DNA of 64,000 bases from Methanogenium sp. S4BF. GTDB lineage: Archaea > Halobacteriota > Methanomicrobia > Methanomicrobiales > Methanomicrobiaceae. Each line of letters opens with the position of its first letter. Positions within the stretch are counted from its first letter, which is position 1. Below the pieces are notes generated by a model, which made no database searches, had not been told where the DNA came from, and saw only the letters and a program-made list of their open reading frames with translations. Made by a program: the position numbers and the translations under genes. The stretch is taken from positions 186,001-250,000 of the forward strand of contig NZ_CP091277.1 in NCBI RefSeq assembly GCF_029633965.1. The letters run 5' to 3'. Below are positions 1 to 64,000 of this stretch, piece by piece.

Positions 1-3000
1 GAATGCAGCCGGAAGCGGTCAATTCTCCGATATCCTGGACGGTGTTGAGTGGTCGGTTGAGAATGGGGCAGATATTATCTCCATGAGTCTTGGTGCATTC
101 TATGGTCCGTGGAGTGAGTATTTCTCTTCTGAAACGATTGTCGGAATGCTTGAGGCCAATTCTTCTGTAGAAGTAACCGTTGAGGCAGCGCCATCATTCG
201 AAACGAACTTTGAGCCGCAGTTCATTGTTGGAGCTGTGTACGGAGGCAATGCAGGAAGCTATGTTATTGATGAGATTATCAATGGCGGAAACGTGACCTT
301 TACCGTAACTGATGGAGATGGTTACACTGCTACAGGCAGTGCCATTGACTGGCTTGGATTTGATACCCCATCGAATATCTACTACTTCAAGGCACCGTAT
401 ACAGACAATTCAGGTGCATGGACAGGCAACTGGAAAGCGACGCTGACTAACGCAGGGAGCGAGAGCATCAGCGTCGATAGTATCAGGATAGCGGTCTGTT
501 ATCAGTCCAATGGTAGGGACCTGGTTTCAGAAACACTGAACAACGTGATGAACCTCGATACTACGGTTGTTGTTTCCGCCGGAAATGATGGTGAATTCGG
601 CCATGGTACCATCGGCATGCCGGGTACAGCAGAGGACGTCATCACGGTCGGTGCCACGGATTACATGATGGACTATCTGGCGACATTCAGCGGTATGGGC
701 CCGGTGGACTCAGCTAACCCCTATATCAAACCTGATGTTGTTGCTCCAGGCGTGGGGATCATCTCTTCATATAAGGATGGGCGATATGCAATTCTTGACG
801 GAACATCCATGTCGGCACCTGCAGTGGCAGGAACAGCGGCACTGATGCTTGCAGGAAACAGCAGTCTCTCTTCTACAGATATCAAAGACGCCCTGATGGA
901 TTCAGCTGTTCACATTGACGAGAATGGTGCTGTGCATGACACGATGGTGAAAAACAGTGTCTACGGTGCCGGAAGAGTGAACGCCTTTGAGGCAGTCAAT
1001 GTAACAGGTGGTCTGGGTAACACCCCGATTGGTGACGGTGTTATCTATGAACTCTTTGGCGGCAGTGTTTCAGAAGAATTTACTGTTTACGGCAATCTGC
1101 TGCCCGTCATCGCAGTCGCGTGGAATGTCACCGGCGGTGTGCCGATGGCAGGCGAAGATGTTGAATTCTCTGTCGGGAGAAACGCTTACGCTCCTCCCTA
1201 TGACTTTGTGAATCAGACCGTTGTTACCGATGCGTCGGGCAATGCCCTGACATCGATGGATCTCTCCACGTATGCCGATAATACAGGCCTGATGCTGCGT
1301 ATCACCTGGAATGAGCATAAAATAGAACAAGCTTTCTTCAAGGCTGCCCCTCCGCCAGAAATGCCGGCTGGTGACTTTATCTATAAATCACAAGATTACC
1401 GGGCAGCACCGAACGACACGTTATCCATTATGTATCCCCTCTTAAATACAGACGGGACACCATACACCGATGATGTGGTATTGACAATTCGGAACAATTC
1501 GCCGGTGCCGATCGTCTATACTGAGACAATTACCCCGGTTGGCGGAGTTGTGGCAACGGAACTGAACCTGAGCGCGATTATTGAGGACGTCGGAGATTAT
1601 TGGTATTATTCAATTTATCTGAATGATGTACGGGTAGGCTCTCTCAATTCCGAGGAGGATGACCGTTATGAAGTATCGATTTCTCCGGAATATTCAATCT
1701 GCAGTCCCGGCTCTTCGATTGATATCAGTGCAGTCATCTCTTCCGGACATTACGGAAAATCTACCAGCACTACTGCTACTGCGACAGTGGTAGCATTTAG
1801 TGAGACCCAGATAAACTCCCTTACTGCAGAAGCACGCAATTCGCTCCTTGGAGGGGAGCTTACATCCCTTGCTGACCTCGAAGCAGAGATTCAGGGGATG
1901 GATGTCACTGGATATTCTGAAAATTTCGACATGAACAGTGGTATCGGTGTCTACAGCCTGACCATGCCTGAGGGTGCGTACCTCGCACTGGTCTATGTTA
2001 CAACGCCGTTTTCAGATGGTGAGTATAATGAAGGAAGTGCAGCCCTGGTCTATGGTGAATTAACACCGTGGATACAGCACAGGACCACTGAGAGTTCTTT
2101 CGACCTTCCTTTCGATGGAACCTATCTGTCTAAAACATCATCAGAATGGTCTGCAACATGGGATCAGGAGGGGTATAAGAGTATACCGGCAGATGAGGCA
2201 ACACTCGGATTTACGGTGTATAATTATACTCTTGATGAGAGTTCTGAATACCACGCCGGTGAACCTGTAGCAGGCCATATCGTCTATCTCTACACCAGAG
2301 ACGGCGTTTTGAGCAACACAACAGATGCAGAAGGCACGTGCAGTTTTACTGTCACACCTGGTGAGGTTGGAGCTGCAGGATATGAATATCTTGCAGTGAC
2401 CGGTGGTGTGGATGTGTGGGGTTGGATCTATTCTGGAGCTAATCCGTTGAACAACCCGTATTCAGGCTCAAGAATTGCAGCAGATCTGCTAACCGCTGAA
2501 CCAATGGCCCCGGCGTATCATTCCTACTTAAAACCGGATGGTGTAAGCCGCACTGTTTCGGTTGCAGCAGACAATGATACACGTACGATAACCATCACAA
2601 GCACCGGGCCGAATGATGAATCAATCCTTGAAAAAGGTCTGTTCACCTTTGATCAGCTTGGAGCATATTTCTCATCTTCCGGCACATTCGATGCTTCAAC
2701 CATGGAGTTTGACGGAACATACAGCAAATCGGTAGATGTACCTGAAGCAGGATACTACTCAGCAGAATTTGGTCTCTTAAATCCTGTTGAGGGAAGCATG
2801 CACTACACAGGCACGATGTTCACAGACACGTCATACAATCTGACATATCCAATAATGGATGACGTGCTTGTCGGTGCATCTGTTCCGGTAACCTTCACCC
2901 TCACGGATCACAATGGCATGCCTGTCTCAGGTGCAAAGGTGCTCTTCAGGCTGGGTGCTGCAGCAGGATACGATCTGTATTCATTTGGCATATATGGAGA

Positions 3001-4555
3001 CCCGCGAAATGAGAATGTCTGGACCTATCTGGGTGAATATCCTGACCCCTACAGCCAGACATATACCGGGTACACAGATGCCAGTGGGCAGCTGATTCTG
3101 ACATTCGTTGCACCAACAGCTGCTGAGCAGGCATACCGCGAAGAACTCGGCAGTTCCAGCTCAGTGAATTATCAGGTTATCTGTATCCATGACGATATGC
3201 TCGTTTCCTCAGGGTATGGTTATTTCATGCCGGTTGCAGGAGAACTGCCGGACTTTGTGCCGATTGTGGATGCACCGCATGTTGTCAAGATCAACCGTGA
3301 TGACACAGTCCGCGTCAATGACCTTGGCCTCTATGTTACCAACGTCGGTACGAGTGATTTTGTATATAGCGGAACAGCTGTGAAAGTTGTGGCAGAGGTT
3401 GCCACTTTCACCAAAAACACTACGTTTAACTACAACATTCTGAAAGGGGAAACTGCAGAGGTGCTCTACATGAACGTCGAGCAGTCTGCTCAGGATTATG
3501 GAATAGATCCCGAAACAACCAGCCTCCCGCAGGATAAATCGGTGAAAGTAACTGTCAATCCGGAACCCCGGGTGGTTGAAGAACTCCGCTATGACAACAA
3601 TGTGTATAACCATAATCTGAGAGTCACTGCTCCGGATCTGGTGACGGAGATCATCGCACCTGGAGCAACGACTCAGTTTGCCGTAACACCAATCGGTGTG
3701 AAGGTCACCAATGCAGGGCAGGTCTCCAGTGTGGCAACTACTCTTAGCTATGAAATCACGGGCACTGCGATTGAAAACGGAATTTCCATAATCGCTCTTG
3801 GCCCTGGTGAATCCACCACTGTCTGGAGAAATAAAACCCTTTCAGCAGGGACGTATGACATTTCCGCCACAGTAAATCCCGGTCATGTAACCGACTATGA
3901 GACGTCATACACAAACAACATCGGCACCAAAAATCTCATTTCCTATACCGAGGCAGCGGCATCAATTGTGCTGCCACAGAATGACGTGTTTGTTCCGGGT
4001 ACAGGTATTGAGATCCCAATTATTGTGGAGGGTGTCACTGACCTTGCCGCATATCAGATGAACTTCAGCTATGACGCTTCAATGATCACTGTCACAGATG
4101 TTGTATCAGGAGACATTGCACTGACAGGGAAAAACCTGCTGCATGCGCAGGAGGGGTATGTGATCTTTAATGGTGCACAGACAAGCAGTGAAAGCGGTAG
4201 TGTGACAGTTGCCACACTTGTGATTGACATTATTGGAAGCACTGGCGATGAGACGCCTCTGGACCTCTCTGCAGGGCTGTGGGACATAAATGGTTTCACC
4301 ATTCCTGTCGCGGTTACCGATGGCAGTGCCACGCTTCTGCTCTATGGAGATGCGAACGAAGACGGCGTTGTGAGTCAGGCAGACACCCTGAAAGTGCTTA
4401 AATGGGTAGTTGGTCTTGACGCTAATAAACCAACGACGGGTACGCGCCTCCTCCAGACCGATGTCACGAAGAACAGCCATGTGGATGTGGGTGATGCAAT
4501 GTTTATCGCCCAGTATAATGCGGAATTGAGGGATGATTACTTCAATATCCGCTGA
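1..4555 (+). CDS. Subtilisin-family (S8) surface protease with CARDB, cohesin and dockerin domains, 5'-partial
   Basis: The reading frame is open from base 2, and the residues before the first ATG (83) already match the S8 pattern (ILDGVEW, NGADIISMSLG), so the gene starts upstream of the window. The catalytic Asp and His must lie off the edge. The oxyanion-hole Asn (SAGNDG, near base 580) and the catalytic Ser (GTSMSAP, near base 805) are visible. Counting from base 83, about 140 residues are inserted between the SMSLG strand and SAGNDG. Long beta-rich Ig-like stretches follow, then two CARDB-like domains (about 1055-1285), a cohesin-like domain (about 1290-1410) and a C-terminal dockerin (about 1421-1490). 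The dockerin has two calcium loops of the form DxNxDGxxxxxD. No C-terminal membrane anchor is seen, so the protein is probably secreted and held through dockerin-cohesin contact. It is the first of four co-directional surface genes. Family assignment is firm; substrate is unknown. Confidence 0.9.
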   Translation, partial: NAAGSGQFSDILDGVEWSVENGADIISMSLGAFYGPWSEYFSSETIVGMLEANSSVEVTVEAAPSFETNFEPQFIVGAVYGGNAGSYVIDEIINGGNVTFTVTDGDGYTATGSAIDWLGFDTPSNIYYFKAPYTDNSGAWTGNWKATLTNAGSESISVDSIRIAVCYQSNGRDLVSETLNNVMNLDTTVVVSAGNDGEFGHGTIGMPGTAEDVITVGATDYMMDYLATFSGMGPVDSANPYIKPDVVAPGVGIISSYKDGRYAILDGTSMSAPAVAGTAALMLAGNSSLSSTDIKDALMDSAVHIDENGAVHDTMVKNSVYGAGRVNAFEAVNVTGGLGNTPIGDGVIYELFGGSVSEEFTVYGNLLPVIAVAWNVTGGVPMAGEDVEFSVGRNAYAPPYDFVNQTVVTDASGNALTSMDLSTYADNTGLMLRITWNEHKIEQAFFKAAPPPEMPAGDFIYKSQDYRAAPNDTLSIMYPLLNTDGTPYTDDVVLTIRNNSPVPIVYTETITPVGGVVATELNLSAIIEDVGDYWYYSIYLNDVRVGSLNSEEDDRYEVSISPEYSICSPGSSIDISAVISSGHYGKSTSTTATATVVAFSETQINSLTAEARNSLLGGELTSLADLEAEIQGMDVTGYSENFDMNSGIGVYSLTMPEGAYLALVYVTTPFSDGEYNEGSAALVYGELTPWIQHRTTESSFDLPFDGTYLSKTSSEWSATWDQEGYKSIPADEATLGFTVYNYTLDESSEYHAGEPVAGHIVYLYTRDGVLSNTTDAEGTCSFTVTPGEVGAAGYEYLAVTGGVDVWGWIYSGANPLNNPYSGSRIAADLLTAEPMAPAYHSYLKPDGVSRTVSVAADNDTRTITITSTGPNDESILEKGLFTFDQLGAYFSSSGTFDASTMEFDGTYSKSVDVPEAGYYSAEFGLLNPVEGSMHYTGTMFTDTSYNLTYPIMDDVLVGASVPVTFTLTDHNGMPVSGAKVLFRLGAAAGYDLYSFGIYGDPRNENVWTYLGEYPDPYSQTYTGYTDASGQLILTFVAPTAAEQAYREELGSSSSVNYQVICIHDDMLVSSGYGYFMPVAGELPDFVPIVDAPHVVKINRDDTVRVNDLGLYVTNVGTSDFVYSGTAVKVVAEVATFTKNTTFNYNILKGETAEVLYMNVEQSAQDYGIDPETTSLPQDKSVKVTVNPEPRVVEELRYDNNVYNHNLRVTAPDLVTEIIAPGATTQFAVTPIGVKVTNAGQVSSVATTLSYEITGTAIENGISIIALGPGESTTVWRNKTLSAGTYDISATVNPGHVTDYETSYTNNIGTKNLISYTEAAASIVLPQNDVFVPGTGIEIPIIVEGVTDLAAYQMNFSYDASMITVTDVVSGDIALTGKNLLHAQEGYVIFNGAQTSSESGSVTVATLVIDIIGSTGDETPLDLSAGLWDINGFTIPVAVTDGSATLLLYGDANEDGVVSQADTLKVLKWVVGLDANKPTTGTRLLQTDVTKNSHVDVGDAMFIAQYNAELRDDYFNIR

Positions 4556-4573
4556 TTTTTAGGAGTGGTTCTG

Positions 4574-7500
4574 ATGAAAAACATGAAATTATGTGTCGCT
4601 GCCCTCCTCTGCTTTGCAGTACTGTGTAGTGCCGTTTCGGCGGCAACTCTCTTTATTGATCCTTCAGCAACAGAGTTGAATAAAGGAGACAGTGTACAAC
4701 TTGCAGTGGTGGCAGATGATGTGGTACGGCTTGGAAGCTATGATATTGACATTACCTGGAATCCGGTGTTGGTATCGTTATCAGAGGTAACGGCAGGTCC
4801 GTCAATTGATTCGTTAGAGAAGAATATTCAGAGCGGCCGTGTGCGTATTGCAGGCCTGAACTCGACTCTTGAAGGATTATCCGGGAGTGGAATTGATTTA
4901 TGTTATCTCTCCTTCATCGGAGTGGGTGACAACGGTGAATCCTCACCTGTTGCGATAACGGTAAATAACTACGGATTTTTAAACTCAACCTCTGGAGAGG
5001 ATATTCCGGTTGATGCGATCATAAACGGGAGTATCACGACAATCGTTTCAAGTGTCGTCGATGCACGTATTGGTATTCCGAACCGTCAGGTTCCTGTTAA
5101 CGAAGAGACACTGATACGGGCCAGCGTTGCAAACCAGCGGACTGTTGCGACATCCCCTCTTACTATCAATGTTACCATTGTAAAAGACGCAATCATTGTC
5201 CAAAATCAAACTTATGATGATGTTGTCATTCTTCCCGGAGGAACCTTTTCGCGGGAGATAGCCTGGACACCAGCAACAGGTGGCGCGTATCTGGTAAACC
5301 TTACCGTAACCTCCGATGATGCGGTCAGGGGCAGCCCTACCGATCAAAAGACTATCACTTCAATTGACTATCAGTTAAGTTACCCGGATGGACAGGCGTA
5401 CGGTGTGGACCGTGCGCAGGTTGACAACTGGTTCTACCATTATGTACGGGTGAGCGCTAATAAGGCCGGTGCGGTAAATCTCAGCATCGATGTACCAGAC
5501 TCATTTGAAATCTGGGGCGGCAGTGAACAGACTGCATATCTTTACAACTACAACTGGAATTATCTCTATATCTGGATGAGATCAACTGAACCGGGCACGT
5601 TCAACGGCAATCTCTTCAACTATACCGTATCTGCGAATGGAAAGAGCGCTTCTGTTCAGGGGAAAGATGTCACAATCTATGTCCCTTCCATTCAGGTGAA
5701 ATCCATCAACTCATCAAGGATTACGTCAGCAACTACACCGGTGACGATGGAGTTTAACACCGTCCATACAAACAACACCAACCGCAATGTCACAAAGATT
5801 GTGGCACAGTCAGGTGCACAGGGACGAACCCTTTCCGGGCTTGGCTATCTGGTCGGGTATCCCTATGGCTGTGTGGAGCAGACCACATCCAGGATGCTTG
5901 CTTCCCTCAATGTAAAGAACTACTATCTCGGTCGTGCAGACCCGCCGACGAACTTTGCGTCAATTCGTGATCAGGCAAACAATTCTGTCAGCACTGGAAT
6001 CGATAAGCTTGTGAATGGCGGAGAACGTGGTCAGAATAGTGACGGTGGGTGGAGCCTCTGGGGCGGAGACCCGTCAGAATCATCATCCAGTTCGTATGCC
6101 AGCTACACGCTTGCAAAGATCAACAAGACCGATGAGGACCTAAACCGCCTGCTTGTTGATAAGATATCTACCGGGGACACAGTTACATACGGAACTGCGA
6201 ACTTTGAAAAGCTGATTGAGTGGTTCCACGAAAATCCGGACGACCCGTCATCCGGTGCCTGGTACTGGAGTGCGCCTGTCTGTCACTCATGGACAAAGGA
6301 GTCCAACACCGCATTTGTCATGCTCATTCACGACATGATCAACCAGAGCGGGGATGTTCAGCAGCCATACCGTGGCTACATGGAAGAGAACATGCAGAAT
6401 GCGACCAGGTACCTCATCGACAATCAGAAGTTGAACGGTGCATTCTCAGATGGTGATGATGCTGCGATGGCAACAGCGCTTGGTCTGTGGGGTCTGGAAT
6501 CCTTCGGTCTCCCATCAGATACAGTAACAGAAGCTGACATAACTGATGCAAAAGAGAGAGCTGTAGGCTACCTCAATAATAGTCAGAATGCTGATGGTTC
6601 CTGGCCGGCAGGTACCTACTATGGATGGTATGACAATGGCCGTATCACTGAAAGCACCGCATATGCAATTCTTGCCCTGAACGCAACAGGCGTTCCGAAT
6701 GATGATGCAAGAATCAGCAGTGGTGTCGGGTGGCTTGTTGACACCTATGAGAACAGCGGAAGCTGGGGGTACACCTGGGCCAGCCAGGCAGCAATTGATG
6801 CACTGATTGTATGCCAGGGAAGCGAGATATCAACCGGAACCGTTGATGTATATGTTGACGGGGTACTGGTTCACACATTCACCATGAATGCGGCCAATCC
6901 ACGTGAAGAATATACTCTCACCTCTGCCCAGATGGCAGCGATGATGGCAGGCGGTACTGAGACCAGAGATATATTTGGCGACGGGTTTAGCATCGTGAAA
7001 TCACACGAAATTGAAAGCCAGCTTACCGCAGGAGACGGGCCTATTGCTCTCTCTGTCGAGAACAGCCAGTGGTCCCCTCTCAATGAAATTGACAGTACCA
7101 TCAGAAATACCCGTGTAATCCAGATGGAGGGTGATGACAACAGCTTTGAAATCTCCCAGATTAACACGAATATCGACATTCTTTCGGAAGTTGAATTAGA
7201 TGTCGGAGGATTCTCTATTACAGTTAATTCAGATCCCTCCCCAATGGTTGTTAATGAAGCAACAGATGTCAGTATTGGGGTGATCTCTGATGCAGACCTG
7301 TTCTCACCAATGATTGAAGTTCCGATTGCAGACTTCTCATTTGACAACACGTCAACCATCAGAGATGGCAACGGTGCTGCTGTTTCCTATGAAGTGCTCA
7401 ACAGTACAGCAAACGAGAACCAGGATTCAATCTTCATCCAACCGGAAAGCTGGGTGCAGGATGCACCATATACCTATACGTTCGGAATTGTTCCGGAAAA

Positions 7501-8377
7501 CTACGGAACTCTCAACATGTCACTGAGAATCATTCCGTTGTATGATGACAGCAATGTTGCATACACCAGCCATAATTTCGATGTGACAGGAACCGGCAAT
7601 GTGACCATCAATGTTCAGGATGAGAATTATGTGCCGGTCACAGCAGATACGATTACAGTCGGCGTCAACACAGTCCTTGCCAAGTCAAGTTGGGAATTCA
7701 GCGACCTCTTAGAGGACAGCTACCAGTTCAATGTCACCAAGAGCGGATTCCCTGATGTGCACGGCACGGTTGTTGTCAACTATGGTGAGACAACTGTGTA
7801 CAATGTAACCCTGCCCACGACGATGGCCGAACCGGTCCTGATTCTTTCAGAGGGAGGCTCAGGTAGTATCGCAGGCGTTGCGCAGATACCGGGTGAACTC
7901 AATGCCAACGTGGCTGAGTCCACAACATACAACGTCTCTGTTATGGGAGATGGTGGAGAACTTGGTGTTGCACTTCAGTTCCCGCAGCGGTATCTTGTTA
8001 ACAGCCCGGTTGTAAAACTGAACGGCGCTGTGCTGGGAGCTAGCGAGTATGAGTTAACTCCGGGTACATTTGTTTATGGACCTGGAGGGACATACACCAC
8101 CACTGATGCAACACTCGTTGTGTATAACACAACTTCAGGAACCAATTATATAGGAATGGAGTTCGATGGTGATGTATGGGGAGATGCGTATAACGACGGA
8201 TCTGTCAACTCAATTGATTCATTGTATATTCTCCACTTCGTGGTTGGAAACATCGCCGGATTTGATACGTACGGGTATCCTGATGTTTACGACAGAAACA
8301 GTCAGACGATTAATGCTATCGATGCATTATACATCAGCCACAGAGTGGTTGGCAATCTTGATGAATACTACCAGTGA
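4574..8377 (+). CDS. Secreted cohesin / thioester-domain (alpha-2-macroglobulin-like) / dockerin protein
   Basis: The start is taken at ATG 4574, preceded by AGGAGTGG; a GTG at 4565 lies inside that ribosome-binding site. Residues 1-23 are a signal peptide. A cohesin-like domain covers about 24-160, followed by CARDB-like and Ig-like regions. At about residue 430 lies YPYGCVEQTTSR, the internal thioester motif of bacterial A2M proteins (Cys433). An alpha-alpha toroid of the terpenoid-cyclase/TED type follows to about residue 755 (GLWGLESFG, DGSWPAG and SGSWGYTW repeats). The C-terminus (about 1195-1265) is a dockerin with two DxxxDG loops. The usual MG1-MG7 ring and bait region are not recognisable, so this is unlikely to be a complete A2M protease trap. 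By family knowledge, thioesters form covalent links to amines or hydroxyls on targets. It lies 18 bp after the protease gene. Confidence 0.88.
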   Translation: MKNMKLCVAALLCFAVLCSAVSAATLFIDPSATELNKGDSVQLAVVADDVVRLGSYDIDITWNPVLVSLSEVTAGPSIDSLEKNIQSGRVRIAGLNSTLEGLSGSGIDLCYLSFIGVGDNGESSPVAITVNNYGFLNSTSGEDIPVDAIINGSITTIVSSVVDARIGIPNRQVPVNEETLIRASVANQRTVATSPLTINVTIVKDAIIVQNQTYDDVVILPGGTFSREIAWTPATGGAYLVNLTVTSDDAVRGSPTDQKTITSIDYQLSYPDGQAYGVDRAQVDNWFYHYVRVSANKAGAVNLSIDVPDSFEIWGGSEQTAYLYNYNWNYLYIWMRSTEPGTFNGNLFNYTVSANGKSASVQGKDVTIYVPSIQVKSINSSRITSATTPVTMEFNTVHTNNTNRNVTKIVAQSGAQGRTLSGLGYLVGYPYGCVEQTTSRMLASLNVKNYYLGRADPPTNFASIRDQANNSVSTGIDKLVNGGERGQNSDGGWSLWGGDPSESSSSSYASYTLAKINKTDEDLNRLLVDKISTGDTVTYGTANFEKLIEWFHENPDDPSSGAWYWSAPVCHSWTKESNTAFVMLIHDMINQSGDVQQPYRGYMEENMQNATRYLIDNQKLNGAFSDGDDAAMATALGLWGLESFGLPSDTVTEADITDAKERAVGYLNNSQNADGSWPAGTYYGWYDNGRITESTAYAILALNATGVPNDDARISSGVGWLVDTYENSGSWGYTWASQAAIDALIVCQGSEISTGTVDVYVDGVLVHTFTMNAANPREEYTLTSAQMAAMMAGGTETRDIFGDGFSIVKSHEIESQLTAGDGPIALSVENSQWSPLNEIDSTIRNTRVIQMEGDDNSFEISQINTNIDILSEVELDVGGFSITVNSDPSPMVVNEATDVSIGVISDADLFSPMIEVPIADFSFDNTSTIRDGNGAAVSYEVLNSTANENQDSIFIQPESWVQDAPYTYTFGIVPENYGTLNMSLRIIPLYDDSNVAYTSHNFDVTGTGNVTINVQDENYVPVTADTITVGVNTVLAKSSWEFSDLLEDSYQFNVTKSGFPDVHGTVVVNYGETTVYNVTLPTTMAEPVLILSEGGSGSIAGVAQIPGELNANVAESTTYNVSVMGDGGELGVALQFPQRYLVNSPVVKLNGAVLGASEYELTPGTFVYGPGGTYTTTDATLVVYNTTSGTNYIGMEFDGDVWGDAYNDGSVNSIDSLYILHFVVGNIAGFDTYGYPDVYDRNSQTINAIDALYISHRVVGNLDEYYQ

Positions 8378-8389
8378 GAGGAACATCAA

Positions 8390-9115
8390 ATGAACACTTT
8401 TTTTTTGCGAACCTTTTCCCTGCTTACGGTTCTTTTATTTCTCGTAACATCAGCAGGGGCTGCAGATATTGTACTTGAGGACGATACACTGATAGTAAAA
8501 GGAGTTGATGACTCCATTGGTCTTGGAGCCTTCAGTGTCGTCCTCACATATGCGGGGAATGTAAGCATCCAGTCTGTTGACGGTGCACCAGGGTTCATGG
8601 TTGCATCAAACATCCTGAATGACGAATTTCAGACATTTATTGCGGGGATAGCAACGGAGGGACAGACAGGCGATATTCCGGTCGCTTCCGTTCGGACAAC
8701 AGGTGCCGGAGATATTGTGGTGTATGTCAGGGAACTTGCAAATGTGAAAGGAGATCCCATTTCCTACACAAATGAGGAGTTTACCGGGGCTGTTCCGACT
8801 CCCCCTTCTGGCAGTGAGGTGTCGGCTTCTGAAATCACAGTTTCACAGACTCAGGGCATACCTTCAGCAACACCTGTTGCAACAACAGCATCTCCAACCG
8901 AAGCTACTGCTACATCTACAGAAATGCCTGTTGATCCTATTGTTCAGTCTGCGACATCTGCAACCCCTGCAACCCCTGCACTCGGCGGAGATAATGAAAG
9001 TCCTGCAGTCACAGAAACGAATGCAGCAACCATTCCGCCAACACAGTCGCCTTATAGTATTTTCGTTGTTTTAATTTCATTTGCAAGTCTTTTTATATTT
9101 AAAAAAGGAAAATGA
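8390..9115 (+). CDS. Small membrane-anchored cohesin-like surface protein
   Basis: A 241-residue protein with a signal peptide (1-24, ending SAGA), one compact beta-sandwich that looks like a cohesin (about 25-130), a Thr/Ser/Pro/Ala-rich linker (about 135-218) and a C-terminal hydrophobic helix followed by KKGK (about 222-241). The layout is that of an anchored single-cohesin receptor that could bind the dockerins of the two upstream proteins. GAGAGG precedes the ATG. It lies 12 bp after the thioester gene, which supports co-transcription. The cohesin call rests on pattern similarity to the N-terminal domains of the neighbours (SIGLGAFSVVLTY, and the closing hydrophobic strand), not on a profile search. 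Function as an anchor is inferred. Confidence 0.75.
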   Translation: MNTFFLRTFSLLTVLLFLVTSAGAADIVLEDDTLIVKGVDDSIGLGAFSVVLTYAGNVSIQSVDGAPGFMVASNILNDEFQTFIAGIATEGQTGDIPVASVRTTGAGDIVVYVRELANVKGDPISYTNEEFTGAVPTPPSGSEVSASEITVSQTQGIPSATPVATTASPTEATATSTEMPVDPIVQSATSATPATPALGGDNESPAVTETNAATIPPTQSPYSIFVVLISFASLFIFKKGK

Positions 9116-9168
9116 TTCCTGTGAGTCAATTCTGGCAGAATTTCATGTACTGAAAGAAGGTTTGAGAG

Positions 9169-12100
9169 ATGATGATACTACAAAGAAGGTTGTTAGCTGT
9201 TTTAATTGCCCTTTTATTATGCATAACAGGGGTAACAGCAGCTGGAACAGGGGTGCTGTCCGCATCTGATGTCACTAATGTGGCCCAGGGGCAGAATGGC
9301 ACTGTAACATATACCTTAACAAATGACTTTTCTCCGAAAGTCGGAGCTTTGACGTATAGGGTATATTATGATGAGACGATTGCAACCGCTGTTGCAACAG
9401 AAACCCTTGCGAATGGAGGTGTGGCCCCGGTTGCTCTGGCAAGTGGGATGACATTTACTGTCTCCACTGTATCCGGCATACCCAATGGTGCTGCAAATCT
9501 GTTCAACATCACGTTTACATCGCTGAAAAACGATGGAAGCAGCACAGAGCTTGGTATTGTTCCCATTACAGCTGTGGACGTTAACATTCCTCCAACAAAT
9601 CTGCTTGGAGCAATTACCATTGCAAACGGCACCTTCACCACAAAGGATGATGTTGCCCCGGTAATCGTTAACATTACCACGCCTTCCAATGTTGGCAAAA
9701 ACTTCCAGATTACCGGATACATCAACGAAGTAGGCGGATTGCCTACGGCAACTGCCACCCTGACGAACGGCACGTACACAAGCGCCCCTTATGCGCTTAC
9801 TCTCACTGATATCGGCAATGGGTATTATACGTATGCCGCTGCTGCATCATGGGATGTTTTTGAGGATGGCATCACCCTGACTGTTAATGCAGAAGATCCA
9901 GCAGGACATTCTGCAATCCCGAAACAGACAGTACTCAATGTCAAGAATGTTGGCTTCTCGAACCCTTCACCTGTGGGTTACATTAACACTGTTCCCGTAT
10001 CTGCTTCGGTATTCATGTCACAGATGGACACCACTACAGTGAACATGACCATCGGTGATGGTTCCACTTCAACAGATCTTGTTGTTTCAATTGTCGGTGA
10101 TTATGCATACGGCGCCCTTCCTGTCCTTGGTGACGGTATCTATTGGGTGAATGCCACCGGTACTGATACAATCTCAGCAGGGGAGCATTATCTCAACTGG
10201 ACATATACCCTTGACACAACTTCGCCATTACTGAATGCGATGGTTACCGATTCTGATGGTGACGGGTATATTGAAGCAAATGAAGTCCTGACCTTCGACT
10301 GGACAGTCTCGTCAGACGGTGTCAGTGGATTCAAGAATGTCTCAATAGTTGAGCCATCCACAGGCGATGTTCTCTGGACATCCGCTGTGCAGGTGGGCAG
10401 TGCCCAGCAGACTATTACGACCGGAAACCGTGACCTCTCATTCCGTGCCTATGACAATGCAGGAAACTTCGCAGCCTACGATTTCCATCTCTACAACAAC
10501 TATGTTGCATGGGTAAACTCAACCAAGATGGGCACTATTTCAGGACTGGACACTGAGTTTACCTCTATGGTCGACATGGACCGGACAGCATCCAGTATGA
10601 TCACGCTCTACAATGGCCGCAGTATCTCTCTCCCTGACATCGGAACAGTTACCCGTCAGGTTGAGAATGTTGGTCAGGTTACGAGTGACACATACGTAAC
10701 CGTTGACAACCGTGCGAATGCTACCTATGCAGGCACAGACACCTACCAGACTCTCTGGGCATATGAACCTTCAGACATCATTGATTTCCGTGTAATCGCT
10801 CCTGCTATCACACGTGCAAATATCGTGATGATGGAGGCAAATGAATCGTATCTCAATGATCTCATCGATTCAGGGTCCGCAGGCGGCATCAACTACACAC
10901 AACTGGTGAAAAACAGTGCCTACATCTTCATTGATGGAGGGTGGACCAAGATTACCGTCAACCCTGATGGTTCTTACACTCAGGATATCCAGAGAGGAAA
11001 CCCGCTCACCGCATCCGGCAACATCACACAGATGATGAAGAACCCTGCGAATCAGGTGGACATTTCCTCAGGGTTCCGCATGAGCACTGACTGTGTCGCA
11101 TTTGATGCAATCACCACACCTGATGTCGGTGACTATGCTCTTGCAGCACTTGCCTTTGACGGTGACCGTATTGGTGTCATTGCAATGATGCCGGTTGTTA
11201 TCCTTGAGACCACAGACCAGGGCACTATCTCTGCAGACACCGTTGTGGTGAACGGGACTTTTGATGCCAGTGTCAATTCCAACTGCAAGTACTTCGAAGT
11301 GATGCTCTACCGCGACACTGAGTACAATGCAACAGCAATGGTTGATTTCTCGACACTCAACTATGACATGGTGACCGTGGATCTTTCCGCAGGCGGTGCG
11401 GCCACAGAGAGACTCTGGCACAACATCTACATCACCCCTGGTGCTGGAAAGTATGCATCCGCTAAGAATGCCAACACGCTGACATTTAATGTGAGTGGTC
11501 TTGAAACAGGCAGTTACAAGGCAGTGCTGGCTGGTCTCAGCAACAATGGAACCGCACAGCTCCTTGGTGTGCATGACCTGACCATCATAGACTCTACCGT
11601 CCTGAATATCACTAATGTTGGTGTCACGACGGGTACAACCGCTGCATCAGTTACCTGGACTACAAACATTGCAGCAAACAGCACAGTGGAATACGGTACA
11701 ACCGTTGCCTATGGGAACACGATGTCTGATGCGGCCTATGTGCTTGCCCACAGCATGATTGTCACCGGACTTTCACCCAGTACCGTCTACCATTACCGCA
11801 TCGTCTCCTATGACGCGTCCGGCAACATGGCTGTCACCGGTGATGCTACCTTCATTACGAAGTCATCCGGCGGCGGTGGCGGCGGTGGCGGCGGTGGCGG
11901 TTTCGTCCCCACAACCACACCGGTTCAGACGTTCACAACAACCGGACAGCTCCAGACTGATATCAATGGTGTTGTCCAGAATGGAATCGTAGTCTCTTCA
12001 GCCGATGGCCTTGCATCAGTATCTGTTGGCGAGGGAGTCACTGCACTCAATGCCAACGGACTGCCGCTTGAGGATATTACTATCCAGGCAACAGATGGTA

Positions 12101-12564
12101 TTCCTTCACCAGGCTCCTCAGCATTTACCTTTGCAGGCCACGCTGTGGAACTGGGCCCCTCGGGTGCAACCTTCAGTCCGGCGATAGAACTGACCTTCCA
12201 GCTCACTGAAGAAGAGTGGAACAAACTTGCAGCAGGCGAATCATTTGTCATAAAATGGTACAATGAAGCGCTCGGAGAATGGGAGGATATTCCAACCAGT
12301 GTTAATCCGTACAACCACACCGTTATCGGTGAGATTAGCCACTTCAGCACATTCGCTCTCTTCAAGCAGATTGTTGAAACCCCAACCCCGGTCGTGACAC
12401 AGACCCCGGCACCAACGGATGTACCGGGTGAAACCCCTGTGCCCACTGAAACAGGTGGCGAGGGTACTCAGACCGGCGGGTTCCCGTGGATCTGGGTCAT
12501 TGTGGTAATTGTCCTTATTGCTGTCATCGGCGGTGGATATTACTACATGCAGCAGAAGAAGTAA
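9169..12564 (+). CDS. Large membrane-anchored surface protein with cohesin-like, FN3-like and PGF-pre-PGF-like domains
   Basis: A 1131-residue protein. Residues 1-24 are a signal peptide, and about 25-155 form a cohesin-like domain (GALTYRVYYDETIA). Ig-like domains follow, then a fibronectin-III-like domain of the purple-acid-phosphatase type (about 815-895, SVTWTTN and STVYHYRIVSYD). A run of eleven Gly (about 901-911) leads into a domain resembling the archaeal PGF-pre-PGF domain (about 925-1065, ending ISHFSTFALF). A TP-rich linker precedes one membrane helix (about 1106-1125) and MQQKK. Many NxT/S sites suggest N-glycosylation. It is the last of the four-gene run and the best candidate for the wall-anchored scaffold. 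There is no dockerin. Start is the first of two adjacent ATGs. Confidence 0.82.
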   Translation: MMILQRRLLAVLIALLLCITGVTAAGTGVLSASDVTNVAQGQNGTVTYTLTNDFSPKVGALTYRVYYDETIATAVATETLANGGVAPVALASGMTFTVSTVSGIPNGAANLFNITFTSLKNDGSSTELGIVPITAVDVNIPPTNLLGAITIANGTFTTKDDVAPVIVNITTPSNVGKNFQITGYINEVGGLPTATATLTNGTYTSAPYALTLTDIGNGYYTYAAAASWDVFEDGITLTVNAEDPAGHSAIPKQTVLNVKNVGFSNPSPVGYINTVPVSASVFMSQMDTTTVNMTIGDGSTSTDLVVSIVGDYAYGALPVLGDGIYWVNATGTDTISAGEHYLNWTYTLDTTSPLLNAMVTDSDGDGYIEANEVLTFDWTVSSDGVSGFKNVSIVEPSTGDVLWTSAVQVGSAQQTITTGNRDLSFRAYDNAGNFAAYDFHLYNNYVAWVNSTKMGTISGLDTEFTSMVDMDRTASSMITLYNGRSISLPDIGTVTRQVENVGQVTSDTYVTVDNRANATYAGTDTYQTLWAYEPSDIIDFRVIAPAITRANIVMMEANESYLNDLIDSGSAGGINYTQLVKNSAYIFIDGGWTKITVNPDGSYTQDIQRGNPLTASGNITQMMKNPANQVDISSGFRMSTDCVAFDAITTPDVGDYALAALAFDGDRIGVIAMMPVVILETTDQGTISADTVVVNGTFDASVNSNCKYFEVMLYRDTEYNATAMVDFSTLNYDMVTVDLSAGGAATERLWHNIYITPGAGKYASAKNANTLTFNVSGLETGSYKAVLAGLSNNGTAQLLGVHDLTIIDSTVLNITNVGVTTGTTAASVTWTTNIAANSTVEYGTTVAYGNTMSDAAYVLAHSMIVTGLSPSTVYHYRIVSYDASGNMAVTGDATFITKSSGGGGGGGGGGGFVPTTTPVQTFTTTGQLQTDINGVVQNGIVVSSADGLASVSVGEGVTALNANGLPLEDITIQATDGIPSPGSSAFTFAGHAVELGPSGATFSPAIELTFQLTEEEWNKLAAGESFVIKWYNEALGEWEDIPTSVNPYNHTVIGEISHFSTFALFKQIVETPTPVVTQTPAPTDVPGETPVPTETGGEGTQTGGFPWIWVIVVIVLIAVIGGGYYYMQQKK

Positions 12565-12579
12565 AAACAATAAATCCAC

Positions 12580-12586
12580 TTTTTTT
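12580..12586 (+). terminator. T-run terminator after the surface-protein cluster
   Basis: Seven consecutive T on the coding strand lie 16 bp after the last stop codon of the four-gene surface cluster. Archaeal intrinsic termination uses such U-tracts without needing a hairpin. Confidence 0.5.
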
Positions 12587-12925
12587 GTTCATTTCATAAA
12601 AATTAGATATCTGCAACAGGTTCCGTCAGAGAATGGCCGGATTCTAATAAAATACGATACATCCTTGAGATTTCTGTCTCATTTACTCCTGTCTCTGAAT
12701 AGCAAAACTGTGGCATCCCGCTGACAGGTGGCTTTCAGGTATTCATCCGGGGCAGGCTATGGACAGGTATGATTTATGTGTTCATACCCCTCCTTTGTTC
12801 TGCGATACATAACAGCGCGGGGGTGTTCCCTGCTGTCTGTTTTTTTTATGATTGCGACAACAGTGGTGAAAATCCCCGTCAAAAAGAATGATGAGTTCCG
12901 GTGGTGCCGAATGGGTTTCATCGAG
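12587..12925. other. Intergenic stretch without a supported gene
   Basis: About 340 bp separate the surface cluster from the next promoter. A 63-codon frame starting at 12776 on the plus strand has no ribosome-binding site and a composition unlike a real protein here. I see no RNA gene, repeat or mobile element. Confidence 0.5.
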
Positions 12926-12926
12926 A

Positions 12927-12948
12927 TTTATAAAACTATATATTTTTA
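12927..12948 (+). promoter_or_regulatory. Archaeal TATA box upstream of the small ORF and DUF1616 gene
   Basis: Two overlapping A/T boxes, TTTATAAAA and TATATATTTTTA, stand out of GC-richer flanks. Initiation about 25 bp downstream would fall near 12957-12967. That is only 7-17 bases before the ATG at 12974 and about 200 bases before the DUF1616 start. Confidence 0.6.
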
Positions 12949-12973
12949 TGGTTTTATAGTAAAATAAATTAAG

Positions 12974-13147
12974 ATGATTCGAAATAATGTCGGGTCTGTT
13001 GACAATTATATTCCGTCAAGGATGCAGAGTTCGGACTGGCTTCAGGCAGCAGCATCCGGGGTGTATTCTCTCCCATCCCCTGGTGGATGCCTGACTGTGC
13101 ATTCTGGTGATATGACTCCCGGTATGCGGACATCTGCATCTGAATAG
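12974..13147 (+). CDS. Possible 57-residue leader peptide or small protein
   Basis: An ATG just downstream of a strong TATA box opens a 57-codon frame ending in TAG 18 bp before the DUF1616 start. No Shine-Dalgarno sequence precedes it, so translation would be near-leaderless. The peptide is hydrophilic, has no signal peptide or membrane segment, contains one Cys, and is rich in Ser, Gly and Pro. I recognise no family. It may be a real small protein, a leader peptide for the gene below, or chance. Confidence 0.3.
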   Translation: MIRNNVGSVDNYIPSRMQSSDWLQAAASGVYSLPSPGGCLTVHSGDMTPGMRTSASE

Positions 13148-13165
13148 TATTCCTTTCTGATAGTT

Positions 13166-14158
13166 ATGACAAAATCTCCAACAACAGAAGACCTGTACAC
13201 CGCCTTTGGATCAGGCATATGGTTTCGTGATCTTGCAGCTATCCTGCTCTGGTTAGGCATTGCCGTGCTTACCATATATGTGCCATATCTGAATGAAAGT
13301 CCGCTGAGGATTATCTTTGCCCTTCCGGTTGTGCTCTTTATTCCGGGATACGCGCTCATTGCGGCACTCTTCCCCGGGAAAAAAGAAATTGACACCCTTG
13401 AGCGGGTTGCCCTCTCCTTTGGACTCTCAATAGCAGTGGTACCGCTGATAGGGCTTGCGCTGAACTACACCCCGTGGGGAATACGGCTGGACCCGATTGT
13501 TCTCTCACTGGTCCTCTTTACGGTTCTTATGGTCCTTGTCGCCCATTTCCGCCGTGCACTGCTGGCCCCGGAGGAGCGGTTTACTTTGCCGGTACGGGAC
13601 TGGTATGAGGAAGCAAAGACTGAACTCTTCTCTGAAGACCAGAGTCCTCTTGACCGTGCCCTTTCATATATTCTCATAATTGCTATTCTCGCGGCAGTCA
13701 TCACAACCGTATATGTGATCGTTGTGCCAAAAGAGGGTGAGCACTTTACGGAATTTTATATTCTGGGCGAGGGGGGGGTGGCGGCAGATTATCCTGACCG
13801 TTTTACCGTGGGCACCCCGCAGTCGGTGATCATTGGAGTCGGGAACCATGAATACAAACCTGTTGATTATATTATCGAGACCTGGGCAATGAACCAGACA
13901 TGGATTGCTGAAGAAAACAGGTCAGAAATCTATGCAATGGGACTCTTAGACAGGATTCCGGTAACCGTTATCCACAATGAAACGACTGAGATTCCTTATA
14001 ATTTTACGGTTACCGATAATGAAACGAACAGAATTCAGTTCCTTCTCTTCATGGACACCGTGCCTGATAATGCTGTCTCCGGCGCTGAACGGGTCAATGC
14101 GTCGTATCGGGACCTTCATCTCTGGGTGGATGTGCGCCCTGCATACGACCAAAGGTAA
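13166..14158 (+). CDS. DUF1616 family membrane protein
   Basis: A 330-residue protein with a cytoplasmic N-terminus and four hydrophobic segments in the first 125 residues (near 20-40, 47-70, 80-100, 107-125). A soluble stretch and another membrane helix (about 165-190) follow. The C-terminal extracytoplasmic beta-domain (about 200-330) has several NxT/S sites. The pattern FALPVVLFIPGYALIAALFP is the hallmark of DUF1616, a family found in methanogens next to cell-surface and glycan genes; its biochemical role is not established. The gene converges on the membrane-protein gene to its right, and their coding ends overlap by 65 bp. Confidence 0.8.
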   Translation: MTKSPTTEDLYTAFGSGIWFRDLAAILLWLGIAVLTIYVPYLNESPLRIIFALPVVLFIPGYALIAALFPGKKEIDTLERVALSFGLSIAVVPLIGLALNYTPWGIRLDPIVLSLVLFTVLMVLVAHFRRALLAPEERFTLPVRDWYEEAKTELFSEDQSPLDRALSYILIIAILAAVITTVYVIVVPKEGEHFTEFYILGEGGVAADYPDRFTVGTPQSVIIGVGNHEYKPVDYIIETWAMNQTWIAEENRSEIYAMGLLDRIPVTVIHNETTEIPYNFTVTDNETNRIQFLLFMDTVPDNAVSGAERVNASYRDLHLWVDVRPAYDQR

Positions 14159-14906
14159 GTATCATCTCCTTATTTTCCGGTGAGGGGGAGATTCCCTCTA
14201 TTTTCCAGACCTCTCCGGTCCCTGCAGCAAGCATACATCCTGCAAGACTGCAGGGGGGGCAGGGGGCAATCTCACAGATCTTGAGGGATTCGGAGCGTAC
14301 CCGTTCACAGGCGCCCGTAAACCTGAAACCTGAGAATTTTACAACAATGCTCTCTCCTTCTTCTGTCACTAAAACATTGTCTGCCGCATGCATCAGATCA
14401 CGTTGTGCTTCTGCAATGGCGGTGCAGATGTCCGGGATGTCATGAGGTATCTGAAGTTCACCGGACGTACGAAGGTTCTCCATAACCGGCATTGCAGAAG
14501 GGACAGAATAGATACCTCCGCTTTCCGGTTGAGCCACAATTGCGGTGATGCCCGGTTTTGGGATACTTTGTGTACCGCCTGCCGGATTGAACTGCCTGAC
14601 ATCCATGCCCTCCGGAATGAAATGTGCAGGACCTGATGCCCCCAGTTCAGCAGCAACCAGAGCATAGCTGATCATAAGGCCGGTTGAGAAAAACGATGCC
14701 ACATCTGCCGGAATACCCTCATCGGGCCGTGTCACCATCAGGAATACGGCACCCAGAAAGCAGGCACATGATGCAACAACCAGAGTTGCTGCCGGCAGAT
14801 CGGTTCTTTCGGTGATAAACACCGGAAGGATGAGCAATACTGCAATCACTATCAGAAGTAACGGTGACTGATATTCTTTTGGAATTTTTTTATTCATCTG
14901 AATCAT
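14094..14906 (-). CDS. Uncharacterised membrane protein, end of the MoxR/DUF58 run
   Basis: A 270-residue protein with three hydrophobic segments in the first about 100 residues, then a soluble domain holding a Cys-rich patch (CEIAPCPPCSLAGC, about 217-230) that could bind a metal or form disulfides. I do not recognise the family. The start at 14906 overlaps the end of the preceding membrane-protein gene; a second ATG at 14897 (ATGAATAA) is an equally good translationally coupled start. Its last about 20 codons lie antisense to the end of the DUF1616 gene. Context suggests an envelope role alongside the DUF58/MoxR proteins. Confidence 0.65.
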   Translation of the reverse strand: MIQMNKKIPKEYQSPLLLIVIAVLLILPVFITERTDLPAATLVVASCACFLGAVFLMVTRPDEGIPADVASFFSTGLMISYALVAAELGASGPAHFIPEGMDVRQFNPAGGTQSIPKPGITAIVAQPESGGIYSVPSAMPVMENLRTSGELQIPHDIPDICTAIAEAQRDLMHAADNVLVTEEGESIVVKFSGFRFTGACERVRSESLKICEIAPCPPCSLAGCMLAAGTGEVWKIEGISPSPENKEMILTFGRMQGAHPPRDEGPDTTH

Positions 14907-15336
14907 TCCTCATTGTCCGTGCTATCGCTTCTTCCCGTACAAATGCTGAAATGACAAGGATTATACAGAGAATCATAAGCCCGGCAGTCCACCAGCCGGT
15001 ATGATACATCATCTGTGATGCTGTACCGAGGATGGTGAGAGATATGAATGTTGCTATGAGCAGTTTTATTTTGTTTTCCCCTGCAATCGCCGCAAAGAGG
15101 CATCCTTCACAGATAATAGCTGTAATATATGACCCATACGCAGACCCGTAGACCAGCAGCTGACCGACAGCGAGAATATACAGGTCAGTATCGTCTGTTT
15201 TCCACAGGATTACCATACCTGCGAGGATGATACTTCCCGGAATAATGATCTCCGCTCTGCCCCCAATGGCAAGAGTTGCCATCGCAGCAAGGATTGCAAT
15301 ACCGATACATCCTGTTCTCCATCTGCCGGACATCAT
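14890..15336 (-). CDS. Small integral membrane protein
   Basis: A 148-residue, nearly all-hydrophobic protein with about five membrane helices and a short charged tail. Its ATG overlaps the stop of the DUF58 gene (ATGA) and is preceded by GAGGTGAT, so translation is probably coupled. No family is recognised. Its position between the DUF58 gene and another membrane protein suggests it is a membrane partner of that module. Confidence 0.65.
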   Translation of the reverse strand: MMSGRWRTGCIGIAILAAMATLAIGGRAEIIIPGSIILAGMVILWKTDDTDLYILAVGQLLVYGSAYGSYITAIICEGCLFAAIAGENKIKLLIATFISLTILGTASQMMYHTGWWTAGLMILCIILVISAFVREEAIARTMRNDSDE

Positions 15337-16613
15337 GGTATCACCTCGAGGGAACGAACGTTAAAGAACTCGGCTTCCTTCCTGATCTCGTCTCTGACTG
15401 CTTCTTTTGGAAGGAATATTCGCACCGGGCGGTGCAGTGCATACGCAGCGGATGCCATGGCCCAGATATGGCTGAGGTCCCCTGTTCCGGTTGTGTAACA
15501 ATGAATTTCTGTATCCCGGGATGACACCAGTATGCGATGCACCGTTTCTTCAAACCCGATTCGGTCTGCTGACCGGGAAAATGTCCCGACAGCTGTCTGT
15601 GCTACAGGGGTGAGCGGCATCTCTTCGCCTGCATTCCGCATCTGTATTGCAAGCATTATGGGAGCATATGCCCGGTAGAGTGACTGGATGCGCTTTTTCG
15701 GGGTGAGTGTCGCGGAAAGTTCATGAAAAATGTTTGCCCCCGGCAGTATATCCCTGATTGCCACAATCTCGCACCCTGCCAGAATAATTATCCGGGACGA
15801 TTCGCGCTGTTCCTGTAGCCCTGCAATTCGTTGGATGACTGCCTTTCGTACGCTGGAAAATATCTCTTCTGTGGCATCTTTTGTGTCGTCAGGCAGATCG
15901 ATCACCACTGCTGCTGTCCCTCCTTCACTGCCGGTATATTCACGCACATATGTCGTGCCGTACCTGGCCGTCATCTTCCAGTCAATGGATTTGACATCAT
16001 CTCCCTGACGGTATTCCCGGAATGAACGGATACCGCTGCTTTTCAGCGGGGTTCGTTTCATGGTTTCGTTGTCCCCATACCATCCCAAACCTTCATGTCC
16101 AAGGCCATTTTCAGGGAATACAAAGAGATCCGGACCCTGAAGGGATGATTTCATGACTGGGACCGTAATAGTAAAGAAGGCATCCGAACAGCGGATGATG
16201 ACCCCCCCGGGATGAATGGTGCCATGGGCAAGAGGCCGGAAGGAGTACTGCAGGGTGCATGTGCCCCCACCATCGGGGATGATAACAGTTGTTTCTCCGG
16301 CAATATCAGTGGCGGAATCGGGAAGGATCTCTTCAGCCTCAAATCGATATCCGGGCACTGCCTGACAGGTGAGGGTTGTTATCATCTGTATCCGGGTGCC
16401 CGAGCGGGAAAACCGCTCTTTTGTCTGGCGCTCTCCTGTCAGGTAATGTGTAGCTGTCCGGGCAGCAGAAATTCCGGCATGCAGGGAAAGGAGGAGAAAA
16501 AGCCACAGGGCACCTCCTGCAAAGAAAAATGCCGGGTCATCGAAGATCCATGCAGATACAACACATGCCCCCCCAAGGAGCATCACTGCCCTGCAGAGGC
16601 GTGTCGGCTGCAC
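15333..16613 (-). CDS. DUF58 domain protein (MoxR-associated)
   Basis: A 426-residue protein with two N-terminal hydrophobic segments (about 8-45), a beta-rich middle and the DUF58 core. The signature near residues 190-225 (GIRSFREYRQGDDVKSIDWK, then an Arg/Tyr-rich stretch) is diagnostic. A von Willebrand A-like fold follows (VVIDLPDD). DUF58 proteins are partners of MoxR AAA+ ATPases, thought to help assemble or activate envelope complexes. The start is a GTG four bases after the moxR stop; an ATG ten codons in is the alternative. It forms one run with the MoxR gene upstream. Confidence 0.85.
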   Translation of the reverse strand: MQPTRLCRAVMLLGGACVVSAWIFDDPAFFFAGGALWLFLLLSLHAGISAARTATHYLTGERQTKERFSRSGTRIQMITTLTCQAVPGYRFEAEEILPDSATDIAGETTVIIPDGGGTCTLQYSFRPLAHGTIHPGGVIIRCSDAFFTITVPVMKSSLQGPDLFVFPENGLGHEGLGWYGDNETMKRTPLKSSGIRSFREYRQGDDVKSIDWKMTARYGTTYVREYTGSEGGTAAVVIDLPDDTKDATEEIFSSVRKAVIQRIAGLQEQRESSRIIILAGCEIVAIRDILPGANIFHELSATLTPKKRIQSLYRAYAPIMLAIQMRNAGEEMPLTPVAQTAVGTFSRSADRIGFEETVHRILVSSRDTEIHCYTTGTGDLSHIWAMASAAYALHRPVRIFLPKEAVRDEIRKEAEFFNVRSLEVIP

Positions 16614-16616
16614 GCC

Positions 16617-17591
16617 TCAGGGCACCCCGACAGTATCAAGGATTTGCCGGATGACGGCTGAACTGTTTGTTCCGCTGATCTCTGCCTCACGCTTAAGAAT
16701 GATCCTGTGCTGAAGTGCCTTCAGGGCTACTGCCTTCACGTCGTCAGGAATTACATAATCACGACGTTCAATTGCTGCTTTTGCCCTGCTTCCCCGGAGG
16801 AGAGCAATCGATCCACGGCTGCTTGAACCCAGTGCAATATCTGCATGCTCCCGTGTAGCCATGATAATATCCCTGATATAGGAAAGAATCTCTTCTCCTG
16901 CGTGGATCTGCTTTACACACTCGATATCGGCGATAATGGCCTCCCGGTTAAAAAACGGGGAGAGCTCATCTGAAAATTTCTTCCAGTTGAGTGTGCCGTC
17001 CTGTTCACGCCGGACAACTTCAAGCTCCTCTTCCCCGGAGAGGTGTGTAGCATAGACTGAGAACATAAACCGATCTTTCTGTGCCTCGATAAGGGGGAAC
17101 GTTCCCTCAAATTCTGTGGGGTTCTGCGTTGCAATGGTAAAGAACGGATGGGGCAGTTCATATCCAATCCCGTCAATTGTTGCCTGTTTCTCTGAGAGTG
17201 CCTCAATAAACGCACTCTGTGTTTTGGGTGAGAGGCGGTTTATTTCATCGATGAGTAGGAAGTTGGTAAATATGGGTCCTTTCCTCAGCTCAAACCTCTT
17301 CTCGTCAGCATTCCAGAACTGGATGCCGATGACATCTGCCGGCTGACTGTCGACAGAACACTGAAACCGGTTAAATTTACACCCTGATAGAATTGCGCAG
17401 GTCTTTGCGAGGGTTGTCTTTGCAGTGCCGGGCACCCCTTCAATGAGGATATGCCCTTCTGAAAGAATGGAGATGACGATCATTTCAATAAGCTCGTCAT
17501 TTCCGACAACCAACCGTTTAATCTCATCCCGCATCCGGATGAAATTATCTGAGATATGTGTGACTGATTCTGTTTGTTTGTATTCTGTCAT
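16617..17591 (-). CDS. MoxR-family AAA+ ATPase
   Basis: A 324-residue AAA+ protein with Walker A GVPGTAKT, Walker B LLIDEINR, sensor 1 (ATQNPTEFEGTFPL) and a C-terminal lid domain. This is the standard MoxR length and motif order. MoxR ATPases act as chaperones that remodel partner complexes, typically together with VWA or DUF58 proteins, as in the next gene. It sits between the DUF4350 gene (upstream) and the DUF58 gene (downstream) with short gaps, consistent with one transcript. Confidence 0.92.
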   Translation of the reverse strand: MTEYKQTESVTHISDNFIRMRDEIKRLVVGNDELIEMIVISILSEGHILIEGVPGTAKTTLAKTCAILSGCKFNRFQCSVDSQPADVIGIQFWNADEKRFELRKGPIFTNFLLIDEINRLSPKTQSAFIEALSEKQATIDGIGYELPHPFFTIATQNPTEFEGTFPLIEAQKDRFMFSVYATHLSGEEELEVVRREQDGTLNWKKFSDELSPFFNREAIIADIECVKQIHAGEEILSYIRDIIMATREHADIALGSSSRGSIALLRGSRAKAAIERRDYVIPDDVKAVALKALQHRIILKREAEISGTNSSAVIRQILDTVGVP

Positions 17592-17611
17592 TCGTACCCC
17601 CTTGTATCGTA

Positions 17612-18490
17612 TTATAATACTCTGCGTGCGTATGCAGCGCAGATAATGCCTGTTATTAGCAGTATGGCAAATATTTTAATAACTGTTGTGCTTTTCGCGC
17701 CGGTAACCGCCTGAAGGGCTCCCTCTGTCATGAATGGCTGTGAGGTGATGGTATCATAGGAAGCATTCATACCGGTTACAAGATTCCCCCTGATCTGTGC
17801 GTTATCCCGTTCTGATACTGTGAAATCCATGCTGTTGATCAGAATGCCGCTGTCTGAAAGAATGATGACCTCCCCGTCTTCAATACCTTCACGAGCCATC
17901 ACCGCTTCTTTGCCAAAAGTCTCCGTGCCGTCTGCCCTCCCGTTGCTGTTCCTGTCAATCCATGAGATGACCGATGTCTCAAGCAGAGTCTCGCCGCCGG
18001 TCAGTGTTGATGGCTGATTGAGGGCGATGCTCCCCACATTCTCAAGAAGTCTGTGGTCCTGTGCCCGGTAAGCGATTACCATTCTCGGGTCGGCGTATTC
18101 CATATCTATGCTTGAAAGGACCGATTCGTGGATTCTTATCGTGCTTCCTGCCGCTTCCAGAATGCTGTTTGCCGATTCATTTTTCGCAATTATTATGAGC
18201 GTTCCGCCGTTTCTCACAAACTGAATGATACTGTCTCTCGCCTCTCCTTCCGGCAGAACCGCAGGCTCGACCAGGATAAACGTATCCGGAGGTGCTGAAC
18301 CCAGCAGGGCATCGGATGTGGCAGCAGTCGCGCCTGCCCTTTCAAGTTGATCATAGAACGCCGAGGTTCCGTTCCATCCCCCGTTATACCGGGATAATTC
18401 AGCATCTGTTGAGGAGAGATAGCTGAGTATAACAATGCCTGCCAGCACCAGCGCTGCGACGACCAGTATGTTTCCTGTGGTATGTTTCAT
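17612..18490 (-). CDS. DUF4350-like membrane protein
   Basis: A 292-residue protein with an N-terminal membrane helix (about 8-24), an extracytoplasmic domain and a C-terminal helix (about 270-287). Motifs YNGGWNGTSAFYDQL and FVRNGGTLIII fit the DUF4350 family, which has a type-1 glutamine-amidotransferase-like fold without known catalysis and is usually encoded with MoxR and DUF58. Its ATG overlaps the stop of the upstream gene by 4 bp. Function is unknown; a role in envelope assembly is inferred from the neighbourhood. Confidence 0.75.
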   Translation of the reverse strand: MKHTTGNILVVAALVLAGIVILSYLSSTDAELSRYNGGWNGTSAFYDQLERAGATAATSDALLGSAPPDTFILVEPAVLPEGEARDSIIQFVRNGGTLIIIAKNESANSILEAAGSTIRIHESVLSSIDMEYADPRMVIAYRAQDHRLLENVGSIALNQPSTLTGGETLLETSVISWIDRNSNGRADGTETFGKEAVMAREGIEDGEVIILSDSGILINSMDFTVSERDNAQIRGNLVTGMNASYDTITSQPFMTEGALQAVTGAKSTTVIKIFAILLITGIICAAYARRVL

Positions 18491-20241
18491 ACGTCACCAC
18501 CCATGCACCGGATGGCATCATCCCATGCGCAGAGGAGTTCGTCTCCCCCTGCATGGTCTCTGCCGTACACCAATGCTTCATACCTGGTCACAAACACGGC
18601 TGCCTCTTTCCGGCATTTCTCATCCAGCTTAGCAGTCTGTTCACGCATCGTCTCAGATGGCCTGCATTTCCGTGCTGTATAATACCCGACGGCAGCAGTA
18701 AACCCTTCTCCCAGTATCCTGGCCGAATCCGCAGAAGAGAGGGACGTTCTCTCTGAGATGTACCTGCTGCGGAAATCCTGTATCGCAGCCTCACGTGAAT
18801 GGGTGGATATTCCCTCTTCCTCTCCCCTGGCGGTGAGGGGGCCTCCGGGTAGGAGTGCTTCCGGTTTATCCGGTTGACCGGTCTCATCGAACAATGACTC
18901 CTGTGCCCGGCCCCTCTGTCTGCGGCGGAGTATCAGGTATCCGGCCCCTCCCGCGCAGATCACGAAGAGGATGATGAAAAGATAGAGGTCATTTTGGCCA
19001 ACAGAGATGTTATACTCCCTGCTTCTGCACTCATTCACCGGAAACCCGGAGTCTGAAAAGACAGACTGGATGGTATAGTCCCCTGACGAAACCTCTGTTG
19101 TACAGGAATAAACCCCTGTGGCGTCCGTAAACACCGTAGTTACGTTCTCGGAATCCGCACTCCTGAAGGAGATCTGTACCGGCGCACCCGTGACATCTCT
19201 GCCTTCCGTGCTCAGTCTTCCTGAAGAGAAGATTGTGCTGCCCCGGACAGAAACATTGAGCGTTATTAAGCCGTCTGTTCTGGTCACTGTGAGCGGTATG
19301 ATAGAAGAAAATACATCGCCGGCCCGCGTGTAGGCAAGGTGGATACCGGGATACAGCTGCAGGATGGTGAACGGGATGTCATACTCTCCGGTGCTGGTGC
19401 AGGATGAATTGGCGTATTTCCTGCTGTCGATATACAGGGTGACGGGTTCTCCCGCAGGAATGTCTCCCGAACGTGAATATACTCCTGTTGCGTGTATTTC
19501 ATCGCCATATACCCCTTGAGAAGGATCAATGCTTAGGGTCAGTTCTTCACTGAATGTTATGACGGTATCTGATGCCTGAACAACCCGTTCTTCCTGTGTG
19601 CCTTCGATTTCCCTGACATACTCTGCAAAGACGTCAACAGAGGATTCCATGGATTCAGGATTCACCTCGACTGTCCTCCCGGTTGGTGCCATGGCAGCAG
19701 CGGTATTTTTGTATTGTGCGAATTCCTGGGTGATTTTTTCGCGCAGTGCCTCACCTTCGTACGCAATAGCATACATCTTCGCGGGATCGTCTGCGTCCTG
19801 GTACTGGATCTCAAGACGGCTCAGTTCATCAAATGCAACCGAATCATTGAGCAGCTCCTCCAGATTCCTGATGTTGTCAGCATTATTTTTTCTGAAATCA
19901 CCGATTTCAGACTCACTCATATCGAGGTTTATGACCAGACGGTCAAACTGTGATGCCGCCCTGCGGTACTCGGCAAGATCCTCCTCTGCATCTTCAAAAT
20001 TTTTCAGGCGTACATTCAGGATGATAGTTCCGGAAGCTTCAAAAAAGTCCTGCATCAGCGGCTGAAGGTCGCCTGTCTTCTCCTGTGATATCTGTTTCAG
20101 TGCGATTGGGTTTTTGAAAATACCTGCCTCTTCCACATTTGCAATCGCATATATTTCGGGTTCTTCTGTGTATGGCATCAGAAGGACTGCAAAGAGGATG
20201 GAAAGCCCGATGAAGATGATGGGAGCGGTATACCTCTTCAT
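18487..20241 (-). CDS. Membrane-anchored Ig-like protein, DUF4129-like C-terminus
   Basis: A 584-residue protein with an N-terminal signal/anchor helix (about 6-24), a helical coiled stretch (about 60-180), and two or three Ig-like or carboxypeptidase-regulatory-like beta domains (about 225-420). A membrane helix (about 425-445) and a cytoplasmic domain with conserved FVTRYEALVYG near the C-terminus resemble DUF4129 tails. In this gene neighbourhood such proteins usually accompany MoxR/DUF58/DUF4350. The start ATG overlaps the stop of the small membrane-protein gene upstream. Family assignment of the C-terminal domain is by context and weak pattern. Confidence 0.65.
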   Translation of the reverse strand: MKRYTAPIIFIGLSILFAVLLMPYTEEPEIYAIANVEEAGIFKNPIALKQISQEKTGDLQPLMQDFFEASGTIILNVRLKNFEDAEEDLAEYRRAASQFDRLVINLDMSESEIGDFRKNNADNIRNLEELLNDSVAFDELSRLEIQYQDADDPAKMYAIAYEGEALREKITQEFAQYKNTAAAMAPTGRTVEVNPESMESSVDVFAEYVREIEGTQEERVVQASDTVITFSEELTLSIDPSQGVYGDEIHATGVYSRSGDIPAGEPVTLYIDSRKYANSSCTSTGEYDIPFTILQLYPGIHLAYTRAGDVFSSIIPLTVTRTDGLITLNVSVRGSTIFSSGRLSTEGRDVTGAPVQISFRSADSENVTTVFTDATGVYSCTTEVSSGDYTIQSVFSDSGFPVNECRSREYNISVGQNDLYLFIILFVICAGGAGYLILRRRQRGRAQESLFDETGQPDKPEALLPGGPLTARGEEEGISTHSREAAIQDFRSRYISERTSLSSADSARILGEGFTAAVGYYTARKCRPSETMREQTAKLDEKCRKEAAVFVTRYEALVYGRDHAGGDELLCAWDDAIRCMGGDV

Positions 20242-20504
20242 GAACCGATGATCTCCATAATCTTTTGCAGCACAATTATTCCAAAGATGATTACGCCTCC
20301 TGCGGCCAGGTATTTTGCATATCTGATCATTCTGGGTTCTATGAATGGGGGGTCGGTCAGTTCAATGATTACGAGAATTCCAATCAGCCATAATACAAAG
20401 AATATTTCAAGGTTTACCACCTGGGCAAGTGCCATGAATCCGATGACGATAAGCATCCAGAGGAATATGGCAAGTACAGAATACCCCCGTGTTGTAACAC
20501 CCAT
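20238..20504 (-). CDS. Small three-helix membrane protein, first gene of the MoxR/DUF58 run
   Basis: An 88-residue hydrophobic protein with three predicted helices and no recognisable family. The ATG is preceded by GGGGAGGAATATTATTAA, a strong ribosome-binding site. Its stop overlaps the next start (ATGA-type, 4 bp), so it is probably translated together with the downstream envelope genes. Confidence 0.6.
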   Translation of the reverse strand: MGVTTRGYSVLAIFLWMLIVIGFMALAQVVNLEIFFVLWLIGILVIIELTDPPFIEPRMIRYAKYLAAGGVIIFGIIVLQKIMEIIGS

Positions 20505-20566
20505 TTAATAATATTCCTCCCCTGAGAATATTAAGAATATCGACTATGTTCTGCAGCCTGCAACAA

Positions 20567-20580
20567 AGAGATATATACTC
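20567..20580. promoter_or_regulatory. TATA element between divergent genes
   Basis: AGAGATATATACT is a good archaeal TATA box about 33-40 bp before the plus-strand ATG at 20611. Because the core TATATA is symmetric it could also direct the leftward run starting at 20504, about 65 bp away. Which direction dominates cannot be told from sequence alone. Confidence 0.45.
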
Positions 20581-20610
20581 CGCATGCATAAATGGGAATC
20601 AGGTGATTAT

Positions 20611-21114
20611 ATGAACCCTAAACTGAAAATTCTGACAATATTCTGTCTCCTCTTCGTCGTGGCGGCCCCGGCATCAGCGTTTACTGCCGAATCTCTTTCC
20701 ATTGATGTGCTGGAGAACGGGGATGCGACGGTCACATTTGCCTATCGTCTCGGCTGGGCTGAAAAGTTTGCGGTATTCTTCCGGATTGCAGATCCCGCCA
20801 CTGAGTTAAAGAATGGGCTGGAGAGTAATTCCGGGAAAGAGGTCACTGTAAGTGAAGTGACGCCAGATTCTGCTGCATTCCTGATTAGGGAGTATGCACA
20901 TATAAGTACTGGGGATGACGGGGTGACCTATACAACTCCCATGCTCTCGTTTGCCAGTGCTGAGGAAATGCTTTCGGATTATTGGTTTGCGCCACTCATC
21001 TCTGTTGATTTGTCTCCTGCAGTGACGACAGTGGTCTTCCCTGACGGATACACAGAGTATTTCTATGACAGTATCGAGATCCCACGGATCAGTCATACCA
21101 TATCAATACCCTAA
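20611..21114 (+). CDS. Small secreted protein of unknown function
   Basis: The start at 20611 is chosen because AGGTGAT lies 4 bp before it and because a clean signal peptide follows (residues 1-23, ending ASAF). An in-frame ATG at 20584 would add nine polar residues before it. The mature part, about 144 residues, is beta-rich and acidic with no Cys, no membrane helix and no motif I recognise. It is flanked by mutS on the right and the divergent envelope run on the left, which gives no functional clue. Confidence 0.65.
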   Translation: MNPKLKILTIFCLLFVVAAPASAFTAESLSIDVLENGDATVTFAYRLGWAEKFAVFFRIADPATELKNGLESNSGKEVTVSEVTPDSAAFLIREYAHISTGDDGVTYTTPMLSFASAEEMLSDYWFAPLISVDLSPAVTTVVFPDGYTEYFYDSIEIPRISHTISIP

Positions 21115-21189
21115 TCTTCCTTTTTGGCTTCAGCATGTTCACGTAATAAGACTCATATCGCCAAAGGTAGACTCCTATACTGAGTCGAG

Positions 21190-23811
21190 ATGAGTGATGG
21201 ACCCACACCTGCAATGAAGCAGTTTTATGAGATGAAATCCCGGTATCCCGGCTGTGTTCTCTTTTTCCAGATGGGGGACTTTTATGAGACGTTTGGGGAG
21301 GACGCCGAACTTATCTCACGGGAACTTGACATTACCCTGACTTCACGCGGTAAGGATAAAAATGGAGAGCGTATGCCTCTTGCCGGTGTCCCGATTCATG
21401 CAGGAGAGGCCTATATTGCCCGGATGGTGAAGAAAGGATACCGGGTGGCCGTATGTGATCAGGTTGAAGACCCGAAAAAAGCAAAGGGTGTTGTAAAACG
21501 TGATGTTGTGCGTGTCATCACCCCCGGCACAGTGATTGACTCTTCCATGGTGCCTTCTGAGGGGCAGGCATACCTTATGGCAGTTGTCCCGGATTTGAAA
21601 TACACCATCTTTGGCCTTGCGTTTCTGGACATCACCACCGGTGATTTTTTTGTTACCACATGCAGGGCAGATGACGGAGGAAACGGTTTGCTTTCAGCAG
21701 TGGACCGTGCAGGCCCGCGGGAATGTCTTCTCCCTCAATCGTTGTCTCCCCGGGTGCAGGCTCTTCTTGAGGGGCGGGGAATAGCGATCACACCCTGCGG
21801 GGCAGAATATTTTGATCATAAAGAATCATTTTCTCAGCTAACCCGGCAGTTTGGCGTATCAACGCTGGATGGGTTTGGCTGCAGTGATATGGATGAGGCG
21901 GTGACTGCGGCCGGTGCCTGTCTGCGATATGCGACAGAGACGCAGAAGTCTGACCTTGGGCACATCCGTACGCTGTATACCCGTCTCCCTGAACGTGGAA
22001 TGGTGCTTGACGCAATCACGATGCGCAATCTTGAACTGACCCGGAATATTCGCGATGGCGGGACAGATCATACCCTCCTTTCCGTCCTTGACCGGACAAA
22101 GACGGCCATGGGCGGCCGCCTTCTGCGCACGTTTATCACCAGTCCTCTTACCGATGAAAAGGAGATTAAGGCACGTTTGGATGCTGTCGAATACTGTCTG
22201 AATGAACCGCTCCGGCGTGAAATTATCCGGGACCTCCTTCACCGGTTTGCTGATACTGAACGCATTGCCGGCAGGATTGCATATGGAAATGTCGGGCCCC
22301 GGGACCTTCTCACCCTACGTGACTCACTGGACCGGCTTCCGGGAATCCGTGACGTGCTCTCTCCCCATGACAGCATGATCCCTTCCCTTCTCGCTGATAT
22401 ACAAGCTGATCTCAGGGACCACACCGATCAGGTATCCCTGATTCAGGCCGCAATTGTTGATGATCCGCCTGTACTGGCACGGACGGGCGGGATAATACGT
22501 GAAGGGTTCAGCAGCGAACTGGACGAAATCCGGAATATCGGACGTACCGGTAAAGACTGGATTGCTTCATTCCAGCAGAAAGAGCGGGAACGGACTGGTA
22601 TCAAATCACTGAAAATAGGGTATAACAAAGTATTCGGGTATTATATCGAAGTAACAAAGGCCAATATCTCCCTTGTGCCGCCGGAGTATCTCAGAAAGCA
22701 GACCATGGCGAACGGTGAACGGTTCACCCTCCCGGAACTCCAGGAGATGGAGCAGAAGATTGCGCATGCACAGGAGCGGCAGAGTGCCCTTGAAGAAGAG
22801 CTCTACGCAGACGTCATAATGCGTCTGCGTGAATCTGTGACCTTTATACAGGCAACGTCGCAGGCAATTGCTCGTTTGGATCTCTTCTCCGCTCTTGCGG
22901 ATGCTGCCGCAGAAAACGGATATACGCGACCTGTTATTGAGAATTCCGGACGCCTGCTGATAACCGATGGTCGTCATCCGGTTGTCGAAGAGAGTCTTTC
23001 CTCTGTCGGATTCGTTCCGAATGACGCGGAACTGGATGGCGGAGGGGACCAGATCATCATTATCACGGGTGCCAATATGGCCGGAAAATCCACATATATG
23101 CGGGAGGTTGCCCTCATTTGCATCATGGCACAGATGGGGAGTTTTGTGCCGGCCGACCGGGCTGTTATCGGTATCATTGACCGTGTTTTTACCCGTGTCG
23201 GAGCATTTGATGATCTTGCAAGCGGCCAGTCGACATTTATGGTCGAGATGGTGGAACTTGCCAATATTCTCAATAATGTGACCGAAAAGAGCCTTGTTAT
23301 TCTTGATGAAATCGGCAGAGGCACATCGACCCTTGATGGATATTCCATTGCACGTGCGGTTCTTGAATTCCTGCACGGGACCGGAAAACGAGGACCCCGG
23401 ACCCTGTTCGCAACCCATTTCCATGAAATTGTGGAGGTTGAAGCTGACCTGAAACGGGTAAAGAATTGTCATTTTGCAGTGAAAGAGACAGGGAGTGATG
23501 TGGTTTTTCTGAGGAAACTGATTCCGGGTGCAACGGACAGAAGTTATGGTATTCATGTGGCACGCCTGGCAGGCATTCCCGGGAAAGTGATACAGAGAGC
23601 CGGAGAGGTGCTTGAAAAAGAACGCTACCGGACACCGGTATCTGAAGGAAAACGTGCTCCGCGGTATACCCAGATGCTTTTGATGGATGCACCTGAGGGT
23701 GCCTGTGCCACCGAAAGCCCGGCCCTCATCGAACTGAAAAACCTTGATCCGGATTCACTGACTCCGCGTGAGGCGCTTGCAAAGATCTACGAACTCAAGA
23801 AGAAGATGTAA
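21190..23811 (+). CDS. mutS: DNA mismatch repair protein MutS
   Basis: An 873-residue MutS1-type protein, the usual bacterial length. The mismatch-binding Phe-X-Glu motif is in FFQMGDFYETF (about residues 25-35). The connector and lever domains follow, and the C-terminal ABC ATPase has Walker A GANMAGKST (about 627-635), Walker B VILDEIGRGTST and a C-terminal helix-turn-helix. It recognises mispairs as a dimer and recruits MutL. The mutL gene begins 8 bp downstream, so the two form one transcript. MutS/MutL are absent from most archaea; where present in methanogens they are best explained by transfer from bacteria. Confidence 0.97.
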   Translation: MSDGPTPAMKQFYEMKSRYPGCVLFFQMGDFYETFGEDAELISRELDITLTSRGKDKNGERMPLAGVPIHAGEAYIARMVKKGYRVAVCDQVEDPKKAKGVVKRDVVRVITPGTVIDSSMVPSEGQAYLMAVVPDLKYTIFGLAFLDITTGDFFVTTCRADDGGNGLLSAVDRAGPRECLLPQSLSPRVQALLEGRGIAITPCGAEYFDHKESFSQLTRQFGVSTLDGFGCSDMDEAVTAAGACLRYATETQKSDLGHIRTLYTRLPERGMVLDAITMRNLELTRNIRDGGTDHTLLSVLDRTKTAMGGRLLRTFITSPLTDEKEIKARLDAVEYCLNEPLRREIIRDLLHRFADTERIAGRIAYGNVGPRDLLTLRDSLDRLPGIRDVLSPHDSMIPSLLADIQADLRDHTDQVSLIQAAIVDDPPVLARTGGIIREGFSSELDEIRNIGRTGKDWIASFQQKERERTGIKSLKIGYNKVFGYYIEVTKANISLVPPEYLRKQTMANGERFTLPELQEMEQKIAHAQERQSALEEELYADVIMRLRESVTFIQATSQAIARLDLFSALADAAAENGYTRPVIENSGRLLITDGRHPVVEESLSSVGFVPNDAELDGGGDQIIIITGANMAGKSTYMREVALICIMAQMGSFVPADRAVIGIIDRVFTRVGAFDDLASGQSTFMVEMVELANILNNVTEKSLVILDEIGRGTSTLDGYSIARAVLEFLHGTGKRGPRTLFATHFHEIVEVEADLKRVKNCHFAVKETGSDVVFLRKLIPGATDRSYGIHVARLAGIPGKVIQRAGEVLEKERYRTPVSEGKRAPRYTQMLLMDAPEGACATESPALIELKNLDPDSLTPREALAKIYELKKKM

Positions 23812-23819
23812 CAGGATTT

Positions 23820-25649
23820 ATGCCGATGCCTGAAAAGAGAGACGAAGGGGTGATCCGCCTTTTAGATGATGAGACCGTTAACACGATAGCTGCTGGTGAA
23901 GTGATTGAACGGCCCGCATCTGTGGTGAAAGAACTGGTGGAAAATGCGGTGGATGCCGGTGCGGATATGATAAAGGTGGACATCACCGTCGGCACACAGC
24001 ATATTACCTCGGTTCAGGTGTCTGATACCGGGTGTGGCATGTACGCGTCTGATGCACAGATGTCCTTTGTCCGCCATGCAACCAGTAAAATCCGTGGCCC
24101 CGACGATCTCTCCCGTATTCATACAATGGGATTCAGGGGTGAGGCACTTGCAAGTATTGCTGCAGTATCGCGCGTGACCCTTGTGACACGGGCAGAAGGC
24201 ACGGACGTGGGCACAGAAATTGTCATTGAAGGCGGAGAGTTCCTCTCCGTATCCGACGTGTCAGCACCACGGGGGACGACTATACGGGTTGACAATATCT
24301 TCTTCAATACTCCCGCACGCCGAAAATTTCTGAAGTCCCGTCAGACCGAACTGCTTCATATATATCGTGCGGTCGAAGCAGAAGCCTTTGCTCATCCGGA
24401 ATCTGCCTTTCGTCTGAGAGTTAATGGAAAAGAGAAACTCAGGACCCAGCGCACGACTGCGATGGCGCAGACCATTACCCAGGTATTCGGAACCGATCTC
24501 TCCTCCCAGATAATCCCCATAAGTGCAGGGACGCCGGTAATGAGAGTGGATGGCGCAATTGTTCGCCCGGCGGACTGCCGTCCGAATGCAGGTGAAATCC
24601 ATCTCTGTGTGAACGGGCGTCCGGTAACATCACCCCAGATTGTCAGAGCCATTCGTGCAGGGTATGGCACTCTCATTCCAAAGGGCAGGTTTCCCATGGC
24701 ATATCTGAGTATCAGAATTGATACGTCTCTTGTTGATGTGAATGTTCATCCTGCCAAACGGGAAATCCGCCTGAGCCGGGAAAAAGAGATCATTAGTGGT
24801 ATTACCGAAGCTATCAGGGACACGCTTCAGACAACGGATCTGATACAGAGCGGCACGCCTGTGACCTCACAAGACAACCGTGCATCTGTGCAGGCATCTG
24901 TGTATACCCATCTCCCAAAACAAAGTCAGGAGGTAGCTGAGCCAATTCCCGGTGTCACAAAAAGTTCCTACGGGAACGCACAGCCAGAGAGGTTTCACAT
25001 CCGGTATGCGACAACCGACAAACAGCTTCGCCTTACGGGAAATATGGACGAGGATGCCGGTGTTAACCTCCTGCCCCCGATGCGGATCATCGGTCAGGTG
25101 GCGGATGGCTACATTCTGGCAGCATCGCGTGACAATGATGAACTGTTCATCATTGATCAGCATGCTGCCCATGAACGCATTCTCTACGACCAGTTATGCG
25201 AACGGCGGAATGCCGGTATTCAAAGGCAGGAACTCCTCGTGCCGCTGGTTGTCGAACTGAATGCTGCAGAAAAACTGGCCCTTTCGGCAAATATTGATAT
25301 TCTGCTGGAGCTGGGTTTTATTGTTGATGAATTTGGCCCTGATGCGTTTGCCGTGAGGGCTGTGCCGATGGTTCTTGGCAAACGGCTGGGAACAGAGATG
25401 ATCCATGATATTGTCTCCGACCTGGTAGTCGAAAGCCGAAAATCAGCTGACGAACGATGCGACCGCATCACCGCAACCATAGCATGCCGGGGAGCAATCA
25501 AGGGAGGCAGTCCCCTGACACAGGAGCAGATGGAGCGTCTGGTTCTTCAGTTGTCCCACACCAGTGAACCCTACACCTGTCCGCATGGACGTCCGGTTAT
25601 TCTCTCCTATTCCCAAAAGGAACTGGACAGGATGTTTCACCGGACATGA
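23820..25649 (+). CDS. mutL: DNA mismatch repair protein MutL, endonuclease-type
   Basis: A 609-residue GHKL ATPase. N-terminal motifs are NTIAAGEVIERPASVVKEL (motif I), DTGCGM (motif II) and MGFRGEAL (motif III). The C-terminal domain keeps DQHAAHERILYD, close to the metal-binding DQHAX2EX4E motif with Asp in place of the last Glu, plus ACRGAIKGG and CPHGRP. Those motifs mark MutL proteins that nick DNA themselves, as in organisms without MutH. AGGAT precedes the ATG, 8 bp after mutS. A second ATG two codons on is possible. Confidence 0.96.
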   Translation: MPMPEKRDEGVIRLLDDETVNTIAAGEVIERPASVVKELVENAVDAGADMIKVDITVGTQHITSVQVSDTGCGMYASDAQMSFVRHATSKIRGPDDLSRIHTMGFRGEALASIAAVSRVTLVTRAEGTDVGTEIVIEGGEFLSVSDVSAPRGTTIRVDNIFFNTPARRKFLKSRQTELLHIYRAVEAEAFAHPESAFRLRVNGKEKLRTQRTTAMAQTITQVFGTDLSSQIIPISAGTPVMRVDGAIVRPADCRPNAGEIHLCVNGRPVTSPQIVRAIRAGYGTLIPKGRFPMAYLSIRIDTSLVDVNVHPAKREIRLSREKEIISGITEAIRDTLQTTDLIQSGTPVTSQDNRASVQASVYTHLPKQSQEVAEPIPGVTKSSYGNAQPERFHIRYATTDKQLRLTGNMDEDAGVNLLPPMRIIGQVADGYILAASRDNDELFIIDQHAAHERILYDQLCERRNAGIQRQELLVPLVVELNAAEKLALSANIDILLELGFIVDEFGPDAFAVRAVPMVLGKRLGTEMIHDIVSDLVVESRKSADERCDRITATIACRGAIKGGSPLTQEQMERLVLQLSHTSEPYTCPHGRPVILSYSQKELDRMFHRT

Positions 25650-25693
25650 ATGTTCGGCATGTTCATCCCTGAGGGATTCTGTGCCCTCTTCTC

Positions 25694-26308
25694 TTATTTT
25701 GGTGCATTACAATCTCTGAGACTGCAGAGATCATGTGTTATCCGGAAGACGACCAGATGTTCCCCTTCTGTCGTCTCCTCTCCGACAATATATGATAGGA
25801 ATCCATGCTCTGCAAAGAGTTCACGTGTCTCCTGAATGCCTGTCAGAGATGAAACCAGAAGAAGCACGCGTCCGTACGGGTGGAGAATCCGGTGCAGTCC
25901 GGATGCAAACTCACGGATAACCGCCCTGCCGTCAGGCCCTCCGTCCAGTGCGTACTCCAGCCAGTCGTCAATCCGCTCATTCTCTTTTGTCGGAAGATAG
26001 GGCGGGTTGAACAGTATCAGGTCAAACGGTCCTTTCAGCCCGGCATAGAGATTCGTCCGAACGACTTCCACACCCATTCTGTGTGCCATCCTGCAGGCAT
26101 GGGGGTTTACATCGGTTGCAACACACCGGGCACGTTCACTGCACGCCCGTGCGATGATACCGCTTCCGGTTCCTACTTCCAGGACGGCCTCACCGTTCCG
26201 GATTTCCTTTAAAACCGATGAAAGAAGCAGATAGGTATCCTGTTCCGGCTGGTATACCTGTTCATGATATTCAGGTGCTTTTGGGTTCATTCCTGCGTTC
26301 TCTTCCAT
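25694..26308 (-). CDS. HemK2/Mtq2-like class I N-methyltransferase
   Basis: About 204 residues. Motif I is VLEVGTGSGIIA (about 37-48) and the catalytic N-methyltransferase motif NPPY is in LILFNPPYLPT (about 94-104). Size and motifs fit the archaeal/eukaryal HemK2 branch, which methylates the Gln of the GGQ loop of release factor aRF1 with S-adenosylmethionine. The start at 26308 places GGAG nine bases upstream; ATG 26314 adds two residues. It converges with mutL. Substrate is inferred from family. Confidence 0.82.
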   Translation of the reverse strand: MEENAGMNPKAPEYHEQVYQPEQDTYLLLSSVLKEIRNGEAVLEVGTGSGIIARACSERARCVATDVNPHACRMAHRMGVEVVRTNLYAGLKGPFDLILFNPPYLPTKENERIDDWLEYALDGGPDGRAVIREFASGLHRILHPYGRVLLLVSSLTGIQETRELFAEHGFLSYIVGEETTEGEHLVVFRITHDLCSLRDCNAPK

Positions 26309-26394
26309 ATACATTGTCTCCTCCCTGATAAGGGTTCTTTCCCCGGATGTTCCATGACAGTTAAACCTGAGAAGATGCTACATTACATTAGCGT

Positions 26395-28143
26395 ATGGAT
26401 ATCATCGTGGGGAAGGCAAACGGGCGGGATTTCAGCATTAGCGGTCAGGAACTGGTCACCGGAAGAACCTGCATCATCGCACAGTCCGGTGCCGGAAAAA
26501 GCTGGACGATTGCGGTTCTTTGTGAACAGCTCTGCCGCTATCATATCGGATTCTGTCTCATTGATACTGAAGGGGAATATTTTTCGCTGAAAGACCGGTT
26601 TGATCTGACATGGATTGGGGCGGATGATGAATGCGAGTACGATATTGAGCGGCTTGATAATCTGAAGGACATTCTTCGCGATTCAATACGTTCGGGAGTT
26701 CCGGTAATCTATGATGTGTCCGAGGTGGAGATGACGGAAAAAGTATCCCACCTTGCTGATATTCTTTATGATCTTGCAACCGAAGAGCGCAAACCATACC
26801 TTTTGATCGTTGAGGAAGCGGATAAGTTCATTCCGCAGAGCCGTGACTCCATCAAAAAAATTGAGGAAATTTCACGCAGGGGGCGAAAACGCGGACTTGG
26901 TCTGATGGTGGCAACCCAGCGCCCTGCCATTGTCACAAAAAATGTACTCTCTCAGTGCAACAATCAGATCATCGGGAAACTCTCGATAGAAAATGACCTG
27001 AAGGCAGTGGATCTCTTTTTTGGCTCCAAACGTGAGGTTGAGGAGTTATCATCCCTGAATCCTGGTGATTTCTATATCATGGGCGGGCTTACCCGTGAAA
27101 AGACACGGATGAGGTTTGGGAAGCGTGAGACAAAACACCGTGGCCTCACTCCGATACTTGCGCCACGAACCCCTGATCCGGTACAGGATGACGTCGACGA
27201 TATGGATGCTGTGCCTCATGAAGAGCCTTCAGATACACCAAAGGCTCCGGTGGCACCGGAAGATGAGGTGATGTCCCTGTATGATGAACCTGATGTATCA
27301 GTGACTCGGCTCTCTTCTGAACCCAAAGAGACGAAACCAAATCCTAAACCAAAACCAAAGCCAAAACCGAAGTCCGGCCCTCGTGTCCGCACGAAGAAAA
27401 CATCATCTCCTCTTGAAGAGCGTGCCCTCCCTGCCCGAATCGGGAGGGATGAGGCACTCAATATTGCAGGGGGCCGGATGAAGAAGAAAGGTCTTCTCTT
27501 CGGAACAAATGAACGTCTGGTGTCAGCTGAGCTGGTATACTGGCCGCTCTGTCTCTTTGAGGTGCGCTACATCAGCGGAAAAATCCGGAAAATCACACAG
27601 GAAACTTCGTTTATCATTGATGCAACGAAAGGATGGTGCGCGGATATCTCAGACGGTCTGAGGTTCCGTGCCTGTTTCAGTGACTATATCGGCCTCTCAG
27701 AGGATGCCATTCGCGTACTGGATGCCTTTTCCATTTCAGGTCAGACTGCAGCAGAAATTGAAGCACAGACTCGCCTCTCTCCCGAGGTGGTTGAAGATGC
27801 TATCTCTGAACTGAGCACAAAAAAACTCATTACGGAGAGTGAGATGGCAGCTGGAAGGGAAGTATGGGTGCCGCTGGTCCGGCATGGAATGCCGCGTCTG
27901 GGGACGGGGATGGTCAGACTTCCGGCGGCACTGGAAACACTCGACGGTGGTACGGTCCTTGAACGGATTGTGCATCAACAGGATATCCGGACCATCCTGA
28001 AAGTAACACAACCAACTGCTGAGATTATATCATGCCAGCTGTTCTCCTGTCCGGTATATGAAGTGAAGGTTGCAGCATCCACCTGTGAGAAAACAATTTT
28101 TATTGACGGTTTTGTCGGAAAAAAAGTGCTTGTAGCACGCTGA
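26395..28143 (+). CDS. HerA-like (DUF87) ATPase with a long extra C-terminal region
   Basis: A 582-residue protein. The N-terminal half is a HerA/FtsK-clade ATPase: Walker A AQSGAGKSW (about 25-33), Walker B LLIVEEADKF, and MVATQRPAIV for the sensor strand. A disordered charged linker (about 262-345) includes five consecutive Lys-Pro steps (PKPKPKPKPK) and then RVRTKK. The C-terminal half (about 350-582) is a separate domain with a beta part and a winged-helix-like part (SGQTAAEIEAQTRLSPEVV). HerA usually works with NurA in DNA end processing, but no nurA is adjacent, and this may be a different DUF87 branch. Convergent with ksgA. Confidence 0.8.
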   Translation: MDIIVGKANGRDFSISGQELVTGRTCIIAQSGAGKSWTIAVLCEQLCRYHIGFCLIDTEGEYFSLKDRFDLTWIGADDECEYDIERLDNLKDILRDSIRSGVPVIYDVSEVEMTEKVSHLADILYDLATEERKPYLLIVEEADKFIPQSRDSIKKIEEISRRGRKRGLGLMVATQRPAIVTKNVLSQCNNQIIGKLSIENDLKAVDLFFGSKREVEELSSLNPGDFYIMGGLTREKTRMRFGKRETKHRGLTPILAPRTPDPVQDDVDDMDAVPHEEPSDTPKAPVAPEDEVMSLYDEPDVSVTRLSSEPKETKPNPKPKPKPKPKSGPRVRTKKTSSPLEERALPARIGRDEALNIAGGRMKKKGLLFGTNERLVSAELVYWPLCLFEVRYISGKIRKITQETSFIIDATKGWCADISDGLRFRACFSDYIGLSEDAIRVLDAFSISGQTAAEIEAQTRLSPEVVEDAISELSTKKLITESEMAAGREVWVPLVRHGMPRLGTGMVRLPAALETLDGGTVLERIVHQQDIRTILKVTQPTAEIISCQLFSCPVYEVKVAASTCEKTIFIDGFVGKKVLVAR

Positions 28144-28152
28144 AAAGAGTGC

Positions 28153-28935
28153 TTAGCTGTTATTTTCTGAAGAACCTGCATTTGCAATTTTTGCAAAATC
28201 GCTCAGCAGGAGTTCCTCAGGCCTTTTTGCAAGAATTTCTTCCGGAATGGTCTGTTCAATTGCTTTCACCCGCTCTTTCCCGATAATGCCCGCCGATATC
28301 CGGAGGGCTTTGCGTATGGTCTTTCTGCGGTGGGAAAACAGTTCACGAACGACAAGAGCGTAAAACTGATGATCATCTATTGGGTGCGGTGGATCCCGTG
28401 GGATGATGCGCATGACCCAGGACTGGACAGCTGGTGGAGGGGAGAATGCCTTTGCTGAAAGCTGCATAATGGGCTTTGCCTTTGCATACGTCTGAACCAT
28501 AATTGAAAGTCTGCCAACACCGGGGGTGCCGGGAGGAGCAATCATCCGTTGACCGAATTCTTTCTGATACATCAGGATGGCCTCTTCAAATCCTGCCTCA
28601 AGAAGTCTGAAGGTAATCTTTGAGGATGCAGAATACGGGAGATTTGAGACTGAAATATCAAACGGCGGATACTCACATTTTACTGCATTCCCGTGAATCA
28701 GTGTAAGCTCACCGGATCGTATTTCACGGTGAAAACGGTTGTTCAGGTATTCAATTAAACCAGAATCAAGCTCAATTGCAGTAACGACGGCGCCATGATC
28801 CAGAAGTGCTCGGGTAAGTGGCCCCTCTCCAGGTCCAATCTCAAGTACGCGCTTCCCTGAAACATCAGCCGCAGAGGCAATCCGCTCAATTGCCTTTTTG
28901 TCCGTTAAAAAATGTTGATCGCGAGGTGCTTTCAT
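28153..28935 (-). CDS. ksgA: 16S rRNA dimethyladenosine methyltransferase
   Basis: A 260-residue KsgA/Dim1 protein that dimethylates two adjacent adenines in helix 45 of 16S rRNA. It shows QHFLTD at the N-terminus, motif I VLEIGPGEGPLT (about 30-41), the catalytic NLPY motif (SNLPYSAS, about 92-99) and the basic SHRRKTIRKAL region of the C-terminal domain. The ATG overlaps the stop of the DUF655 gene (ATGA). The DUF655-ksgA pairing at the end of an RpoF/L21e run is typical of euryarchaea. Confidence 0.96.
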   Translation of the reverse strand: MKAPRDQHFLTDKKAIERIASAADVSGKRVLEIGPGEGPLTRALLDHGAVVTAIELDSGLIEYLNNRFHREIRSGELTLIHGNAVKCEYPPFDISVSNLPYSASSKITFRLLEAGFEEAILMYQKEFGQRMIAPPGTPGVGRLSIMVQTYAKAKPIMQLSAKAFSPPPAVQSWVMRIIPRDPPHPIDDHQFYALVVRELFSHRRKTIRKALRISAGIIGKERVKAIEQTIPEEILAKRPEELLLSDFAKIANAGSSENNS

Positions 28936-29495
28936 CGTGATGTAAAGATACGGTATTTAATATCCGGATCTTCGATCTCTTCCAACACTCTTTTCACGAT
29001 CATCTGTTCTGGGTGAGGTATCGTCTTAATTCGTTCGCTGATGTCAGAGAAACTTGTAAACGGACGTTTTTGCCGTTCTGCAAGAATTTCCTGCATCAGT
29101 TTCTTCCCAATACCAGGCAGGAGGTGAAGCATGTGGAGTTTGATTGAAATTGGAACAGCATTATTGTAAAAGGCAACATACCGCTCCTCATCGTCTTTGA
29201 CGATACCTGCGATTGCAAATGGCAGTTCAACCTTTGCAGTCTGGGTGAGATCTGCATACCCGATGCGACGTTTAACCCGTTCAATTTTGTCCCGTTCCTT
29301 ATCACCGATATAGACCTCCTCATTAATTGATATGGCATCGACTTTTGGAACAAGCTCGAGAAGCTTGAACTGGTCTTTCCCAACAGCCTGAAGAATTGGT
29401 TCATGCTTATATTGTTGCCTCCCGCCTGCATCTCCCCGGCCACGGGGAAGATACTCTATAACAACTGCATAGATTTCTTTCTTGTCAGATCGCAT
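28932..29495 (-). CDS. DUF655 RNA-binding protein
   Basis: About 187 residues. The start at 29495 is chosen because GAGGGA lies 6 bp before it; a longer frame extends into rpoF. The N-terminal OB/S1-like part contains YAVVIEYLPRGR, and a helix-hairpin-helix-like segment (LHLLPGIGKKLMQEIL) sits in the second half. DUF655 proteins are near-universal in archaea between rpoF and ksgA and are thought to act on RNA or ribosomes. Exact function is unknown. Confidence 0.85.
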   Translation of the reverse strand: MRSDKKEIYAVVIEYLPRGRGDAGGRQQYKHEPILQAVGKDQFKLLELVPKVDAISINEEVYIGDKERDKIERVKRRIGYADLTQTAKVELPFAIAGIVKDDEERYVAFYNNAVPISIKLHMLHLLPGIGKKLMQEILAERQKRPFTSFSDISERIKTIPHPEQMIVKRVLEEIEDPDIKYRIFTSR

Positions 29496-29505
29496 GGGGT
29501 TTCCC

Positions 29506-29856
29506 TCAGTAATGGGTGATGACCAGTTCAATTATCTCATCGAGTTCTTCACCGGAAAGAGTAAACCGTTCTTTTGCATAGATAGCCCTGAGTTCATCTC
29601 TGCTCCTTGGCATAAGATTTGCAATGCGGTATGCAATGTCTGGTTTCATCTTTTCGAGTGTCAGCAGGTTTTCCACAAGTGAACGTGCATTTTCTGGGCT
29701 TGTTTTTGCTAACTGGTTGGCATGTTCGATACTCCTGCGGAGTTCGTACGGAAGTTCACTGCCGGATTCAAGTCTGGATGCTTCTACTGCGAGAAGTGTT
29801 TCCTTTACTTCTGATAATGTAATTCTCTCTTCATCGACAATTCCTTTAACATTCAT
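29506..29856 (-). CDS. rpoF: DNA-directed RNA polymerase subunit F (Rpb4)
   Basis: A 116-residue helical protein of the archaeal RpoF/Rpb4 family. It pairs with RpoE to form the stalk of RNA polymerase. The N-terminal EERITLSEVKETL and the C-terminal HRDC-like helices (MPRSRDELRAIYAKERFTLS) fit the family. It follows rpl21e by 22 bp and precedes DUF655, the standard archaeal order. Confidence 0.93.
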   Translation of the reverse strand: MNVKGIVDEERITLSEVKETLLAVEASRLESGSELPYELRRSIEHANQLAKTSPENARSLVENLLTLEKMKPDIAYRIANLMPRSRDELRAIYAKERFTLSGEELDEIIELVITHY

Positions 29857-29878
29857 GCCAATCCTGTCCTTGTGAAAA

Positions 29879-30172
29879 TTATTGTTTTTGTGGTTTTAGG
29901 TGTTGTGGTTTTGAGATGACAGTTTTTGTTTTATTACCGTCATTTACCTCAAGAACCCATGCACGTCCACGTTTTCCGACAACAGTTCCTGTCTTTCCGT
30001 GGAAACGCCTGTGAGGCATCCCTTTCTGAATACTGGAATCAATTACGATATGAACTTTTGTACCTTCATCAAATGACTGGATGATGGTTGTTACCGGTGC
30101 AATACCGCGACGCCTCAGTGCTTTCTTGAATTTACCGCGAGTTTTTTTACGTGGACCGTTGTGATGTGCCAT
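29879..30172 (-). CDS. rpl21e: Ribosomal protein L21e
   Basis: A 97-residue basic protein of the large subunit with the KKTRGKFKK N-terminus and the conserved FHGKTGTVVGKRG core. The start at 30172 (MAHHNG) is chosen by family alignment; the longer frame runs into pus10. It starts 4 bp after the pus10 stop, in the sequence GGAGGATTAGAGAAATG, so GGAGG of the pus10 end serves as its ribosome-binding site. Confidence 0.95.
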   Translation of the reverse strand: MAHHNGPRKKTRGKFKKALRRRGIAPVTTIIQSFDEGTKVHIVIDSSIQKGMPHRRFHGKTGTVVGKRGRAWVLEVNDGNKTKTVISKPQHLKPQKQ

Positions 30173-30176
30173 TTCT

Positions 30177-31433
30177 CTAATCCTCCTGGAATTTGTTTTC
30201 CTTTTCAGGAACAACACCTTCGACCATGATAACGTCGAGGGCTGTTACTTTTGCGGGTGCCCCAATGCATTCAGTGAGGCTCGGATTTGTTCTCCCTTCA
30301 TCTCCTGAGATGAGCTCTTTAATATAAAGGCCTGCGTCTCCGAGGACTTCAATTCTGTATTGGCCGTCCTCTACACCTCTCAGACAGATGTCAATGACGT
30401 TCCGTTTTCTCTCCTTGTCAGCCCTTCGGTGAGCTACCCTATGAGGGGTGCGCTGCGATATTGACGCCCCTTTTAGGGCAGACAGGGATAATTTGACGTC
30501 ATCATCAGAGAAATCGCCGTCTACTTCTACCAGAATGCTGTATTTCTTATGCGCTTTTCCCGATTTAATTGTTTCCACCTCGCGCCGGTCACTGATATGA
30601 TCCAGGACAACCGTTACCCGTCCGCCTGCGGTGGAATTAATTTTCTCTTCGAGTACAGAAAGGGAGATGCTGCGTTTCATCGGATGAACAATCTCGATAA
30701 TAAACGGCCTTCCGGTGCCGATCATCCGGGCATCAATATCCTCTCTTCCTGCACCATGGAGAATTACATCTTCGGCGTTGAAGCATTCTGCGGCAGGCCG
30801 TCCGATAAGCTCTTCAACAGAATCAGCATACATTTTGCCGGTAAAGCCGCACCGTTCGCAACCTTCTCCATGGCATTCACGGCAGTGCCATCGTGTCTGC
30901 GGAATACCCCGTTCGTATTTCCGGTATCTTCCATAGATATAGATGGGATTGATCTCAATTTCAACGCTTTTATCGGCCGGATTGCAGACAGCAACCAGAT
31001 CCGGGCGCTTGAAATCAACTTCTGATCCGCTTCTGGCAGAGAATGCCTTGCCTACTTCACGGTTGAACTGTGCCTTCAGGGTTTCCGGAGAGGTGAGGCC
31101 AAGATCGCTCCAGACCATCTCTTCGCTCTCTGCCATAATGGGTGGTACACGGCAGCCGACCAAAAGCGTTGAAAATTCAATGCCGCGGACACTCTCCTCG
31201 ATTTTTTCTGCCCATGCTTCTGTTTCATCAAACATGTTTCCGCAGATCCAGCAGGGTTTCGTCTCTTCCGTGTATGGATAATTATCTTCAAGTGCGAGTG
31301 CTGTACGTAATGCCCTGCCCCGTTCTTCATTGGCAAGTCCGAATGAACGTTTCCCAAAGAATCTTCCAAGGCAGTGGTTGCATATGGTTCCATATGCAAG
31401 TATTTCCCGTGTTTCTTCGATTACTCCGATGAT
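30177..31433 (-). CDS. pus10: tRNA pseudouridine synthase Pus10, start codon not ATG/GTG/TTG
   Basis: Makes pseudouridine 54 (and often 55) in tRNA. The first in-frame ATG (31235) would remove the zinc-binding N-terminus, yet that frame continues upstream with clear Pus10 sequence: CNHCLGRFFGKRS and then CWICGN, giving four Cys as CxxC...CxxC. A second CxxC pair is in CRECHGEGCERCGF. Between the upstream in-frame TGA and CNHC there is no ATG, GTG, TTG or CTG. AGGAGGG (31444-31438) lies 4 bases before ATC 31433 and 7 before ATC 31430, so initiation at an ATC, or frameshifting from trmY, is proposed. Catalytic-domain motifs such as GTGRPFIIEI and KAHKKY are intact. About 418 residues. Confidence 0.85.
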   Translation of the reverse strand: MIGVIEETREILAYGTICNHCLGRFFGKRSFGLANEERGRALRTALALEDNYPYTEETKPCWICGNMFDETEAWAEKIEESVRGIEFSTLLVGCRVPPIMAESEEMVWSDLGLTSPETLKAQFNREVGKAFSARSGSEVDFKRPDLVAVCNPADKSVEIEINPIYIYGRYRKYERGIPQTRWHCRECHGEGCERCGFTGKMYADSVEELIGRPAAECFNAEDVILHGAGREDIDARMIGTGRPFIIEIVHPMKRSISLSVLEEKINSTAGGRVTVVLDHISDRREVETIKSGKAHKKYSILVEVDGDFSDDDVKLSLSALKGASISQRTPHRVAHRRADKERKRNVIDICLRGVEDGQYRIEVLGDAGLYIKELISGDEGRTNPSLTECIGAPAKVTALDVIMVEGVVPEKENKFQED

Positions 31434-31999
31434 TTCTCCCTCCTGTCCATTTCATTGAGAACAACAGTAATGGTATGGTCAGCGTGAAGGATGGCCGGAC
31501 CAACAGATATGCGTGGCAGATGGTCTGTGATTGCACTCTCACTCTCTGAGAAGTTCTGATGGTCTGAGAGAAGATAGGCTGACGGAAGATCCTGCATATG
31601 CCGGATATCTGTGCCGTTTTCATCAAGAAGGGCCGGACTGCATTCTGTGAGAAGTTTTTCCAATCCTCCTCTGCGGACATATACTCCGGGTGTTGATTCA
31701 CGGAACTCTTCATCACAGGGTAATGCAAGGACTTTTTTGATGAGTGCTCCTGCACTACGCTCGTCCGGACTGAGGTACCTGAGAGCATCCCCTCTGAATA
31801 AGACAGTCTTTGGGGGATCCGGTTCACCCAATAGCACCAGATAACATTCCACATCACGCCTGAGGTTATGTGAAAGGAAAAATGATGAGTTTATGCACCG
31901 GCAAAGGACATCCATTCTTCCAGCCCCGCCTGGCATATCATTGAGAGAAAAGTCTCCGTCTGTCCGGGCGAGATGCCCGATGACGATAAACTGTTTCAT
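31421..31999 (-). CDS. trmY: tRNA pseudouridine(54) N1-methyltransferase TrmY
   Basis: A 192-residue SPOUT-class methyltransferase (DUF358/TrmY) that methylates the pseudouridine 54 made by Pus10, giving m1-pseudouridine in archaeal tRNA. The N-terminus (MKQFIVIGHLARTDGDFSL) and the trefoil-knot-forming end are typical. It is encoded directly before pus10, and its last codons (ATG GAC AGG AGG) form the Shine-Dalgarno sequence for pus10. It starts 5 bp after the srp54 stop. Confidence 0.93.
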   Translation of the reverse strand: MKQFIVIGHLARTDGDFSLNDMPGGAGRMDVLCRCINSSFFLSHNLRRDVECYLVLLGEPDPPKTVLFRGDALRYLSPDERSAGALIKKVLALPCDEEFRESTPGVYVRRGGLEKLLTECSPALLDENGTDIRHMQDLPSAYLLSDHQNFSESESAITDHLPRISVGPAILHADHTITVVLNEMDRREKSSE

Positions 32000-32004
32000 A
32001 TTTA

Positions 32005-33324
32005 TTACATCCCGCCGAATTTTTTCATCATTCGCTGCATATTGAACTTACCCTGTCCCCCACGCATGGTCTTCAGGGTACGCTGCATTGTTTTGTAATA
32101 TTTGATTAACTCGCGCACTTCTTCAGGGGAGGTGCCGGATCCGATTGATATCCGCTGAATCCGTGAACCGCTGATAATACCCGGATTGTCAAGTTCTTCG
32201 TTGGTCATCGAATCCATGATATATTTAAAGCGGTCCATCTTCACCGACGTTACATCAAAGGCATCCTGGGGGAGGTCAACATTTCCCAGCGGGAGCATAT
32301 TCATGACCTGCTTTAAGGGTCCCATCTTTTTCAGGGCCTCAAGCTGTTTGTACATGTCACGAAGGGTAAACTTCCCTTTGAGCATCGCATTGACATCCAC
32401 ATCCTCGGGGGATATTGCCTCTTCGGCACGTTCGATGAGTGCCCTGAGGTCTCCCATTCCAAGCAGGCGGGATATGAATCCGTCCGGATCAAACCGTTCA
32501 AGGTTCTCTATTGTTTCGCCGCTGCCGACGAATACAATGCCTGATTCGGTCTCTGCCACTGCAGAAAGAGCACCTCCACCCTTTGCGGTACCATCCATTT
32601 TGGTAATGATGACCCCGTCAATGTCTATTGCCTCATGGAACCTGCGCGCCTGTTCCCGTGCCTGCTGACCGAGTGCAGCGTCAATGACAAGCCAGCGATG
32701 GGTAGCACGGGACAGCTGGTTGAGTGCAATGATCTCCTCAATCAGTTCATCCTCAAGTGCGTGCCTGCCCTGAGTATCGATGATCAGGACTTCTGTACCG
32801 GTCAGCTCTTTCATTCCGCGGGTAACAATACCGACGGCATCGGTTTCACCCGGTTCTCCATAGCAGGGAACATTGACTTTCCGGCAGAGGGTGCTAAGCT
32901 GATCATATGCACCGGGCCGGAAGACGTCAGCACAGATGACACCCACACGGAGCCCTTTTCTCTGGAAAAAGCGTGCAAGTTTGCCGGTTGTTGTTGTTTT
33001 TCCACTTCCCTGCAGGCCGGCCATCAGAATTGTCTGGGATTCAAGTCGTACTTCGACTTCCTCTCCCATCAGGTGCACAAGCTCTTCATATACAATTCTG
33101 AGTACATGTTCGCGTGCACCCATTCCCTTTGGTGGTTCTTCCTCAAGGGAACGTTTTTTGATGGTGTTTGTGAGCTCCATGACGAGCTTCACATTAACGT
33201 CTGACTGGATGAGCACCCGTTGCAGATCACGGACCAGTTCATCGACTGCTGCTTTGTCGATGACAGATTTCCCTGCAAGTTTCTTCACCGCATCCTTGAG
33301 GCCAGTACCAAATCTGTCCAGCAT
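32005..33324 (-). CDS. srp54: Signal recognition particle 54 kDa protein
   Basis: A 439-residue SRP GTPase that binds signal sequences on nascent chains and 7S RNA. The N domain comes first, then the G domain with [14 protein letters not shown] (P-loop), DTQGRH and TKMDG. The M domain is at the C-terminus, ending RMMKKFGGM. It follows its receptor gene ftsY by 2 bp, so both partners of membrane targeting share a transcript. Confidence 0.97.
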
Positions 33325-33326
33325 TG

Positions 33327-34436
33327 TTATTCATCTCCGAGAAGGTCGCTGACCACGGCTTTCGGTTCGAATGGAATGATGTCAGTATATTCCTGACCTG
33401 TTCCAAGGAACATTATCGGACGACCGATTGTGTGCGCAATCGAGATTGCTGCACCGCCCCGGGTATCCATGTCAGCTTTTGTAAGTACAACAACATCTGT
33501 TCCCACAGCATTGTTAAACTCTTCTGCCCTGATAACAGCGTCATTCCCGGCAACTGCCTCGTCGACATATGCAACAATGTCCGGGCCAAAGACTCGGCGA
33601 ATCTTCGCAAGCTGATTCATCAGGTTTGCCCGGTTATGGAATCGTCCTGCAGTATCTGCAAGTACGACGTCGATTCCATGAGCCTTTGCGTATTGGACAG
33701 CATCGAAGAGGACAGCAGACGGATCTGCGCCTTCCTGGTGGCGGATGACCTTTACCCCGACACGGTCTGCATGGGTCTGCATCTGTTCATTTGCACCGGC
33801 CCTGAATGTATCACCGGAACCAATGACGACTGAATACCCTTGTCCTTTCAGGTAAGCTGCCACCTTTGCAATGGTTGTTGTCTTCCCTGCACCGTTGACA
33901 CCGGTAAATAGGACTTTCACCGGATGGTCATGGGTGTCAATGTATGTGGTAAGCGAGAACCCTTCACCCAGGACATCAAGGAGGGCATCTCTGAGGGCAT
34001 CCATCACAAGACTGTCAATGGACGAACCGATTTTTTTGGTGCTTCCGGTCAGCTCATTGCGCATCTGTTCTGATATGGCATCAACTGTCTGCAGAGCGAC
34101 ATCATTTTCGAGCAGTACTATTTCAAGTTCCTGAAGCGGCCCCTCAATTTTTTTCTCAGAGATATGGACTTCCCGATCTTTAACCAAAGACCGAATTTTT
34201 GCAGAAAAGGCTATCTTTTCCTTCTTTTGTTCTGAAGGAAGTTCAGGTTCTGTTATTTTAGGCGGCTCAGCTGAATACGAAGATTGTTTATCCGCTGAGA
34301 TCTCTTCAGGGGCTGTTTCAGGGACTGGAGATACTATCTCTCTGTCCCCTGATACTTCTTCAATAATAGACTGTTCTATTTCACGGGAAAATATCCCGCG
34401 TACCCCTTTCAGTTTTGATTTCAGAGAATCAAACAT
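33327..34436 (-). CDS. ftsY: SRP receptor FtsY
   Basis: A 369-residue SRP receptor GTPase. An acidic, poorly conserved A domain covers about 1-75, followed by the N domain and the G domain with [19 protein letters not shown] and [10 protein letters not shown]. It docks SRP-ribosome complexes at the membrane. It lies between pfdA and srp54 with gaps of only a few bases. Confidence 0.97.
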
Positions 34437-34442
34437 GCCATA

Positions 34443-34889
34443 TCAGCCCTGCATCCCCGGAGCCATCCGGGCCTGGGCCTGCGAATATGCCGATTCCATT
34501 CTTTTGGCAACATCGCGTGCCTGCTTCTGGACCTGCTCGATGGACTCAGCAATTTTTTTGGCAAGCGCTTCCATCTCTGTTATGCGCTCTTCGAGATAAT
34601 CCACTGTTTCAGCGTTTGTCCGTTCAACAACCACATCTGCACCGATGTTTAAGAGCACAGTATCTGTATCAGGCACATGTACTCTCAGGCTTGCTCCGCC
34701 ACCGATCTGGAGAAGTACTGTCGGTCCTTCCTGGCCTGCCAGAGTTTTCAGGGTTTCAACTGCAGTTGCAGTCTCCACCCTTCTGTTCTCGAGCATTTCA
34801 AGCTGCCGGGAGTATGCTTCAACCTGCTGCGTGAACTGTTCAAGATACTGTTCAAGCATCTGAAATTCACGGGCATCAACATTCTCCAT
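34443..34889 (-). CDS. pfdA: Prefoldin alpha subunit
   Basis: About 148 residues with long N- and C-terminal coiled coils around a short beta hairpin region, as in archaeal prefoldin alpha. Prefoldin passes unfolded proteins to the thermosome. The start at 34889 is chosen because GGTGA precedes it and it lies just after the LX stop; an upstream in-frame ATG at 34901 lies inside the LX gene. Gene order LX-pfdA-ftsY-srp54 is conserved in euryarchaea. Confidence 0.93.
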   Translation of the reverse strand: MENVDAREFQMLEQYLEQFTQQVEAYSRQLEMLENRRVETATAVETLKTLAGQEGPTVLLQIGGGASLRVHVPDTDTVLLNIGADVVVERTNAETVDYLEERITEMEALAKKIAESIEQVQKQARDVAKRMESAYSQAQARMAPGMQG

Positions 34890-34890
34890 A

Positions 34891-35082
34891 TTATTCACCA
34901 TTCGTCGGGGTAATTGTTTTAATTTTAATGTAGTTTCTCTTCAGGCGGTGTTTACTGCCGATGACCGTAAAAGCCCGCTCTTCAGCGACTTTCTCATTCG
35001 GTGCCACAATTACTTTGTTAAATGGTTTCCATACATCGCGTTCCCGGTATTTACCGGTGATTTCAAAATTCAGGTCTGTCAT
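34891..35082 (-). CDS. rpl18a: Ribosomal protein LX (L18ae/L20ae)
   Basis: A 63-residue large-subunit protein with the family pattern FEITGKYRERDVWKPF followed by a VIGSKHRLKR C-terminal half. The start at 35082 (MTDLNF) follows family alignment; two more Met codons lie just upstream. It begins 5 bp after the aIF6 stop. Confidence 0.92.
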   Translation of the reverse strand: MTDLNFEITGKYRERDVWKPFNKVIVAPNEKVAEERAFTVIGSKHRLKRNYIKIKTITPTNGE

Positions 35083-35087
35083 CACCA

Positions 35088-35750
35088 TCACTCCACAAAT
35101 CCAAATACTTCTTCAATTCTGCCAAGCTCGTACCCGCTTGTTGCACTTCCGGCCACATAACCGGAATTATTCGCAATCAGGCCTGTTCCGATGAGATTGG
35201 TTCCCATGTTTACCGTCCCGGTACCGACGGGTAAGTCGGTGTACTCTTCGATTGCCTCTATCTCCTGGCGGGATGCCCGGGGGGGCAAAAGAAAGCCGCG
35301 GGTGGTTGCAACTGCAGTCATTCCGACTGTAGGTATACCACCGATCGGCATCATGAGAACCGGAACTTCAAGAAATGCTGCGATCTCCTCCGCAAAGCGC
35401 TCAGGCATATCCGGGTGAATCACCGCGAGATCATCATTTGCGAGAATGATATTTCCGGCAGCGTTCATGCCCCGTTCAAGTAGCAATACGTCACGGTACT
35501 CCTGAAGTACTGCTATCTCTTCAGGTGTAGCCATGCCGCTCACAATGAATCCGCGGTTATTTCCCACAAGAAGTGACCCGATAATCGAACATCCCTGTAT
35601 TGTTGTCTGTACAACCGGCACCGAAAGTTCTTCCCCAACTACCTGAATAAACCGGTCAGGGGCATCCGGAGCGACAAAAGCCACATCATCAAATGCCCTG
35701 CAATATACACCGATATGTTCGTTGCCTGCGATATCGATCGTTTCAGTCAT
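35088..35750 (-). CDS. eif6: Translation initiation factor aIF6
   Basis: A 220-residue pentein-fold protein (fivefold repeat of about 40 residues). It binds the 50S subunit and blocks premature joining to 30S. Repeats such as NNRGFIVSGMAT and TTRGFLLPPRAS are visible. The start at 35750 is chosen; the longer frame overlaps the L31e gene. It lies 4 bp after the L31e stop. Confidence 0.95.
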   Translation of the reverse strand: MTETIDIAGNEHIGVYCRAFDDVAFVAPDAPDRFIQVVGEELSVPVVQTTIQGCSIIGSLLVGNNRGFIVSGMATPEEIAVLQEYRDVLLLERGMNAAGNIILANDDLAVIHPDMPERFAEEIAAFLEVPVLMMPIGGIPTVGMTAVATTRGFLLPPRASRQEIEAIEEYTDLPVGTGTVNMGTNLIGTGLIANNSGYVAGSATSGYELGRIEEVFGFVE

Positions 35751-35754
35751 TGTT

Positions 35755-36018
35755 TTACTCTTCCGCAAGTTCAGCCTGAACCTGTCCGTCCTCGAACTTC
35801 ATGGCACGGATGCGAATCTTGCGGGGAGGCTTTTCGGATCCCCGTTCCCAGACCTTTTCATTAATCGTCTGGTCAAGCTTCACGTCTTCACTCTTCATGT
35901 GCTTCATGAGGTAAGAACGGATTTCTTTCATTGCACGCTGGCTCCGTCTCCATCGGGGAGCCTTCTTGACATCCCTGAGGGGGATGATGTAAATCTGTTC
36001 GTTGAGAATGTTAGCCAT
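35755..36018 (-). CDS. rpl31e: Ribosomal protein L31e
   Basis: An 87-residue protein with the conserved [20 protein letters not shown] start and [13 protein letters not shown] end. The start at 36018 follows family alignment. It lies five bases after the rpl39e stop; the pair rpl39e-rpl31e is a standard archaeal arrangement. Confidence 0.95.
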
Positions 36019-36023
36019 TTGTC

Positions 36024-36176
36024 TCACACCTTCAAGGAACTGCGTCTCCAGTTACGGCGGCGGGGGTGACTGACCACGCTGCGCTTGGTCTTTACCATTA
36101 CCCATGCCGGAACACGACGGTTCTGTTCACATGCCTTGGCTAGCCGTATTTTTCGGCCTTTTGTCGGTTTACTCAT
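36024..36176 (-). CDS. rpl39e: Ribosomal protein L39e
   Basis: A 50-residue, highly basic protein read directly from the minus strand: it begins [18 protein letters not shown], continues with [11 protein letters not shown] and ends [12 protein letters not shown]. It lines the peptide exit tunnel. GGTGA precedes the ATG by seven bases, immediately after the stop of the PP-loop gene. Confidence 0.95.
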
Positions 36177-36178
36177 GG

Positions 36179-36784
36179 TTAATTCACCACTTCCATTTCA
36201 TCATTCCGGCCCGTCACCAGAGACTGCTGGTGGCGGTTTGGAAATATCGTATACGGATCGATACCCCGTGCGTTGAATGCTGCCCGGATTTCGTGTTCAT
36301 AGTCCCCGTTGTGGATGATGCCCGTTTCACCATAGGAAACGGTAAAATGCCTGTTTGCCAGGCGTTCCACCTCAGTTTTTCCGAATCCGAGCAGAGGGCG
36401 CACGTAGGAACACTCATGCCTCGCTTCGAGGCTCTGAACCTCCGATAGGCTGAGCATTGGAACACGGTCATTCAGCCGTGTACCATCCCCTATAACGTCA
36501 TAAAACCCTGCAAGAGTCCTGACGGCGTTCCTGTGCACGAGGTTTATGGCATCGTTGGGATATCCCGTCGATACCATCAGTTCGACAACCGTTTCCAGAA
36601 AATCCGGCTCAAATACTCTCCAGACCAAAGGAAACCCAAGGGCATCTGCCGCACTCTCAAGCTCTGGAACTGTTCTGCGTTCATCAAAGACGAACGTATT
36701 CAGTTCGACCTCATAATCTCTGGAGAGCATGAGGGCCGCGAGGGAGCTGTCTTTTCCTCCGGAGAAGAGTATTCCTGCCTTCAT
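36179..36784 (-). CDS. PP-loop superfamily ATP pyrophosphatase (DUF7411-like)
   Basis: A 201-residue protein with the PP-loop SGGKDSS at residues 8-14, used by enzymes that adenylate a substrate with release of pyrophosphate. It is close in form to asparagine-synthase-like and QueC/ExsB-like proteins, but lacks a visible zinc site, so the substrate is not known. It overlaps the PDCD5 gene start/stop by 4 bp and sits just before rpl39e, a position conserved in methanogens. A role in tRNA or translation-factor modification is only an inference from context. Confidence 0.8.
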
Positions 36785-37122
36785 TTCCGGGTGATCTTGT
36801 AATCTGTCTTCTGGGGCATAAGTTGTGCGAGAAGGCTTTTGAGCATCTCGTCAGAGATCTTGCCACGAAGGCGCCCGCTCTGTGCGAGGATGACCAGCTG
36901 CTGCTCGACAGCTTTTGCAAAGTCCGGGCGGGTCAGTTTGATGGTGTTCAACCGCTCGCGCGCCTCCGGTTCCAGGATCTGCATGAGGATCATGTGGATC
37001 TGTGCTTCCTGCTGTTGCCGCTGGCGCGCCATCTCCTCTTCCATTGCGCCCTGCTGTTGCTGCTGGCGCTGGTAATCCTCCATTCTTCTCCGGCGGAGTT
37101 CGTTCAGCTCGTCGTCTCCCAT
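36781..37122 (-). CDS. PDCD5-like DNA-binding protein
   Basis: A 113-residue helical protein of the archaeal/eukaryal PDCD5 (TFAR19) family. The N-terminal part is Gln/Arg-rich (residues 8-40), followed by the conserved ILEPEARERLNTIKL and the three-helix core. In archaea it is encoded after rps19e, as here. Its role is poorly defined; DNA binding and chaperonin-linked roles have been proposed for the family. Confidence 0.9.
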   Translation of the reverse strand: MGDDELNELRRRRMEDYQRQQQQQGAMEEEMARQRQQQEAQIHMILMQILEPEARERLNTIKLTRPDFAKAVEQQLVILAQSGRLRGKISDEMLKSLLAQLMPQKTDYKITRK

Positions 37123-37135
37123 CTGTTACCCACCA

Positions 37136-37585
37136 TCAGTATTTTGCAAGTGCCGGTGTCTGCTCTACGACATCTGCTTTGAGACCGTGTGCAACACCGT
37201 CAAGGAACGATCTCCCTTTTGCGGTGATTTTGCGGCCGTTTTCAACATTCTCAATCAGACCTTCGCCCTCAAGCTGCTGGACAACTTTCCGGATAACAGA
37301 CCCGGATCCTTTCCTGAACTTGTCTGGGCTTGAGCCACGGTTCTGCTTTCCGCCGTAGAATGATCTCAGTCTCTCTACACCAATCGGGCCGTCCACATAG
37401 ATGCGGCGCAGAACTGCTGCCGCACGGGTGTACCACCAGTCTTCGTCGTATGGTGGTGCCTGTTTGTGGACACCTGTCTTGGCAAATGCTGCCCAGTCGG
37501 GTGCTTCCACTGTTTCCATTGCCTTGAGTTCTTCAGCCGTTTTACGGATCAGAACATCTGCAGGCAAATCATATACGGTTGTCAT
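37136..37585 (-). CDS. rps19e: Ribosomal protein S19e
   Basis: A 149-residue small-subunit protein with the conserved DWYTRAAAVLRRIY-type motif (here DWWYTRAAAVLRRIY) and GSVIRKVVQQLEGEGLIE in the winged-helix core. It is the first gene after the TATA box at 37641-37655 and starts the run rps19e-PDCD5-PP-loop-rpl39e-rpl31e-eif6. Confidence 0.96.
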   Translation of the reverse strand: MTTVYDLPADVLIRKTAEELKAMETVEAPDWAAFAKTGVHKQAPPYDEDWWYTRAAAVLRRIYVDGPIGVERLRSFYGGKQNRGSSPDKFRKGSGSVIRKVVQQLEGEGLIENVENGRKITAKGRSFLDGVAHGLKADVVEQTPALAKY

Positions 37586-37640
37586 GTGATTACCACTCTC
37601 TAGTATGCCTATTAGCAGTCTTTACATATAGGTAAGATAT

Positions 37641-37655
37641 TGATTTAAATATTCC
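37641..37655 (-). promoter_or_regulatory. TATA box of the rps19e ribosomal run
   Basis: On the minus strand GAATATTTAAATCA contains a good box A (TTTAAAT). Initiation about 25 bp further would leave a leader of roughly 35-40 bases before the rps19e ATG at 37585. Confidence 0.55.
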
Positions 37656-37666
37656 GAGAAAAAATG

Positions 37667-37921
37667 TCAGCGGGACGGTTTTCTTTGCCGTGCAAGTACC
37701 ATGGTGCGGCCCCGTGTCTGCACCAGTTCTGCCCCGCATGCAACCGCAATTCCTGCCGGATCCACCTCTGTACTTCTGAGCCACTTTATCTTTACCATAT
37801 CCCGATCTTTGATCTGGCGCCTGATTTCTTCATATGTCTGTTCTGTAACTCCGCTTTTTCCAATCCATATTGTCGCTTTTAACTGCGATGCTGTCTTTTT
37901 ATCGATGATATCCCCTCCCAA
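37667..37921 (-). CDS. YhbY/CRM-domain RNA-binding protein, start uncertain
   Basis: Up to 84 residues with the CRM (YhbY) core: LKATIWIGKSGVTEQTYEEI and VKIKWLRS, plus the basic C-terminus. CRM proteins bind RNA and act in ribosome maturation. No ATG is available. A TTG at 37921 has no ribosome-binding site before it. GGAGGGG (37918-37912) instead sits directly before ATC 37909 and ATC 37906, which family length would favour as the N-terminus. It overlaps the end of the RNase P gene. The neighbouring rnp4 suggests a role in RNA processing. Confidence 0.8.
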   Translation of the reverse strand: MGGDIIDKKTASQLKATIWIGKSGVTEQTYEEIRRQIKDRDMVKIKWLRSTEVDPAGIAVACGAELVQTRGRTMVLARQRKPSR

Positions 37922-38222
37922 CTGGGCAGCGCCACTGATGGCCGCACACCCGGCAGGTTATGATGATTCTGCTCTGGTGAATTCGTATTCGTGCATTTAT
38001 TCCGGGTATCAGAAATGATGAACATTTCCGACAAAATTTTCTTTTCAACACCAGAGGAATTGCAACTCTTTCTCTCATTGCAATACGGCGCGCCCGCATG
38101 ATATATTCTCGTGCCCGGTCCTGATTATTGCGCGCAGCAATTTCTGCCTCTGAAAAGAGGATTTCAATACGTTCCTTTGCAATAGGAGGTCGTGATCTTT
38201 GCTGGCGTCTCTTTCCACCCAT
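37899..38222 (-). CDS. rnp4: Ribonuclease P protein component 4 (Rpp21/Rpr2)
   Basis: A 107-residue protein with an N-terminal helical region (Arg-rich) and a zinc ribbon with four Cys (CRKC and CRVC, about 65-92). It is one of the archaeal RNase P proteins that support 5' tRNA processing by the RNA subunit. The downstream CRM-domain gene overlaps its last codons; this pair is conserved in euryarchaea. Confidence 0.92.
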   Translation of the reverse strand: MGGKRRQQRSRPPIAKERIEILFSEAEIAARNNQDRAREYIMRARRIAMRERVAIPLVLKRKFCRKCSSFLIPGINARIRIHQSRIIITCRVCGHQWRCPVGRGYHR

Positions 38223-38258
38223 TTATTCTACACAATTTAACTTATGTGATGATGAATC

Positions 38259-38876
38259 TCACTCTCTCTGATCGTCATTGATGATGACTTTTCTCCCGGA
38301 GACCTCAAGACGGTCCTCGCAGAACAGTTTCACTGCCTGGGGGAGGGCCACGTGTTCAAATTCCATAATTCTTGCTGCAAGGGATTCTTCGGTATCACTG
38401 TTGAGTACAACAACCGGATACTGGAGAATAATAGGTCCGGTATCCATTCCTTCATCGACGAAATGAACGGTACAGCCGGCGATTTTGACGCCATAATCCA
38501 GTGCCTGCCGCTGAGCATGGAGCCCGGAAAAACTGGGCAGGAGCGCAGGATGAATATTGATCATTTTTCCGGCAAAGGCACGCACAGTCTCAGGTTTCAA
38601 AAGGCGCATGTAGCCGGCAAGAACAAAGAGATCTGCCCTGCATTCTCTCATTGCGTTTTCAAGAGCCTGGTTGTACAATGCACGATCAGCATACTCCGAG
38701 AAATTGATGACTGATACAGGAATATTATGATTTTCCGCCCGTTTTATTGCATACGCGGATGGATTATCGGTGATGAGGCAGGTAATCTGTGCCGGGATTG
38801 TTCCGTCACAGACCCTGTCAATTATTGCCTGAAAATTGGAGCCTCTTCCTGATGCAATCACCGCAATGCGTTTCAT
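38259..38876 (-). CDS. purN: Phosphoribosylglycinamide formyltransferase PurN
   Basis: About 205 residues. Transfers formyl from 10-formyl-tetrahydrofolate (or the methanogen analogue) to GAR in purine synthesis. Motifs are SGRGSNFQAI at the N-terminus, the catalytic NIHPALLPSF with Asn and His, and FVDEGMDTGPII with the catalytic Asp. The start at 38876 fits the family (MKRIAVIASG); an ATG at 38900 right after the upstream stop would add eight residues and allow coupling. Confidence 0.94.
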   Translation of the reverse strand: MKRIAVIASGRGSNFQAIIDRVCDGTIPAQITCLITDNPSAYAIKRAENHNIPVSVINFSEYADRALYNQALENAMRECRADLFVLAGYMRLLKPETVRAFAGKMINIHPALLPSFSGLHAQRQALDYGVKIAGCTVHFVDEGMDTGPIILQYPVVVLNSDTEESLAARIMEFEHVALPQAVKLFCEDRLEVSGRKVIINDDQRE

Positions 38877-38901
38877 ACCCATATGTTGGCAGAATTTCAT
38901 C

Positions 38902-40170
38902 TTAACGATTCGTGTGTATGTCTCTGTCCATTGGGAATATGAGTTTGATATTTTCTATTCGGCGGTCATTCATTTTCATCACCATCAGGCGGATTCCGGA
39001 TTCTGAAATCGTAACGACTTCACCTTTATGGGGAATATGGCCCAGTTGATCAATAATCAGGCCTCCGAGTGTTTCATAGGATTCGCTTGTAGGAAGTGAG
39101 ATCTTCAGGTCCTCATTGACGCGTTCAATCCACGCGCGTGCATCAATAAGATATACCCACTCATTGACTTTCTGGATGTCGGGTTCTTCTTCATCAAACT
39201 CGTCCATGATTTCACCGACAAGTTCCTCAAGAATATCCTCTACCGTGACGATGCCTGCAAACGTTCCGTACTCATCCACAACGATTGCAAGGTGAACCTT
39301 GCGTTTCTGCATTTCACGCAGAAGATCATCAATTTCTTTGGATTCAGGAACAAAATACGCTTCATACACGAGGTCCGGGATATTGGCATTTGGGCCTGGT
39401 GAATAAATGACGCCAAATACGTCCTTTACGTTTAGTACGCCAATGATATTGTCGATCTGTTCTTCATAGACAGGAAGGCGGGTGAATCCGGTCTCATTAA
39501 AAATATTGACTGAATCCTCAAGAGAACTTTTCCGGTTGATCATCACCACATCTGCCCGTGGCGTCATAACCTCTCTGGCGCGTGTATCTGAGAATGCAAA
39601 GACACGGTACAGCATCTCATGTTCTTCCTCTTCGATAGTGCCTTCTTCTTCCCCGACATCAATCCACTGTTTTATTTCGTCTTCTGTAACCGTTGGCTTT
39701 ATTTCACGGTTCCGTGAAAAAATGCTTTTGCCTGCATCAATCACCCAGAATAACGGATGGAGGAGATATGAAAGCCACAGCACAGGGCGGGATACCATGA
39801 GTGCAACCCGATCCGCTGACCGCGCAGCATAGGTCTTGGGAATGATTTCCCCAAATGTCAGCATCAGAATGGTTGTTACAAATGTAGCAATTCCAATTCC
39901 AATTTCTCCCCATATGGCAATTGCAACAGCTGTTGCAATTGATGCGGCGCCGATATTTACCAGATTGTTGCCGATGAGGATGGTAATGAGCAGATGGTCA
40001 GGGTCGGATTTCAGGCGTTCAAGTGCCTCAGAACCAGTCTTTTTCTGTTCGACAAGGGTGCGCACCTTTGCAGGGTTTATGGAGATTAGCGCAACTTCTG
40101 ACCCCGAGAAAAAAGCGGAGAAAACAAGACACAAAATAAAAATAATCAGTGCAAAACTGTATTCTATCAT
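38902..40170 (-). CDS. CorC/HlyC-type membrane protein (DUF21, CBS pair, transporter-associated domain)
   Basis: A 422-residue protein. The DUF21 (CNNM) membrane region (about 1-150) contains FFSGSEVALISI and GEIIPKTYA. A pair of CBS domains (about 200-325) follows, then a CorC_HlyC domain (about 340-415). The family is linked to magnesium or sodium transport and its control by adenine nucleotides bound to CBS. Direction of transport cannot be read from sequence. PurN begins right after its stop. Confidence 0.9.
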   Translation of the reverse strand: MIEYSFALIIFILCLVFSAFFSGSEVALISINPAKVRTLVEQKKTGSEALERLKSDPDHLLITILIGNNLVNIGAASIATAVAIAIWGEIGIGIATFVTTILMLTFGEIIPKTYAARSADRVALMVSRPVLWLSYLLHPLFWVIDAGKSIFSRNREIKPTVTEDEIKQWIDVGEEEGTIEEEEHEMLYRVFAFSDTRAREVMTPRADVVMINRKSSLEDSVNIFNETGFTRLPVYEEQIDNIIGVLNVKDVFGVIYSPGPNANIPDLVYEAYFVPESKEIDDLLREMQKRKVHLAIVVDEYGTFAGIVTVEDILEELVGEIMDEFDEEEPDIQKVNEWVYLIDARAWIERVNEDLKISLPTSESYETLGGLIIDQLGHIPHKGEVVTISESGIRLMVMKMNDRRIENIKLIFPMDRDIHTNR

Positions 40171-40264
40171 TGCACTATGCCGCCTCCGGCGGTCACTGAT
40201 ATATTCGGATTCATATATGGATTACTCTCTGATTTATGCACGTTTTCCCTGATAAAAGCAACGT

Positions 40265-41086
40265 TCATTCAAAAAAATTACGGATCCACGATGTTTCGTC
40301 AGATACAATTTCAATTTTTTTACTGAGGGACAATTCCGGCTGAAATGTGAGGTCTTCAATCTCAAGTATGAGAGGGCCCGAATATCCATTTTCGGCGAGC
40401 AGTGTGAGTATATTTGCTACGTCATCATTCCCTTTTACTGTGCAATGCATTCTGCCGTTAATACGGGCACTGACATGAACGACTGCAATACGGTTACCGA
40501 GGTGCTCAATATACTTTGCTGCATCTCTGTTGTTACCGGTGAACGTATGGGCGATATCCAGAGTAAAATAGAGCCACTTTTCTTTCTCTAACAGGGATAT
40601 CAGGTCAGATGGTGCAGGAAGAAGGGAGTTTACCTTTTGCTCCATATTTTCAAGTGCAACGGGTATACCTGCAGACGCCGCACATGTTTTTACTTCTGAG
40701 AGATAATGCGCCAGACGTTTTCTGTCAGCAAAAGATGCAGGGCGCTTTGCGGTTCTTCTGCCCGGGTGAATCGTTACTGCACAGGCATCGATTTGTCTGG
40801 CAATTGAAACTGCCCGGCAGGCCCACCGGATGGAGACCTCTGCCACATCAGGGTTCACAGAACAGGGATTCAGATCAAGTACCGGTGCATGGACACTGAC
40901 GGAATGAATAGCGGAGTGAGTGTGGATGGCATCGAGAAGGACTGCTGAAGGCAGGTCGTTCAGCCAGAAAGAGGGGGTTTCCAGCCAGAATTCAACCGCA
41001 TCACATCCGGCGTCTGTGAGGGCGTCAAATATTGTATCAACTTGGTATTCATGGAAGAACATGGTTGATGCGCCAACCGTTGGCAT
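40265..41086 (-). CDS. Sugar-phosphate isomerase/epimerase-like TIM-barrel protein
   Basis: A 273-residue AP-endonuclease-2-type TIM barrel. Metal ligands of the family are visible as His/Glu positions: VSVHAPVLDL, VTIHPG, ALENME, TLDIAH, VHVSA and LILEIED. The fold is shared by endonuclease IV and by many sugar isomerases; the missing parts of the full nine-ligand Endo IV site favour an isomerase-like or unknown reaction. It stands alone, convergent to nothing and divergent from xseA. Confidence 0.8.
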   Translation of the reverse strand: MPTVGASTMFFHEYQVDTIFDALTDAGCDAVEFWLETPSFWLNDLPSAVLLDAIHTHSAIHSVSVHAPVLDLNPCSVNPDVAEVSIRWACRAVSIARQIDACAVTIHPGRRTAKRPASFADRKRLAHYLSEVKTCAASAGIPVALENMEQKVNSLLPAPSDLISLLEKEKWLYFTLDIAHTFTGNNRDAAKYIEHLGNRIAVVHVSARINGRMHCTVKGNDDVANILTLLAENGYSGPLILEIEDLTFQPELSLSKKIEIVSDETSWIRNFFE

Positions 41087-41176
41087 ACATTTTCCTTTCC
41101 TTTCTCTCGTAATAGCCTTTTACCCTGCCTCCCTGATACGTGGTATTCATAAGGGAATGAGATAAAAATAGTGTTC

Positions 41177-42415
41177 ATGCGACCAATGGGAGATGAAGGT
41201 CCCGGAGATTCCGGTATCTATTCCGTTTCTTCCCTGACAGCAGTAATTGCATCGCTCCTTGATGACGACCGTATCAAAAATATCTGGGTTGAAGGAGAGA
41301 TCATAAATTATATTCACCACCGGTCAGGTCACCGGTATTTCTCCCTTTCTGAAGATCCAGGTACACGCCCTTCGGTGATCCGCTGTGCAATGTGGAAAAG
41401 CTACGGACGTGAACTGACATTTACGCCGGTGAATGGGATGCGTGTGCGGGTGTATGGATCTGTGGATCTCTACGAACCGGGTGGTGAGTACAAATTTATT
41501 GCGAGAGAAATGGAGGAAGCCGGTCGTGGAGATCTGTTCCGGCTGGTAAACCAGTGGAAACAGATGCTGGAAGAAGAAGGGCACTTTGCACTGTCAAAGA
41601 AGCAGCCATTGCCCCGTTATCCACAGGTAGTGGGGGTAGTGACATCAGAGACTGGTGCCGCACGCCGGGATATTGAACATGTCATAGCGCGGCGGTTTCC
41701 GGTGACTCTTCTGTTCTCTCCATGCAATGTGCAGGGGCCGGGATCTGAACATGACATTACTCGCGCCATCCGCGCTCTTGACGGGAAGGCTGATGTAATC
41801 ATTGTCGGACGGGGAGGGGGTTCATTTGAAGACCTTTTCTCTTTTAATCACCCTGAGGTGGTCCGGGCTGTCAGTGCCTGCCGGACACCGGTTGTCAGTG
41901 CTGTTGGACATGAGGTTGATACAACACTCATCGATTATGCCGCAGATGTCCGGGCGCCTACCCCGTCTGCAGCAGCAGAGATTGTTGTTCCGGACAAAAA
42001 TGAACTGAAGCAGGAGCTTCAAACTCATACTCAGCGTATCTTGCAGAGTACTGATCGATATTTCCATCGCTTCCATGCAGATCTTGAGGATTTCCGTCTC
42101 AGGCTTCGTCCTGACCGACTCCGGCTTCAGATTTCGCGTGAACAGGAGTATATCAATGAAATGAGTGAGCGAATTCTGATGCTTGCAGGCCGGGAATGTG
42201 AAAGGAAACGTATGATTCTAAATGCAGATAAAACACAACTGACTGGCCTGGATCCCTATGGTCCCGTTCAGCGTGGTTATGTACTTGTCAGAAAAGACGG
42301 AATGCTCGTACAATCAGTGGGGTCTCTGTGTGCTGATGATGAGGTATCACTCAGCTTCAGAGACGGTTCTGCCCGGGCACGTATCAATGAGGTGACGTAT
42401 GACACGGACATATGA
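41177..42415 (+). CDS. xseA: Exodeoxyribonuclease VII large subunit
   Basis: About 412 residues. An N-terminal OB fold (about 12-105, IKNIWVEGEI and SGHRYFSL) is followed by the XseA catalytic domain with VGVVTSETGAARRDI, IIVGRGGGSFEDL and SAVGHEVDTTLIDYAAD. With XseB it degrades single-stranded DNA from both ends without metal. The start at ATG 41177 is preferred over GTG 41171. The enzyme is typical of bacteria and uncommon in archaea. xseB overlaps its last codons. Confidence 0.94.
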   Translation: MRPMGDEGPGDSGIYSVSSLTAVIASLLDDDRIKNIWVEGEIINYIHHRSGHRYFSLSEDPGTRPSVIRCAMWKSYGRELTFTPVNGMRVRVYGSVDLYEPGGEYKFIAREMEEAGRGDLFRLVNQWKQMLEEEGHFALSKKQPLPRYPQVVGVVTSETGAARRDIEHVIARRFPVTLLFSPCNVQGPGSEHDITRAIRALDGKADVIIVGRGGGSFEDLFSFNHPEVVRAVSACRTPVVSAVGHEVDTTLIDYAADVRAPTPSAAAEIVVPDKNELKQELQTHTQRILQSTDRYFHRFHADLEDFRLRLRPDRLRLQISREQEYINEMSERILMLAGRECERKRMILNADKTQLTGLDPYGPVQRGYVLVRKDGMLVQSVGSLCADDEVSLSFRDGSARARINEVTYDTDI

Positions 42416-42581
42416 AGAAAATCTTAAGGAACTCAAAGAAATAATTCGGACACTTGAATCGGGATCCGTTCCGCTCGAAGAGATGCTAGCCTATTATGAA
42501 CGTGGGATGGAGCTTATAAAAATCTGTGAAAAAATGCTTGAATCTGCGGAGCTGAAGATCGTTCTTCTTCAGGAATCGTAA
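42399..42581 (+). CDS. xseB: Exodeoxyribonuclease VII small subunit
   Basis: A 60-residue helical-hairpin protein with the family pattern YEENLKELKEIIRTLESGSV and a second helix with YYERGMELIKICEKML. Several copies bind each XseA. It overlaps xseA by 17 bp, a translationally coupled arrangement. Its last 68 bp overlap the end of the oppositely oriented DUF371 gene. Confidence 0.9.
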   Translation: MTRTYEENLKELKEIIRTLESGSVPLEEMLAYYERGMELIKICEKMLESAELKIVLLQES

Positions 42582-43002
42582 ATATCTCCATATACACGGT
42601 CATTTTTTTTCCCTTTGTCAGTGCAGCAATAAGTTCCCGTGGCAGCGTTTTGGCTGTGAAATCAGCGTGAATTCCAATGGTTCTGTCATCGATATATGAA
42701 CTCCTTCTCCAGACAAGATCCGTGGGATGAGTGAGGGTAAGGCGGCTGCTTCCCCGCGCGGTGATTGTACATGTCTCTTTTCCCGCAGTGAGTGTTGTCA
42801 CCAGAAGTGCTGTGTCTGAAGAGATTGCTTTCCTGAATTCAGGGTTTAGGTCACATGGCCCCTTGTCAGCATGAACACCAATGATGCAGGTTCCACTGGA
42901 CGTTAGGTTCTCTTCCCTGGTAACTTCAAATGTTGTGTGATGCAGTGCCCTGATATTTGGGTGGCCGCTGCAGACAAGTCTCTCGCATTGCCGTTTATCC
43001 AT
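42514..43002 (-). CDS. DUF371 protein
   Basis: A 162-residue protein with the family pattern HPNIRALHHTTFEVTREE, GTCIIGVHADKG and VWRRSSYIDDRTIGI. DUF371 occurs in most euryarchaea; its function is unknown. It converges with xseB, with a 68-bp overlap of coding ends. Nothing in the neighbourhood indicates a role. Confidence 0.85.
   Translation of the reverse strand: MDKRQCERLVCSGHPNIRALHHTTFEVTREENLTSSGTCIIGVHADKGPCDLNPEFRKAISSDTALLVTTLTAGKETCTITARGSSRLTLTHPTDLVWRRSSYIDDRTIGIHADFTAKTLPRELIAALTKGKKMTVYMEIFTIPEEERSSAPQIQAFFHRFL
42603..42610 (+). terminator. T-run after xseAB, inside the opposing gene
   Basis: Eight T on the plus strand begin 21 bp after the xseB stop and could end the xseAB transcript. 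They lie inside the coding region of the opposing DUF371 gene, where they read as Lys codons. Confidence 0.4.
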
Positions 43003-43091
43003 TGACAGGGATACTATTTGACCGTTATATTCAAATTATTACCTGCTTTCAGGCTCAGGTTAATCTCCGTAGAGTGTCAATACCATAGCCA

Positions 43092-43667
43092 ATGATGTAT
43101 GAAGTACACTGTCCCATCTGTGGGGAAGAGACAACTCACCGTATCCTGAAGGAGTCATCTGACCTTCTGGTCCAGTGTGAAGTATGCAGCCATGTACATC
43201 GCGTACTGCGCCCTCCCTGTCCTGAACCGGTTGTTGTCCGGGCAATTATCAGTGATGAGGACAGCTCACAGGTTGGAACTATTGAGCTGAATGAATCGGA
43301 TAAATGCTTTATTGGGGACTTTTTTGTCGCTGAAATTGGAGAGGAAGTCTATACCGTTGAAGTATGTGGCATCGAGGTGGGACAGCGCCGTCCGTCCCGT
43401 GCACGGGCCACAGACATTACTGCTCTCTGGACACGTGTCATTGACAGTGTAGTTGTCAAAATCTCAGTTCATGACGGCATGCGCACGATTCCCTGCTATC
43501 TTCGATGTGATGGTGAACGTGACTTTCAGATTGGGGGTATAGAGAATATCGATGGCATGAATGTTCGCATAAGTCACATCAAACTGCGAAACGGGTCGAT
43601 GATGAGAAAAGAAGGATGGAAGGCATATGCCCGGAAAATCCGCCGGGTGTATGGCACCCGTTTATAA
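43092..43667 (+). CDS. Zinc-ribbon protein of the HVO_0476 family
   Basis: A 191-residue protein with an N-terminal zinc ribbon: CPICGE at about 6-11 and CEVCSHVHR at about 29-37. A beta-rich domain (about 60-190) contains an acidic strand and SRARATDITALWTRVIDS. The family is archaeal and of unknown function; a translation or transcription link is often assumed from the ribbon. It converges on the thioredoxin-like gene with a 6-bp overlap. Confidence 0.82.
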   Translation: MMYEVHCPICGEETTHRILKESSDLLVQCEVCSHVHRVLRPPCPEPVVVRAIISDEDSSQVGTIELNESDKCFIGDFFVAEIGEEVYTVEVCGIEVGQRRPSRARATDITALWTRVIDSVVVKISVHDGMRTIPCYLRCDGERDFQIGGIENIDGMNVRISHIKLRNGSMMRKEGWKAYARKIRRVYGTRL

Positions 43668-43928
43668 CCATACATATTTTTTGAGTGCTTCTTCAAGAAT
43701 AGGGCCTGGTGTTATTCCCTCCATTCGTTCTTTCTCTGTTCCGTTAACAAGAATCAGAATGGTGGGTGTGACCCTCAGAGCATATTTCTGAATGGCCCCT
43801 TCTGTTCTTACTGCATCAATATCTTTAACCGTAACTCCCAGTTTCTCCTCAATCTGCAGATTGATCTCCCGCTGCTCGTCACAGCCAGGGCATCCGTCCT
43901 GATGAAAACACAGTATTTCTACTGACAT
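43662..43928 (-). CDS. Thioredoxin/glutaredoxin-like protein
   Basis: An 88-residue thioredoxin-fold protein with a CPGC redox motif (residues 13-16) and the cis-Pro loop VTPTILI. Size is that of small archaeal glutaredoxin-like proteins, which reduce disulfides or act as thiol carriers in methanogens. It ends opposite the zinc-ribbon gene. Confidence 0.85.
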   Translation of the reverse strand: MSVEILCFHQDGCPGCDEQREINLQIEEKLGVTVKDIDAVRTEGAIQKYALRVTPTILILVNGTEKERMEGITPGPILEEALKKYVWL

Positions 43929-43969
43929 ACTGGTAAAAATGGGAAAAATAATATTTGAAACTGTTTGTT

Positions 43970-44647
43970 TCAGACGATCTGGAGGACCGCGATATCTGCA
44001 GAGGCATATCCATACTGAACTGTCAGCGTGTCGTTATCCTTCCCAACTATCTTTGCCATTCTGGTGGTAACAGTTTCAGGTGCTGTTTCATTGTCGAGGA
44101 CAACTTCAGGCTGAAGTGCAAATCCAAGGGGGATCCACATGCCGGTTACTGCTTCTGAATAATTTCCACCAATGAGGGTATACTGTTCAGCTGTCATCTC
44201 CCGAACCATTGTCTCTCCGAATGGAAATGAAACCGTTTTGGTATCTCCTTCGCGCATCCCTTTTGATCCATCAGCAATGGTTGTCAGCTCGGGTTCAAAG
44301 AGAGCATAGGACGTTACACCGGCAGGGTACATATACACATCAATCGGTACAATAAAGTCCGAGTAATTTGCACCGATGACCATCTGCAGGGGTTGCGAGA
44401 CACCTGCAACTACACCTTCTGTCTCAATTACGGTCTGGTCTGATGAAAGCACAGGCACGCCGGTGTCGTCACGGATGGTGTAACTGACCACAATGCCTGA
44501 TCCATCATTTGCTGTTTTAAATATCGAGAAAAAACCCATTGTGAGGGTAAACCCGAGCACACATGATATCAGAATGAAGACAACAAATACCCGTGTGAGG
44601 GTTTTGGTCCATTCATCGTTTTTCTTTGCGCTCTTCTCTTTTGCCAT
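43970..44647 (-). CDS. Membrane-anchored FKBP-type peptidyl-prolyl isomerase-like protein
   Basis: A 225-residue protein with a basic cytoplasmic N-terminus, one membrane helix (about 17-42) and an extracytoplasmic domain. The domain carries FKBP-like features: VVSYTIRDDTGVPVLSS, GANYSDFIVP, GMREGDTKTVSFPF and an inserted flap like that of archaeal long FKBPs. It probably assists folding of exported proteins. Several NxT/S sites fit extracytoplasmic location. Catalytic activity is not certain from sequence. Confidence 0.72.
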   Translation of the reverse strand: MAKEKSAKKNDEWTKTLTRVFVVFILISCVLGFTLTMGFFSIFKTANDGSGIVVSYTIRDDTGVPVLSSDQTVIETEGVVAGVSQPLQMVIGANYSDFIVPIDVYMYPAGVTSYALFEPELTTIADGSKGMREGDTKTVSFPFGETMVREMTAEQYTLIGGNYSEAVTGMWIPLGFALQPEVVLDNETAPETVTTRMAKIVGKDNDTLTVQYGYASADIAVLQIV

Positions 44648-44812
44648 TAATATTGTTTCAACTCTTTTCGGTATTAAACATGCATATTGGCGTAGGTTGT
44701 TTTGGCGATGGCACGGGGTTCATTTCAGGAAAGATTTATCCCATATACTGGCGGTATCACTATCTGTTGGTCCGGGGGTTAAAAAAGGACCGTTACCAAA
44801 TGGAGAGGTATT

Positions 44813-45268
44813 ATGATGCGAAGAAGAAGATATCCGTTTGCTCTTCTCTGGAACGAACTTGATGAGATGATGGCAGAATGGGAAACGCGTGTACAGAATA
44901 CGGTAGCTGCCGGAGCATCGCTTCCTTCAATGGTCAGACCAGCATTAAAAAGGGAGTTCAGGGTTGATGTACGCGAAGAGCTGGATGAAGTGATCGTCGT
45001 TGCAGACCTCCCTGGTGTTGATAAAAAAGATGTTGTCATCCGGCTTATTAATCCGCTGAATCTGGAACTTTCTGTTTCAGGTGGCACCGAACCTGAAGTA
45101 TATGAATATTATACGCGTGAGCGCCTTTCCGGAAACATGCGTCGTATTGTAGCCCTTCCGGCAGAAGTCATTGATGAAGGGGCCAGTGCATCTTTCCTCA
45201 ACGGAGTATTGCACGTCCGCCTCAGGAAGGCAATTCCTGAATCCGGCAGTGTAATTCCAATCGATTAA
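44813..45268 (+). CDS. Hsp20 / alpha-crystallin small heat-shock protein
   Basis: A 151-residue protein with an N-terminal variable arm and the alpha-crystallin domain (about 43-145): VDVREELDEVIVVADLPGV and the closing FLNGVLHVRLRK strand. Such proteins form oligomers that hold unfolded proteins. GAGAGG precedes tandem ATGs at 44813 and 44816. It is divergent from the FKBP-like gene. Confidence 0.92.
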   Translation: MMRRRRYPFALLWNELDEMMAEWETRVQNTVAAGASLPSMVRPALKREFRVDVREELDEVIVVADLPGVDKKDVVIRLINPLNLELSVSGGTEPEVYEYYTRERLSGNMRRIVALPAEVIDEGASASFLNGVLHVRLRKAIPESGSVIPID

Positions 45269-45275
45269 TTTTTTT
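45269..45275 (+). terminator. T-run after the Hsp20 gene
   Basis: Seven T directly follow the Hsp20 stop and precede the next start by only four bases. They may end the Hsp20 transcript, or be part of a read-through junction. Confidence 0.3.
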
Positions 45276-45279
45276 CAGT

Positions 45280-46119
45280 ATGTCTGCGTCACTTCCGAAT
45301 CATTATGAATTGTCCGATGTAATAGTGGGAACAATGGACAAAAAGAAGGTCCGCGACTATATGACATATGATGTTGTCTCCATTGATGCACAGGGGACTG
45401 CTAAAGATGTTATTAATGCAATTCGTGATACGCATCATGATGGATTTCCGGTGATTGAGAATCGGAAAGTGGTTGGTTACGTCTCTGCCCGCGATCTTCT
45501 CTTTGTGTATCCGTATACTCCGATTGAGAAGATCATGTCCCGCCACCTGATTGTCGCAGCTCCTGATATGGATATCAATGATGCTGCCCGTGTGATATTC
45601 AGGTCCGGTATCCAGAAACTCCCTGTGGTTGACGATGAAGCCAATCTTATTGGCATTATTTCAAATGCTGATGTCATCCGTTCTCAGATTGAGCATGTTT
45701 CACCTGATAAGGTGTTTAAATTCATTGATACACTTCGACAGCTGCATGATGTTGAACCTGCACTGGTAAGGGAAAGTGTCGAAATAAAGAGTCTTCTCCC
45801 TACTCAATCAAAAATTTATCAGGATGAACTCGAAGGGAGAATGTATGAAATAAAAAAAGGACTCGCCGAACCCCTGATTGTCGTCCGGCGGCCCGGAAGG
45901 CTTGTGCTGGTAGACGGGCATCACCGCGCTGTTGCAGCCCACCGTCTTGGAATAAAGGAGCTTGATGCCTATATTATTGAGATTGATGAGGATATTGAAC
46001 TCGGCCTTGAACGGACTGCACGCGAGATGAAACTTTCAACCCTCGATGATATCAAAATCCTTGATTATGCCCGGCATCCCCTTGTTGCCGTGACGCATCG
46101 CCTGGTAAGGCACAGTTAG
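45280..46119 (+). CDS. CBS-pair protein fused to a ParB/sulfiredoxin-like domain
   Basis: A 279-residue protein. A CBS pair (about 20-145, VRDYMTYDVVSID and EKIMSRHLIV) is followed by a ParB-like nuclease-fold domain (about 165-250) with the signature LVDGHHRAVAAHRLGIKELDAY. An internal ATG at 45334, with GTGGGA before it, is a possible shorter start. CBS pairs sense adenine nucleotides; free-standing ParB/Srx folds of this type include kinases and nucleases. The combination occurs in methanogens but has no assigned role. Its stop overlaps that of the facing nucleotidyltransferase gene by 4 bp. Confidence 0.85.
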   Translation: MSASLPNHYELSDVIVGTMDKKKVRDYMTYDVVSIDAQGTAKDVINAIRDTHHDGFPVIENRKVVGYVSARDLLFVYPYTPIEKIMSRHLIVAAPDMDINDAARVIFRSGIQKLPVVDDEANLIGIISNADVIRSQIEHVSPDKVFKFIDTLRQLHDVEPALVRESVEIKSLLPTQSKIYQDELEGRMYEIKKGLAEPLIVVRRPGRLVLVDGHHRAVAAHRLGIKELDAYIIEIDEDIELGLERTAREMKLSTLDDIKILDYARHPLVAVTHRLVRHS

Positions 46120-47297
46120 GATCCTGAACAGTGGGTTTCATAGTCCGGATTCAGATAATCCTCGGTAACAACATTATGTTCCGGAATAACTGCCTCCGGC
46201 CAAATCCTTGTTTTTGAATGAACAATGCTGCCCTGTTTTATTACTGAACGGGGGCCGATTACTGTGTCATTTTCAATATTGCACTTTTCCCGTATTGCCG
46301 CTTCATTATCAATAATACTGCCGCTGATTGTGGTGTCTGCTCCGATGTGAACATTGTTGTAAATTGATGAAGAGAATATTTTCACTCCCTCACGAATGAC
46401 ACAGTCGTTTCCAAGAGAGGTATAAGGGCCGATAATAACCCTGTTTCCGATAACAGTACCGGATCCGATGGATACCGGACCGATAATCTTTGCACTCTCG
46501 CCAATAACCACACCTCCACCGAAATGAACCGGGCCATGAACCGTTGCCCCCTTGATTGTGATGTCCCCCGATATGTTGGTGTATGACATCTCCTGCAGTT
46601 TCCAGTGTTCTGCTTCACGCAGGGAGCGTGGGCTTCCGACATCAGACCAGTTTCCGCGCGCAAGCCAGCCTGAAATATGTGTTTCCGGTCGGTCCATCAG
46701 GACAGGGAAGAGGTCTTTTGCAAAGTCAAATTTGGTGTTTTCCGGGATGTAATCAAAAATTTCCGGATTGCATACATACATTCCGGTACTCGCGAGATTG
46801 GAAAATATCTGACCTGGTGATGGTTTCTCGGTAAATCGCTTAATCTCATAATTCACATCGATCTCTGCGATTCCGTATTCTGATGGTTCATCAATAGAGA
46901 TGAGACCAATAGAGACCGTTGCATCACCACGGAGGTGTTCCCGATAAAACTGGAGGAGATCGATGTTTGTGATATGGTCTCCGCCCACCACCAGAAAAGG
47001 TGAATCATTAAGGTATTCTTCAGCATTTTTTACACTCCCCGCAGTACCCAGTTTGACCGGATCACGGACATATGTTATTTCAGCACCGAAGAGTGAGCCA
47101 TCCCCGAGAGTATTTTGAATATCATCGCCTTTGTAACCGAGTGTAACAACAATGTCAGTAAACCCAAGATTCGCCAGATGATCAACAAGATGAATAATCG
47201 AGGGAGTATTGACAATTGGGATGCAGGGCTTTGGCCGTTCAAAGGTCAGCGGCCGCAGACGGGTCCCCTCCCCGCCGCACATGATGCATACCTTCAT
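46116..47297 (-). CDS. Sugar-1-phosphate nucleotidyltransferase with left-handed beta-helix
   Basis: About 393 residues. The start at 47297 is chosen because the pyrophosphorylase signature CGGEGTRLRPLTFERPKP begins five residues later; an upstream frame to 47390 has no family support. The N-terminal Rossmann part is followed by hexapeptide repeats (about 245-385, for example GPVSIGSGTVIGNRVIIG). It transfers a nucleoside monophosphate to a sugar phosphate for glycan or S-layer glycosylation. Whether the sugar is mannose, glucose or N-acetylglucosamine cannot be told. Confidence 0.88.
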   Translation of the reverse strand: MKVCIMCGGEGTRLRPLTFERPKPCIPIVNTPSIIHLVDHLANLGFTDIVVTLGYKGDDIQNTLGDGSLFGAEITYVRDPVKLGTAGSVKNAEEYLNDSPFLVVGGDHITNIDLLQFYREHLRGDATVSIGLISIDEPSEYGIAEIDVNYEIKRFTEKPSPGQIFSNLASTGMYVCNPEIFDYIPENTKFDFAKDLFPVLMDRPETHISGWLARGNWSDVGSPRSLREAEHWKLQEMSYTNISGDITIKGATVHGPVHFGGGVVIGESAKIIGPVSIGSGTVIGNRVIIGPYTSLGNDCVIREGVKIFSSSIYNNVHIGADTTISGSIIDNEAAIREKCNIENDTVIGPRSVIKQGSIVHSKTRIWPEAVIPEHNVVTEDYLNPDYETHCSGS

Positions 47298-47399
47298 GTA
47301 ACACATGTTGTCGTACTTTGGGTTAAACCCTGCCGGTATGATGCATTCAATTGTGACAGAACCGATAGAATAACATAGGATTCTTCCCATTCACCAGAT

Positions 47400-47885
47400 A
47401 TGGAGCATGAGCATTTTTCCTGCACGATGTGCGGCAGGTGCTGTTTTGGAATGGGTAAATATGTTCGGATTATCGGTCAGATGGGGATGAATCAAATTGT
47501 TGTCAGGCATGGAATCAGTAATGAAACCGTGTATGCAACGATTCCCCGTAAATACCGCGATGATTTTGATTTTGCTGAGGCACGATCGGTAACAGAAGGG
47601 CGATGTCCCTTTCTCCATGAAGAGAATGGGGGATACCCCTGTATCATATTTGATTCAGCTCCACAGTTCTGCAAAGATTTCACGTGCTGCAGAATGAGGA
47701 TCTTCGATGCGGCGGGGACGCCGGTTGCACGGGTTAAAGGGAAATGCTCCGTAATTTCAGATGATGACGCGTTTTCAGAATGGTGGAGGAATACCATTTC
47801 CGTCCTTCCTGATGAGAACTGGGAAGAGAATGCTTCATCCATTCTTGAAAACAAAGGGTACCGGGCAGTTTGGTATGACGAATAA
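47400..47885 (+). CDS. YkgJ-type Cys-cluster (Fe-S or zinc) protein
   Basis: A 161-residue protein with the family start CTMCGRCCFGMG (residues 8-19), a second Cys region around CPFLHE and YPCIIF, and FCKDFTCCRMRIFDA. YkgJ/UPF0153 proteins bind an iron-sulfur cluster or zinc through these Cys; their substrates are mostly unknown. A small Cys-rich frame overlaps its end. Confidence 0.85.
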   Translation: MEHEHFSCTMCGRCCFGMGKYVRIIGQMGMNQIVVRHGISNETVYATIPRKYRDDFDFAEARSVTEGRCPFLHEENGGYPCIIFDSAPQFCKDFTCCRMRIFDAAGTPVARVKGKCSVISDDDAFSEWWRNTISVLPDENWEENASSILENKGYRAVWYDE

Positions 47886-48141
47886 AAAATACCGTTTAAT
47901 AAATGCTACTGGTGGCATGATCCAGTGCCTGCCGGGAAAAAAGGAGGAGATCATCCGGTGCAGATTTTGTGTCCACTCCAAACAGTTTAAGGAGAATGGC
48001 AGGTGGGTACCTTCACCGGCGCGTGCTTTCTGCCTTGCTTCGCGTACAACGACAGACGTTGACTTCAGCCGTGTTTCTGCTGTATGTTGCAACGATATGG
48101 CGGGTGAGGGTTTTTCAAGCATTATGAATATCATCAGTTGA
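47875..48141 (+). CDS. Possible small Cys-rich protein overlapping the YkgJ-like gene
   Basis: An 88-residue frame starts at an ATG within the last codons of the YkgJ-like gene (11-bp overlap), as in coupled genes. It encodes CRFCVHS, then a basic stretch, FCLASR and VCCND, a six-Cys pattern suited to zinc or a cluster. It fills what would otherwise be a 230-bp gap, and its end overlaps the cobQ end by 27 bp. No family is recognised. The opposite strand also has a 99-codon frame, which looks less protein-like. Confidence 0.5.
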   Translation: MTNKKYRLINATGGMIQCLPGKKEEIIRCRFCVHSKQFKENGRWVPSPARAFCLASRTTTDVDFSRVSAVCCNDMAGEGFSSIMNIIS

Positions 48142-49620
48142 CGGTCTGCTTTTCATATCCGCAATCCCCTCTTTTGCGATGGCAATAAGTGCCTGTACGT
48201 CAAGTGCCATCTCATACTGCTGTGCTACGGTATCATACCTGGTGTCGTCATAGAGGGTGTCCGCGGCTTTGTCAGGAATGTATTCTGTCCCTTTCCTCTC
48301 AGATAGGTATGAAAGAAGAGCATCTACAGCGGTTTTGTTCAGGAACAGACCATGCATGTATGTTCCAAATACCTGACCGTCATCAGAGACTGCGCCTTCA
48401 TCCTCAAACGCTCTTCTGCTGTGCCTGACTGATGTATCTCCTGTGTGTATTTCATATCCGCTGACAGAACCCATTCTCCGGAGAATGGGGGAATGGTTCA
48501 GGGGGATGCGGGTAACCTGAACGGTGGTTTTTTCATATCCTGAGAATGTTGTCGTGATATTCAGGAGTCCAAGGGCTTGGTATGTCCCTTCAGCCGATTC
48601 ATGGCCCGAATCCATGATCTTCCCACCAAGCATCTGGTATCCGCCGCAGATCCCTATGATAGGGACACCTGCGTTATGCGCGGCATAGATCTGTTCTGCA
48701 CCTCCCGAATCATACAGATACTGGAGATCGGTGATGGTGTTTTTTGTGCCCGGGATGATGATGCAGTCAAATGATAAGAGAGACGCTCCGGGCTGAATAT
48801 ATTCAACAGCAGCATGCCGCTCCAGCAACTCAAAGTCCGTGAAATTTGATATTTTTGGCAGATGAATGACTGCAATTCTGACTCCTGTTTTTCGTGCTCT
48901 TTTATCTTTGATTGAAAGAGAATCCTCACTTGGCAGAGGTATATCAAAATGAGGGATCACTCCGAGCACGGGAATCCCGGAACGCTCCTCCAGAAATTTT
49001 TTACCATCCTCAAAAAGACGGTAATCACCGCAGAATTTGTTGATAATAATCCCTTTTACATTTTGGCGGACATTATCTGGCAGAAGCATTAGTGTTCCCA
49101 GGACCTGTGCAAAGACTCCCCCACGCTCAATATCTGCAACGAGAATAATGGGGAGGCCGAGGTTTTGAGCAAGGAGGATATTCGCAATGTCGCGGTCATA
49201 CAGGTTGCATTCAGCTGCACCCCCTGCACCTTCAATGACTATCATTTCATAGGTGTCCTGGAGTTTCCAGAATGCCTGAAGTGCAATGTTCAGAAGATAT
49301 TTGGTTTCCGTATAGTATTCTCCAATCCTGACATCGCGAAATGGCTTCCCAAGTAACACGATCTGGGATTCACCATCCCCCTTTGGTTTCAGGAGTATCG
49401 GATTCATCTCTGCAGATGGCATTGTGCGTGATGCCAGTGCCTGCACTGCCTGAGCGATACCAATCTCATCACCACATGCGGTTACATATGAGTTCAGACT
49501 CATATTCTGGGATTTGAACGGTGCAACCCGGTATCCACCGTTTGAAAGAATCCGGCATATTGCAGTTGTCGTAATACTTTTCCCAACGTGGGAAGCTGTT
49601 CCAAGAATCATCAGGGACAT
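48115..49620 (-). CDS. cobQ: Cobyric acid synthase CobQ/CbiP
   Basis: A 501-residue glutamine-dependent amidotransferase of cobalamin synthesis that amidates four side chains of adenosylcobyrinic acid diamide. The N-terminal P-loop is in MILGTASHVGKS, with IEGAGGAAE downstream. The C-terminal class I glutamine amidotransferase domain has the nucleophile in GICGGYQMLG (about 330) and a late TYMHGLF His. The start at 49620 is chosen by family alignment. Methanogens need this cofactor for methyltransferases. Confidence 0.95.
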   Translation of the reverse strand: MSLMILGTASHVGKSITTTAICRILSNGGYRVAPFKSQNMSLNSYVTACGDEIGIAQAVQALASRTMPSAEMNPILLKPKGDGESQIVLLGKPFRDVRIGEYYTETKYLLNIALQAFWKLQDTYEMIVIEGAGGAAECNLYDRDIANILLAQNLGLPIILVADIERGGVFAQVLGTLMLLPDNVRQNVKGIIINKFCGDYRLFEDGKKFLEERSGIPVLGVIPHFDIPLPSEDSLSIKDKRARKTGVRIAVIHLPKISNFTDFELLERHAAVEYIQPGASLLSFDCIIIPGTKNTITDLQYLYDSGGAEQIYAAHNAGVPIIGICGGYQMLGGKIMDSGHESAEGTYQALGLLNITTTFSGYEKTTVQVTRIPLNHSPILRRMGSVSGYEIHTGDTSVRHSRRAFEDEGAVSDDGQVFGTYMHGLFLNKTAVDALLSYLSERKGTEYIPDKAADTLYDDTRYDTVAQQYEMALDVQALIAIAKEGIADMKSRPSTDDIHNA

Positions 49621-49752
49621 GTACAATACCTCATTCCTCTCATGCAGGTAAATTTATGTTGATTTATTTCTGAAAATCTGAATTACAGTGTGTGGTCAGG
49701 TCTGATTTTATTGCAAAATTAATGAACGGAGATTCAGTGATTCATGCCAACA

Positions 49753-49760
49753 AATATATA
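49753..49760 (+). promoter_or_regulatory. TATA box of the aIF1 gene
   Basis: AATATATA lies about 25-30 bp before the aIF1 start codons, so the transcript should begin at or within a few bases of the ATG (near-leaderless). Confidence 0.6.
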
Positions 49761-49784
49761 AGCAAAGCATGAAGGTACATGGTA

Positions 49785-50090
49785 ATGACTGGAGGTATAT
49801 GTCCAAAATGCGGACTGCCCAAAGAGCTCTGTATCTGTGAAGAAGTAGCTAAAGAACAGCAGCAGATTAGTGTTAAGATAAACCGCCGCCGATATGGCAA
49901 AGAGGTTACCGTGATTGATGGTCTTGATCCTTATGACATTGATCTCGATGAACTGCAAAAGTATCTGAAGGGAAAACTTGCCTGCGGCGGTACGGTGAAA
50001 GGCAATTCAATTGAGCTTCAGGGGAATCATCGCGAACGGGTGAAGAAACTCCTTCTTGATAAAGGATATAAGCTTGATAATATCAGTTAA
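49785..50090 (+). CDS. Translation initiation factor aIF1 (SUI1)
   Basis: A 101-residue (103 if started at ATG 49779) SUI1-family factor that promotes start-codon selection on the 30S subunit. A small zinc-knuckle-like [13 protein letters not shown] precedes the core, and the conserved [19 protein letters not shown] is present. GAAGGT lies just before the two candidate ATGs. It converges with the end of the pilus-type operon. Confidence 0.95.
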
Positions 50091-50092
50091 TC

Positions 50093-50099
50093 TTTTTTT
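50093..50099 (+). terminator. T-run after aIF1
   Basis: Seven T on the coding strand begin two bases after the aIF1 stop; they are a plausible archaeal terminator in the short gap before the end of the opposing operon. Confidence 0.5.
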
Positions 50100-50134
50100 A
50101 AAATTGTAAGGTATTTTTTTCATTGCAGGGTATT

Positions 50135-51145
50135 TCAGATAAACAGTCTGAATGCAACCCATCCAATAACAACCATTACAACTGAGTACTTTAGCCCTGC
50201 AACTGCACGCCCTTCACCCATCTGTCCAGCGACAAGACCTGAGAAAAATCCCTGAATTACCGATGCATGGAGGAAGAGCCGCCGGTAAAAGTCCATATCA
50301 ATGGTAGATCCAAATGTTGTGCTGCCACTTCCTGACTGTGACACTGCCTCACCAGCCTGTGCCATTGTCTCGAGGAACGTTCCCGTCATCACCGCGATCA
50401 CGAAGAGGAAGACAAGGTAGGATACGAGCACGATAATAACATAGATGAGCATATTATTGCGTCGTTCTGTTTCGAGATTGACAAATTCAAAACTGTCATT
50501 TGCCGCAGCACGCAGGACTTCACTCACATCGCCGCCCGCACGACTTGCTTTTGCGATGAGATCAACGCTTCTCTGTGCAAGTGGTGTACCTATTCGTTCC
50601 CCAAACTGGTAGATTGCATCGACGAAGGGAATATTCCATGACATCTCTGCATCAAGTTTTTTGACGTACTGGGTCAGGGAGCCATATTCACCTTCTGAAA
50701 CAACGTGAATCGCATTTGGGAGGGTCATCCCGCTTTCATTCATTCCTGCGACGTCCCGGAAGAAGTTTGGCAGTGATATATTTAGATTTCTCATTCTCAT
50801 TGAGTATTTCAGATCCAGTACTGCCAGGGGAACAGTTGCAATCAGCACTGCAAGAAGGAAATAATCATCAACGCCTGTTGTTGCCAGTGCAAGAAACACT
50901 CCATATCTACTCACCTGCAGGATCAGTCCGATAACAAAGACAATTATTGCAACCGGTATTGTGAGGATGAGAATATTGACCGGTTTTTCTGTGAGCATCT
51001 GAATGGGATGACGCATGAATTTGCCCACCCCTTCCTCTGACCGGTGCCGTTCTTCCACCCGTGCAATTATTTCTTCATCTCTCTGAATTTCCGATGGTGC
51101 ATCGAGCGGTTGATTTTCCGTTTTTTTCGTATCAAATATTTTCAT
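50135..51145 (-). CDS. TadC-type membrane protein (T2SF domain), last gene of the hydrogenase/pilus run
   Basis: A 336-residue protein. A charged cytoplasmic N-terminus (1-50) is followed by two helices (about 57-108), the cytoplasmic helical T2SF domain (about 110-225, LPNFFRDVAGMNESGMTLPNAI and ASRAGGDVSEVL) and further helices (about 232-255, 295-336). It should form the membrane platform of a type IV pilus-like machine together with the previous gene. It starts one base after the previous stop. Confidence 0.85.
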   Translation of the reverse strand: MKIFDTKKTENQPLDAPSEIQRDEEIIARVEERHRSEEGVGKFMRHPIQMLTEKPVNILILTIPVAIIVFVIGLILQVSRYGVFLALATTGVDDYFLLAVLIATVPLAVLDLKYSMRMRNLNISLPNFFRDVAGMNESGMTLPNAIHVVSEGEYGSLTQYVKKLDAEMSWNIPFVDAIYQFGERIGTPLAQRSVDLIAKASRAGGDVSEVLRAAANDSFEFVNLETERRNNMLIYVIIVLVSYLVFLFVIAVMTGTFLETMAQAGEAVSQSGSGSTTFGSTIDMDFYRRLFLHASVIQGFFSGLVAGQMGEGRAVAGLKYSVVMVVIGWVAFRLFI

Positions 51146-51146
51146 T

Positions 51147-52070
51147 CTACACCTCCGGGGTCATTGAACTGATGAGAATCACGAACATGATACTGCCCAG
51201 TGGAATTATCGCATAAATTACAGCATACAGAAACAGGGGATCTGTCTCACCACTGATTGTCGACATAATCGACTGAAGGATTATGAGAAAGAGCGTTCCT
51301 GCAACGAGCGCTGTCACATATGACTCTGAAATCAATCCCAGTGTTTCCAGGAATGTTTTCTGCTCAAGACGGTTCTCCCTGGTATATTGTTCTGATTTTG
51401 TACGGAAATATTCCGTCAGGTTACTTCCGGCTGAAATGCTTGCGGAAGCACCCTGCAGGAATTCACGCATTCTGCTGCTCGGTGTATACTGGCCGGCAAT
51501 TCTCAGGGCATCAAGCAGGTCTTTTCCAAATATGTCAATTTCTCGTGCAATATATCGTGCTTCAACAGCACTTTCCCCGTATATTGTGCTCTGTCCCAGC
51601 AGACGGAATACTTCTGCCGGAGTAATTCCTGCTGTTGACATTGCGGTGATGTAATTAATTGCATAGGGAAGTGTTGCATCGATATTTCTTTTTCTCTCCC
51701 CCGCCATTATTCCGGGATATATAAGAAATACTGCGTAGGTAATTCCTCCAAATACAATCAGGCTGATGATCATTACGATTGCTGCACCGAATAATACTTT
51801 TAATGGATTCAGAGCAACGATGAAGTCAGGCACATTCCCATAATATACGATAAGATCAGGAAGATTGAATATATATGTGACAGAGCCAATCAAAATTCCA
51901 AATACCAATCCCACGAGGATAGAGGTTACGTATGCCGTTGCAAGATATGCTTCAAACGGTACAGTCATTCGTGCCCGCATCATATCATTGCGCAAAAAGA
52001 GATAGTCATCCCGTTTTGCCTTCAGACGCTCCCCGAGAAGGTTGAAACAGACCCTTTGATAACTATTCAT
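51147..52070 (-). CDS. TadB-type membrane protein (T2SF domain)
   Basis: About 307 residues. The start at 52070 is chosen because AGGAGTGATC precedes it and it overlaps the ATPase stop by 8 bp. Helices lie at about 39-62 and 83-118; the T2SF domain is at about 125-235 (YAINYITAMSTAGITPAEVF, GSNLTEYF) and helices at about 245-300. Archaeal platform proteins of the FlaJ type are single long chains; here the platform is split in two half-size proteins, as in bacterial TadB/TadC and the archaeal Epd-like pili thought to be their source. Confidence 0.85.
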   Translation of the reverse strand: MNSYQRVCFNLLGERLKAKRDDYLFLRNDMMRARMTVPFEAYLATAYVTSILVGLVFGILIGSVTYIFNLPDLIVYYGNVPDFIVALNPLKVLFGAAIVMIISLIVFGGITYAVFLIYPGIMAGERKRNIDATLPYAINYITAMSTAGITPAEVFRLLGQSTIYGESAVEARYIAREIDIFGKDLLDALRIAGQYTPSSRMREFLQGASASISAGSNLTEYFRTKSEQYTRENRLEQKTFLETLGLISESYVTALVAGTLFLIILQSIMSTISGETDPLFLYAVIYAIIPLGSIMFVILISSMTPEV

Positions 52071-55000
52071 AGAGATCACTCCTGACAAGTTCCATCACTG
52101 TTTCCGGATTGCGGTAATAGGAGAGCAGCACCTTTCCGACTTCCTGGAAGTGACGGATCTTTTTTAAACGCATCCATTCCAGAATTTCCTGGCGCCGTTT
52201 GAGTTCTTCCCGCATACGGGTATCACTCCACCCTTTTCCTTCCATGATATCTTCCAGAATGTAGGATTTTCCGGAGAAACGTATCTCATCCGTGGCCGCA
52301 TTCCATTTGAACACTTCATTGGTGATCAGTTCATTTGTTCGGGGGTCAATATCGAGGATTTCAATGAGTGTTTTATTTCGGCGAATCCTCTGACCGCCAA
52401 ACCGTGCCTGTACCTGAACGCTCACCAGATCAAGGGCACTCAGCATATTCCGGGGTACATCCATGGGAGGGTTTTCAAATCGGTGAACGACACTGGCAAC
52501 AGAATCTGCGTGTGTCGTTGCATAGGTTACGTGACCGGTGCTCATGGCCTGGAAGAGGGTCTGTGCCTCTTTGCCACGCACTTCACCAACGAGGATGTAT
52601 TCGGGGCGCTGACGGAGTGCTGCACGAAGCAGTTCATACATATCAATTGAGCCTTTACCCCCGCTGTCAAACGATTCCCTGGTAATGGAAGGGATCCAGT
52701 TCTTGTGGGGGAGTTTGAGTTCCCTGGTATCTTCAAGTGTGACAATCTTTGCCAGAGGCGGAATAAACAGTGATATTGCATTCAGGGATGTAGTCTTTCC
52801 GGAAGCGGTCCCTCCTGCAAATATACAGGATTTTCCGTTTTCCACAGCGAGCCACAGAAATGCAATAGAAAGTGGGGAATATGTACCCCATTCAATGAGA
52901 TCTGTTGGTGTGATCGGTTCGTCCTTAAATTTACGGATGGTGAATGTTGAACCATGGGCCGTTACTTCATGGCCCAGTGTCATCTGAATACGTGACCCGT
53001 CTGCCATCGTTGCATCAAGCATCGGTTCAGCAATTGAGATGTACTTTCCCGCACGCTGGGCAAGTTTGGTTACAAATGAATCCAGATCATCAGGGCGTGT
53101 ATATGTAAGGTTTGTCTGGATCGATTCATAATTTGAATGGAATACAAATATGGGAGCATTTATTCCATCACAGGAAATATCCTCAATATATTTGTCATGC
53201 ATAATGGCGTCAATACGCCCGTCTCCAATGAAATTTTTTTGAATATGATAGAGGATTTTTTCCCGTGATACCGGGTCAAGTTTTATCCCGTAATCAAAAA
53301 TAATGAGGTCAACCGCCTCTGTCAGGGTAGCACGAGCCCGCTCTTTTGTGAGATCCTTGGTGCTGATGTCCAGTGTCTCAAACAGTCTCTGTGTCAGTTC
53401 CTGCAGCAGTACATTTTCTCCTTCAGAGAGTTCAGGTTCAATCACCGTATAGAGATACTCATGGGTGTTGTGGTCAAAAATGATGCGTATATAGGCGTAT
53501 GGTTCATTTACCGGGTATAATTCGATTTCTTCGATTCCCTCTCCACTGTCATGTGAGAGATCGACGAGGGACCCATGGATGGCGGGGTCATATTCCACAA
53601 CCCTGCCCATAATTTTTCCAAAAATACCCTGACCAAATCTTTTCTTTTTTTGTTCCCTGGCGGTGTCTTCTTCCGGAACATATTCAACCGGTTTTAACTT
53701 TGATAAATCGAGTCTCTCCAGATCACCCTCAGCAATACCATCCAGTGCAGCAAAGATTTCTTTTCGGTTACTCATCTCAAAATTGTGAGCACGGGCTGAT
53801 ACGTGGAATTCCTCGAGATCTAATTCAGCACCACCTGAGAGAATCTGATCTGAAAAGTTTGCTGCCTCTTCTGCACTAATTATTCCGTCTCTCCGTATTT
53901 TTCTCCTACCTGTCAGTTCTGAATGTGAGTCTCTGGTTTCCGGTCTGATTTCAAGTTGTTCTTTGCGGATATTTTTATTTCCTTCACTTGAAATCTCTTC
54001 AATTATCCGTGTAATTCTTGTTGTTGAATTTTGGGGCTGATTTATTCCAGGTGCCGGTTCTGCTTCATCATACACATTCACCAGTTCGTTAATGATATCA
54101 TCCGGTCTCCGCTGGGGTTTTCTCTCAGTGCCGGCTGTTTCTGAATTCTGTATCTCCTGGATGATTGAGCTGAGTTCACCTGCTTTTGATTCATCCGGTT
54201 CACCACCAAAATAATCTGCTTCAGGATACTCCTCTTTCTTATTCAGCAATTCACTGATTATTCCATCAATTTTCTTTTCAGATTCGCTGTCAGGCTTTCC
54301 TGAAGAGTCTTCTCCGACTGAAAAAGTGGTATTCTCCTGAATGTCAGCAATCAGTGAATCAAGATGAGAACTTTTTGCTTCCTCCATGACAGTCGGTATT
54401 TCATCCGGAATATCTTCCGGTGTTTCATTCCGGAGTGAACGGATGAGTGAATTCAGATGTGACGGAGATTCTGGTTCGTTCTTGTCGTCTCCTGAATAAT
54501 CATCCGGGGTATTTTCTACCTGGAATTCTGGTATTTCGGTATCATTCTCCATCTGAGGTGTGAATATCCCCGTATCCCCGGTACTTGTTGTATCATCGGA
54601 TTTCTCTTCACCGGCTTCCGGAATCATTTCTCCTTCTGCCCTCTCAGGTGTGAATGCCCTGGTATCCTGATTGGTGGTTGTATTATCAGATATATCTTCA
54701 CCGGCTTCAGGAATCGAATAATGTTCTGTTAATGTGGCAGCAAAGCCCTCATCTTCTGATTTCAGTTCGTTCGGCGCGATTTTCTGTTCTGGTTTATTGC
54801 TCTGAATTCCGGCAATAATGTCCTTGAGAGTGAATCTTTTTTCTCCCGTTCCAGTGCTGTCGGATAGTTTAGTACCTTGCTGTGCTGTATCTGGTGCTGT
54901 ATCTTTATCGTATCTATCTGGTTTTTCATCCATTTTCCGGATGTCAGCCAGCAGATTTCCAAGAGTTTCATTTGGCCGTGTATAGTCTGAAACGATACTA

Positions 55001-55197
55001 TTCTCGGGTATTTCATCCGGTTTTTCGGTATTTTTTTCTGGATCAGAAACAGTTCCTGCTTCAGTAATTATCTGTATATTTTTATCTTCAGCAGGGTATC
55101 CCGGATCTGTCTTTTCCCCCCCGGATATAGCATCACTGGTTCCTTTTTGTTTATCTCCACGACGCAATCCCCCAAACAATGATTTTTTCTCTTTCAT
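52063..55197 (-). CDS. TadA/GspE-type secretion ATPase with a long disordered N-terminus
   Basis: A 1044-residue protein; the start ATG 55197 has GAGGTTG before it, while a TTG 21 bp upstream has none. Residues about 430-1040 are the type II/IV secretion ATPase: Walker A GGTASGKTT (about 795-803), Asp box with VTLEDTREL, Walker B ILVGEVRG and the His box TTHADS. The first about 420 residues are acidic and disordered and carry eight short hydrophobic motifs and one duplicated segment (listed separately). Relatives usually have about 500-600 residues. It powers assembly of a pilus-like filament or secretion. It overlaps the next gene by 8 bp. Confidence 0.9.
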   Translation of the reverse strand: MKEKKSLFGGLRRGDKQKGTSDAISGGEKTDPGYPAEDKNIQIITEAGTVSDPEKNTEKPDEIPENSIVSDYTRPNETLGNLLADIRKMDEKPDRYDKDTAPDTAQQGTKLSDSTGTGEKRFTLKDIIAGIQSNKPEQKIAPNELKSEDEGFAATLTEHYSIPEAGEDISDNTTTNQDTRAFTPERAEGEMIPEAGEEKSDDTTSTGDTGIFTPQMENDTEIPEFQVENTPDDYSGDDKNEPESPSHLNSLIRSLRNETPEDIPDEIPTVMEEAKSSHLDSLIADIQENTTFSVGEDSSGKPDSESEKKIDGIISELLNKKEEYPEADYFGGEPDESKAGELSSIIQEIQNSETAGTERKPQRRPDDIINELVNVYDEAEPAPGINQPQNSTTRITRIIEEISSEGNKNIRKEQLEIRPETRDSHSELTGRRKIRRDGIISAEEAANFSDQILSGGAELDLEEFHVSARAHNFEMSNRKEIFAALDGIAEGDLERLDLSKLKPVEYVPEEDTAREQKKKRFGQGIFGKIMGRVVEYDPAIHGSLVDLSHDSGEGIEEIELYPVNEPYAYIRIIFDHNTHEYLYTVIEPELSEGENVLLQELTQRLFETLDISTKDLTKERARATLTEAVDLIIFDYGIKLDPVSREKILYHIQKNFIGDGRIDAIMHDKYIEDISCDGINAPIFVFHSNYESIQTNLTYTRPDDLDSFVTKLAQRAGKYISIAEPMLDATMADGSRIQMTLGHEVTAHGSTFTIRKFKDEPITPTDLIEWGTYSPLSIAFLWLAVENGKSCIFAGGTASGKTTSLNAISLFIPPLAKIVTLEDTRELKLPHKNWIPSITRESFDSGGKGSIDMYELLRAALRQRPEYILVGEVRGKEAQTLFQAMSTGHVTYATTHADSVASVVHRFENPPMDVPRNMLSALDLVSVQVQARFGGQRIRRNKTLIEILDIDPRTNELITNEVFKWNAATDEIRFSGKSYILEDIMEGKGWSDTRMREELKRRQEILEWMRLKKIRHFQEVGKVLLSYYRNPETVMELVRSDLYE
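53977..54969 (-). repeat. Eight short hydrophobic motifs spaced through the disordered arm of the secretion ATPase
   Basis: Counted from ATG 55197, motifs lie near residues 77-91, 122-136, 246-261, 277-291, 308-323, 340-354, 364-378 and 393-407. Cores read LGNLLADI, LKDIIAGI, LNSLIRSL, LDSLIADI, IDGIISEL, LSSIIQEI, PDDIINEL and ITRIIEEI: hydrophobic, two polar, two hydrophobic, two polar, hydrophobic. Between them the chain is acidic and low in hydrophobics. Seven fit the pattern fully; the seventh in order has Pro in the first place. Confidence 0.75.
54556..54714 (-). repeat. Imperfect tandem duplication in the ATPase arm
   Basis: Two 69-bp units (54646-54714 and 54556-54624) encode IPEAGEDISDNTTTNQDT... 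and IPEAGEEKSDDTTSTGDT..., both ending FTP; 15 of 23 residues match. Both the DNA and the protein copies are recognisably related. Confidence 0.75.
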
Positions 55198-55207
55198 CTC
55201 TTCAACC

Positions 55208-55819
55208 TCAAATCTCAATTACGGTATCAATCCGTTCATCGTTGAACTCAATCCTGTATTTGTGAACAACGCCTGCCCTGTCCACAATAATGCAGTCGTA
55301 GATGCCATGGATGAGTCTAAATGTCACTATTCCGTCTGGCCCGGTGACTTCACTCAGAAGAAGCTGCCTGCCTTTTCGCATGGAAACTCTTGCACCGGCA
55401 AGTGGTTTATCTTCTGATATCAGGCGGAGTCTGATTACACCCCTCCCTTTTTTTTGTTCACCAATTTCCGGAATGGTATCCAGATGGCTGCTCTGGATAT
55501 GCCCCTTGTCATATATTCTGCACCCTGCAGCCACCGATTCTGCAATTAATTTCTCACTCAGATACATTTTGAATTTTAAATATTTGTCGAGCAAATAAAC
55601 TGCTTTGTCACCATAAAGATTCCCATCTGTTCCCAGAATGGCTGCACCTTCGACAGCCCCATCGACAAAAATTAATAAATACTGCTCTTTTCCCCCAATG
55701 GATACCCCAAGTCCGGATCGTCCGGACGCTTTCATTTTTTTAATGAGGTCTTCTGAATCATACTCCCCGGCATACTTGGCGTTTTCAACCACATTTCTTA
55801 TGTCGTTTTCAATATCCAT
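55208..55819 (-). CDS. Two-domain protein: PATAN/DUF4388-like N-terminus and Ig-like C-terminus
   Basis: A 203-residue protein without signal peptide. The N-terminal half (about 1-110) resembles PATAN/DUF4388-type domains found with signalling proteins (GKEQYLLIFVDGAVEGAAIL). The C-terminal half (about 125-203) is a carboxypeptidase-regulatory-like beta-sandwich (LAGARVSMRKGRQLLLSEV, TGPDGIVTFRL). It is intracellular by prediction, which is unusual for such an Ig-like domain. It lies between the Roadblock-type genes and the secretion ATPase, 10 bp from the latter's start. No function is known. Confidence 0.7.
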   Translation of the reverse strand: MDIENDIRNVVENAKYAGEYDSEDLIKKMKASGRSGLGVSIGGKEQYLLIFVDGAVEGAAILGTDGNLYGDKAVYLLDKYLKFKMYLSEKLIAESVAAGCRIYDKGHIQSSHLDTIPEIGEQKKGRGVIRLRLISEDKPLAGARVSMRKGRQLLLSEVTGPDGIVTFRLIHGIYDCIIVDRAGVVHKYRIEFNDERIDTVIEI

Positions 55820-55851
55820 CTTCTCTCACCATCCCCCTCATCATGGTTATT

Positions 55852-56520
55852 TCACTGTTTCTGCACTCCTTTTATTGCGAGGCGGATCAGGCCAAGATTT
55901 GCATCTGTTGAGGTTAGCACCACCAGATACAGATCCTCAAACGGTGCAAGAATGCATTTACCCTGTGGTGTTTCAAGAATTATCTGTTCAAGCAGACCAA
56001 TTCCAAGGTCAGCTGATATTTTTGCACCTGCGCGAAGGAGATCTTCAGCGATGGCTGCAGCATGTTCAAAATCACCGTCTCCCCTTGAATTGATGGGAAA
56101 CCCTTCAAAAAATGATGAAACGGCAATTACCCCGGGTTGCCGCAGAATCCTCTCCAGTTTCTCTTCTTCTGAAAGTGTTGTTACCTCTTCAGCCGGAAGG
56201 GACTTATGATCGACAAGCCATTTTTTTCGGATTGAATAGGTAATTACCTCCCTGAGTTCTGATTCATCATAGGAGGAGACCGAATATTCGAAAAACGGCT
56301 GTCCTCTAAGGAAAATTATTGCGTCATTTCCTCTCAGTTCCATTCCATTCTCATTATATTGGGCAATTGCAGGAATTCCCTTCTCTATGAGGAGGTATCC
56401 CTCTCCATTTGATCCCAGGACTGAAACTCCGGCGATTATTTGTCCGGTGAACTCTATCAGTTCTTTAAAGGGACCTTTGAGTTTTGCAACCTGCCTGCCT
56501 TCCGGAAGCATTTTTATCAC
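55852..56520 (-). CDS. PATAN-like plus Roadblock/LC7 domain protein
   Basis: A 222-residue protein. The N-terminal half (about 1-95) resembles that of the next gene (FTGQIIAGVSVLGSNGEGYLLIEKGIPAIAQY). The C-terminal half (about 120-220) is a Roadblock/LC7 domain (LERILRQPGVIAVSSFFEGFPI, then LGIGLLEQIILETPQGKCIL and LVVLTSTDANLGLIRLAI). LC7 proteins form dimers and regulate small GTPases or bind motors. Its ATG overlaps the upstream LC7 stop (ATGA). Confidence 0.8.
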   Translation of the reverse strand: MIKMLPEGRQVAKLKGPFKELIEFTGQIIAGVSVLGSNGEGYLLIEKGIPAIAQYNENGMELRGNDAIIFLRGQPFFEYSVSSYDESELREVITYSIRKKWLVDHKSLPAEEVTTLSEEEKLERILRQPGVIAVSSFFEGFPINSRGDGDFEHAAAIAEDLLRAGAKISADLGIGLLEQIILETPQGKCILAPFEDLYLVVLTSTDANLGLIRLAIKGVQKQ

Positions 56521-56864
56521 AGTGCAGCAATAATTCGTTCACGGTTTTTCTTTAGTTCATACCGAATTCTTCCAATATTCACGTCTTTTTCCGCGACAAT
56601 CGCAATGAGTTCATCATCAGAGAGCGGTGAAAGGAGAATAGGTCCGTTCTCACACTCCACAAGCATCTGGATCATCTCTCCCTGACCCAGTTCAGCACCC
56701 ATGGCTTCAGAGGTTCCCATTCCGGTCGATGCCATTGCGCCAAGTGCTTCAGTGTCAATATTTCCTTTCTCTGCACTCTCGATCACAAATCCGTCTCTTC
56801 CGACAACAACCGATGCTGTAATTCCATCCAGTCTGAGGAATTCCATTAATATTGATTTAAGCAT
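56517..56864 (-). CDS. Roadblock/LC7 domain protein
   Basis: A 115-residue single-domain Roadblock/LC7 protein: LDGITASVVVGRDGFVIESA, then a helix, then QMLVECENGPILLSPLSDDELIAIVAEKDVNIGRIRYEL. The start at 56864 is chosen because it overlaps the hydrogenase large-subunit stop by 8 bp, as in coupled genes; a longer frame reaches 56990 inside that gene. In bacteria, proteins like MglB of this fold act as GTPase activators for polarity switches. No GTPase gene is in the operon. Confidence 0.85.
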   Translation of the reverse strand: MLKSILMEFLRLDGITASVVVGRDGFVIESAEKGNIDTEALGAMASTGMGTSEAMGAELGQGEMIQMLVECENGPILLSPLSDDELIAIVAEKDVNIGRIRYELKKNRERIIAAL

Positions 56865-58275
56865 CTTCAACACCAATTCCGTTTTTCTGATTATTTGGCT
56901 TAAGATTTTCTTTTTTGGGCAAAATGGTGAATTTAACCGGCATTTTTCCAATTGCATGGGTCGCACAGGAGATACAGGGATCATAGGCACGGATTACCAT
57001 CTCAATCTGATTTTTACCGCTGTCTGAAATTTTCCCCTCGGAAACAACTTTTCGTGCAACATTTTCGACACCCCTGTCCATTGCCCAGTTATTCTGGCAT
57101 GTTGCAACAATCAGATTACATTTTTCTATAAATCCCTCATCATTGACGGTATAGTCATGGACGAGTGTTCCACGGGGTGCTTCGATAATTCCAACACCCC
57201 GGTTGCTGATCACACTATCCACCTCTGTCCGGACATCAGCTGATGTAATTGAAGGGTTGCTAAGAATTTCTACTGCACGTTCACAGGATGCGAGGAATTC
57301 AATATAGCGTGCCGGGTTGTATGCCAGTGTTGTCTGGACGTGTCGCCCGAATTTATTTCTGTACTCCTCGAGAGCCGCATCTGCCGCTGGTGTCCCCATT
57401 GAATCAACAATATTCAAACGTGCAAGAGGACCAACACGGTAAAAACGTCCATCTTTCAGACGGGAAAATTTGAGATATGACCAGTCTTCTGAATACTCTT
57501 CGATGAGATTGGCATATCCCTCTCCGGTAAATGAAGCAATCGGGGAGCCACCGGCGTCAATGACTTTTGTCGAACCGCCCATTACTGAATATCTGCCATT
57601 CTCTGCAGAACCCATGAATGCTGTCTCAACAGCCCCGAAAGAGAGGTCTGTTTTATCCAGAATATCCCGTGCAAGACCCCAGCAGTCTTCAGCTATCGTC
57701 CGTGCTTCTTCTGCCATTTCAAGCAGTTCATGTCTCTGTATTTCTGTAATGGGGTGTGACATTCCGCCTGGAATGGCAGATGATGGGTGAATTGGTTTTC
57801 CCCCAATAGCTTCTGTCAGGCGCTGGCCAAATTTTCGGACTTTTATTGCATTTTTTGCTATTTGTGGCTCTTTCTTTACCAGGCTCAGGATGTTTCTCTC
57901 CTCTGGAGGCACCTCATGACCAATGAGAAAGTCAGGGGCTGCCAGCATAAAAAAATGCAGGGAATGTGAGTGTACATACTGCCCGTACATCAGCAATTCC
58001 CGAAGTTTTTTTGCGGTATCCGGGATCTGGGCACCAAAGATCTGATCACATGCCATCGCTGATGCTACATGATGAGAAGTCGGACATATTCCGCAGATAC
58101 GTGGGGTTATTCTTGGAGCTTCCTCAACCGCTGCACCAATCATGAACTTTTCAAATCCCCGAAGTTCGACCACATTGAAATGTGCACTTTCAACTCCCCC
58201 ACTGCCATCGAGATCAATGCGCACTTCTGCATGGCCTTCAATACGGGTGACCGGACTGATATTTATCCGGGTCAT
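56857..58275 (-). CDS. [NiFe] hydrogenase large subunit, Mvh/Frh-like (group 3)
   Basis: A 472-residue catalytic subunit. Motifs are RIEGH (11-15), RICGICPTSHH with Cys61 and Cys64, and DPCISCATH with Cys434 and Cys437. All four nickel-iron ligands are present. A 32-residue tail follows His440, so maturation by the endopeptidase is expected. Closest in form to MvhA/FrhA of methanogens. No FrhB-type F420 subunit and no MvhD or heterodisulfide reductase gene is adjacent. Its start overlaps the small-subunit stop by 4 bp, and the Roadblock gene starts inside its last codons. Confidence 0.93.
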   Translation of the reverse strand: MTRINISPVTRIEGHAEVRIDLDGSGGVESAHFNVVELRGFEKFMIGAAVEEAPRITPRICGICPTSHHVASAMACDQIFGAQIPDTAKKLRELLMYGQYVHSHSLHFFMLAAPDFLIGHEVPPEERNILSLVKKEPQIAKNAIKVRKFGQRLTEAIGGKPIHPSSAIPGGMSHPITEIQRHELLEMAEEARTIAEDCWGLARDILDKTDLSFGAVETAFMGSAENGRYSVMGGSTKVIDAGGSPIASFTGEGYANLIEEYSEDWSYLKFSRLKDGRFYRVGPLARLNIVDSMGTPAADAALEEYRNKFGRHVQTTLAYNPARYIEFLASCERAVEILSNPSITSADVRTEVDSVISNRGVGIIEAPRGTLVHDYTVNDEGFIEKCNLIVATCQNNWAMDRGVENVARKVVSEGKISDSGKNQIEMVIRAYDPCISCATHAIGKMPVKFTILPKKENLKPNNQKNGIGVEDA

Positions 58276-59192
58276 CTGTTCCCCTCCTGGGATATGACTT
58301 CACGGATTTTCGAGATCTCTTTATCCTCCATAACCTCGCTTCCCATGGTAAACGCATACATTGTATGTCCAACGTCGTAGAGTTCTTTTTGAATCTCTTT
58401 TTCAGAAATGTCTGTCAGATCAGCAATTCTTCTGACCATCAGATTATATATGTCCCTGCATGGCTCTCTAAGAATGTCAAGAGATGGCCCGTTGCATCCG
58501 TGGCAGGGCACATTATTTTTGGGGCATGAAGCATTACATCCACAGAATGTTACCGGGCCGAGACAGAGATAGCCCTGACCCAGAAGGCAAGTATCCCTTT
58601 CGGGAATTCCAACATGGCGACGTTTAAGTGACCAGTTCTTAACTTCACCCATTTTACGGTCGCATTCTGAGCAGACCGATTTTCTGGACAGAGATATTTT
58701 ATCTCCCTTGATCAGCGGAAGGATGATCTCTTTTAGCCGTGCCTCTTTTGGGGGGCATCCCGGAATATAGTAATCAATTTTTACCATATCTCCAACGGCA
58801 AAAACACGGTATAGGAATTCCGGCACGTCATGCGGTATTATGCCCCCATCTTTGACAGTATCAACAGCAGTATATACTTTTTTAAACAGGTCTTCTCTGC
58901 TGCTCATCATGGAAAGCCCTGATATCCCTCCATAACATGCACAGGTGCCAAGTGCTACAAGCACCCGGGAATTCTTCCGTATTTTTTTCAGGCGCTCCTG
59001 ATTTTCTTCATTGCGCACTGCTCCTGTTACAAAAGCAATGTCAATATCTTCAGGAGGTTCTTTCACGTCCATTATTACGGGGGAATATACAATATCTGCG
59101 GCTTCAACCAGATCCAGGATTGCTTCATGGAGGTCAAGGACAGCAATTGTGCAGCCGGAACAACCAGCCAGTTCTTCTATTGCAATCTTCAT
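58272..59192 (-). CDS. [NiFe] hydrogenase small subunit, MvhG-like
   Basis: A 306-residue electron-transfer subunit without Tat signal, so cytoplasmic. Proximal-cluster Cys are in CSGC (11, 14), GTCACYGG (84, 86) and PGCPPKEA (146). Further Cys follow at 174, 177, 202, 210, 217, 219, 223, 230 and 233 for medial and distal clusters. Length matches MvhG rather than the shorter FrhG. It lies 12 bp after the V4R gene and overlaps the large-subunit start by 4 bp. Confidence 0.92.
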   Translation of the reverse strand: MKIAIEELAGCSGCTIAVLDLHEAILDLVEAADIVYSPVIMDVKEPPEDIDIAFVTGAVRNEENQERLKKIRKNSRVLVALGTCACYGGISGLSMMSSREDLFKKVYTAVDTVKDGGIIPHDVPEFLYRVFAVGDMVKIDYYIPGCPPKEARLKEIILPLIKGDKISLSRKSVCSECDRKMGEVKNWSLKRRHVGIPERDTCLLGQGYLCLGPVTFCGCNASCPKNNVPCHGCNGPSLDILREPCRDIYNLMVRRIADLTDISEKEIQKELYDVGHTMYAFTMGSEVMEDKEISKIREVISQEGNR

Positions 59193-59204
59193 CTATTTCC
59201 TCCA

Positions 59205-59768
59205 TTATTTCAGGATCAGTTTTTTGAGGCAGGCATTTGGTCCGGTGTGAATTATTTCCAGTTTGCCTCGTTTTCCGGTGATTTCTTCAACAGCACCAAC
59301 GACATACCCGCACAGTGTCTGACAGAAGGGTCCTCCCTGTTCCTCCCCTATCCGTCTTAGTGTCTGACGGACAATGCAGTCATGAAATACCAGATATATG
59401 AAAGTGCCGCTTTCATCTTCCACGATGTAGTCGCTTTTATCGCCAGGCTTCCATGGTTCGAAGGAATACTGTCCATGCAGAATATATGAGAGTTCACGGA
59501 GCGCATCTTCCACATCATCCTTTTTCTCAAAATACTTCGCGACTTCGTGTCCGAATTTTTTACCCGCCCGGTATGTAACAGCATTTGCTCCCCTGCCGGC
59601 AATCTCCTCCAGAGATTTAATAATATAGCCGTTCATCTGCATGAGGCCATGCAGAGTGACTTCAAATTCTGCTGCAGGTGGGTCACACCTCAATGGCACA
59701 TCTTCGGCTTTAAAAACGAGATCTGTTTTGAACTGCTTTTTTGCTTCGTCTATGTAGCTTGCAGGCAC
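59205..59768 (-). CDS. V4R (4-vinyl-reductase-type) domain protein
   Basis: About 187 residues. The GTG at 59768 is chosen as start because GGTGAT lies six bases upstream; a TTG at 59798 lies inside the ferredoxin gene. The V4R core is recognisable: YRAGKKFGHEVAKYF, then HDCIVRQTL and the Cys-containing EEQGGPFCQTLCGYVVGAVEEITG. V4R domains bind small molecules or zinc in regulators and enzyme-associated proteins. Here it sits between ferredoxin and hydrogenase subunit genes. Its ligand is unknown. Confidence 0.8.
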   Translation of the reverse strand: MPASYIDEAKKQFKTDLVFKAEDVPLRCDPPAAEFEVTLHGLMQMNGYIIKSLEEIAGRGANAVTYRAGKKFGHEVAKYFEKKDDVEDALRELSYILHGQYSFEPWKPGDKSDYIVEDESGTFIYLVFHDCIVRQTLRRIGEEQGGPFCQTLCGYVVGAVEEITGKRGKLEIIHTGPNACLKKLILK

Positions 59769-59770
59769 TA

Positions 59771-60016
59771 TTAAATCACCTTCCGAAGCATGGTGCAAAC
59801 CTTCATACTGATGTACATTCTTCGTGATGGCACAGCCCCTTTGTGCTCAAGAGCCTGAGCAGGGCAGATTTCATGGCATGAAAGGCACCCCATACAGTTT
59901 TCCGGATGGGCCGGATAACTAACGCAATTTTGTAATTGAAGTACTTCCATTGGGCAGTCTTTAACGCAAAGGCCACAACCGACGCAGGCATCTTCGTCAA
60001 CCTTGATTTCTATCAT
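59771..60016 (-). CDS. 2[4Fe-4S] ferredoxin, first gene of the hydrogenase/pilus operon
   Basis: An 81-residue protein with two CxxCxxCxxxCP clusters: CVGCGLCVKDCP and CMGCLSCHEICP. It could carry electrons to or from the hydrogenase encoded three genes further. It is followed, with no room between, by the V4R gene, and starts the ten-gene leftward run. Confidence 0.92.
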   Translation of the reverse strand: MIEIKVDEDACVGCGLCVKDCPMEVLQLQNCVSYPAHPENCMGCLSCHEICPAQALEHKGAVPSRRMYISMKVCTMLRKVI

Positions 60017-60074
60017 GTATCAACCCTTCATAGAGAGAAGAATTCGGGACTTCTCCTCGCTGGTAAACAGCAAT

Positions 60075-60082
60075 TATTAAAA
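60075..60082 (-). promoter_or_regulatory. Possible TATA box of the hydrogenase/pilus operon
   Basis: On the minus strand CTTTTAATAATTG contains a box-A-like TTTAATAA. Initiation about 25 bp on would leave a leader of about 35 bases before the ferredoxin ATG. Confidence 0.4.
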
Positions 60083-60190
60083 GGTGTGATTAATAACTAA
60101 AAGTCCTTCCGATGGATGATCGGAGTTCATTTATTATGTGGAAATGAATGAATTCTCTGTATTTTTGATTAAATTTAAAAATAAACAAAA

Positions 60191-60202
60191 AATATAAATA
60201 AA
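60191..60202 (+). promoter_or_regulatory. Possible TATA box of the prepilin peptidase gene
   Basis: AATATAAATAA lies in a strongly A/T-rich stretch (about 60170-60225) between the divergent ferredoxin and peptidase genes. The predicted transcript would carry a leader of about 70 bases. Confidence 0.4.
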
Positions 60203-60290
60203 CAACTGTTTTGGTTAATTAATAGATTTTGATATTCACTGCCATCTGTCACCTTTTCCTTCCGTTCAATAATGATTATTAAGTGGAGAG

Positions 60291-61109
60291 ATGGCGAAAC
60301 AACTTATGATTATGATATATCAGGCACTTGTTCTTTCATCAGCGGCTATCGCGCTTACTCTTCTGTATGCATCAGTGCTGGATCTGCGTGAACGAAGGGT
60401 CCCTTTTAAAACATGGTATCCGATGCTTTTTATTGCAATTCCTATGGCAGTGCTTACGTATATTGAATTGTTCACTGATTCTGTACGGTTTGCATCTGGT
60501 CTTTTTATGCTGTCAGTGATGCTCTGCATATTCTATTATGCCGGGTCAGCGTATCTGCATCTTTTTGGAGGTGCGGATGCATGGGCGATGATTTTCATTA
60601 CTGCATGTGTACCGCTTTTTCCCGTTGAGCCGTATGCTGGTTACCCGATCATCGCGTTTTTTCCTCTCTCTGTAATTCTGAATGCAGTTCTTCTGAACCT
60701 TATAACACCTCTGGGTATATTTGCCGTTAACTGCCTTCGCAGACATCATGGGCCCCTTCGGTACATGTTTGTAGGGTTTCCGGTGGATGGGAATACCATT
60801 CAGGATGAATTCGGATTTGTGATGGAGGAATTTACTGAAGATGAAGATGGTATGGTGACGCGCAGATACCTTTCGTTCACTGAAGCGATTCGCAGAATGA
60901 TTCGTGGGGAGCGAAGGCTTTATACAAGGGATTTCAAACGAAATCCAGAGGAGTACAAAGAAGAGCTGAGACTGTACAGAAAAGCAGGGACTGTGTGGAT
61001 ATCCTATGGTGTTCCATTCATCCTTCCCATATGTGCAGGTTTTATCTCTGCGATATTTATTGGTGATATTATGACAATACTCATACAGGTACTATCCGGA
61101 GCTATCTGA
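60291..61109 (+). CDS. Archaeal prepilin/preflagellin peptidase (A24 aspartic protease)
   Basis: A 272-residue membrane protein. The two catalytic Asp are in LDLRERRVP (Asp31) and the archaeal GxHyD motif GGADAW (Asp96), each next to a membrane helix. Further helices follow (about 105-155), then a cytoplasmic loop (about 165-240) and a last helix. It cuts class III signal peptides of pilins or archaellins. It is divergent from the operon carrying the TadA/TadB/TadC-like genes, which it may serve. The loop is longer than in minimal FlaK, more like EppA. Confidence 0.88.
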   Translation: MAKQLMIMIYQALVLSSAAIALTLLYASVLDLRERRVPFKTWYPMLFIAIPMAVLTYIELFTDSVRFASGLFMLSVMLCIFYYAGSAYLHLFGGADAWAMIFITACVPLFPVEPYAGYPIIAFFPLSVILNAVLLNLITPLGIFAVNCLRRHHGPLRYMFVGFPVDGNTIQDEFGFVMEEFTEDEDGMVTRRYLSFTEAIRRMIRGERRLYTRDFKRNPEEYKEELRLYRKAGTVWISYGVPFILPICAGFISAIFIGDIMTILIQVLSGAI

Positions 61110-61112
61110 GAA

Positions 61113-61481
61113 ATGGAAATTAATTACAATGAATCAGGACTTGTTCCTGTAATTACACAGGATGCAAAGACCGGGCGTGTTCTGATGCTTGCGTATGCAA
61201 ATGCTCGGGCCCTCTCTCTTTCTCAGTCAACAGGGTATGCGCATTATTTTTCCCGCAGCAGAAATCGAATCTGGAAAAAAGGTGAGGAATCCGGACATTT
61301 TCAAAAAATTGAAGGTATACGGGTCGATTGTGATGCGGACACTCTCCTGTATATTGTGCATCAGATCGGTGCGCCCTGCCATACCGGATATGAGACCTGT
61401 TTTTTCCGTGAACTTGGCGGAAAAATAATTGCGCGACGGTTGGTTGATCCGGACGAGGTATATGATAAAAAGGATGAGTGA
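61113..61481 (+). CDS. hisI: Phosphoribosyl-AMP cyclohydrolase
   Basis: A 122-residue HisI, third step of histidine synthesis, free-standing as in most archaea (no HisE fusion). Conserved elements are VLMLAYAN, SRSRNRIWKKGEESGH and the zinc/magnesium site RVDCDADTLL followed by CHTGYETCFF. It starts 3 bp after the peptidase stop and is followed after 26 bp by the PIN-ATPase gene. Confidence 0.96.
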   Translation: MEINYNESGLVPVITQDAKTGRVLMLAYANARALSLSQSTGYAHYFSRSRNRIWKKGEESGHFQKIEGIRVDCDADTLLYIVHQIGAPCHTGYETCFFRELGGKIIARRLVDPDEVYDKKDE

Positions 61482-61507
61482 CATCATATTAGATTGGTGA
61501 TATTTTT

Positions 61508-63466
61508 ATGATATTGGTACCCGATACAAGCGTCGTAATAGACGGACGCATCACCTCCATGATACGGGAGGGAGAATATAACGGTTCTACAATAATAATA
61601 CCGGAAGCTGTTGTGGCTGAACTTGAATCACAGGCAAATCAGGGAAGGGAAATAGGATTTAGTGGATTAATTGAACTCCAGCAACTTTCAGATATGGCTG
61701 GTGAAGGAATAATTGAATTGCAGTATGTGGGTAAACGCCCTAGTCTGGAACAGGTGAAACTGGCAAGCGGTGGAGAGATTGATGCACTCATTCGCAATGT
61801 TGCACTGGAATATGAAGATGTTCAGTTTATCACCAGTGATATCGTGCAGGCAGAGGTGGCAAAGGCGAAAGGTCTGGATGTTCTCTATCTTAAACCACAG
61901 GTAGGGGAATTTTCACCACTGAGTATTGACCAGTTTTTCGATGAAACAACAATATCTGTCCATCTGAAAGAACGGGTTAAACCTACCGCACGGAAAGGAA
62001 CTATCGAGCGTTCAGAGATAGTGTCACTTCGTGAAGCACCTCTTTCTGAGTATGAACTTCGGCAGATGGCTCAGGAGATACTTGAGCGGGCCAAACGCGA
62101 TCCAGATGGATTTATTGAAGTTGAACGAAAGGGAGTGACCGTTGTTCAGATCGGTTCGATGAGAATTGCGATTGTGCGGCGGCCATTTTCTGATGGAATG
62201 GAAATAACTGCATTCAGACCGGTTCTCAGAGAGCAGTATAACCCGAATCTGCTTTCTTCTGAGATAAAAAAGCGTCTTGAACACAAATCCTCCGGCATTC
62301 TTATTGCAGGTCCTCCCGGATCCGGAAAAACTACGCTGGCTCAGACTATTGTGTCTTACCTTCTTGAATCCGGACATCAGGTATGTACAATGGAGAATCC
62401 CCGTGATCTTCAGGTACCTGATTCAGTCACACAGTTTTCCGCACTTGATGGAAGCATGAAGAAGACCGGGGAGGTGCTTATACTCATACGGCCGGATCAT
62501 GTTATATTTGATGAAATTCGAGTGGAGGAGGATTTTCAGGCATATGCAGATATGCGCCTTGCAGGAGTCGGTGCCATTGGGGTTGTCCATTCCCAGACCC
62601 CCTGCGATGCCCTGCAGCGGTTTGTTAACAGGGTTGATTTCAGTACCACAGCAAATGCAGTCGATACCCTGATCTTCGTTGATGAAAAAGCGAATATTTC
62701 TGTTTACGGAATGAATCTGGTTGTTGGAAAGCCAACAGGAATGCAGGATCTTTCTCACAATTCTCCAATAATCCGACTTTCACGCTGCACAGATGGTGTT
62801 TCCATATGTGATGTGTTCTGCTATGAAGGGCAGGTAATTGTTTTGCCTGCAGAGATACATGAAGTGACCACTGTTTCTCCACCTAAAAAAGAACACCCTG
62901 CTGTAAAGGAGATGCCAAATAGCGCTCCGGAGGAGAAAGGGGGAGTGATGCCGGAAGAGGAAAATCTTGCGTGGAAGTTGTCAGGACGTGAAATAAAGCA
63001 GGAAATTGGTCGTTTTACCGATGGACCCATCGAAGTAAAAATGATTTCTGATAATAAGGCTGTTGTTTATATCGATGACAGGGATGTGCCGGCTGCAATT
63101 GGGAAAGGGGGTAAGAATGTTGCAGGCATTGTCAATAAACTGAGTATTGGTATCGATATTAAGCCGCTTTCTGAATTCGGACCGGTAACTGATGAAGTTT
63201 CCGAGGAAGGAAGGCCATCAGGAGAAGGTCTTGCTTCGAATGGCCAGTCAATTGACCTTAATGTCGACAAAAAGAATCTTACCGTGAGATCCCCGGAAAA
63301 CAGCGGAAGAATCGTTGATGTATTTGGTGGAAAAGAATACCTTTTCACAGCAACGGTGAATGATAATGGTGAAATTATCATCTCAAAGACCAGTGGAATT
63401 GCACAGGACATGCTGCGCCGGTATAAGGAGGGTGAGTCAATTCGCCTTAAGCCGGTAGGAAACTAA
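61508..63466 (+). CDS. PIN domain / PilT-type ATPase / KH domain protein
   Basis: A 652-residue protein. The N-terminal PIN nuclease-fold domain has VPDTSVVIDGRI with conserved Asp (about 3-120). The P-loop ATPase of the PilT/VirB11 type has GPPGSGKTT (about 265-273) and VIFDEIRVEEDF. A KH-like RNA-binding segment follows (about 530-555, AIGKGGKNVAGIVNKLSI), then a short C-terminal beta domain. Despite the PilT label, this archaeal family is linked to RNA through the PIN and KH parts, not to pili. GGTGAT precedes the ATG. Confidence 0.9.
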   Translation: MILVPDTSVVIDGRITSMIREGEYNGSTIIIPEAVVAELESQANQGREIGFSGLIELQQLSDMAGEGIIELQYVGKRPSLEQVKLASGGEIDALIRNVALEYEDVQFITSDIVQAEVAKAKGLDVLYLKPQVGEFSPLSIDQFFDETTISVHLKERVKPTARKGTIERSEIVSLREAPLSEYELRQMAQEILERAKRDPDGFIEVERKGVTVVQIGSMRIAIVRRPFSDGMEITAFRPVLREQYNPNLLSSEIKKRLEHKSSGILIAGPPGSGKTTLAQTIVSYLLESGHQVCTMENPRDLQVPDSVTQFSALDGSMKKTGEVLILIRPDHVIFDEIRVEEDFQAYADMRLAGVGAIGVVHSQTPCDALQRFVNRVDFSTTANAVDTLIFVDEKANISVYGMNLVVGKPTGMQDLSHNSPIIRLSRCTDGVSICDVFCYEGQVIVLPAEIHEVTTVSPPKKEHPAVKEMPNSAPEEKGGVMPEEENLAWKLSGREIKQEIGRFTDGPIEVKMISDNKAVVYIDDRDVPAAIGKGGKNVAGIVNKLSIGIDIKPLSEFGPVTDEVSEEGRPSGEGLASNGQSIDLNVDKKNLTVRSPENSGRIVDVFGGKEYLFTATVNDNGEIIISKTSGIAQDMLRRYKEGESIRLKPVGN

Positions 63467-63521
63467 CTTTATTTTTGGGAACAATATTTCAGGGATTACC
63501 TTTCAGAGTGGGGCGATATAC

Positions 63522-64000
63522 GTGCAATCATTTGATATGAAAAACTTTGAAGAAAAATATGGGAAAATCTGGCGGTCACAGTTTGAATCAGACCCCGGTA
63601 CGAGTGATAAATTCTACCTGAACGTTGCATATCCCTATCCGTCCGGTGCAATGCATGTAGGACATGGGAGAACATACATTGTGCCAGATGTTATCGGGCG
63701 CTTCTGGAGAATGAAAGGGTGCCAGGTGCTGTATCCGATGGCATTTCATGTTACCGGCACTCCTGTTATCGGTATATCACGCAGGATTGCCGCAGGAGAT
63801 GAGAAGACAATCAGACTCTATTCTGATCTCTACCGTGTACCGCAGAAGACGCTGGATACATTTATAGAGCCGATGGCAATCGTCCATCATTTCAGTCAGG
63901 AATATGAGCGGGTAATGAGCCGGTGTGGTCTTTCCATTGACTGGAGAAGGCGGTTTACTACCGTTGACCCGACATACTCCAAATTTATTGAATGGCAGTA
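63522..64000 (+). CDS. leuS: Leucyl-tRNA synthetase, 3'-partial
   Basis: The frame runs off the right edge; the 159 complete codons visible cover the N-terminal part of an archaeal-type LeuRS. The class I signature is PYPSGAMHVGHGRTY (HVGH), followed by MAFHVTGTPVIGIS and GLSIDWRRRFTT. The first in-frame candidate is GTG 63522 with GGGCGAT upstream; ATG 63537 is the alternative, beginning MKNFEEKYGKIW. It follows the PIN-ATPase gene by 55 bp. Confidence 0.93.
   Translation, partial: MQSFDMKNFEEKYGKIWRSQFESDPGTSDKFYLNVAYPYPSGAMHVGHGRTYIVPDVIGRFWRMKGCQVLYPMAFHVTGTPVIGISRRIAAGDEKTIRLYSDLYRVPQKTLDTFIEPMAIVHHFSQEYERVMSRCGLSIDWRRRFTTVDPTYSKFIEWQ

Follow-up and report, generated by a model that had tools for sequence, protein, structure and literature searches.

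A conserved hydrogenase, V4R-like and roadblock gene module of Methanomicrobiales that may be connected to a type IV pilus

We found that a [NiFe]-hydrogenase, a dedicated ferredoxin, a V4R-like protein, and two roadblock/LC7 proteins are encoded side by side in a module that recurs across Methanomicrobiales and, in part of the order, runs directly into type IV pilus genes. The genomic association is strong, and the module itself is almost certainly real. Judged from comparative sequence analysis, the chance that these genes specify a signalling module that is built on the hydrogenase and feeds into a type IV pilus is about even. Each part comes from a known family; no description of their combination was found in the papers searched.

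Results

A tightly packed array beside a prepilin peptidase

The window, i.e., the whole 64,000-nucleotide stretch of DNA that was analysed, belongs to a genome assembled as a single 2.51 Mb contig. The genes relevant here are as follows.

60291..61109, plus strand: prepilin peptidase, divergent, abutting the array at its fdx end (PF06847, 4.5e-24; PF01478, 3.7e-9)
59771..60016, minus strand: fdx, a dedicated 2[4Fe-4S] ferredoxin, first gene of the array (Pfam Fer4_7, 1.9e-13)
59205..59798, minus strand: "V4R", a putative sensor-like protein of V4R/TRAPP/H-NOX fold (predicted fold and invariant residues)
58272..59192, minus strand: hydS, [NiFe]-hydrogenase small subunit with an MvhG-type Fe-S cysteine pattern (VhuG profile, 247 bits)
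56857..58275, minus strand: hydL, [NiFe]-hydrogenase large subunit with a C-terminal extension (RICGIC and DPCISCATH motifs; VhuA profile, 395 bits)
56517..56864, minus strand: LC7a, a single roadblock/LC7 domain (PF03259, 1.1e-16, 60.7 bits)
55852..56520, minus strand: LC7b, an N-terminal domain plus a C-terminal roadblock/LC7 domain (PF03259, 8.8e-6, 25.8 bits)
55208..55819, minus strand: p7, N-terminal alpha/beta and C-terminal transthyretin/CnaB-like domains, accompanying the pilus ATPase (fold)
52063..55218, minus strand: pilus-type secretion ATPase of the FlaI/PilB type (PF00437, 8.1e-32)
51147..52088, minus strand: TadB-like platform membrane protein, T2SSF (PF00482, 1.6e-15)
50135..51145, minus strand: TadC-like platform membrane protein, T2SSF, last gene of the array (PF00482, 6.6e-15)

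All ten open reading frames of the original prediction were confirmed on the minus strand in the predicted order, from 60016 to 50135, with the LC7a start taken at 56864 and not at a GTG further upstream. The nine junctions from fdx to TadC measured -28, +12, -4, -8, -4, +32, -11, -26, and +1 bp; since all of them are overlaps or gaps of 32 bp or less, as predicted, the ten genes likely form one transcription unit. Both LC7a and LC7b passed the PF03259 cut-off of 23 bits. Two of the predicted labels stood only in part. The V4R label agrees with the predicted fold, which is that of V4R, TRAPP, and H-NOX proteins, but the window copy had no significant Pfam match. The product labelled PATAN-Ig (p7) was likewise absent from the Pfam matches, and its model combined an alpha/beta part with a C-terminal half that is transthyretin/CnaB-like by fold.

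A secretion ATPase, a TadC-type platform protein, and a prepilin peptidase, by which an archaeal type IV pilus is recognised, were all present. The prepilin peptidase adjoining the array was absent from the original prediction. An archaellum operon was ruled out, as the ATPase scored 415.6 bits as FlaI-like against a cut-off of 550 and the FlaJ profiles scored far below their cut-off. The ATPase carries an N-terminal tail of approximately 550 residues with seven copies of a short hydrophobic motif. The distribution of this motif was patchy and did not support its tracking the presence of LC7 or the hydrogenase.

A six-gene core in Methanomicrobiales

Orthologues of hydL were present in 78 of the 199 genomes of the order, at 63 to 91% identity and in single copy except for split fragments; the orthologue search found no hydL match in the other 121. 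Forty of the 78 loci were mapped, and fdx-V4R-hydS-hydL-LC7a-LC7b was contiguous in every one (L040 starts within hydS and L074 breaks off within p7, both at contig ends). The first core gene was fdx in the mapped loci of families f1 to f4, contig-end truncations aside. Across the order, hydL lay within 2.5 kb of LC7a in all 75 assessable genomes; the family labels (f1 to f6) behind this and the other order-wide linkage counts are partly default-assigned and may be slightly off. Among the matches listed in a genome scan, the module was also found in sequence records of Methanofollis (n=1) and Methanoculleus (n=2), the latter being what we take f4 to be.

The fixed unit, as read from these gene orders, is the hydrogenase with fdx, V4R, and LC7 and not the ten genes. 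The ten-gene order anticipated for Methanomicrobiales exists as one array in several genera, but only the six-gene core is fixed, and a strict ten-gene operon was rejected because f4 and some of f1 have the pilus genes elsewhere. Chance does not explain the array: 78 genomes share its hydrogenase-LC7 part, and 27 have the hydrogenase and pilus genes linked. LC7a, 70 to 98% identical across the order, is better conserved than the hydrogenase (median identity, 80% versus 67%), and LC7b is kept beside it in the mapped loci. In f4 and some of f1, the gene for the maturation protease HycI adjoins the module, and MinD also lies beside fdx. Three further genes that the original prediction missed, encoding MinD, the PATAN-like ptX, and the membrane roadblock-like tmX, recur with the module; they are next to it in most relatives and 45 kb from the operon in the window's genome.

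LC7a at both hydrogenase and pilus loci

An orthologue of the pilus ATPase was found in 189 of 198 genomes of the order, and its presence in nearly all of them implies that the hydrogenase is not needed for the pilus. The hydrogenase lay no more than 10 kb from this ATPase in 27 genomes of f1 to f3, namely, all assessable genomes of f2 and f3 save one with a broken contig, and the f1 genera g1, g5, g7, and g8; in these, p7-ATPase-TadB-TadC follows the core. The ATPase was far from the hydrogenase in f4 and the f1 genera g2, g3, g4, and g6. There, LC7a-LC7b, usually together with MinD, tmX, and ptX, go with the hydrogenase, and p7-ATPase-TadBC stays next to the prepilin peptidase, 0.9 to 1.6 Mb off or on a separate contig. 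The pilus locus is itself syntenic across the order, with ppep, hisI, pinA, and cobQ conserved too and the prepilin peptidase at the same place in f1 to f6, so the 27 genomes with linkage do not count as independent cases and may descend from one arrangement.

The genomes of f5, which have no hydrogenase, carry LC7a-LC7b directly before the same ATPase-TadB-TadC genes, with MinD, tmX, and ptX divergent beside them, and LC7a was within 5 kb of the pilus ATPase in all 44 assessable genomes of this family. LC7a is thus, by its gene neighbourhoods, the hinge between the hydrogenase and pilus loci, and being common to both partners it is stronger evidence for a functional link than adjacency within one clade would be. 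Routine separation of hydrogenase and pilus genes, which the original prediction had named as speaking against a connection, was half borne out by f4 and some of f1, and roughly half of the genomes that carry the hydrogenase showed no linkage to the pilus ATPase. However, the occurrence of LC7a in both loci counters this, and the comparative data are still best read as a connection of H2 to the pilus through LC7.

Control could also run in the reverse direction, with LC7, MinD, and PATAN proteins placing or assembling the hydrogenase, e.g., at the pole or the pilus base, so that the pilus system would organise H2 uptake. The roadblock proteins and MinD are typical positioning factors, and the adjacency of MinD to fdx described above would suit such a role. 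We nevertheless regard this direction as improbable, as LC7a-LC7b-MinD stay with the pilus where the hydrogenase is absent, and a sensor-fold protein with a ferredoxin is better suited to an input module.

Two natural deletions bear on the same relationship. In the genome G079, which belongs to the same genus as the window, 2.87 kb are missing from approximately codon 23 of fdx to approximately codon 393 of hydL, leaving an in-frame 96-codon open reading frame, with LC7a (94%), LC7b, p7, the ATPase, and TadB intact; its contig contains no Ns and the genome no second hydL. The locus in G071 reads feoB-ptX-tmX-LC7a-LC7b-nadC, and in other members of its genus, HycI, MinD, fdx, V4R, hydS, and hydL lie in between. 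Both genomes are MAG or draft assemblies. The two deletions indicate that the hydrogenase block is removable and that LC7 survives its loss.

Related loci in other archaea and a bacterium

A V4R profile search over 393 genomes of the phylum identified four f14 genomes, two of them presumably Methanocella arvoryzae and M. paludicola, that have fdx-V4R-hydS-hydL-LC7a-LC7b-PATAN-like-(ORF)-MinD in one run; the module in Methanocella is without an adjacent pilus ATPase. Two f10 genomes, which are probably ANME-1-type (an assignment that we in part assume), have fdx-V4R-hydS-hydL followed directly by a pilus ATPase (51 to 52% identical) and TadB. These loci, which sit on short MAG contigs, are a second hydrogenase-pilus association with a differing gene order. 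The module is not widespread in the f10 class, where only these two genomes matched the V4R profile. Three f9 genomes, which we infer to be Archaeoglobi-like, have V4R-hydS-fdx-hydL with LC7a nearby, and one of them has MinD nearby as well. A contig of a Nitrospiraceae MAG has LC7-V4R-hydS-hydL-fdx and was the only one of 77 other group-3 hydrogenase loci among the matches listed to combine V4R and LC7. The combination is not a general trait of group-3 hydrogenases, with the remaining 76 of these listed loci lacking it. The module is old, occurring in Methanomicrobiales, Methanocella, and Archaeoglobi-like and ANME-1-like archaea, with at least one bacterial relative.

Identity of the hydrogenase

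The NiFe and Fe-S ligands of hydL and hydS are intact, with RICGIC and DPCxxC motifs and a three-cluster small subunit, and the enzyme is very probably catalytic. In a tree, one clade (support, 99/96) took in the V4R-linked hydL sequences of both the order and Methanocella; it lies apart from MvhA proteins with solved structures and from Methanocella's own MvhA, with which the V4R-linked hydrogenase coexists there. Joining the order's hydL with Methanocella MvhA was rejected (AU p=0.003). The f10 sequences joined the V4R-linked clade with 87/87, and those of f9 had no supported placement; FrhA was unusable as an outgroup because its branch was too long. A family search found no MvhD in the window array. 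MvhD is single-copy in almost every genome, with or without hydL, and is approximately 1.25 Mb from hydL in the genome G000. The phylogeny and the missing MvhD linkage led us to reject a canonical Mvh, and the idea that the array holds a stray Mvh gave way to that of a separate clade without an MvhD neighbour. There is a high probability that the enzyme does not work in the Mvh role.

Many Methanomicrobiales lack MvhAG, and FrhAG may stand in for it (Kaster et al. 2011, PMC3087415). MvhADG has been listed for Methanoculleus (PMC5684752); by our data, the "MvhAG" listed there is the V4R-linked hydrogenase.

The enzyme may still be metabolic, either as an Mvh partnered by MvhD/HdrABC or as an uptake hydrogenase that reduces ferredoxin, in which case the LC7 and pilus neighbourhood would be inherited synteny without function. 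Its MvhA/MvhG-like sequence with all ligands present, the published Methanoculleus annotation, a dedicated ferredoxin gene whose product could feed metabolism, and the age of the pilus locus synteny would suit this explanation. However, MvhD is kept in one copy regardless of hydL and far from it, the clade is separate from MvhA and Methanocella retains both, more than half of the genomes of the order do without a match, the hydrogenase was lost twice with LC7 retained, and LC7 and V4R accompany the hydrogenase again in Archaeoglobi-like archaea and a bacterium but in almost none of the other listed group-3 loci. We consider a metabolic role unlikely on this evidence, and signalling rather than metabolism to be the probable function.

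The V4R-like protein

The model of the V4R-like protein had a pLDDT of about 77 to 94 in its folded core. In a Foldseek comparison, it matched the phenol-sensor domain of MopR (E 4.7e-6, probability score 1.00), with further matches to PoxR, DmpR, TRAPPC3/Bet3, H-NOX, and MJ1460. The Pfam V4R profile gave no match in 18 close members, and one f9 member reached 0.0088, which is below the cut-off. The residues C141, R144, Q145, Q154, C159, G164, H184, G186, N188, C190, and K192 were invariant in all 27 sequences compared, the bacterial one among them. Three cysteines and one histidine in this set (C141, C159, H184, and C190), constant from archaea to one bacterium, may form a metal or Fe-S site supplied by the ferredoxin. 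Zinc binding is known in the V4R family.

The protein might instead sense another ligand or metal, with the hydrogenase being an effector switched on at pilus-mediated contact. Its relatives bind phenols or acyl chains, as the matches to MopR, PoxR, and TRAPPC3 recall, and the zinc binding of the family would point the same way. On the other hand, the V4R gene lies between the ferredoxin gene and hydS in the mapped loci of f1 to f4 and is lost with them, and a metal or Fe-S site would match the invariant Cys and His residues. This alternative has a low probability in our view.

Discussion

A possible signalling route

In the signalling reading, H2 would be oxidised by HydLS, and the clusters of HydS would hand the electrons on to the dedicated ferredoxin, two steps that follow known NiFe hydrogenase chemistry. 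The later steps are suggested by linkage, fold, and deletions: the ferredoxin may set the V4R-fold protein's redox or metal state, and this would alter the protein's contact with the LC7a/LC7b roadblock complex. Together with tmX, ptX, and the MinD ATPase, the roadblock complex could then act on the pilus ATPase-TadBC machine, either directly or by way of p7, to control its activity or its placement. The physiological output might be, e.g., attachment or movement toward H2-producing partners. Every electron transfer and protein contact in this scheme, the direction of control, and the output are what we infer. The chances that the pilus is an output are evenly balanced. It is possible, if tentative, that the locus represents an undescribed class of H2 sensing, in which a NiFe hydrogenase acts through ferredoxin and V4R on roadblock and MinD proteins, free of a kinase, and so sets the activity or position of a type IV pilus.

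The physical linkage of an electron-transfer enzyme to pilus genes also brings to mind extracellular electron transfer, with the hydrogenase and pilus forming one conduit for syntrophic exchange. However, neither multihaem cytochromes nor a pilin were seen in the array, and the hydrogenase and ferredoxin appear cytoplasmic, with no signal peptide by eye; we regard such a conduit as highly improbable.

Comparison with known systems

No described system joining these parts was found in the open-licence literature. The window hydrogenase resembles MvhAGD (group 3c, HdrABC-MvhAGD) in its subunit architecture, Fe-S ligands, and L1/L2 motifs, but differs from it in having no MvhD or polyferredoxin gene alongside, in its separate clade, and in its linkage to V4R, LC7, and MinD. 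The proposed H2-sensor role recalls the regulatory hydrogenases (RH, HoxBC/HupUV, group 2b), which sense H2 and lack the C-terminal extension (PMC8229454). The f9 large subunits likewise end at the final His, whereas the window hydL is group-3-like and keeps approximately 32 residues beyond it. A regulatory hydrogenase signals to a two-component system and not, as proposed here, to roadblock, MinD, and pilus proteins; no PAS-histidine-kinase partner was found in the array or mapped cores.

Roadblock proteins are tied to pilus activity in Myxococcus, where MglA/MglB (roadblock) control type IV pili, but our locus has no recognised MglA-like GTPase and its input would be a hydrogenase. In Haloferax, the placing of archaella and chemosensory arrays depends on MinD proteins (PMC11588486). 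The likeness to MinD2/MinD4 of that organism is the part of MinD ATPases in placing a motility machine; what differs is that MinD is repeatedly a neighbour of roadblock, PATAN-like, and hydrogenase genes at a pilus locus. A 2016 census of archaeal type IV pili listed the roadblock family arCOG02603 in varied pilus loci, and its main text contains no word starting with "hydrogen" and no V4R (PMC4858521).

Biological implications

The annotation of Methanoculleus is corrected by these data, as the "MvhAG" used in electron bifurcation models is a different hydrogenase. We know of no H2 sensor described in hydrogenotrophic methanogens; the module offers a candidate that is present in culturable genera, and the natural deletion strains can serve as its controls. 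If true, the proposed route would couple a redox enzyme to a surface machine without a kinase. The findings suggest that hydrogen gas helps to control cell attachment or movement, which bears on how hydrogenotrophic methanogens find and hold their H2-producing partners.

Variants of the hydrogenase-V4R-LC7 module

The features considered here are as follows.

L254, 7477-10152 (G000:C1, about 288-290.7 kb): MinD-tmX-ptX cluster in the genome to which the window belongs
L220, 2277-5803: LC7-V4R-hydS-hydL-ferredoxin in a Nitrospiraceae MAG, with LC7 partly N
L075, 10275-10565 (G079): in-frame fdx-hydL fusion ORF, the product of a deletion
Window, 61508-63466: PIN/PilT-type ATPase (PINATPase) with a KH-like C-terminal part
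Window, 53780-55218: disordered-looking N-terminal tail of the secretion ATPase, with 7 copies of a short motif

The Nitrospiraceae gene run, in which radical-SAM-like and histidine-kinase-like genes come after the ferredoxin gene, is a bacterial version of the hydrogenase-V4R-LC7 module. In two f9 loci (L131 and L132; apparently Archaeoglobi-like), the large subunit of the V4R-linked hydrogenase has its last His as the terminal residue and carries no C-terminal maturation peptide, as in regulatory hydrogenases, and a shorter, extra V4R-like ORF lies ahead of the main V4R gene. The fusion ORF in G079, a genome of the window's genus, joins about 20 first codons of fdx to about 77 last codons of hydL and retains the stop overlap with the LC7a start.

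Other genes of the module and the pilus locus

The MinD-tmX-ptX cluster lies 45 kb off the operon, with RNA polymerase-like genes nearby and an LC7-like match immediately past ptX. A divergent second LC7a-LC7b pair (37-45% identity to LC7a) was found between the prepilin peptidase and fdx genes in L039 (1310-2748), L041, L043, and L074. The PIN/PilT-type ATPase gene is syntenic with the prepilin peptidase gene in nearly all pilus loci.

Repeated motif in the ATPase tail

The tail motif, [LI]xx[LIM][LIM]xx[LIMF] (e.g., LGNLLADI, LKDIIAGI, and LDSLIADI), was picked by eye, with 0.2 copies expected from shuffles. Its distribution among relatives was patchy; in L054, similar copies were found in an LC7b insertion and were absent from the ATPase tail. 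The repeated copies may constitute a multivalent docking site.
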